26,688 nt of DNA from a virus. Location of the stretch: IMG/VR virus record IMGVR_UViG_3300009506_000278, positions 1-26,688 of that record. One strand, written 5' to 3'. Numbering within the stretch: position 1 is the first letter of the stretch; every line of letters starts with the position of its first letter. Shown in pieces: positions 1-26,688 of this stretch. Below the pieces are notes generated by a model that worked only from the letters and a program-made list of their open reading frames with translations, did no database searches and was not told where the DNA came from. The position numbers and the translations under genes are program-made.

Positions 1-444
1 CAGCGGGACTGGCTCAAGCTCCTCGTGCAGGGCTTGACGATGAACGCCAAATACGGCATGGCCTGTCCATCAGGGGAGTGCTCCACTACCCCACAGCGCA
101 GTGGGCAGCCGGGCGATCCGTTCGAGGTGCATCTTGTCAAGGGGCCGCTTGCTTGGTTTTGCGCCGTGGTCCGGCGCCAGGTGTTCGTGGATACCGGCCT
201 CTTTGACGAGGATTTCATTCACTACGGAGATGAAAGCGACTTTGTGCAGAGAGCGCAGCGCAAGGGCTGGGCGCAAATTTGGGTGAAGGGCGTCTACATC
301 AAGCACTTGAGAGCGGTGAGCACACAGGACAACAAGCAGCTCAGGAACCAATGGGCCAAGCACGACAAGAGCTTATACAGGCGCAAGTGGGTAAACAAGG
401 GGGCAAAGAGGAGACGAGCTAAGGCAGTGAAAGCCAATGCCTAG
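1..444 (+). CDS. Glycosyltransferase family 2-like, C-terminal part (5' end outside window)
   Basis: The frame is open from base 1, so this is the C-terminal part of a longer protein; internal ATGs at 25 and 40 are not needed as starts. The visible motifs fit the C-terminal half of GT2 (WcaE/rhamnosyltransferase-type) enzymes: KGPLAWFCAVVRR, then GLFDEDFIHYGDESDF, where the acidic D-E-S-D cluster sits where the catalytic base and acceptor-binding residues of GT-A enzymes lie, then a basic tail rich in Lys and Arg. Such enzymes move a sugar from a nucleotide-sugar donor to a glycan, lipid or protein acceptor. The stop overlaps the next gene (a methyltransferase) by 8 nt, so the two are probably co-translated. 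The donor-binding N-terminus is missing here, so donor and acceptor cannot be inferred. The family call is fairly secure; the role in virion decoration is inferred from context. Confidence 0.8.
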   Translation, partial: QRDWLKLLVQGLTMNAKYGMACPSGECSTTPQRSGQPGDPFEVHLVKGPLAWFCAVVRRQVFVDTGLFDEDFIHYGDESDFVQRAQRKGWAQIWVKGVYIKHLRAVSTQDNKQLRNQWAKHDKSLYRRKWVNKGAKRRRAKAVKANA

Positions 445-1084
445 ATTCTATCGCTATTCGGGCATTCCAGAGCTGTGGCGTACAGTGGGCATATTGCAGT
501 TCTCATTCTTGCGTGAGCATGGTTTGGAGCCTGAGAGCTACTTGCTGGATGTAGGTTGTGGTGCATTCCGGTTGGGCCGGTTGGTCATTCCCTACCTGAA
601 ACCGGGGCATTATTACGGTATCGATCGCAATGGGGGTGCCTTGACATATGGGCGCAAGGAGCAATTGGGGTACAAGATGATCCGGCGCCGGTATCCTCAT
701 ATTGAAAATCTGAAATTGGGGGATGGTCCGATTGATCTGCCCCGTATTTTGGAGCGCGATCGTTTTGACATTGTATGGATGCACGCCCTGCTGGATCACA
801 TGAAACCGGCACAGGTAAACCGGGCTTTGTGCGATGTGGCACCATTGGCCGGGGATATTTACGCAACGGCTTTTGTCTCAGATAGCCAAGAGCCGGTCCT
901 GTGGGAAGAAAAGGGTGTCTTTGCCACGACATATCCAGATAAAGACCCATTCCACTACCCGATGGAGCGATTGCAGGGCTGGATTGAGAATGCAGGGTTG
1001 GCCCTCGTGGATGTGCCCGGCTATGGGCACCCACTGGGGTTGACGATGCTACATTTGAGGAGCACACCATGTTCTGTTACATAA
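437..1084 (+). CDS. SAM-dependent class I methyltransferase
   Basis: A 215-residue protein with a Rossmann-type methyltransferase signature. Motif I is LLDVGCGAFRLG (about residues 36-47). It is followed by YYGIDRN, which carries the acidic residue that normally contacts the ribose of S-adenosylmethionine, and by FDIVWMHALLDHM in the motif IV region. The fold and sequence style resemble small-molecule or sugar O-methyltransferases rather than DNA methyltransferases: there is no DPPY or NPPY. It overlaps the upstream glycosyltransferase by 8 nt and the downstream sulfotransferase-like gene by 16 nt, so it is probably part of the same glycan-tailoring set. Substrate unknown; methylation of a sugar on the glycan is an inference from neighbours. 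Confidence 0.8.
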   Translation: MPRFYRYSGIPELWRTVGILQFSFLREHGLEPESYLLDVGCGAFRLGRLVIPYLKPGHYYGIDRNGGALTYGRKEQLGYKMIRRRYPHIENLKLGDGPIDLPRILERDRFDIVWMHALLDHMKPAQVNRALCDVAPLAGDIYATAFVSDSQEPVLWEEKGVFATTYPDKDPFHYPMERLQGWIENAGLALVDVPGYGHPLGLTMLHLRSTPCSVT

Positions 1085-1806
1085 CCGGCACAGGCCGCAC
1101 GGCTACCCATTGGGTGCAGAGCATTATTGATGCCTCGTGCAGTAACGGGGTGGCGACGTTCCATGATGAATTTCTAAGACGTGCAAAGATCAGGAGTACC
1201 AAGGGTGCATTCTGGCGCAACTACCTGCTCAATCTGGAAGCCAGGAGCAAGGGAGCCGGAACCTATGTGGAGTGCAACCCGGCGCTCTTGGAGCACGTTG
1301 CCCTGACCTACGGCATAACCAGTGCGCCCGGTGTGCTCCCTTCCGATGTGCAAGCGCATGGGCTGCTGATCACCCGGCACCCATACACTTATGCGGCCTC
1401 GTTGAAGGCGAAGGGGTGGGGTTGGACTTGGTGGAAGTACCCAATGGCGCGGGACGTGTTCAACATCGGCACCGACTTTGCCAACCGAAGCATGGTAGAG
1501 CAGGCGGCGATCGCGTGGTCCTGCAAAAATGCCTTTGCTCATGGCCTGCTCAAGGGCGATTGCCTGTGGCTCAAGTACGAGTTTCTTTTTGACTACCGGG
1601 TGAGCCAGGCGCGATACTTGGAGCGCGTTCACTCAATTTTCGAGCAGTTCAAAATTGAGCCGCAACGGGGCGACAACTTGATCTGGCAGATGCGGAACAA
1701 CCGATCGGCAGTCAAGAACAAGGACAAGATCAGCCTGACAGCGGCAGAGAAGCAAATGGTCAAGGCGATCTGTGGGCCGGTGATGGAGCTTTATGAGTAT
1801 GTCTAG
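1069..1806 (+). CDS. Sulfotransferase-like P-loop protein
   Basis: A 245-residue protein. The N-terminus YITGTGRTATHW (residues 4-15) looks like the 5'-phosphosulfate-binding loop of PAPS-dependent sulfotransferases. The segment ITRHPYTYAASLKAKGWGW, near residue 101, resembles the strand with the conserved Arg and Ser that bind the 3'-phosphate of PAPS. These enzymes transfer sulfate from PAPS to a hydroxyl group, often on a sugar. The ATG at 1069 has AGGAG six bases upstream and lies inside the end of the methyltransferase gene. It overlaps the next gene by 14 nt. It is not obviously a close paralogue of the second sulfotransferase that follows. A more general P-loop kinase-like role cannot be excluded, because the loop is not the canonical GxxRSGT form. 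Confidence 0.65.
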   Translation: MFCYITGTGRTATHWVQSIIDASCSNGVATFHDEFLRRAKIRSTKGAFWRNYLLNLEARSKGAGTYVECNPALLEHVALTYGITSAPGVLPSDVQAHGLLITRHPYTYAASLKAKGWGWTWWKYPMARDVFNIGTDFANRSMVEQAAIAWSCKNAFAHGLLKGDCLWLKYEFLFDYRVSQARYLERVHSIFEQFKIEPQRGDNLIWQMRNNRSAVKNKDKISLTAAEKQMVKAICGPVMELYEYV

Positions 1807-2461
1807 CACCTGTGTGCTGGTCCTTGGCGTGCCCCGAAGCGGCACAAGTTGTGTGGCCGGCGTGTTGCACCAGCTTGGCTGTGATATGGGGGCCGGGCAC
1901 TTTCAGCCCACCGACAAGTTCAACCCCAAGGGCTACTTTGAGGATCTAAGATGGCGCTATGCCAACCAGCGGATCACGGGCAAGGGATACTCGTTGAGGG
2001 CGGCCAATGTGGCCCACATCGGCACAGTGCAGAAAAAGACGTACCGGGCGCTTGCCCGAAAGCGCAAAGACACGCCGTTATGGGGCATCAAAGATCCGTG
2101 GCTTTGCTTTCTCGGGCAATTCATCTGGCCCATCCTGCTACAGGAGGGCTTCAAGGTGCAGATCGTGGTCACCCAGCGGGAGCGCAAGGCCAGCATTGCC
2201 AGTGTCCAGAAGCACTTGCAGACCACGTACAAGGGGCGATACAAGTATGATGCCAAGCACATCATTGACACCTGGCAGGCCGGTCTTGACCGGCAGTTGT
2301 TGGCCTGGGAGGGGCCAAGTTACACCGTCCAGTATGAGCACTTGGTAGCCAAGCCGTTGCCCGAGATTCGCAGCCTGGCAAGTTTCGTGTTCGGCTCCGA
2401 GTTCAGGAACAGTTTTGACGCCGTGGCCCGATGGGTCAGCGGCGATTTGAAGCACTTTTGA
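1793..2461 (+). CDS. Sulfotransferase family protein
   Basis: A 222-residue protein with a clear sulfotransferase start: LVLGVPRSGTS (residues 9-19) is the 5'-phosphosulfate-binding loop. The NPKGYFED stretch is a pattern familiar from bacterial sulfotransferases. VTQRERKASIASVQKH (about residues 126-141) supplies the Arg and Ser of the 3'-phosphate site. The expected reaction is transfer of sulfate from PAPS to a hydroxyl of a sugar or lipid. The ATG at 1793 has GGAG five bases upstream; a second ATG lies two codons on. It overlaps the preceding sulfotransferase-like gene by 14 nt and is 15 nt from the aminotransferase gene. No PAPS-synthesis gene is visible, so PAPS would have to come from the host. 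Confidence 0.8.
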   Translation: MSMSSTCVLVLGVPRSGTSCVAGVLHQLGCDMGAGHFQPTDKFNPKGYFEDLRWRYANQRITGKGYSLRAANVAHIGTVQKKTYRALARKRKDTPLWGIKDPWLCFLGQFIWPILLQEGFKVQIVVTQRERKASIASVQKHLQTTYKGRYKYDAKHIIDTWQAGLDRQLLAWEGPSYTVQYEHLVAKPLPEIRSLASFVFGSEFRNSFDAVARWVSGDLKHF

Positions 2462-2476
2462 TAGGGGGTAGGAACG

Positions 2477-3604
2477 ATGATACAGATTTTCAGTAACACA
2501 CTGGGAATTGAAGAACTGGAAGAGGTCAACAAGGTTTTCAAAAGCCGGTGGCTGGGCAAGGGCAACCAATGCACGGCTTTTGAAGAGGAGTTTGCCGGGT
2601 ATCTTGGCACGGATCGTCCGGTGCTCCTGTTCAACAACTGCACCAGCGCCACGTTTACGGCCCTCGAAGCGCTCGGCATCGGGCCGGGTGACGAGGTGAT
2701 CGTGCCGGCCATCCAGTTTGTCGGGGTAGCCAATGCGGTGATCCATTGTGGGGCGCGGCCTGTCTTTGCCGACGTGGACCGGCACACGATGCAAATTCTG
2801 CCCGAGGAGATCGACCGGCTACGATCGCCCGAGACGAGGGCTGTGTTCCTGCTCCACTATGGCGGCCATCCCGCCCCGATGTTCGGCATCCGAGAAGCGG
2901 CATACCGGCTGCTCATTCTGGAAGATGCCGCCAATGCGGTGGCAAGCACCTGGGAGGGCAAAGCCTGTGGCACACTCGGTGACGCCGGGGTGTGGTCCTT
3001 TGACGCGATGAAAGAGCTGGTCATGGTGGATGGCGGGGCACTGTGGATGCAGAGCGATCACGCCAGGACGTATGCCGAGAAGTTGAGGTACTTTGGTTTT
3101 CCACCGAAAGCTGCCAGTGGTACGGACTCCCAACGAAAAGGCAACGGGCGCTGGTGGGAATTTCAGGTAGAAACCGGGGGAGGCCGGCACATCAGCAACG
3201 ATGTGCTTGCCGCCATCGGGCGTGTGCAATTAAAAAAGCTGCCCTCCTTCATTAAGCGACGCCAGGAGGTTTGGGAACAGTACCAGGGCGCTTTTGCCGG
3301 TGTGCCGGGCATCACGCGACCGCCCAACCCGACGCCCAACAGCACATCAAGCTATTACCTGTATTGGGTGCAGCTCGAAAAGCGCGATGAATTGGCGCGG
3401 TTTCTGTGTGAGCATAGCATCTACTGCACGTTCCGGTACTATCCCCTGCACCAAGTGCTCTACTATGGGAGCCGCCAAACATTGCCCGGTGCGGAGTGGG
3501 CCGCTGAGCACACGTTGTGCTTGCCCATCCACCAAAACCTGAGCGATCAGGACGTGGGCCGGATCATTGACACGGTTGTGTCATTTGCAAAGAGGAATCT
3601 CTAA
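2477..3604 (+). CDS. DegT/DnrJ/EryC1/StrS-family PLP-dependent sugar aminotransferase
   Basis: A 375-residue protein of normal length for the family. It shows the expected order of motifs: an N-terminal SRWLGKGNQCTAFEEEFA segment, FNNCTSAT in the PLP phosphate-binding region, GDEVIVPAIQFVG, then LEDAANA with the Asp (D150) that contacts the PLP ring nitrogen. SFDAMKELVMVDGGAL carries the candidate Schiff-base lysine (K179). The family transaminates keto-sugar nucleotides to amino sugars. The first bases of the next gene, a probable virion protein, follow the stop directly (TAA then ATG), so the sugar gene appears to belong to the same operon as the structural genes. The exact sugar substrate cannot be read from sequence alone. 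Confidence 0.88.
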   Translation: MIQIFSNTLGIEELEEVNKVFKSRWLGKGNQCTAFEEEFAGYLGTDRPVLLFNNCTSATFTALEALGIGPGDEVIVPAIQFVGVANAVIHCGARPVFADVDRHTMQILPEEIDRLRSPETRAVFLLHYGGHPAPMFGIREAAYRLLILEDAANAVASTWEGKACGTLGDAGVWSFDAMKELVMVDGGALWMQSDHARTYAEKLRYFGFPPKAASGTDSQRKGNGRWWEFQVETGGGRHISNDVLAAIGRVQLKKLPSFIKRRQEVWEQYQGAFAGVPGITRPPNPTPNSTSSYYLYWVQLEKRDELARFLCEHSIYCTFRYYPLHQVLYYGSRQTLPGAEWAAEHTLCLPIHQNLSDQDVGRIIDTVVSFAKRNL

Positions 3605-4255
3605 ATGGCCGATGTGACGCCAAAACAGGGGGAAGGGCTACAGGCCGACATCCGAACACGCTACAAGGACATGCAAGACACTACCCATGCCCTCGTGACG
3701 GCTACCCGTTCCTTTGGGGAGTATGGCGAATACGGCATGGATCACATCACCGGGGGCCGGGTAGTGATTGACATTGCCCACCACGAGATACACGAAGGTG
3801 AGACGTGGTTGGTATCGTACAAGAGTGCGGATGCTACACCGATCGCTGACAATAACCCGATCACGTTCGCCGTCATCACTACGAGTAAATATTGCCACAT
3901 TCTGGCCCGTGGTGCGGCAGGCGGCGATATGGAAGCGCTTTTGTACGAGGGGTCAACTCTCCTGGCCGGCACGGGTACGGCGATGACAGAGTACAACAAG
4001 AACCGGCCTTATGGGGAGGGTGGCAACACGGCATCGGTGATCCTCGATCCGCAGGTGGTAGCCGTGGGAACACTGATTGAAAATGAGTTTATCCCAGGGG
4101 GCACGGGGCCGCAGGCCGTTGGCGGGGCCAGTACCATGCGTGCTGAGTGGGTGTTGAGGCGCAATACCACCTACCTGGTGCGCATCATCAACCGGGCCGG
4201 AAACGCACAACCCATGAGCCTGGCCCTCGAGTGGTATGAGGAGAGCACGAACTAA
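3605..4255 (+). CDS. Probable virion structural/decoration protein with RYKDM N-terminal module
   Basis: A 216-residue protein of unrecognised family. Residues 16-34 (IRTRYKDMQDTTHALVTAT) closely match residues 16-34 of the protein encoded at 4478 (MQTRYRDMGDGTHALVVST), so the two share an N-terminal module. The rest is rich in Gly, Thr and beta-prone segments without signal peptide or membrane helix, ending in a strand-rich part (TTYLVRIINRAG, MSLALEWYEE). Its position between a sugar-modification cassette and the head-tail joining genes suggests a particle-surface protein. The start directly follows the aminotransferase stop, and the stop overlaps the next start (TAATG). Function is inferred from position only. 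Confidence 0.6.
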   Translation: MADVTPKQGEGLQADIRTRYKDMQDTTHALVTATRSFGEYGEYGMDHITGGRVVIDIAHHEIHEGETWLVSYKSADATPIADNNPITFAVITTSKYCHILARGAAGGDMEALLYEGSTLLAGTGTAMTEYNKNRPYGEGGNTASVILDPQVVAVGTLIENEFIPGGTGPQAVGGASTMRAEWVLRRNTTYLVRIINRAGNAQPMSLALEWYEESTN

Positions 4256-4473
4256 TGGCCACCCCGATGTATGGCGTAGACCCGGCAGGGCAGAGCAAGC
4301 CGCTCTCCGTAGACGAGCGGGGCCGCTGGTTGCCCTCCCCATTTCCCTACAGAACGTGCAAGGGATTGCTTGGGCGATCCCTCGATTGGATGGCAGACAA
4401 TTTGCCCCTGACTTTGTTACTGGTGGGGGTCAATGCACAGCTAGGTGTGATCATCTGGCTGCTAGTGAGGTAA
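4255..4473 (+). CDS. Small protein with one C-terminal transmembrane helix
   Basis: A 72-residue protein not recognised as a named family. The N-terminal 45 residues are polar and probably unstructured (GVDPAGQSKPLSVDERGRWLPSP). The C-terminus is one hydrophobic segment (LPLTLLLVGVNAQLGVIIWL) followed by a final arginine. It starts within the previous stop (TAATG) and is followed four bases later by the next virion-like gene. A holin or another membrane-acting role is possible on size, but holins usually have a charged C-terminal tail and lie next to an endolysin, neither of which is seen here. A tail-anchored accessory protein is equally possible. Confidence 0.55.
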   Translation: MATPMYGVDPAGQSKPLSVDERGRWLPSPFPYRTCKGLLGRSLDWMADNLPLTLLLVGVNAQLGVIIWLLVR

Positions 4474-4477
4474 AACG

Positions 4478-5098
4478 ATGGCAGACATTATCCGAAATCA
4501 GCAAGAGAGCGTGCCCAACAGTATGCAGACCCGGTACAGGGATATGGGTGATGGCACCCATGCACTGGTCGTATCCACGGGTGGAAGCTCAAATATTCAG
4601 GTGGGCAATACCGATGTGAGCTTGACCAACCCGGTGCCTACTGTTTCGCCCATCGAGATCACGCAAACGCCGATAATCACGGCAGGTGCCTATGCAGCCG
4701 GGGATGCCGTGGGCGGCCTCCTGACCTTTGCCAATGCGGTGAGGGCAGCCGGTGGGCAGGCTGTGATCACCAAGGTGGTCATCACCGACGATGCGGCACA
4801 GCGGGTGGCGCTCGATCTGGTGCTCTTTGACCGGACATTCACGGCAACGGCTGACAATGCGCCCTTTGACCCGAGCGATGCCGACCTTGCCAACTGCATT
4901 GGCTACATTGACACGGCAGCCACCGACTATGCCAACTTTGTGGATAACGCGGTAGCGGCCAAGTTGAGCGGCTTGAGAATGCCCTTCCCGATTGCGCTGA
5001 ACGGCACAAGTTTGTTCGGGCAGCTTGTCACCCGTGGGGCGCCGACGTATGCGGCAACAGATGATCTCACAGTGAAGCTCACTATTGAGAGGTTCTAA
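4478..5098 (+). CDS. Probable virion structural protein with RYRDM N-terminal module
   Basis: A 206-residue protein. Residues 18-34 (TRYRDMGDGTHALVVST) form the same N-terminal module as the protein at 3605. After a linker rich in Val, Thr and Asn, the remaining part (LDLVLFDRTFTATADNAPFDPSDADL) resembles a protein I recall from many tailed-phage structural clusters, with no assigned function. A beta-rich fold is likely; there is no signal peptide or membrane helix. It lies between the small membrane protein and the LamG-like protein, and its stop overlaps the next start (TAATG). The best reading is a capsid decoration or neck-associated protein; the exact place in the particle is not shown. 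Confidence 0.62.
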   Translation: MADIIRNQQESVPNSMQTRYRDMGDGTHALVVSTGGSSNIQVGNTDVSLTNPVPTVSPIEITQTPIITAGAYAAGDAVGGLLTFANAVRAAGGQAVITKVVITDDAAQRVALDLVLFDRTFTATADNAPFDPSDADLANCIGYIDTAATDYANFVDNAVAAKLSGLRMPFPIALNGTSLFGQLVTRGAPTYAATDDLTVKLTIERF

Positions 5099-5826
5099 TG
5101 TCTCAAACTGCAAGACAATTTGTGCAGTACCATGAGCGGGTGCTTGCCACCAACCCTATTGCCTACTGGCCATTGAATGAGAAGGTGGGCACGATTGCTT
5201 ATGACTGGGTATCAGGGCGTGTGGCGGGTGCTCAGAATGGGGCGCATGTAGGTGTTACGCTGTTGCAGTCGGGCATTAGGGATGGATTTTATAGTCCATT
5301 CTATGATGGGGCAAACGACTATACCAACATCTATAGTGCTACCTTTGCCGGGGTATTTAATGGAGCTGTTGGTACTGTGCTCATTTGGGCACGGGTGGAT
5401 GCTGTTGGCAGATGGACGGATGGAGCTGGGAGGCGTGCCGTTTGTCTACGTGTGAATGCAAACAACTATGTCCAGATCACCAAGGGAGCCGTCAATAACC
5501 GTGTTTACTGGGATTATGTTGCTGGAGGAGTAGCCAGGGGCGGGCCTCTGGATGGAGTCACGACCACAGATTGGATGTGCTGGGCAGAGACGTGGAATAG
5601 ACCAACCGATCAGTTTCGGATGTTTTACAACGGTACACAGGTCGGGGCGACTCAAAACGGGCTTGGTGTGTGGGCTGGCGCGTTAAGCGTCACGGAAACC
5701 GTAGTAGGCGCATCGAGCACTGTGCCAACTTCGCCGTGGGTCGGCACATTGGCCCATTGTGCGGTGTGGAGTCGTGTTCTCTCTGCTGATGAGATTGCGG
5801 ATCTGTATCGAGCAAGGTGGTCCTGA
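5098..5826 (+). CDS. LamG/concanavalin A-like lectin-fold protein, probable virion adhesin
   Basis: A 242-residue protein reading as a single LamG-like domain. It begins NPIAYWPLNEKVGTIAYDW, the typical first strand, has FYDGANDYTNIY in the middle, and ends TLAHCAVWSRVLSADEIADLY, the classic final strand and helix of this fold. LamG domains in phage particles usually bind glycans or decorate the surface. No signal peptide is present, as expected for a virion protein. It lies directly upstream of the head-tail joining genes and is overlapped by the next start (TGATG). A second LamG-like gene sits at 15294, after the tail hub. Ligand unknown. Confidence 0.78.
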   Translation: MSQTARQFVQYHERVLATNPIAYWPLNEKVGTIAYDWVSGRVAGAQNGAHVGVTLLQSGIRDGFYSPFYDGANDYTNIYSATFAGVFNGAVGTVLIWARVDAVGRWTDGAGRRAVCLRVNANNYVQITKGAVNNRVYWDYVAGGVARGGPLDGVTTTDWMCWAETWNRPTDQFRMFYNGTQVGATQNGLGVWAGALSVTETVVGASSTVPTSPWVGTLAHCAVWSRVLSADEIADLYRARWS

Positions 5827-6254
5827 TGTGGCATGGATACATTGTAGTTGAACGGGGCACTGTGGGGATTGGAAATTGGCAATCGCTGATTGCCCTATTT
5901 GAGGCGATGGGCACGCACGATAGTGCATTCCCGGCAGAGAACACGCACGACCGGGCGCGGCTGGATGGAAATGCGGCAATCTACGAATCGGCCTTTGACC
6001 CGGCAGAGGTCACAATTGAACAGTTCAAAGAGCTGCTTGCGGCTGAGTTCTCGATCCCGGTCGAGGACATCGAGCACACCATTGGCGCCGATGATTACGC
6101 CGGGTATGGCACAACAGTGTGGGAATTTCTGTACTCCGGCATAATCCGCTTTGTGGTGCGCCGATTCGGGCAGGGTGGAACGTGGGCACAATCCCGGCTT
6201 GAATGCCTGGGATACTTGGCAGCGAATCGGGCAGAGTGGGAAGAGGTGATCTGA
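5826..6254 (+). CDS. Unknown phage protein upstream of connector gene
   Basis: A 142-residue protein from ATG 5826, which overlaps the previous stop (TGATG); a GTG three codons upstream is possible. I do not recognise the family. The middle is acidic (FDPAEVTIEQFKELLAAEF, VEDIEHTIGADD) and the end is helical and mixed charge, with TTVWEFLYSGIIRFVVRRFGQGG. There is no signal peptide, and the hydrophobic stretch is too short for a confident membrane helix. It sits between the LamG-like protein and the connector, with TGATG coupling at both ends, so it belongs to the virion operon and may be a head or neck component. Confidence 0.6.
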   Translation: MWHGYIVVERGTVGIGNWQSLIALFEAMGTHDSAFPAENTHDRARLDGNAAIYESAFDPAEVTIEQFKELLAAEFSIPVEDIEHTIGADDYAGYGTTVWEFLYSGIIRFVVRRFGQGGTWAQSRLECLGYLAANRAEWEEVI

Positions 6255-6955
6255 TGGCTTATTGCACCGTTGCGGAACTGAAATCAAGTATGCAAAAAAC
6301 CGATGCCACAGATGATGTGCTCCTAGGGCGTATCATCGAGGGAGCAGAGCGCAAGATCAACCGCTTTTGCAACCGGCCGGACGGCTTCGAGGCCGACGCG
6401 GTAGCCAGTGCCCGGTACTACAAGGGCAGCGGCAAGGCTTACCAGTTGATCGATGAATGTGTAGAGATCACCGTGGTAGCCGTGAAGGATGCCATCAGCG
6501 ATGATGATTACACCATTTGGGATAACCCCACCACCATGTTTGCCGGGAACGGCGATTGGTACCCTGGCACGGGCGATCCCGACAACCCGCAATTCAACGA
6601 GCTGCCCTATACCATCGTTTTTGTAGACCCGAACGGCGATCAGAGTTGGTTCACCGGAGAGGATGGGGCCATGCGAAAGCGAGGCCGGGAAGTCAGGGGC
6701 ACATCCCTCCTGGCACGGGTGCCAACGGTGCGCGTAACGGCCAAGTGGGGATACAGTGTAGCCGTTCCTGATGACATTCAGGAGGCGTGCATTATGCAAT
6801 CGAGCAGATGGTATAAACGTTTGCAATCCAGCATGGCAGATACACTAGCCAGCGCTGACCTGGGGCAACTGCTCTATGTGCAGCAGCTCGATCCCGACAT
6901 TGCCGGGATTCTCTTGGATGGGCGCTATGTGAAGCCGGGAGTTGGGCGACGGTGA
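6254..6955 (+). CDS. Head-tail connector protein (HK97 gp6-like)
   Basis: A 233-residue protein from ATG 6254, which overlaps the preceding stop (TGATG); the frame is open further upstream but that would overlap the previous gene by 51 bases. The N-terminus AYCTVAELKSSM, then DDVLLGRIIEGAERKINRFCNR, is characteristic of the gp6-like head-tail adaptor family, which forms a ring under the portal. The C-terminal part VPDDIQEACIMQSSRWYKR, which follows a VRVTAKWGYS strand, also fits. It is longer than minimal gp6 proteins, which are near 100-150 residues, with an acidic insert around WDNPTTMFAGNGDW. It is followed by a gp10-like gene with a 4-nt overlap, as usual for this module. Confidence 0.78.
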   Translation: MAYCTVAELKSSMQKTDATDDVLLGRIIEGAERKINRFCNRPDGFEADAVASARYYKGSGKAYQLIDECVEITVVAVKDAISDDDYTIWDNPTTMFAGNGDWYPGTGDPDNPQFNELPYTIVFVDPNGDQSWFTGEDGAMRKRGREVRGTSLLARVPTVRVTAKWGYSVAVPDDIQEACIMQSSRWYKRLQSSMADTLASADLGQLLYVQQLDPDIAGILLDGRYVKPGVGRR

Positions 6956-7437
6956 GCGAGATTGGTGTCAGTGTTGAGGGACTAAAAGAGTTCTATGCCA
7001 AGCTCGATCAGGTGAGCCGGGATATTACAGGCACCCCGATGGGCACAGCGATGGCACGGGCAACGCTCTTGGTCACCCGTTCAGCGCGAAAGAATGCGCC
7101 CGTGGATCGTGGCCCTTTGCGTGCCTCCATCGTGCCGCAAGTGGTGATCCGCACGCAAGAGGTGCGCGGCATCGTGGGCAGCAACATCGAGTATGCACCC
7201 TATCAGGAGTTTGGCACGCGGCCATTCCGGCCACCGTGGGGGCCGCTCTATGCCTGGGCGCTCAGGGTGACCAAGGGCAACCGGGTGGAGGCCGGACGAT
7301 TGGCAGCCGGGGCCATCCTGGCCATTTCAGCCCGAGGTATCAAGGCGAAGCGCTATCTGCAACGGGCTGTTACAGAGAACGCACAGCGGATCTACCGGAT
7401 CATAGGTGATGCAGTCAGAACAATTATAAGGAAGTGA
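6952..7437 (+). CDS. HK97 gp10-like head-tail joining/neck protein
   Basis: A 161-residue protein starting at GTG 6952, overlapping the connector stop by four bases. It shows the usual features of the HK97 gp10 family: VEGLKEFYAKLDQV near the N-terminus, ATLLVTRSARKNAPVDRGPLRASI, and then NIEYAPYQEFGT in the middle. The APVDTGxLR-like and YAxxxExGT-like motifs are the hallmark. These proteins help form the head-tail interface. The family usually runs from about 110 to 150 residues, so this one is slightly long at the C-terminus, which is basic. The call agrees with the neighbours, connector before and terminator-like after. Confidence 0.85.
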   Translation: MSEIGVSVEGLKEFYAKLDQVSRDITGTPMGTAMARATLLVTRSARKNAPVDRGPLRASIVPQVVIRTQEVRGIVGSNIEYAPYQEFGTRPFRPPWGPLYAWALRVTKGNRVEAGRLAAGAILAISARGIKAKRYLQRAVTENAQRIYRIIGDAVRTIIRK

Positions 7438-7438
7438 A

Positions 7439-7903
7439 GTGCCAACCATAGGCGAGATTTGCACAGCCGTTCACGATGTGATGAGTACCCTCGTGCCTGC
7501 CGACATAGCCAGGGTGCAGGACTATGACGAATTGACCGAGGGCATGAACACGCTCCCTACCATTCAGGTGTACCCCGAGCGCTGGGATGTGGACGTAGCC
7601 AGCGAAACAGATCGGACCACCTTTGTGGATGCGCTTACAGGCGTGCCCGGCGTGCGACAAACCGAAGTGCTGATCCGCGTGGATGTGTACGTAAGACAGA
7701 GAAGCCAGCTCAACGAGGATTGGGGCGATGCGGTGGATGTGGCCGATGCGGTCAACGACAAGCTAGAGGAGCAGGGCGCTTGCCCCCTATTCGCTACCGT
7801 GGGGATTCGCTCCTTCCATTGGACCTGCACGCGGGTGGTGTTTGACTATGCCGGGATTCTCTACACCGGGTGGCGCTTCGAGCTGACGTTGAGGATTTTC
7901 TGA
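7439..7903 (+). CDS. Probable tail terminator / minor tail protein (gpU-like)
   Basis: A 154-residue protein with GTG start at 7439, one base after the gp10-like stop. By position, between the gp10-like and tail-tube-like genes, it fits the tail terminator role, which caps the tail tube before head joining. Sequence support is moderate: an N-terminal helix (IGEICTAVHDVMSTL), PTIQVYPERW, a strand TEVLIRVDVYVRQRSQ, a helix WGDAVDVADAVNDKLEE, and a C-terminal strand GWRFELTLRIF. This strand-helix pattern is that of terminator proteins. No specific motif proves it. Its stop overlaps the next start (TGATG). Confidence 0.62.
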   Translation: MPTIGEICTAVHDVMSTLVPADIARVQDYDELTEGMNTLPTIQVYPERWDVDVASETDRTTFVDALTGVPGVRQTEVLIRVDVYVRQRSQLNEDWGDAVDVADAVNDKLEEQGACPLFATVGIRSFHWTCTRVVFDYAGILYTGWRFELTLRIF

Positions 7904-8316
7904 TGCTCTACAGGATACACCAGCGATTGCTAGTAGACAGCAAAAACAATGTGCAGATTGAGGGCGGCGAGGGATGCGTGCATACCCTGGACATGGTGAG
8001 CAAGGAGAACCGGGCAATTCTCTTGCAGGTCGGGGCGATCAGCATCGTGCAAGCGCCTCCCCTGAGCACCTTTACCCACTGGGCAGGCCGGGCAAGGAAA
8101 CTTGACGAGCTGGGCATTGATACCATTGGCTTTATTACCATGAAGCCCGGCGATGTGGCCTATGCCATCCGGGCCAGCCTGGATGTGGAAGAGGATCAAG
8201 AGACGTTCGATCACAAGGTGGAAAATCTCACAGCGGCGGTGTTTCGCTGGCAGGGTGAGATCAGGCAGTTTTTAGGAATCGACAGCGCCAGAGTAAAGCG
8301 CTGCTGTGGAAACTGA
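7903..8316 (+). CDS. Unknown tail-region protein
   Basis: A 137-residue protein from ATG 7903 overlapping the previous stop (TGATG). I do not recognise its family. It starts MLYRIHQRLLVDSKNNVQIEGG, has IVQAPPLSTFTHWAGRARKLDELGI in the middle, and ends with a Cys pair (KRCCGN). The repeated strand-turn pattern suggests an alpha/beta fold; there is no signal peptide or membrane helix. It sits between the terminator-like and tail-tube-like genes, so a tail completion or regulatory role is plausible, but nothing in the sequence names it. Confidence 0.55.
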   Translation: MLYRIHQRLLVDSKNNVQIEGGEGCVHTLDMVSKENRAILLQVGAISIVQAPPLSTFTHWAGRARKLDELGIDTIGFITMKPGDVAYAIRASLDVEEDQETFDHKVENLTAAVFRWQGEIRQFLGIDSARVKRCCGN

Positions 8317-8333
8317 ATCAAGGAGAATAGACA

Positions 8334-8798
8334 ATGCCACAGACAACCAGTGCAGTCCCACAATCGTGCGCCAGAATTGACATCAGCACGCTTTCGGATT
8401 GCAGCGTATGGACCAACGTGAGTGGAAGCGCCAACAGCGTCACGGGCACGACTCAGACCCGCATGGTTGGGGAAGAGTACACCTTCGATGGCAACTATGC
8501 CCTCGTGGAACCGGGCAAGCACGAACCGTTCGATCTGACGGTGCGGATCGTGTTTACCAACGTGGCCACCGAGGCATACCGGATCGTGCGCGATCAGTTT
8601 ATGGAAGGTGCCTGTGACGGCAAGATTTGCATTCGCTGGATTCCAAGCGGGGCCGTGGGCGGCGATGGTTTTGAAACCAACTACGCGCCGGTCACCTCGT
8701 TTGATTGGCCCCCGGTGGATGCCGCCACAGCCGGGCCGGTGATGGTTTCTTTCATCGTGCGCGTGAGCGAGATCGATCCGTTCGTGTTCGTGAGCTAG
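8334..8798 (+). CDS. Probable major tail (tube) protein
   Basis: A 154-residue protein with AAGGAG upstream of ATG 8334. It starts in a way common to siphovirus tube proteins: a short strand (CARIDISTLSDCSVWTNVSGSANSV), then TRMVGEEYTFDGNYALVEPGK. Further strands follow (PFDLTVRIVFTNVATEAYRIV), and it ends GPVMVSFIVRVSEIDPFVF. The all-beta pattern and position just before the tail chaperone gene and the tape measure gene support the tube role. It would polymerise as hexamers along the tape measure. No direct motif proves it, and a tail completion protein is the main alternative. Confidence 0.7.
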   Translation: MPQTTSAVPQSCARIDISTLSDCSVWTNVSGSANSVTGTTQTRMVGEEYTFDGNYALVEPGKHEPFDLTVRIVFTNVATEAYRIVRDQFMEGACDGKICIRWIPSGAVGGDGFETNYAPVTSFDWPPVDAATAGPVMVSFIVRVSEIDPFVFVS

Positions 8799-8821
8799 GG
8801 CGCATGGGAAGGGGGTAGATT

Positions 8822-9220
8822 ATGCCTGAGAGAATCGGGGCGCGAAAAGTGCTCACGGCTGATGTTCAGGGGCCGGACTCTTATGTTATCGTGCGCCCGG
8901 CGACGATTGGAGAAATCCTTGAGACGCAACGGGCGCAAGAGCAGAGATCCGGCTTCTGGTACAAGCTGGGTGTGTTCCTGGGGCGCGTGGCCGGCGTCTT
9001 TGGCCTGCGAAAGCGGCAAAGTCCCAGCGATGTGACCCAAGAGTTTGCATACCGCATGGTGGCGTTCATCCGTGAGTGGAATTGGGTGGATGAACACGGG
9101 CAGCCATTGCCGCAACCCGCTGACGATCCCCGCGTGGCCGAGCGCATCACCGAGGCAGAGTTGGGAGTGATCATCGAGGCTGTGTACGGGCGGCGCCAAT
9201 CGGAGGAGCAAAAAAACTGA
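8822..9220 (+). CDS. Tail assembly chaperone, short form (gpG-like)
   Basis: A 132-residue protein between the tube-like and tape measure genes, the usual site of the tail assembly chaperone gene. It contains a mixed-charge N-terminus (ITEAELGVIIEAVYG lies near the C-terminus), a possible amphipathic segment FWYKLGVFLGRVAGVFGLRK, and ends EEQKN. The last sense codons, CAA AAA AAC, hold the slippery heptamer A AAA AAC at 9211-9217, in the correct phase for -1 frameshifting, directly before the TGA. Chaperones of this kind bind the tape measure before tube assembly. A weak SD (GGGGG at 8812-8816) precedes the ATG. The function is inferred from location and the frameshift arrangement. Confidence 0.75.
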   Translation: MPERIGARKVLTADVQGPDSYVIVRPATIGEILETQRAQEQRSGFWYKLGVFLGRVAGVFGLRKRQSPSDVTQEFAYRMVAFIREWNWVDEHGQPLPQPADDPRVAERITEAELGVIIEAVYGRRQSEEQKN

Positions 9221-9402
9221 TTGACCGGGCTGCTGAAGTGCTGTGGACCGGCACGGGTAGCCCACCGTGGGCCTGGGTGATCAAGCGGCTTTGCCAGATG
9301 TACCATTGCACGCCAAGCCAGGTTTACAAAGAGGACTTTGCAACAGCCCTCGAACACTTGGAACTTGAAGGGCTGGAATCGCAGATCAGGAATCAGCAAT
9401 GA
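8822..9402 (+). CDS. Tail assembly chaperone, -1 frameshift fusion form (gpGT-like)
   Basis: The -1 frame after the slippery site at 9211-9217 is open for 61 further codons to a TGA at 9400-9402, just before the tape measure start. The extension begins LIDRAAEVLWTG and continues WAWVIKRLCQMYHCTPSQVY, ending EGLESQIRNQQ. With the slip this makes a protein of about 193 residues. This mirrors the lambda gpG/gpGT arrangement, in which the fusion form recruits the tape measure and tube proteins. The extension has no start codon or SD of its own in the right place, so translation by frameshifting is the simplest explanation. A possible stimulatory stem pairs GGGCT (9227-9231) with AGCCC (9259-9263). 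Seen: heptamer and open frame. Inferred: function. Confidence 0.78.
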
Positions 9403-9411
9403 GTAGGAACT

Positions 9412-11172
9412 ATGAGTGAGCGCTTTACTGTTCAGGTAGACATAGAAGCAAGGGACCGGACAACAGGTGCTCTCACGGGCGTCAAGAAGGGCTTTCGTGA
9501 GGCATTTAGTCAGGTTATAACCGGAGCTTTGCGGAGTGCAGGTGATTCGGCTATTGGCTTTGTCCAGCAATTGCCGGCAATGGCTGTGGAGTTGACAAAG
9601 CTTGGCATTGCTGCCGAGGCCACAGAAAATCGTTTCACCCAGTTTGCCGGGGGTGCTCGGCAGGCGGCCAATTATCTGGCAGCTTTCCAGCAGGGCACCC
9701 AGAACACGGTGGATCGTATGTCGGCCATGCAGAGCGCTTCCAAGCTCTTGCAGATGGGCCTTGTGGGCACAGCCGATGAGATGTCCAGCGTGGCCGCCAT
9801 TGCCACCAAGTTGGGCGATCAGACAATGAATGCCGGCGATCGCATTGCCGACTTTGCCGCCCTCCTAGCCAACCAGTCCATACCCCGCTTGGACAACTTT
9901 GGAATCAGCAGCGGCCGGGTGCGTGCGCGGATTGATGAACTGCTCAGGAGTGGCCAAGCGCTCGATAGGGAGAGCGCTTTCAAGATGGCCGTGATGGAAG
10001 AGGGAGCAAAAGCACTGGCCATCCTGGGGGATACGTCGGACACGACAGCGCAAAAGATCGCCACCTTGCAGGCTGCTGTGCAGGATGCAAAGTTGGGCTT
10101 TGCCGAGATGGCGGTGAGTGTACTTGAGGCCACTGGCAGTGTAGACGGTTTGGCTGCTCGAATCCGTATGTTGCCCGATACGCTCATGCGGATCGTCATC
10201 TTGCAACAGGCGTGGAGAAACGCGCAGGCCGAATTTCTGACAGGCGGCCTCTTTTCGGGCGCATGGGATGAGTTCATTAACACCATCAAGCGTGGGGAAA
10301 TAGCCATGTCTGACGTGGCGCATGTGTCCGAGGTGCAACGGTACGCACACCTGCAAAACGCCGGGGCGATCAAGGAGGCAGAGCAGGCCACCGAGAGCTA
10401 TTCTGTGACCCTGGCCCGGCAGGCCGGTATGAGCGATTTCAACAGTGTGGCGATGGAGCGCATGGCGACGGCAGCGGCGGCACAGGTGGAAGCGCTGAAA
10501 GCGCAACAGGAAGCTGCTGAGGAGGCAGCACTTGCACAGACCGGCCTTGCTGGAAGCTTGAAAGACGCCACCGATGCACAGATCGCGCAAACAGCCGTGA
10601 TGCAGTTGGGGATGGCCCTGCAAGAGGGCACAATCACCCTCGACCAGTACACCACAGCGGTCACAGAGACGCAGCTTGCCTTTGGCCTTGCCGATGAACA
10701 GAGCATCTTTCTAACCGAAAGCCTGGGCAAGCTCACGGGTGCTCTTGCCGATGGCACCCTGGAAGCATCCGGCTATGATGAAGCGCTCAAAGCTGTGATC
10801 CAACAGTCCCAATCAGCCGGGGTTGAGGTGGGTGTGTTCAACAACGCCCTTGATGCATTGCCCAAGCGGGTGGATGTGGAGATCGTGACCACCTACCGGA
10901 CGGTGGGGCGGCCTCCAAGTGGCGTTGGGGAAGCGCCTACACCGGGCAACATTCCCGAGGGGATGCAGTTTGGTAGTGCTTTTGCCCGTGGCGGTTGGGC
11001 GCTTGTCGGGGAACGCGGCCCTGAGCTGGCTATGATCCCGAGGGGATCGGCAGTGTTGCCGGCTGATCAGAGTCGGCACGTTACCAACAATTTCAACCTG
11101 GCTGTGAACAGCCAGCAGAGCGCCATGAGCGTGGCCAACGAGTTTGAGCTAATGAAGGGGCTGGTTGGGTGA
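9412..11172 (+). CDS. Tail tape measure protein
   Basis: A 586-residue protein. It begins MSERFTVQVDIEARDRTTGALTGV, the N-terminal pattern of tape measure proteins. The body is mostly helical and rich in Ala, Gln and Met, with heptad-like stretches (ATENRFTQFAGGARQAANYL, AAQVEALKAQQEAAEEAALA). The C-terminus has FARGGWALVGERGPELAMIP, a motif frequent at the end of tape measure proteins. It sets tail length, which suggests a short tail if the usual scaling of about 1.5 angstroms per residue holds. It overlaps the next start by 4 nt. No lytic or peptidase domain is visible in it; the RlpA-like domain is encoded separately downstream. Confidence 0.85.
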   Translation: MSERFTVQVDIEARDRTTGALTGVKKGFREAFSQVITGALRSAGDSAIGFVQQLPAMAVELTKLGIAAEATENRFTQFAGGARQAANYLAAFQQGTQNTVDRMSAMQSASKLLQMGLVGTADEMSSVAAIATKLGDQTMNAGDRIADFAALLANQSIPRLDNFGISSGRVRARIDELLRSGQALDRESAFKMAVMEEGAKALAILGDTSDTTAQKIATLQAAVQDAKLGFAEMAVSVLEATGSVDGLAARIRMLPDTLMRIVILQQAWRNAQAEFLTGGLFSGAWDEFINTIKRGEIAMSDVAHVSEVQRYAHLQNAGAIKEAEQATESYSVTLARQAGMSDFNSVAMERMATAAAAQVEALKAQQEAAEEAALAQTGLAGSLKDATDAQIAQTAVMQLGMALQEGTITLDQYTTAVTETQLAFGLADEQSIFLTESLGKLTGALADGTLEASGYDEALKAVIQQSQSAGVEVGVFNNALDALPKRVDVEIVTTYRTVGRPPSGVGEAPTPGNIPEGMQFGSAFARGGWALVGERGPELAMIPRGSAVLPADQSRHVTNNFNLAVNSQQSAMSVANEFELMKGLVG

Positions 11173-11630
11173 GCACTGCTCTCGTTCTGATCGGGGTAGC
11201 GACGTGGTATGGCGGCATCTATGTGGGGCAGCCGCTTGCCAGTGGGGAGGGATACTATACCTTGGATCGAGAGCCTTGGGTGGCATTGGACAGCAGCGCC
11301 CTGGGTGATTTCTACGAGTGGGGCGACCTGCTTTACTTGCGCTTTGACAACGGCACAACGATGATGGCGCGGGTATGGGACTGTGGCCCGTTCTCGCTTT
11401 ACAATGTGGGGGGCAGGCCGATCGTGGTGGATGTGCCCGAGCATCTGGCACCTTTCCCCGGTCTGTCTTGCGGCGTGGAGGTGTGGAACATTTCAGCGAT
11501 GGTTAGAGAGTACGCTAGGGGGTACTGTGAAGAGAATTATGGTGGTCCAGTTCCTTGTGCTCTTGGTGACGTTGCACCCGGCAGCGCAGGGATTACACAA
11601 TGTCTATCTGCCGATCGTACAGGATTCTAG
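11169..11630 (+). CDS. RlpA-like double-psi beta-barrel protein, probable tail-associated wall-binding protein
   Basis: A 153-residue protein starting at GTG 11169, overlapping the tape measure stop by 4 nt. The core matches the RlpA/DPBB pattern: GVATWYGG (residues 9-16), ASGE (24-27), ALG, then MARVWDCGPFSLYNVGGRPIVVDV (from 66), where D71 in the VxDxGPF motif is the conserved acid. RlpA binds or cleaves peptidoglycan glycan strands. The histidine usual in true RlpA enzymes (A-A-H) is not evident, so binding rather than catalysis is also possible. No signal peptide precedes the domain. Beyond about residue 115 the C-terminus overlaps the next reading frame and may not be conserved. Position after the tape measure suggests a tail-tip wall-penetrating role. 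Confidence 0.68.
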   Translation: MSTALVLIGVATWYGGIYVGQPLASGEGYYTLDREPWVALDSSALGDFYEWGDLLYLRFDNGTTMMARVWDCGPFSLYNVGGRPIVVDVPEHLAPFPGLSCGVEVWNISAMVREYARGYCEENYGGPVPCALGDVAPGSAGITQCLSADRTGF

Positions 11631-11646
11631 TTGTAGGGTAAAACGT

Positions 11647-14160
11647 ATGGGTATTTGGAGCTTCATTCAACCGACAGCAACAATCAACTATGTCGTCAAC
11701 CCCTCTTTCGAGCGCAATATCACCGATGGATGGAACAACTACGCTACAGGTGCAGCTGCAGGGACACGGCTTCAATCTAGTACGACGCAAAAGTTTGGGG
11801 CATACAGTTTGAACTTGAACAAGACCGGCGGGGTGGCGGCTGATGATTGGGGAATGCAGACAAACACCCTGATCACAAGCACGCTGAATGCCCGGTATGT
11901 TGCCTCGGCGTGGGTGTACCTTGGCACTGCCGGTCAAACCTTTTATCTCAGGTTGGCAAAGGCAGCCGGCGTTGGTGTGGCCCAGCAGGTCGAGGCCACC
12001 TGGACAAGCATCGGCGCGTGGGCGCATCTTGAAACAGATGCACTGACCGCAAACGCAACGGGCGACAATATAACTGTCTACGTCTACATAGAAGGCACAC
12101 CGCCACAGGGGGCTTACGTGGATGCCGTTCAAATGGAAGTGCGTTCGACGGTGACCACCTACTGCGGCGGTGATCAGCCCGGTTGTGAGTGGTTGGGGCC
12201 AGAGCACAACAGCATCAGCCAGCGCTCGGCAGTAAGCCGGGCCGGTGGGTTGGTGGTGGACTTTGCCGATCGGGACTTTGACATCGAAGGTATGATCGGG
12301 CCGGGCATGTCACCCATCACCCTGAACGTGGATAGTTACGCCATCCTGCCCGGTGGGGAGCTGAACAGCCAGAAAACCAATGTGCGCCCGTTTACCCTCA
12401 CGGGTTGGGTGCGCGGCACTTCGCTCTCTGACCTGCACGCCAAGCGGCAACAGTTGATTGAGGACGTGGCACCCAACAGCGTGCCGAACAATCAGCCGGT
12501 TGTGCTCCGCTACACCGGGGCCTTTGTGACCAAGGAGATCAGCGCCTATTACGAGGCCGGGCTTGAGGGCCGCATACGGGCAGACTTCCCATGCCTTGAG
12601 CAGGCTTTTGCCTTGCGATTCCTGGCAGCCGATCCCAACTTTTACAAGCTTGGGGAATCGGCAGCCATATTGGACACAAATGATTTTACTGCAAACAGGC
12701 AGATCGTTGCCGCTCGATTGGTGAATACCGGGCAGTGGAATATCTTGGGACCACCCAATGCCGCAGGTACGTACAACCGAATTGATGCCGTTGTTGTAGA
12801 TCAGGATCGACTTGTGTACTATGGCGGCGATTTTCAGAACTTTGATAACCTCGGAGGGGCGGCCAACTACATCATAAGCTACACTCCCAGCACGGCAACC
12901 TGGGCGACCGTGGGCGTTGGGTTGAACAACATAGTACGTGGCTTTTGCCTGGCACCGAATAACGATCTTTTTGTCTTTGGTGATTTTACACTTGCCGGCG
13001 GTGTGGCGAATGCTGACAAGATCGCCCGGTGGGACGGTGCGGCCTGGAATGCCGTGGGAAACCCGAACCTGCCCGGCCTTGGAAACCCGATCTATGCAGG
13101 CGCATTCGATCCCAGCGTTGACAGTGCGCCGGTCAACCTGTATGTAGTGGGCGGCTTCTTGAACTTGGCTGCCATTCCGGCTGCCGACTATGTAGCCATG
13201 TGGGATGGCGCGGCCTGGAATGCTGTAGGAGCACCCAGCACGGCACCGGCTGTTGTTGTTGCAATTTATGATGTGGCAGTAGACAGTCAGGGGAACGTGT
13301 ACGTGGGAGGGCAGTTCACCAGCCTGGCCGGGGTTGCCGGCATTGATTACATTGCCATGTGGGACGGCACAAACTGGAATCAGGTTGTGCAGCTCAATAA
13401 CCTTGTAGGCAGCATCGTTATTGATGCTCAAGACAATGTATACTTTGGCGGGAGTTTTACCAATGCCGGCGGTGTGGCCAATGCCGATGGCATTGCCATG
13501 TGGGATGGTCAGTCTATACGGGCATTGGGAACGGGCATCAGTGGTGGGGCAGTAACCGATCTGGCTTTTGGCCCTGATGGCGTGCTTTATGCCGTTGGCA
13601 ACTTTACCACAGCGGGGGGCATCACAGTAGACGACGGCGCAAAGTGGACTGGTTCAAACTGGGCGCCCTTGGATGCTAACGGGGGCGGCTACATCACCCG
13701 CATTGTAGCGGATCAGGCCGATCCTGTCATACGAAGAAATTACAACCTATGGGCCGGGTATAGTTCCACCACAGCTCAATTCCAATACGCGGGGGATGTG
13801 ACGATTACTAACCTTGGCACCGAGAACGCATACCCTCGAATCGAAATCTTTAGAATAACGGAAACGTCAACGAACCGGGTATATACTCTCAGGAATGAGA
13901 CAACGGGCAAGGAGATTTTGATCAGTGGTTATCAACCACTGGCCGGTGAAATTATCACCATTGATCTGGCTCCGGGGGCAAAGAGTGTGCATAGCAACTT
14001 TTGGGGAGCGATTCAACAGATCGTGTTGCCCAATTCCGACTTTGGAACCTGGGCGCTCAGGCCGGGAACAAACTTGATCACCTTCTTTGTTGACATAGGA
14101 GGTGTGGCAGAAGAGCAAGTTACGATGGTGTGGCGCGATCCCTATTGGAGCGCCGACTAA
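11647..14160 (+). CDS. Distal tail (Dit-like) protein with CBM-like N-terminus and inserted beta-propeller
   Basis: An 837-residue protein from ATG 11647; the frame is open upstream and includes a signal-peptide-like start at GTG 11527. Domains: (1) residues ~15-155, with NPSFERNITDGW, resembling a carbohydrate-binding jelly roll; (2) ~200-345, with RPFTLTGWVRG and SDLHAKRQQLIEDVAP, a Dit/siphovirus tail component N-terminal part; (3) ~364-680, six blades of a kelch/delta-60-like propeller, with repeated GGxF and MWDGAAWNAVG motifs; (4) ~714-837, with GDVTITNLGTENAYPRIEIF, then LAPGAKSVHSN and PGTNLITFFVD, the C-terminal domain of Dit-like proteins. The propeller thus appears inserted between the two Dit parts. 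It caps the tail tube and carries the baseplate, while the added domains probably bind host surface glycans. It overlaps the next start (TAATG). Confidence 0.8.
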   Translation: MGIWSFIQPTATINYVVNPSFERNITDGWNNYATGAAAGTRLQSSTTQKFGAYSLNLNKTGGVAADDWGMQTNTLITSTLNARYVASAWVYLGTAGQTFYLRLAKAAGVGVAQQVEATWTSIGAWAHLETDALTANATGDNITVYVYIEGTPPQGAYVDAVQMEVRSTVTTYCGGDQPGCEWLGPEHNSISQRSAVSRAGGLVVDFADRDFDIEGMIGPGMSPITLNVDSYAILPGGELNSQKTNVRPFTLTGWVRGTSLSDLHAKRQQLIEDVAPNSVPNNQPVVLRYTGAFVTKEISAYYEAGLEGRIRADFPCLEQAFALRFLAADPNFYKLGESAAILDTNDFTANRQIVAARLVNTGQWNILGPPNAAGTYNRIDAVVVDQDRLVYYGGDFQNFDNLGGAANYIISYTPSTATWATVGVGLNNIVRGFCLAPNNDLFVFGDFTLAGGVANADKIARWDGAAWNAVGNPNLPGLGNPIYAGAFDPSVDSAPVNLYVVGGFLNLAAIPAADYVAMWDGAAWNAVGAPSTAPAVVVAIYDVAVDSQGNVYVGGQFTSLAGVAGIDYIAMWDGTNWNQVVQLNNLVGSIVIDAQDNVYFGGSFTNAGGVANADGIAMWDGQSIRALGTGISGGAVTDLAFGPDGVLYAVGNFTTAGGITVDDGAKWTGSNWAPLDANGGGYITRIVADQADPVIRRNYNLWAGYSSTTAQFQYAGDVTITNLGTENAYPRIEIFRITETSTNRVYTLRNETTGKEILISGYQPLAGEIITIDLAPGAKSVHSNFWGAIQQIVLPNSDFGTWALRPGTNLITFFVDIGGVAEEQVTMVWRDPYWSAD

Positions 14161-15056
14161 TGGCCGGGCAGTATCAGTTCTGGCTAACCGATGATCGGGG
14201 GCGGCGATTGGCTGACATGGACGGTCGTACCCTGCTTGACAACATCCTCGGGGGCACATTTCAGCGGGTAGCCAATGGTGTGGCGCGATTCTCGGCCCGA
14301 TTTCCAGCCAGCTTTGACACCACCTTGATTCGCCCTGACCGGATGGTGCAGGTGTGGAGAGCGCCCGAGGGAGAGCGCTTGAGCCTGTGGCGCGTCTACT
14401 TTGTGCGCTGGTGGCGCTTTGCGCGGATCGGCTCTGATTTGATCATCGAGATGGTCGGGCCGGACTGCAATGACCTACTCAGGCGGCGCATTGTAGCCAA
14501 CTACACACAGACGGTAGGCAGCGAGAAGCGGGACTATGCTGACGATATGATGAAAGAGATTGTATCCGAGCAGCTTGTCACCGATGGATCAGACCCGGCA
14601 CCCTCCTATGGCTCCAGAGTAATGCCGAATTTCACGGTGGAGGCCGATACAAGCCAGGGGGCGATCATCAGCCGGGCGTGTGCGTGGCAAAAGGTCAGCA
14701 ACGTGATCGAAGACATCCAACGGGCCACACGGGCCGAGGGCAACGAGGTATTTTGGGATGTGGCTGTAGATGACGTGTCCAGTTCAAGCATTGCCTTTCA
14801 GTTTCGCACCAAGACCGGGCAGCCGGGGGCCGACTTGACCGATCGCGTAACCTTTAGGCGCGGGGCAACTTGGAAGCGTCCGAGCTGGTGTATGATTGGA
14901 CCGACGAGGACAACTACATTTATAGCCTGGGCCAGGGGGAGGATGAATTTAGAGACGTGGTGCAGGCATACGATACCACCCGCGTCAATATCTCCCAGTA
15001 TGCAAGGTCCGAGAGCTACGCATACGCCACGTTTAGCAGCTCTCCCGAGGCGGTAG
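14160..15056 (+). CDS. Tail hub / Tal-like protein, N-terminal part up to frameshift (Gp37-like)
   Basis: Starts at ATG 14160, overlapping the previous stop. About 235 residues look real: QFWLTDDRGRRLADMDGRTLLDNI, a first domain typical of siphovirus tail hub proteins, then VRWWRFARIGSDLIIEMVGPDCNDLLRRRIV. Residues after DRVTFRRG (codon 235, position 14862) are out of frame: the continuing reading is Arg-, Thr- and Pro-rich and unlike the family. The -1 frame from 14864 gives the natural continuation GNLEASELVYDW. Such proteins resemble the ReqiPepy6 Gp37-like family and form the tail-tip hub. The break sits in a run of four Gs, suggesting a one-base deletion or an assembly error. If genuine, the protein would be truncated. 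Confidence 0.72.
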   Translation: MAGQYQFWLTDDRGRRLADMDGRTLLDNILGGTFQRVANGVARFSARFPASFDTTLIRPDRMVQVWRAPEGERLSLWRVYFVRWWRFARIGSDLIIEMVGPDCNDLLRRRIVANYTQTVGSEKRDYADDMMKEIVSEQLVTDGSDPAPSYGSRVMPNFTVEADTSQGAIISRACAWQKVSNVIEDIQRATRAEGNEVFWDVAVDDVSSSSIAFQFRTKTGQPGADLTDRVTFRRGATWKRPSWCMIGPTRTTTFIAWARGRMNLETWCRHTIPPASISPSMQGPRATHTPRLAALPRR

Positions 15057-15292
15057 AAGCGGCGGCGAAAGAGGCGCTTTTGGACAGCCGCCCCCGGCGC
15101 GTGTTCTCGGGCCAGGCCATCGACACACAGGGTACCCGCTTTGGCCGGGATTGGAACTATGGCGATCGGGTCACGGCGCGATTTCTCGGGCTTGAGTTTG
15201 AATCGATCATCAGGCAGGTGATCATCACCCTGGACAGCGGCGGCCGGGAGATCATAGATGCCCGGCTTGAGTCGGTAGATTGGGACTTTTAG
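14870..15292 (+). CDS. Tail hub / Tal-like protein, C-terminal part in -1 frame
   Basis: This frame continues the protein started at 14160. It begins with TTG 14870 as an internal start if read alone, but the sense reading is open from about 14864 and reads GNLEASELVYDWTDEDNYIYSLGQGE. The next parts, DTTRVNISQYARSESYAYA, then GTRFGRDWNYGDRVTARFLG and LEFESIIRQVIITLDSGGRE, are the usual C-terminal part of the same hub family. No SD precedes the TTG convincingly. The two parts together give about 377 residues, a normal length. Either the sequence has a one-base error in GGGG at 14862-14865, or the gene is broken, or a non-canonical -1 frameshift joins them. Confidence 0.7.
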   Translation: MEASELVYDWTDEDNYIYSLGQGEDEFRDVVQAYDTTRVNISQYARSESYAYATFSSSPEAVEAAAKEALLDSRPRRVFSGQAIDTQGTRFGRDWNYGDRVTARFLGLEFESIIRQVIITLDSGGREIIDARLESVDWDF

Positions 15293-15293
15293 C

Positions 15294-16115
15294 ATGACCA
15301 TTCACGTAACACGCTCAATGACCAAGTTGTGGAAGCGCATGGGGTATCTTGAGAGTACAGACCCCCAAAAGCGCACCTGTGCCCCGCTGGTATCCTTGCC
15401 CTTCATCCGGGCCGGGTGGACGATGGGCTTTATTGACTATCAGAATCCCCGCGTGTGCGATGTGACCGGCATGGGCTACCGGCTGACCGACAATAACGCC
15501 CCTGTTTATGGCTTCGATTTGAGCGCTCCTTATGCTGAGTTCGATGGAGTAAACCAGTGGCTAAACCGGGCCGATGGCGGCGCCGGCAACTGGGCTGACA
15601 TCCTGGGCACCGAAGCATACGTTCCGGCTGCTCAACGGGGGCTGACTTTTGGCGGCTGGTTCAGGTTTGACCGGCTGACCAATCACGAGTTCTTGATCGC
15701 CAAGGACACTACGGTGGTGGGCACATCAAGCTACCGGCTCTCTTTTCGTGGCGATGTAGCTAACGATCCCTTCTACTTTGTCATCAGCAACGGGGCCGCG
15801 TTTACCACAGTCACCCATACCCTGAGCAAGACGGTGGAAATTAGCCGCTGGTACTTTGTCGTGGGGCGCTACACGCCGGGCGCCGAGATCAAAATCTATG
15901 TAGGCGCGGGTGATGCAGTGGAATCGAGTACCAACGTGGTGGCCATCCCGGCAGCGCTGAACGACAGCACCGCCGATCTGACCATCGGCTCCCAAAGTGG
16001 CGGCGGCCTCTACCTCGATGGCCGGGCCTCGTGCTGTTTCCTCTGTGCCGGGGCGCTCAGTGATGCGTGGGTGCGATGCCTCTATTCCCAGCTTAGAGAG
16101 ATATTCCGAGTTTAG
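15294..16115 (+). CDS. LamG/concanavalin A-like protein, probable tail-tip receptor-binding protein
   Basis: A 273-residue protein, starting two bases after the hub gene. It contains a LamG-like jelly roll: YAEFDGVNQWLNRAD, RGLTFGGWFRFDRL, EFLIAKDTT, ISRWYFVVGRY, EIKIYVGAGDA, and DLTIGSQSGGGLYLDGRASC. Last helix: LSDAWVRCLYSQLREIF. The order matches a single complete domain. As the last rightward gene of the tail block, it is a good candidate for the receptor-binding or host-range protein. Its stop overlaps the integrase stop on the other strand by four bases, leaving no space for a separate terminator. It is only weakly similar by eye to the LamG gene at 5098, so recent duplication is unlikely. 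Confidence 0.78.
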   Translation: MTIHVTRSMTKLWKRMGYLESTDPQKRTCAPLVSLPFIRAGWTMGFIDYQNPRVCDVTGMGYRLTDNNAPVYGFDLSAPYAEFDGVNQWLNRADGGAGNWADILGTEAYVPAAQRGLTFGGWFRFDRLTNHEFLIAKDTTVVGTSSYRLSFRGDVANDPFYFVISNGAAFTTVTHTLSKTVEISRWYFVVGRYTPGAEIKIYVGAGDAVESSTNVVAIPAALNDSTADLTIGSQSGGGLYLDGRASCCFLCAGALSDAWVRCLYSQLREIFRV

Positions 16116-16993
16116 TATCTATCACCAGGCGACAGGCTCTTGTGTGCCTCGGTCAGGTCGCCATTCACGATGTGCAAGTAGATTTGCGTCGTCTCGATGC
16201 CAGTATGGCCCAAGATGCGCCTGAGATACTCGAGATTGCCCCCTGCCCGGAGATACTCAGTGGCAAAGGTATGGCGCAGCATGTGCGGGTGTAGATGGTA
16301 GGGCAGACGTGCATCGAGGGTACGGAAGAGACGCCGCAGGCCATCCCGTGTGAATCGCTCCCCGAATCGTGAGACGAAAAGTGGTTCTGCCTCGGCCTCG
16401 GGCCGGTTTCTGAGGTAGCGGTGCAGCCATAAGCGCATCTTTGCCCCGAGCGGCACATGCCGATCTTTGCTGCCCTTCCCTTTCCTGACAATGATCGCGC
16501 TCTGCTCCAAGTCCACATCTCCTACATCGAGGTTGATCAGCTCTGACAATCGCAGGCCGGTGTCAAGGAAAAGCCGCACAATCGTTTCGTTGCGCTGGGG
16601 ATGCGTAGTGCCCTTGACTGCACGAAGGAGCATTTCAATCTGTCCCGGAGAGAGTGCCTTGGGCAGGTTTTGCGGCAACCGGGGCGGCTTGATGCCCTCC
16701 ATCGGGCTACTGGTTAGATACCCTTCCCGCTTGCACCAGTAGAAGAAGGTTCGTAGGGATCGAAAATCCTGGTGGATGGTGTAGGCGCTCAAGCCCTGCT
16801 CTTGCCGGTGGGCAAAATAGAAACGCAGGTTTTGCCGAGTGACCCGGTTCAGGGGCAGATCCCCAACGATGTTGATCAGCCGTTGCAATGCGTCGAGGTA
16901 GACGCGGCTTGTCTTGGGTGCTTTGCCCTCGACAAGCAGCACGAAGCGCCACTCCTCACGCAGCTCCGAGAGCAGCAAAGAGCAGATGGTCAT
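16112..16993 (-). CDS. int: Tyrosine recombinase / phage integrase
   Basis: A 293-residue protein on the minus strand. The best start is ATG at 16993-16991 with GAGGG five bases upstream; the frame is open to 17062, but this would run into the attachment region. It has an N-terminal SAM-like core-binding domain (about residues 5-90) and a C-terminal catalytic domain with all family residues: R148 in TGLRLSEL, K173 in KGKGSKDRHVPL, H237 and R240 in HMLRH, H263 in LGHTG, Y272 as the nucleophile. No residue is missing, so it should be active. The length is that of XerC/XerD-like and simple phage integrases, without an obvious arm-binding extension. The attP-like region lies directly upstream. 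Confidence 0.92.
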   Translation of the reverse strand: MTICSLLLSELREEWRFVLLVEGKAPKTSRVYLDALQRLINIVGDLPLNRVTRQNLRFYFAHRQEQGLSAYTIHQDFRSLRTFFYWCKREGYLTSSPMEGIKPPRLPQNLPKALSPGQIEMLLRAVKGTTHPQRNETIVRLFLDTGLRLSELINLDVGDVDLEQSAIIVRKGKGSKDRHVPLGAKMRLWLHRYLRNRPEAEAEPLFVSRFGERFTRDGLRRLFRTLDARLPYHLHPHMLRHTFATEYLRAGGNLEYLRRILGHTGIETTQIYLHIVNGDLTEAHKSLSPGDRY

Positions 16994-17013
16994 CAATGCC
17001 CTCAAAAGCAAAA

Positions 17014-17054
17014 GGCTACTACCCCTTATACTACCTATTGTAGAGGTAGTAGCC
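17014..17054. repeat. 10-bp perfect inverted repeat upstream of int
   Basis: GGCTACTACC at 17014-17023 pairs with GGTAGTAGCC at 17045-17054 across 21 bases. On the minus strand a TACAAT box (17037-17042) lies between the arms, a plausible -10 element for the integrase gene. The repeat could be an operator or integrase/excisionase sites, or could fold as a hairpin in the int leader. It shares only one base with the 13-bp outer repeat. Confidence 0.4.
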
Positions 17055-17066
17055 CCCTGCACTACT

Positions 17067-17123
17067 GAGCGGGTGAGGGGATTTGAACCCCTGGCCGCCT
17101 GCTTGGGAAGCAGATCACTCTAC
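17067..17123 (-). tRNA. Partial tRNA-Gly(CCC), 3' part within attP
   Basis: On the minus strand the segment gives the end of the D arm (GTAGAG), a complete anticodon arm with loop TTCCCAA (anticodon CCC), a five-base variable region, a T arm with AGGGG-TTCAAAT-CCCCT, the 3' acceptor strand CACCCGC and discriminator T. The matching 5' acceptor strand (GCGGGTG) is absent upstream, so this is not a functional tRNA gene but the shared segment of an attachment site. It would complete a host tRNA-Gly(CCC) after integration. Confidence 0.8.
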
Positions 17124-17259
17124 AATGCGGCAGTCTTTTGCTTTTGATATGCGCCATGTCCGTTTGGAGATTCCAAGAGCCGAGTATAGAAATTGACGAA
17201 TCTTGAGCACTCGGATCAGGAAAAGCCCAAAGCGGATCTCAAGGGGTGAGAAGTGTTTT

Positions 17260-17610
17260 TCAACTTGTTGCCAGTGGGTCACTTGGGGCTGCCCTCAACT
17301 GCCTCAATCGCTCCATTAGATCGAACACGAGTTCTTGATCCTCAAGCGGTAATTGCTCAATCTCACGAGCAAAACGCTCTGCCGGGCGCTCTGCTTGGTT
17401 GCGGCTTGCCGGAATGATGCCGGCTTTTTCAAGGACCAGATCAGGTGGCAGATTCAGCCCTCGGGCAATGCCGGCACAGAAAGCCATGCCGGGATTTTCA
17501 CCTCCTATCACCTGGCTGATCCTGCCATGAGTAATGCCCCCCCGTCGTGCAATCTCGCTATAAGACAAGCCACTTTTTCGGATCTCTTCGCTTAGCCAAT
17601 CCTGAAACAT
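17260..17610 (-). CDS. XRE-family helix-turn-helix repressor (CI/Cro-like)
   Basis: A 116-residue protein from ATG 17610-17608; a TTG directly upstream is less likely. The SD AAGGGGG and further AAGGAGG lie upstream. An XRE-type HTH spans about residues 5-60: LSEEIRKSGLSYSEIARRGG, then ITHGRISQVIGGENPG (recognition helix) and FCAGIARGLNLPPDLVLEKAG. The C-terminus (QLPLEDQELVFDLMERLRQL) is helical and may mediate dimerisation; there is no LexA-type peptidase domain, so control would not be by RecA-driven self-cleavage. It is divergent from the early genes with the shared operator region between them, so it is probably the lysogeny repressor or a Cro-like regulator, likely autoregulated by the palindrome over its own promoter. 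Confidence 0.82.
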   Translation of the reverse strand: MFQDWLSEEIRKSGLSYSEIARRGGITHGRISQVIGGENPGMAFCAGIARGLNLPPDLVLEKAGIIPASRNQAERPAERFAREIEQLPLEDQELVFDLMERLRQLRAAPSDPLATS

Positions 17611-17613
17611 CAA

Positions 17614-17773
17614 AGTTACCCCCTTCCCTCCTTCATAGGTATTGTAACCTGTTAACTGGTTAGAAACATAACTGCTTTGGTTAATACCTAACTACTTGAG
17701 GTATTGACTTCTGTTAGCTTTCTGTTATAATGGTTAGTAGCTAACAGATTCGGACACCGAGTAACCAAGGAGC
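17614..17773. promoter_or_regulatory. Divergent control region with sigma-70 promoter and operator repeats
   Basis: This AT-rich gap separates the leftward repressor from the rightward early genes. Rightward promoter: TTGACT at 17704-17709, 16-bp spacer, TATAAT at 17726-17731. The inverted repeat CTGTTAGCT (17711-17719) and AGCTAACAG (17739-17747) surrounds the -10 box. A near-perfect 18-bp palindrome, TAACCTGTTAACTGGTTA (17645-17662), lies next to TACAAT (17641-17646 on the minus strand), a likely -10 for the repressor. A further GTTA...TAAC element lies at 17680-17692, and AGGTATTG is repeated at 17637-17644 and 17699-17706. Together these look like three operators of a phage genetic switch. 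Repressor binding is inferred. Confidence 0.7.
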
Positions 17774-18055
17774 ATGAATGGCACAAGCAACCGGCATCTA
17801 TTGGGACAGCCCCGAAACCTGATGGCCGAGGCAGAAAACATCAGTGTCAGCAGGCTTGTCAGTGAGCTGGTCAAAGACAAGTACAGCACCGAATACACCG
17901 AATCCCCTATTACTGCCGTTTGCCCTCATTGTGGGCAAGAGAGCACGTTTACCTTTTTTGCCTACTGGGCCGAGCAATCGAATTTGTACCGTTGCGTGGA
18001 ATGCAGGACGTTGACGCGCAGAGATGAGATCGTTGGGGAGGCGCTTCAAGTATAG
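17774..18055 (+). CDS. Small zinc-ribbon protein with RHH-like N-terminal segment
   Basis: A 93-residue frame, first gene behind the rightward promoter. The C-terminal part has CPHCG and CVEC, two CxxC pairs 26 residues apart, typical of a zinc ribbon. Upstream, AEAENISVSRLVSELVKDKY resembles the helix-turn-helix half of a ribbon-helix-helix DNA-binding protein. The start is uncertain: AAGGAG (17767-17772) is one base from ATG 17774 but five from ATG 17778. The latter is in another frame and encodes MAQATGIYWDSPET before a TGA that overlaps an in-frame ATG at 17822 (TGATG). Either 17822 is the true start, translated by coupling to a leader peptide, or a one-base deletion has split one longer protein. 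A role as early regulator is an inference. Confidence 0.6.
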   Translation: MNGTSNRHLLGQPRNLMAEAENISVSRLVSELVKDKYSTEYTESPITAVCPHCGQESTFTFFAYWAEQSNLYRCVECRTLTRRDEIVGEALQV

Positions 18056-18126
18056 CACAAGGGAGGTGAAAGGGGGAATATCGCTTCGTTTGGGGGTAGA
18101 CTTTTCAATCAGAAGGAGCAAGAATC

Positions 18127-18822
18127 ATGAGTAAAGATCCGTGGGATGTAGCCAATGAAGCAAGCCTTGGTCCGAAAATTTATTTCGGCCAAGTCTTTGC
18201 CCTCTCGGATTTTGTCTACATCAGCAAGGGAGAGCCGAAGGTACTCTTTGACGAAGGTCGGCATCCCGCTGACAAGAAGTTCACCCAGATCAAGATCGAC
18301 GGCGTTTGTCACCGGGCCGATGGGAGTGAGTACACCATCAACCGCGAGATGATCGCCGAGTTCGGGCGTGAGTGGGCCGGGATCGTGTTGCCATCGCTCA
18401 AAGTGGCCGGGGTTCATCCCCGCGATCTGGACGAGCGGTGGGCCTCCTGGGAGATGGTCAACACCGGGCGCAGCTACCACAGCAACACGACCGGCGAAGA
18501 GGTGCAGGCCACCACGTTCAAGTTCCGGGCCATCTATGACAGCGAAGAGGAGTGCCGGGCCGCCGAGGCCGCGCACTACCGCCGGGGTATTGAGGATGAA
18601 GAGACGCCGTTGCCGATGCCCGAGGCCGAAGCGCCCAAGCCCGGTGGGGATGGCGCAGAGCGCGCTAACCTGGCCAAGTTCCTGCCACTCTTGTGGACGC
18701 AGGCCGGTCAGGACGTGATCAAGTTCGGGGAGCTTTTGCAGGCCAATGACAGCCTGGCCAAGCACTTTGACCTGAACAGCCCCGAGGTTCTGGACCTCGT
18801 GGGTGCTGGGGTGGCGGCGTGA
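18127..18822 (+). CDS. Unknown early protein, possibly recombination/ssDNA-related
   Basis: A 231-residue protein with AAGGAG seven bases before ATG 18127. I do not recognise the family with certainty. The N-terminal 140 residues are strand-rich (IYFGQVFALSDFVYISKG, FTQIKIDGVCHRADGSEYTI, ATTFKFRAIYD). An acidic and Pro-rich linker follows (EDEETPLPMPEAEAPKPGG), then a helical C-terminus (DVIKFGELLQANDSLAKHF). The beta-rich body plus acidic linker is loosely like single-stranded DNA-binding proteins, but no specific motif confirms it. It heads the group that contains the ERCC4 nuclease and RecT, so a recombination-accessory role is possible. The next gene overlaps by 4 nt. Confidence 0.6.
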   Translation: MSKDPWDVANEASLGPKIYFGQVFALSDFVYISKGEPKVLFDEGRHPADKKFTQIKIDGVCHRADGSEYTINREMIAEFGREWAGIVLPSLKVAGVHPRDLDERWASWEMVNTGRSYHSNTTGEEVQATTFKFRAIYDSEEECRAAEAAHYRRGIEDEETPLPMPEAEAPKPGGDGAERANLAKFLPLLWTQAGQDVIKFGELLQANDSLAKHFDLNSPEVLDLVGAGVAA

Positions 18823-19001
18823 AGTCCTTTGTGAGGTTCCGCACCCTGCAGGCCAATCGTTGGGCGTTACGCATACGCCGAGCGTTTGATCGCCTTTACC
18901 GGGCCGATCCGCAAAAGGCCATCGAGCACGCCAATGTGCTGCTGGATCAAGCCAGCAGAGAGGAGGGGGAACGGGTAACGCTCATCTTGGCAGGCCAATA
19001 G
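18819..19001 (+). CDS. Small basic protein of unknown function
   Basis: A 60-residue protein starting at GTG 18819, overlapping the previous stop as GTGA. It is basic at the N-terminus (KSFVRFRTLQANRWALRIRR) and helical throughout, with FDRLYRADPQKAIEHANVLL, reminiscent of small nucleic-acid-binding helical proteins. No known family is recognised. The tight coupling to the upstream gene and the terminator 24 bases after its stop mark it as the last gene of a short early transcript. Confidence 0.55.
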   Translation: MKSFVRFRTLQANRWALRIRRAFDRLYRADPQKAIEHANVLLDQASREEGERVTLILAGQ

Positions 19002-19025
19002 AATAGGTTTGTGGAGTACGCCTTT

Positions 19026-19056
19026 GGGGCCGGGCGTAAAATGGCCCCATTTTTTT
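19026..19056 (+). terminator. Rho-independent terminator
   Basis: TGGGGCC (19025-19031) pairs with GGCCCCA (19043-19049) around an 11-base loop, followed by seven Ts at 19050-19056. It lies 24 bases after the stop of the small basic protein, and it closes the first early transcript or attenuates read-through into the downstream recombination genes. Confidence 0.8.
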
Positions 19057-19061
19057 CCTCA

Positions 19062-19310
19062 CAGGCAAGTGCCATTGGATGATAGCCCAATCTAAGTGCG
19101 AGTCTTAGTGTGGGGGCATAGCTGGCAGAGGAGTAAAGGCATAGAGATTGTACTGGATTACCGGCCTTCGGGTGACTGCCATCCTATGGAATCTACTACC
19201 CTTTTACCAAAGTCAGCAAGTGGCTGCTCTGTTCGTGACGTGGGATTCTGTCTAAGGTCATAGACCATGTGAAGTCAACACACTAGACGGCAGAGCAGCC
19301 GCCAAAAGGA
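19062..19310 (+). ncRNA. Candidate structured non-coding RNA or long structured leader
   Basis: The 357-base gap between 19002 and 19358 has no convincing gene, but after the terminator it can fold into several helices. The longest pairs GGCTGCTCTG (19222-19231) with CAGAGCAGCC (19291-19300), extendable to 12 pairs with one wobble. Inside it ACGTGG (19238-19243) can pair with CCATGT (19265-19270) and TCTA (19251-19254) with TAGA (19261-19264). Upstream, CTAAG/CTTAG (19092-19096/19104-19108), ATTGG/CCAAT (19074-19078/19087-19091) and TGGCAG/CTGCCA (19123-19128/19176-19181) can form, with CCTTCGGG (19165-19172), a UUCG tetraloop, within the last. I match it to no known RNA family. Strand is assumed from the surrounding genes; end points are approximate. 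It may be a leader of the downstream operon. Confidence 0.45.
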
Positions 19311-19358
19311 TAGGAGGAGAGCACACATCAACCCGGCAAGGTAGAAGGAGTGCTCCCC

Positions 19359-19562
19359 GTGGATAAGGAACTTTGGATCTGTAGAGAGTGTGCGGGCACA
19401 TACAAGATGTGCCTGGACATGAGGAACCATACACGAGCCGGGGGGCGACTGCATCTGATCAACTACTTGGGCACATGCGCATTGTGCAAAGAGGTCAGGC
19501 AGGTGTATCGGGCGGAAGAAAACAGGGAGGATCAACATGCGGATAAAGAACGGGTCCATTGA
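19359..19562 (+). CDS. Small zinc-finger-like protein
   Basis: A 67-residue protein; GTG 19359 is preferred, with AAGGAG at 19345-19350, eight bases upstream. A GTG at 19350 would lie within the SD. The protein has CREC (residues 8-11) and CALC (near residue 44), two CxxC pairs suited to bind one zinc ion, and a charged C-terminus (RAEENREDQHADKERV). Such small zinc-finger proteins are common in phage early regions, often of unknown function. It overlaps the next gene by 26 nt. Confidence 0.6.
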   Translation: MDKELWICRECAGTYKMCLDMRNHTRAGGRLHLINYLGTCALCKEVRQVYRAEENREDQHADKERVH

Positions 19563-19878
19563 TTTGGGACCATCAATCCCCGTAGCTATTCAGTGGTCAA
19601 AATTCTTCCCAAGATGTAAGCTGGAACGTCTCGATGTGTTCAGAGGTTTTCGGGTGTCAAAGTCGTTTGTGATGTTTCGCAATCCTGTAGACTGGACACT
19701 GGCCAACGGGCATGGTCTGGTTGTCTCTAAAGCGTTCAAATCATCGCAGGTTTGCTATGACTTTGCCCAAGAGCTTGAAGCTCTCTCGATCCGGTGGGAA
19801 ACTGTAACGACGGAATTTGAACCGCAAATTGTAGAGATGACCAAGCAAGTTTTGGAAAAATACTCGAGGGAGCAATGA
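19537..19878 (+). CDS. Unknown early protein
   Basis: A 113-residue protein with GGGAGGA about five bases before ATG 19537, which is inside the previous gene. I recognise no family. The N-terminal part is basic and strand-like (MRIKNGSIDLGPSIPV, FPRCKLERLDVFRGFRVSKSF), the C-terminal part is helical (SSQVCYDFAQELEALSIRWE, then EMTKQVLEKYSREQ). Its stop overlaps the nuclease start (ATGA), so it is likely translated together with the ERCC4 nuclease and may be an accessory protein. Confidence 0.6.
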   Translation: MRIKNGSIDLGPSIPVAIQWSKFFPRCKLERLDVFRGFRVSKSFVMFRNPVDWTLANGHGLVVSKAFKSSQVCYDFAQELEALSIRWETVTTEFEPQIVEMTKQVLEKYSREQ

Positions 19879-20672
19879 TCACCAGCGCAATCATTGACAG
19901 CCGGGAAAGCGCAGCCGTCAAACGCTTGACCTTCGGCGGGGTGCCGACGATGGTTATGGCCCTCGACGCGGGCGATCTGATGGCTCAGACAGATGACGGC
20001 GCGCAGCTCTTGATCGAGCGCAAAACCCCGAGCGACCTGCTTTCTACCCTACGGTCAAAGCGGTTTCTGCCCCAGATCGAGAAGATGATCGGGATCACGC
20101 CCTGGACTTACGTTGTCATCACCGGGACGATCTACCGGGACAGAGACGGCATGGTGACCGTGAGCGGGGCAGGTCATACCGGGTGGAACTATGACAGCGT
20201 GCAGGGCGCGCTCTTGACCGCTCAGGAGATGGGCGCCGGGGTGCTCTACTGCGGCGAGAACGATTATGAGCAGGCCGTGATCCGGTTGTGCAATCGGGAA
20301 CGGGGCACGGTGCGGATCAAGCCGCCAAGGGAAGGATACCTGCTCAAGAACGGGGAAGCGGCGCTTGCCGCTCTGCCCGGTATTGGCATTGAGAGAGTGC
20401 AAGCCCTCGTTGAGGCATTCCCGAGCGTGGCTGACACGCTCGAATGGCTGACAAACCTGGGGGATACACGAACAGTGCCCGGCGTGGCCGATGGAACCAA
20501 GCAGGCAGTACGCCGGGCACTTGGTTTGCAGGATGGGGAAAGGCTGTTGAGCGTGCCGCAAGAGGTGGCCCCGTTTTTCACAGCGAATGGGGGATATGTG
20601 GCCGCGGATTCACAAGCAAGAGAGTGGATCTTTGGCCTAGTACAACAGGGAGAAAACCACAATGGAAACTAA
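19875..20672 (+). CDS. ERCC4-domain structure-specific nuclease with HhH region
   Basis: A 265-residue protein that starts within the previous stop. The ERCC4/XPF-Mus81 nuclease signature is present: IIDSRE (D8, R10, E11), AGDL (D34), then LLIERKTPSDLL (E48, R49, K50, D54), which is the family's metal-binding ERKxxxD motif. Near residue 155 a helix-hairpin-helix follows: ALAALPGIGIERVQALVEAFPS, which binds DNA backbone. Such phage proteins cut branched or forked DNA during recombination or replication. The C-terminal part after the HhH is unassigned. It overlaps the RecT-like gene by 11 nt, so the pair may act together on recombination intermediates. Confidence 0.88.
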   Translation: MITSAIIDSRESAAVKRLTFGGVPTMVMALDAGDLMAQTDDGAQLLIERKTPSDLLSTLRSKRFLPQIEKMIGITPWTYVVITGTIYRDRDGMVTVSGAGHTGWNYDSVQGALLTAQEMGAGVLYCGENDYEQAVIRLCNRERGTVRIKPPREGYLLKNGEAALAALPGIGIERVQALVEAFPSVADTLEWLTNLGDTRTVPGVADGTKQAVRRALGLQDGERLLSVPQEVAPFFTANGGYVAADSQAREWIFGLVQQGENHNGN

Positions 20673-21408
20673 GCCAGAATATCAGACCAGGGCGCTTACA
20701 GTTGCCCCACAACTCACGCCGCAAGTTTGGGAGATGATCAGCGCCATCGGCCCGGCGATGCACAAGGCGCGGCTGTTTGGCGTCAGCAATCCCGAGCAGG
20801 CCATGGCCATTATGCTCAAGGGGTATGAGCTGGGCTTGAGCTTGACGGCATCTTTCGAGTTCGTGCAGGTGATCCAGGGGCATGTTGGCCTTTCACCTCG
20901 TGGCTGCCTGGCGCTGATTCAGCAATCGCCACTTTGCACCAAGTTGGAGATTGAGGATCAGCAGGATAAGGGTGGCAAGCCAAGCGCCTGCACCGTCACG
21001 ATGGGCAGGGGGGAATTTGTCTACTCGGTCACGGTGACGATGGAAGATGCCGAGCGGGCCGGACTGGTCAAACCGGGCAGCGGTTGGGAAAAGTGGCCGG
21101 CCAATATGCTCAGGTGGCGTGCCGTGGGCTTTTGCGCCGATGTGGTGTTTCCTGACATCATCGGCGGGATGAAGCGCACCGATGAGTTGGGCGCCGAGGT
21201 GACGGCTGAGGGGGATACAGTCACCATTGACAACGATTGGATACCTGCACCAGTACAGGAGCCACAAGCCCCGACCTTTGACACCATCGAAGCGCTCTTG
21301 GAGCAGTGGGGGCCGGAAGAGATCATGAGCGCCAATGAGGGCAAAATCCCGGCAACATCGGAAGAGTGCAAGGCTGTGGCTGAGAAGTTGGAGGCCTCCA
21401 ATGGTTGA
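20662..21408 (+). CDS. recT: RecT-family single-strand annealing protein
   Basis: A 248-residue protein. The motif pattern matches RecT: an N-terminal helix region, EQAMAIMLKGYELGLSLTAS (about residues 47-66), IQGHVGLSPRGCLALIQ, FVYSVTVTMEDAERAGLVKP, and WEKWPANMLRWRAVGFCADVV (about 140-160). RecT proteins pair complementary single strands and promote phage recombination. Length is normal for the family, and the C-terminus is acidic. Genes for a Cas4/RecB-like nuclease and an ERCC4 nuclease flank it; the former could provide the resection usually done by RecE. It overlaps the nuclease gene by 8 nt. Confidence 0.87.
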   Translation: METKPEYQTRALTVAPQLTPQVWEMISAIGPAMHKARLFGVSNPEQAMAIMLKGYELGLSLTASFEFVQVIQGHVGLSPRGCLALIQQSPLCTKLEIEDQQDKGGKPSACTVTMGRGEFVYSVTVTMEDAERAGLVKPGSGWEKWPANMLRWRAVGFCADVVFPDIIGGMKRTDELGAEVTAEGDTVTIDNDWIPAPVQEPQAPTFDTIEALLEQWGPEEIMSANEGKIPATSEECKAVAEKLEASNG

Positions 21409-22204
21409 CATTGACCACTTGAGCTATTCCAGCATCAGCACCTACCAGATGTGCCCCCGCTCTTGGCGGTTTCACTATCTGGACAAGGTGCCCGCCCCGG
21501 CAAGTGGAGCAATAGTTTTCGGAAACGCGGTACATGGGGCAATTGAGGAACACATCAAGACCAGTTTTGCCACAGACCGGGTATCTTTGTCTGATCGCTG
21601 GGCTCGGAATTGGCAAGCACAGATTGCCCGCAACGCCGACAACGGAATCACCTACGCCGAATACAAGGGAGAATCGGAAGAGAGCTTGAACGAGTGCGGG
21701 CAAACTATGCTTTCTGACCCTGACACAATCGCCCTGGTGGATGCCCTGCAGCCACTTGTGCTTGAGGAGCAGGTACAGATCGAGCGGTATGTGGAGCTTC
21801 AGGTGCCCGGCGTTCCGATCCCGATCGTTGGCTACATCGATCTGATCGAGGCTGACGGAATCCCCGCCGACTTCAAAACGTCCGGGCGCTCTTGGGATCA
21901 GGATCAGGCTGATGGCGAGTTGCAGCCGACCTTTTACTTGGCGGCGCTGAATCAGTTGGGGGCTCCTCTCATTGGCGACGAAAACGGCTTTTTCTTTCGT
22001 CACTATGTCTTTGTCAAGACGAAAAAGCCGCAGGTCCAGATTTGGGAATCTTATCGGACCATCGGGCAAATGTTCTGGCTTTTCGGCCTGATCAAAGAGA
22101 CGTGGGAGGCGATCAGCGCGGGCGCTTTCCCGCCAAACACGACCACGTTCAAGTGCTCCCCGCGCTATTGCGAATACTGGGGGATTTGTCGAGGTGCAAC
22201 GTGA
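21401..22204 (+). CDS. Cas4/RecB-like PD-(D/E)XK exonuclease with Fe-S cysteines
   Basis: A 267-residue protein from ATG 21401, inside the RecT stop; GGAGG precedes it by six bases. It begins LSYSSISTYQMCPRSWRF, with the first cluster cysteine (C18). FGNAVHGAIEEH supplies the active-site His (H45), GYIDLIE and PADFKTSG the metal-binding D147, D157 and K159, QPTFYLAAL the motif IV Q and Y, and KCSPRYCEYWGIC three further cysteines (C252, C257, C263). This is the layout of Cas4 and AddB-like enzymes with a 4Fe-4S cluster. It probably resects double-strand ends to provide single strands for RecT. No other CRISPR gene or array is present, so it is a recombination nuclease rather than CRISPR-associated. 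Confidence 0.85.
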   Translation: MVDIDHLSYSSISTYQMCPRSWRFHYLDKVPAPASGAIVFGNAVHGAIEEHIKTSFATDRVSLSDRWARNWQAQIARNADNGITYAEYKGESEESLNECGQTMLSDPDTIALVDALQPLVLEEQVQIERYVELQVPGVPIPIVGYIDLIEADGIPADFKTSGRSWDQDQADGELQPTFYLAALNQLGAPLIGDENGFFFRHYVFVKTKKPQVQIWESYRTIGQMFWLFGLIKETWEAISAGAFPPNTTTFKCSPRYCEYWGICRGAT

Positions 22205-22404
22205 ATCCCAACTCTAAACAAGTCCGACTGAGTGACACAACCGTGATCGGCCTGCACTTTGACCAGGCCGAGATCGTCAAGAGCAGCACCAAGCCGGTTG
22301 GGGAGATCATCGCCCTAGTCGACTTGCCCAAGTGGCGAGGGTGGAAAGCCGCGAAGAAAGCCGAGTGCGTCTATAGGCACTTGCGGGATGTGGTGGGGCT
22401 ATGA
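22201..22404 (+). CDS. Small protein of unknown function
   Basis: A 67-residue protein starting at GTG 22201, overlapping the nuclease stop (GTGA). It reads MNPNSKQVRLSDTTVIGLHF, then a helix-rich basic end (WRGWKAAKKAECVYRHLRDV). No family recognised. Close coupling to the nuclease on one side and the J-domain protein on the other (4-nt overlap, ATGA) supports that it is real. Confidence 0.55.
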   Translation: MNPNSKQVRLSDTTVIGLHFDQAEIVKSSTKPVGEIIALVDLPKWRGWKAAKKAECVYRHLRDVVGL

Positions 22405-23222
22405 GTACATACACCCATATCACGCCCCAGCGCGATGGCTCCCTTGCGTTTCAGTCGCCCTACGATCCGGGCCTCGTGGCCGCGCTCAAGGCGGCGATCC
22501 CTTATGCCGATCGCAGGTGGGAACCATCAGACAAGACCTGGCGGGTAGCCCCCCAATGGGCCAACACCCTGGCCGACCTGGCAGAGCGGTACACCGGGAT
22601 CAGGCCGCAGGTGCCACAGGTGCAGGTCCAGGCGCGAACGGAAACCAAGCTCTTGGATGTGCGCTACCTCGGGGCCGCAAAGGACCGGGGAAACGGCGAA
22701 GTAACCGCGTTTGGGTGGTCCAATGGGGGGTGGACCACCATCTTTCCCTTGGCAGTACTCCATGAGTGGTTTGCCGTGGATACCAGGCCAGAGGAGGCTG
22801 CCACGTTGTACGCGGTTTTGGGCGTCAAGCGCACAGTGTCCGTGGCTGACCTGAAGAGTGCCTATCGCCGGGCGGTTCGACAATGGCATCCTGACGTTTG
22901 CACCGATCCAGATGCCGGGGAGCAGTTCATCTTGATTCAACGGGCCTACGAGGTGTTAAGCAACCCCTTACAGCGCCGCAAGTATGATGCTGGCCTACAG
23001 TTGGCCTCGACGGTAGAGCGCACAAGCGCCGACTTGGACAAAACGCGCTACGGCTGGAAGCCACCGCTCCGGTGTGGCTACATCCTCTGTGAGGGCCAGG
23101 AGCAGTTTGGGCGCTTTGTCGTTTCAAAGATTCTTGGTTGGGAGGACATTGTAAGCAGCCGGGGGACACTGGTCACCTCGTGGCGTTATGGAGATGATAC
23201 GTTTACAGAGAGGTGGATATAG
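22401..23222 (+). CDS. J-domain (DnaJ-like) protein with HARP-like N-terminal region
   Basis: A 273-residue protein. Residues ~135-205 form a J domain: TLYAVLGVKRTVSVADLKSA, then YRRAVRQWHPDVC with the catalytic HPD (163-165), and AYEVLSNPLQRRKYD. The J domain recruits and stimulates an Hsp70 (DnaK). The N-terminal part, FQSPYDPGLVAALKAAIPYA then RRWEPSDKTWRVAP, resembles the HARP domain of SMARCAL1-type proteins, which binds branched DNA; this is a pattern match only. The C-terminus (DLDKTRYGWKPPLRCGYILC) is unassigned. The gene lies in the recombination/replication block, so a chaperone-assisted replisome role is plausible. No Hsp70 is in the window, so a host DnaK is implied. Confidence 0.78.
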   Translation: MSTYTHITPQRDGSLAFQSPYDPGLVAALKAAIPYADRRWEPSDKTWRVAPQWANTLADLAERYTGIRPQVPQVQVQARTETKLLDVRYLGAAKDRGNGEVTAFGWSNGGWTTIFPLAVLHEWFAVDTRPEEAATLYAVLGVKRTVSVADLKSAYRRAVRQWHPDVCTDPDAGEQFILIQRAYEVLSNPLQRRKYDAGLQLASTVERTSADLDKTRYGWKPPLRCGYILCEGQEQFGRFVVSKILGWEDIVSSRGTLVTSWRYGDDTFTERWI

Positions 23223-23422
23223 ATGAACACCCAAACCACAAAAGCACTCAGGCGCACAGAGCTTGGCTTGGCTATTCAACATCCAAAGATGCCGAGTACC
23301 TACGCGCTCAAATTGGGGGACTGGAAGCGGCGATTGAGGAAATGAAGCAACAGATCCAAGACTACCAAGAGAACATCGCTCTCTTGCTGGCAACCATAGA
23401 AGGAGCAATCCCCGATGAGTAA
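23213..23422 (+). CDS. Small coiled-coil protein
   Basis: A 69-residue frame starting at GTG 23213, overlapping the J-domain gene by 10 nt. The C-terminal half is a predicted coiled coil (LRAQIGGLEAAIEEMKQQI and DYQENIALLLATIEG). The start is not secure: a separate ATG at 23223, better spaced from GAGG, opens a different 40-codon frame that ends at 23345. The overlap with the next gene (8 nt) and the heptad pattern favour the longer frame, at least from the coiled-coil part on. Function unknown. Confidence 0.5.
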   Translation: MDIDEHPNHKSTQAHRAWLGYSTSKDAEYLRAQIGGLEAAIEEMKQQIQDYQENIALLLATIEGAIPDE

Positions 23423-23984
23423 CGCATTGACTTTGGGTAGTTTGGGAGCAGTGGCACAGCGTGACCATATCAGCCTTGCCGAATCGTTCTTGAGCGCTGA
23501 TGCTCTGCTAATCGTGGACATGAGCGGCAGTATGGGCGCCAACGATGCACCAGGGGGCCAGAGCCGCTACGAGGCCGCGGAAGCCGAGCTGAGACGGCTC
23601 CAAGAGCAATTTCCCGGCAAGTTGGCCGTGATCGCATTCAGTGACATTGCCGAATTTGCCCCAACGGGCATCCCTCGGCGCATCGGGAATGGCACCAATT
23701 TGGCAGGTGCGCTCCGCTTTGTCAAGCCTGCCGATGGGACCGGAATCAAGTTCATTGTCATCAGCGATGGGCAGCCGGACGACGAGCAAGCCGCCCTCGA
23801 CGTGGCGCGAACGTTCACAGACCGGATTGATTGCGTCTACATCGGCCCGGAGGATGGCGGCGCTTGGGGAGGGCGCGCATTTCTCGAGCGGTTGGCAAAG
23901 GCCAGTGGGGGCACTTTTTCAAAGTCGAACGCACCGGGGCTGTTGGCCGACCAGGTTACTTTGCTCTTGGGAGCGACGGCGTAA
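23415..23984 (+). CDS. VWA-domain protein
   Basis: A 189-residue protein that is almost entirely one von Willebrand factor A domain. The metal-ion-dependent adhesion site is complete: DMSGS (D35, S37, S39), T94 in GNGTNLAGAL, and D118 in ISDGQPDD. There is no signal peptide or membrane helix, so it acts in the cytoplasm, where VWA proteins usually serve in protein complexes, often with AAA+ ATPases; no MoxR-type partner is visible here. Its N-terminus overlaps the coiled-coil gene by 8 nt. Function is unknown beyond metal-dependent partner binding. Confidence 0.85.
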   Translation: MSNALTLGSLGAVAQRDHISLAESFLSADALLIVDMSGSMGANDAPGGQSRYEAAEAELRRLQEQFPGKLAVIAFSDIAEFAPTGIPRRIGNGTNLAGALRFVKPADGTGIKFIVISDGQPDDEQAALDVARTFTDRIDCVYIGPEDGGAWGGRAFLERLAKASGGTFSKSNAPGLLADQVTLLLGATA

Positions 23985-24010
23985 CCGCTAATGACTCTTA
24001 GGGGACCAGG

Positions 24011-24517
24011 ATGAGATTCGCATACGCTGACCCGCCATACATAGGACAGGCACAAAAACACTACAGCGATGACCCGCAGTGCGCCGAGGTGGATCATTCT
24101 GAGTTGCTACGAGAATTGAGCCAATACGATGCTTGGGCCTTGTCGGCCAGCTCTCCAAGTCTCAAGCAGATTCTATCACTGCCAGAATGCCCCGACGATG
24201 TGCGTATATGCGCGTGGGTAAAGCCGTTTTGCGCGTTCAAGGCAAACGTCAACCCGGCCTATGCTTGGGAGCCGATCATTGTGTGGGGTGGCCGCAATCT
24301 TGGGCGTGACGTTCCTACTGTGACGGACTGGGTGTCTGTCAGCATCACGCTCAAGCGGGGACTCGTGGGCGTCAAGCCGGACAAGTTCTGCTATTGGCTG
24401 TTTCGATTTGTCGGGCTGCGACCGGATGACGAATTTGTGGATCTGTTTCCTGGCAGCGGGGCCGTAACCCGTGCCTGGGAAGTGTGGAAGCGACAAATAC
24501 GGCTTCCGATAAGTTGA
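24011..24517 (+). CDS. DNA methyltransferase of the beta (DPPY-first) class
   Basis: A 168-residue protein with an AGG-rich SD before ATG 24011. The catalytic motif DPPY is at residues 7-10 and the SAM-binding motif DLFPGSG is near the end (residues 144-150), the permuted order of beta-class amino-methyltransferases that modify N6 of adenine or N4 of cytosine. It is shorter than typical (over 200 residues) because the target recognition part is small. No restriction partner is present, so it is an orphan enzyme probably used to protect phage DNA or mark it. Target site not predictable. Confidence 0.8.
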   Translation: MRFAYADPPYIGQAQKHYSDDPQCAEVDHSELLRELSQYDAWALSASSPSLKQILSLPECPDDVRICAWVKPFCAFKANVNPAYAWEPIIVWGGRNLGRDVPTVTDWVSVSITLKRGLVGVKPDKFCYWLFRFVGLRPDDEFVDLFPGSGAVTRAWEVWKRQIRLPIS

Positions 24518-24523
24518 CTTATC
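24508..24523 (+). promoter_or_regulatory. Small palindromic hairpin at end of methyltransferase gene
   Basis: GATAAGTTGACTTATC forms a perfect 6-bp stem with a TTGA loop and contains the methyltransferase stop codon. No T-tract follows, so it is not a terminator of the usual type; it might be an operator or mRNA-stabilising hairpin. Low confidence. Confidence 0.25.
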
Positions 24524-24572
24524 AGGCAGGTCCGCCAACACACATTAATGGTCACACACTGGAAACAGGTAA

Positions 24573-26688
24573 ATGAGTATACCGCTCTTTCTCACCAATG
24601 AGGCCAAGCGCCAACTACAAGAGCTGGGGCATAGTGAGCAGGAAATCAGCCAGATGACGCCGCAAGATGGCTGGCGTGAAATTCTGCTCACTGCCGCTTT
24701 GAGCTATGCCAAGCGCGGGTGGTACGTGTTCCCGTGCGTGCCGGGTGAGAAAAAGCCGCTCACAGCGCACGGTTTCAAGGATGCGACCAGAGATCCAACC
24801 GCCATCAAGGGTTGGTGGGCAGCCACGCCCCTGGCCAACATCGGCATAGACTGCGGCCGCTCCAAGCTGGCCGTGGTGGATCTGGACGTGAAGGCCGGCA
24901 ATGATGGCCCCAGCGAGTGGGCCAATCTCAAAGCGCAGCACCAGATCGATGATAGCCAAGCTCTTGAACAACAGACCCCCTCGGGCGGTATCCACCTGGT
25001 ATGGCACTCGCCCAATGGGGCCATCAAGAACAGCGCCAGCCGTCTTGGGCCCGGCATTGACACCCGCGGCGAGGGGGGCTATATCTTGGTGGCCCCGAGC
25101 CGAACCGCACAGGGCTCCTATACCTGGGAGGTGAACAGCCACCCGGACGACCACCGGGAAGCGCCGATCCCGGCCGCAATCGTGGACCTGCTCAGGATGC
25201 CAACATCGGACCCTTGGGAAAGCGCGGCCAATCCCGAGAACGGCAACGGGCGCACGATCCCGCCGGAAATAGACGACGGCACGCGCAATGTGACCCTGAC
25301 GAGTCTGGCCGGCAGTATGCGCCGCCGTGGGGCCGATGCGGAAGAGATTCTTGCTGCCCTCCGCATAGCCAACCGGAAGCGGGGCAATCCGCCGCTTGAG
25401 GACCATGAGCTTGTCGAGATCGCCGAGAGCATGGAGCGTTACCGGCCCGACGATTTGCCGGCCACGGAGCCGCCAGCCGGCAGCCCGGCAGAAAGCATCC
25501 TCTTGCGCGCCGATGCCAGCGACGAGGGCAACGCCCGGTGCGTGCAGGCGCTCTACTCGGGGCAATTCCTACACTGTGAGGCTTACGGCTGGATGTCCAA
25601 CATCGGGACGCATTGGAACCGGGAATTGGCAGAGAGCGAGCTCGATCGGGCCATCGTGGAAACGCTGATCCGGCGCCGGGTGGAGGCCGCAAGGGCGCAG
25701 GCCGAGCACATTGTCAAGACCACCCGCAGCACGGCTACCAATGTGCGAAACACCAAGTACCTCTTCCAGAGCTTGGTACCGGCCTCGGTGGGCGACTTTG
25801 ACAATTTCCCCGACTTGCTCAATTGTCGCAACGGTGTGCTGAATCTGAGAACGGGTGAGCTTGTGGCCCACCTGCCGGGCCAGCGGTTCACTTACTGCCT
25901 GCCGATCGAGTATGACAAGAGCGCCGATCACAGCCGGTGGCGTGAGCTGCTTGCCGATTGGGTGGATGGCGACCTGCAACTGGTCGATTTCTTGCAGATG
26001 GCCGTGGGGTATTCGCTCACGGGGCACACGAGTGAGGAATGTCTGTTCTATCTATATGGCCCTCGGCGCAGCGGCAAAGGAACGTTCAAAGAGACGATCC
26101 TGGCTATGTTGGGATTGGAGCCGCTTGCAGTAGAGGTTGACTTCAGCACCTTTACAATGGACCGCAGCCACGACGCGCAAAACTTCGATCTGGCGCCGCT
26201 CAAGCCGTGCCGCTTTGTGGCTGCATCCGAGAGCAATAAGCATACCTCGTTGAACTCGGCGCGGGTGAAGAGTTTGACCGGCGGCGATTCTGTCTACTGT
26301 GCCTTCAAACATCGCACTCACTTTGCCTACCGGCCACAATTCAAGGTGTGGCTTCTCAGCAATTGGCCCGTGAATGCCGACGTGGACGATGACGCTCTGT
26401 GGTATCGCGTCAAGGTGATCAATTTTCCTAACAGCTACGCAGGCCGGGAGGATAAAACGCTCAAGATGCAGCTCAGGCAAAAGGAGAGCTTGCAGGGCAT
26501 TCTAGCCTGGGCAGTGACGGGCGCCATTCGATGGTACAACCAAGAGGGAACCGGGCTGCGAGTTCCCAAGCAGGTGGAGCAGGCCACGATTGATCACCGC
26601 TTGGAGTTGGACTATGTTGGCCAGTGGCTTGAGGAATGTGTAGAGATTGTGGACCCTGCCACAGGCAACCCGAGTGCTCACTTTGTGC
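24573..26688 (+). CDS. PrimPol-type primase-polymerase fused to SF3/D5-like helicase (3' end outside window)
   Basis: The frame opens at ATG 24573 and stays open past the window edge, giving at least 705 residues. Residues ~40-215 form a PrimPol domain: WYVFPCVPGEKKPL, VVDLDV (D103, D105) as metal-binding acids, SGGIHLVW (137-144) with catalytic His, then RGEGGYILVAPS. After a helical linker, ~360-600 hold a D5/SF3 helicase: FDNFPDLLNCRNGVLNL, then Walker A GPRRSGKGT (residues 496-504), a Walker B-like RFVAASES segment, and LLSNWPV (sensor-like). It primes and unwinds DNA at the phage origin. Phage P4-like and D5-like enzymes have this order. The end of the helicase is missing. The start has a weak SD (ACAGG). 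Confidence 0.88.
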   Translation, partial: MSIPLFLTNEAKRQLQELGHSEQEISQMTPQDGWREILLTAALSYAKRGWYVFPCVPGEKKPLTAHGFKDATRDPTAIKGWWAATPLANIGIDCGRSKLAVVDLDVKAGNDGPSEWANLKAQHQIDDSQALEQQTPSGGIHLVWHSPNGAIKNSASRLGPGIDTRGEGGYILVAPSRTAQGSYTWEVNSHPDDHREAPIPAAIVDLLRMPTSDPWESAANPENGNGRTIPPEIDDGTRNVTLTSLAGSMRRRGADAEEILAALRIANRKRGNPPLEDHELVEIAESMERYRPDDLPATEPPAGSPAESILLRADASDEGNARCVQALYSGQFLHCEAYGWMSNIGTHWNRELAESELDRAIVETLIRRRVEAARAQAEHIVKTTRSTATNVRNTKYLFQSLVPASVGDFDNFPDLLNCRNGVLNLRTGELVAHLPGQRFTYCLPIEYDKSADHSRWRELLADWVDGDLQLVDFLQMAVGYSLTGHTSEECLFYLYGPRRSGKGTFKETILAMLGLEPLAVEVDFSTFTMDRSHDAQNFDLAPLKPCRFVAASESNKHTSLNSARVKSLTGGDSVYCAFKHRTHFAYRPQFKVWLLSNWPVNADVDDDALWYRVKVINFPNSYAGREDKTLKMQLRQKESLQGILAWAVTGAIRWYNQEGTGLRVPKQVEQATIDHRLELDYVGQWLEECVEIVDPATGNPSAHFV

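Follow-up and report, generated by a model that had tools for sequence, protein, structure and literature searches.

In the mycobacteriophage Corndog, an O-methyltransferase gene and glycosyltransferase (GT) genes lie between the portal and the protease genes, and a role in capsid modification was proposed for them (PMC4351075). Two further accounts report that the capsids and tails of Che8 and Corndog are glycosylated and that the GTs responsible, gp110 of Che8 and gp38 of Corndog, are essential (PMC12363180; PMC11256854, citing Freeman et al. 2023). A cultured Cellulophaga phage, phi17:1, carries a Methyltransf_24 gene and a GT gene (gp41–gp42) inside its virion operon. In bacteria, O-antigen and flagellin-glycosylation loci have conserved flanks, and the GT, methyltransferase, epimerase, aminotransferase and dehydrogenase genes that they carry are interchangeable. 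What sulfotransferases do in phages has been described as unclear (PMC10580990), and a search of the open-access literature found no papers linking phage sulfotransferases to virion glycans.

The locus described here is a cassette of 15 genes (c1–c15), the 3′ third of which (c11–c15) opens the window, i.e., the 26,688-base fragment of an IMG/VR virus record that was analysed. Like the Corndog-type cassette, it places O-methyltransferase and GT genes among the head genes of the virion operon, and the TylF/Methyltransf_24 family is common to both. However, the Corndog type, for which the relatives Firecracker and Catdawg stood in (Cluster O mycobacteriophage comparison), has three GTs and one methyltransferase, without sulfotransferase or aminotransferase, in the portal–protease interval, whereas the cassette here comprises 15 genes, with variable cargo, in the interval between the genes for the major capsid protein (MCP) and the head-tail adaptor (the MCP-to-adaptor interval). 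Catdawg gp34–gp36 showed no convincing homology to the cassette GTs when compared with the cassette HMMs (best E 0.005); thus, any functional likeness to Corndog comes without shown homology. The Che8-type system (Cluster F) is similar in its phage-encoded GTs and in the reported capsid glycan (PMC11256854, PMC12363180), but in the related phage Maravista the GT genes are found close to the genome's 3′ end and away from the head genes (PMC11256854). The phi17:1 GT matches c5 (5e-34) and c2 (1e-5), although this phage has only two such genes, located 5′ of the protease and MCP genes and without a sulfotransferase. With the bacterial glycosylation loci the cassette shares conserved flanks around variable sugar-enzyme cargo; in contrast to them, it lacks membrane export and polymerisation genes, sits in a phage virion operon and has a phage-specific c1–c2 core. 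It is best read as an enlarged, variable relative-in-kind of the Corndog arrangement that includes sulfation enzymes. Phage virion glycosylation is known from a few mycobacteriophages and a handful of enzymes; the module seen here is of the same kind but is core to a whole clade, far larger, variable between lineages in the manner of a bacterial surface-antigen locus and equipped with sulfotransferases.

Five codirectional genes occupy positions 1–3,604 of the window and are directly adjoined by virion genes (Table 1). Their coordinates and order had been given in a sequence-only reading, with which the ORF calls and family searches agree. The first four ORFs overlap by 8, 16 and 14 bp, a 15-bp gap precedes the aminotransferase gene c15, and c15 meets the next gene with zero gap. 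A full-length copy of c11 is present in the relative G001 (L001:5987-6655; 222 aa), and its LNDD and DE.F.HY motifs are conserved in the alignment. The methyltransferase c12 is an accessory gene, being missing from the relatives G006 and L010. In c15, the catalytic PLP-lysine motif SFDAMK is invariant in the alignment, and the nearest solved structure is TlmJ (5uid, 1e-105).

Table 1. Genes of the cassette and of the adjoining virion region; coordinates refer to the window.
Gene	Coordinates	Strand	Assignment	Basis or remark
c1			GT-related	without DXD
c2			GT8-like	
c3			GT2	
c4			sulfotransferase	Sulfotransfer_2, PF03567 2.6e-10
c5			TOD1/MUCI70 GT	4e-20
c6			Cys-containing protein	no family given
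c7, c9			GT-D fold	scores below curated cutoffs
c8			UDP-glucose-dehydrogenase-like	weak match
c10			methyltransferase	by reading; 37% homologue in L096
c11	1..444	+	GT2-type glycosyltransferase	PF13632 9.6e-5, below cutoff; 5′ end lost at contig edge
c12	437..1084	+	SAM-dependent methyltransferase	PF08242 7e-7, PF13847 2e-6, just above cutoffs
c13	1069..1806	+	sulfotransferase-like protein	motif-level assignment only
c14	1793..2461	+	sulfotransferase	PF13469 (Sulfotransfer_3) 4e-8, above cutoff; PAPS-binding GVPRSGTS loop
c15	2477..3604	+	DegT/DnrJ/EryC1 sugar aminotransferase	PF01041 5e-85, whole-length match
	3605..4255	+	probable virion protein, right after cassette	phrog_5335 3e-16
	4255..4473	+	small protein, one hydrophobic stretch	KD19 maximum 2.16
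	4478..5098	+	probable virion/decoration protein	direct reading; L169 homologue 65% over 172 aa
	5098..5826	+	LamG/ConA-like domain virion protein	PF13385 2e-8
	6203..6955	+	head-tail adaptor, closes MCP-to-adaptor interval	phrog_442 1.7e-14
	6952..7437	+	neck/tail-completion protein	phrog_5 3e-20

Two sulfotransferases had been claimed for these five genes. The claim is borne out for c14, which matches its family profile and has relatives in other phages, while within the window c13 earns the name by motif only. Its assignment comes from the motifs GTGRTATHW and RHPYTYAAS-type, of which GTGRTATHW and R-x7-S are invariant across four phage relatives. Searches of Pfam and the PDB with c13 returned zero matches, the comparison of its profile with two sulfotransferase families by hhalign was not significant, and its AlphaFold model was unusable (pLDDT 41). 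On its motifs, c13 may thus be termed sulfotransferase-like. A second clear sulfotransferase gene, c4, is found upstream of the window's genes in G001.

G001 (IMGVR_UViG_3300010413_001230) is a 49,310-base virus contig with 97% identity to the window over the compared shared 10.5 kb. It reaches further upstream and adds, in the direction of the window, the terminase, portal, MuF-like, protease and MCP genes (MCP: PF05065 7e-46), followed by a gene for a head-associated 145-aa protein, hyp145. Between MCP and the head-tail adaptor, 15 tightly packed genes span 10.4 kb and make up about one-fifth of the genome of this phage. A glycan cassette is therefore present as the sequence-only reading stated, but its real size is three times what that reading could see. 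Beyond the window's genes, G001 adds six GT-type genes, the Sulfotransfer_2 gene, a UDP-sugar-dehydrogenase-like gene and a methyltransferase gene. The first of these, c1, may be catalytically inactive, given its absent DXD; its AlphaFold model was unusable (pLDDT 47). In c2, DAD and HxxG are kept in 14 of 14 aligned members and D-A-D-T in 49 of 54; a Pfam search with c2 gave no match, and the solved GT8 enzyme glycogenin-2 matches it weakly (E 0.003 over 29 positions). The pairs c3/c11 (34–35% identity) and c7/c9 (31–34%) are paralogous, suggesting that the cassette was partly diversified by duplication.

The cassette was found beside structural genes in every relative examined. Its position is retained, as far as the contigs reach, in L010, L011/G006, L013, L015 and L017, at MCP identities of 49–77%, and its gene order is the same in G006, L010 and L013. 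G006 (54.7 kb), in which the two ends of the contig each hold part of the portal gene, as circular permutation would produce, has 13 of the 15 cassette genes. Identities to G001 are 52–80% for the cassette and 43–78% for the virion genes. With unsaturated dS, dN/dS is 0.08–0.27 for cassette genes and 0.09–0.28 for virion genes, where dS >1 makes single ratios rough but leaves the direction clear; against G001 it is 0.05–0.28 where measurable. Judged by these ratios, the cassette is under purifying selection, and since the order is also kept in diverged phages, the five-gene arrangement is not due to chance. The earlier claim that a glycan cassette is embedded in a virion operon is supported, and the check proposed with it, conservation next to structural genes, comes out in its favour.

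A wider set of 80 loci, forming 63 clusters at 90% aa, was picked by MCP similarity alone, and HMMs of the cassette genes were used to annotate it; lineage counts refer to the 45 clusters whose sequence continues for 2.5 kb or more 3′ of MCP. Directly after MCP and hyp145 (the latter present in 44), c2 occurs in 45 of 45 lineages and c1 in 44. This conserved front end is joined in many lineages by the GT2 gene c3 and the TOD1-type c5, and the order c1-c2-(c7)-c3-c5 was seen again in at least 10 more distant lineages. The MCP-to-adaptor interval measures 4.1–9.2 kb (n = 12 lineages, median 7.1), whereas the cultured Caulobacter phage TMCBR2, an outgroup with an MCP homologue at 34–37% identity, has an interval of 1.0 kb in which no GT is annotated. 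The cargo 3′ of the core varies by lineage and includes sulfotransferases (e.g., a Sulfotransfer_1 match at 5e-22 in L107, one of several lineages with such genes), methyltransferases, aminotransferases, epimerases and further GTs. Among the 136 other ORFs of the interval, from 29 lineages, most encode enzymes of polysaccharide biosynthesis, epimerases, sulfotransferases, methyltransferases or GTs; a Pfam tally of them gave Methyltransf_24 (19), Glyco_trans_1_2 (13), Sulfotransfer_3 (7), GT2 (6) and Epimerase (5). Pairwise MCP distances correlate weakly with those of c1/c2 (Mantel rho 0.17–0.21, vs. 0.45 for c1–c2 and 0.57 for MCP–portal), suggesting that GT core sequences were exchanged between lineages even though the core is always present. 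In 50,697 phage records, no match was found for c2, c4, c11, c12 or c14. The island of L115 carries ABC-transporter and melibiase genes, whose presence is easier to reconcile with host sugar metabolism than with virion glycosylation.

Among the genes that follow the cassette, the one starting at 3605 has no more than 79% identity between two phages that share about 99% in the rest of the region, with a dS of 0.67 against at most 0.2 in neighbouring genes. Its product and that of the gene at 4478 have an N-terminal TRY(K/R)DM..(T/G)THALV motif in common.

The presence of a glycan on the virion, and its sulfation, are inferred; a role of such a coat in hiding the particle or in attachment, as proposed in the sequence-only reading, would be a further possibility. 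In the reading that we consider probable, soluble cassette enzymes glycosylate a particle protein, and the island between MCP and the adaptor specifies a lineage-specific anionic virion glycan. The island would probably be transcribed with the late virion genes, and late in infection the soluble GTs would add sugars directly to a particle protein to form a short chain; this protein could be the capsid, hyp145, or a decoration or fibre protein. The DegT aminotransferase would make a sugar nucleotide of the 4-amino-deoxy type, probably starting from a 4-keto precursor of the host; host precursors are assumed because the cassette does not encode a complete sugar-nucleotide pathway. Methyltransferases and PAPS-dependent sulfotransferases would finish the sugar residues, giving an anionic glycan that differs between lineages, and exchange of cargo would alter the particle coat, as in serotype switching. 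The broader proposal, to which we give about even chances, is that the head operon throughout an entire uncultured tailed-phage clade contains an O-antigen-like locus, with a fixed GT core tied to the capsid gene and exchangeable sulfo-, methyl- and aminosugar cargo, and that this locus produces lineage-specific, often sulfated virion glycans ("serotypes"). If true, phage sulfotransferases would gain a concrete function, and diversification of the phage particle surface would become testable, including in the cultured phage phi17:1.

Within virion glycosylation, the sugars may instead go to a tail fibre or to an appendage of the collagen-like or LamG type, with a role in adsorption and not in shielding. 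Sequences of the collagen-like type carry O-glycans in BclA of Bacillus. The island is followed by genes for LamG and motif-sharing decoration proteins, and in phi17:1 a collagen-repeat fibre accompanies a TOD1-type GT and a methyltransferase; moreover, one relative encodes a collagen-like GPT-repeat, tail-fibre-like protein beside the adaptor. However, fibre-like genes are variable or missing across lineages, and the genes that constantly adjoin the GT core are those of MCP and hyp145; this sub-case is considered less likely than not. Gtr-type phage GTs modify the host surface, and the cassette enzymes might likewise remodel host surface polysaccharide, in lysogenic conversion or superinfection exclusion, and leave the virion unaffected. 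G001 does have an integrase gene and a probable repressor gene, and the bacterial relatives of the aminotransferase include some in typical surface-polysaccharide loci such as L022. Nevertheless, the island lies inside a codirectional late operon in all lineages, and G006, in which the window's integrase has no relative, keeps the cassette. The 15-gene cassette encodes neither a flippase, a polymerase nor an initiating transferase, and no other membrane protein is predicted from it; TM-like stretches are absent from the cassette proteins (none with KD19 ≥2) and occur in 2 of 142 island ORFs, which disfavours a lipid-linked surface-polysaccharide route. Remodelling of the host surface is therefore considered unlikely.

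Many phage GTs act on DNA, which is listed as a usual target in a paper on one phage lineage (PMC12619734), so that the cassette could instead protect phage DNA against restriction through glycosylated or hypermodified bases. This is much less probable still: no pyrimidine-hydroxymethylase-type gene was recognised by eye among the G001 and G006 ORFs, the cassette sits among head genes, and sulfotransferases and DegT aminotransferases suit glycan finishing better. Both DNA hypermodification and surface conversion are accordingly ranked below virion glycosylation. The enzymes belong to the families that make up bacterial polysaccharide loci, which would also fit a host surface-polysaccharide cluster that was captured recently and is now passenger DNA. 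This reading is extremely improbable given the purifying selection, the identical site in 45 lineages, the c3/c11 and c7/c9 paralogue pairs inside the cassette and the relationships of its aminotransferase. The best bacterial DegT match to c15 has 49% identity, compared with 68% between phages, and 79 of the 80 bacterial loci of the aminotransferase subfamily have no further cassette gene in their flanks (up to 10 kb).

The single exception, L096 from a Selenomonadaceae MAG, has a c10 homologue near the aminotransferase gene. Some bacterial relatives do lie in surface-polysaccharide loci; because the bacterial homologues sit in loci without the rest of the cassette, recent transfer of a host surface cluster was rejected. 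The bacterial loci, the selection and the MCP-selected lineages thus contradict the idea, raised beside the original claim, that the cassette belongs mainly to host surface clusters and only recently moved. In the genomes compared, the cassette occurs as a unit in phages alone, where it is old, while the enzyme family is widespread in bacteria. Relatives of MCP were not found in one-per-species bacterial genomes under the patterns used. The Pro/Thr-rich linkers are a hint of a Chloroflexota host, not evidence for one. In the parts of the relative G012 (99.9 kb) that were read, all genes were phage-like.

At the place of the cassette gene c6 (encoding a Cys-containing protein), L008, a relative with 95–100% protein identity, carries a DNA-methyltransferase-like ORF; the swap is an exchange of cargo at short distance. 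The gene directly after the cassette in the window is 79% identical to its counterpart in the near-identical phage G001, against approximately 99% for the neighbouring genes; here a gene for a probable surface protein has been replaced locally. The Pro/Thr-linker protein also differs in position, lying within the island (the interval between the major capsid protein and head–tail adaptor genes) in the relative G006 (L011), and upstream of the terminase genes in G001.

In one relative (L115), an ABC transporter/melibiase gene set is placed between the glycosyltransferase (GT) genes and the head–tail adaptor. L169, whose glycan island is rich, holds an AMP-binding enzyme within that island, adjoining a PglD-like acyltransferase and a TylF methyltransferase; its GPT-repeat, fibre-like protein is a candidate acceptor of the glycan. 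In the cultured phage, the GT, which matches both cassette GTs c5 and c2, sits with the methyltransferase in the virion operon.

In the unrelated phages L002 and L003, a short sulfotransferase-like ORF overlaps the terminase large-subunit gene at its end. By reading only, the IbrA/DUF3440-like gene of G006 has a ParB/IbrB-like neighbour.

Coordinates of cargo and other genes (rc, reverse-complement coordinates)
Feature	Location	Remark
DNA-methyltransferase-like ORF	L008:8267-8998	inside cassette, at place of c6
Probable surface protein gene	window 3605-4255	directly 3' of cassette
Secreted-looking protein, Pro/Thr-rich linker	L011:12343-13125; G001rc 15681-16439	
GltX-like class I tRNA-synthetase domain, solute-binding protein, two ABC permeases, melibiase	L115:10768-17673	one relative's island
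AMP-binding enzyme, amino-acid-adenylation type	L169:4086-5561	match 4e-66
Collagen-like GPT-repeat, tail-fibre-like protein	L169:14411-15661	near head–tail adaptor
Methyltransferase and GT	L252:7555-9227	cultured Cellulophaga phage phi17:1
Short sulfotransferase-like ORF	L002:3146-3676; L003:5958-6479	unrelated phages
IbrA/DUF3440-like gene, PAPS-reductase-type	L019 and L020 (G006rc 31115-32979)	minus strand; by reading only
DnaJ-domain-like and VWA-like protein genes	window 22401-23984	early region; by reading
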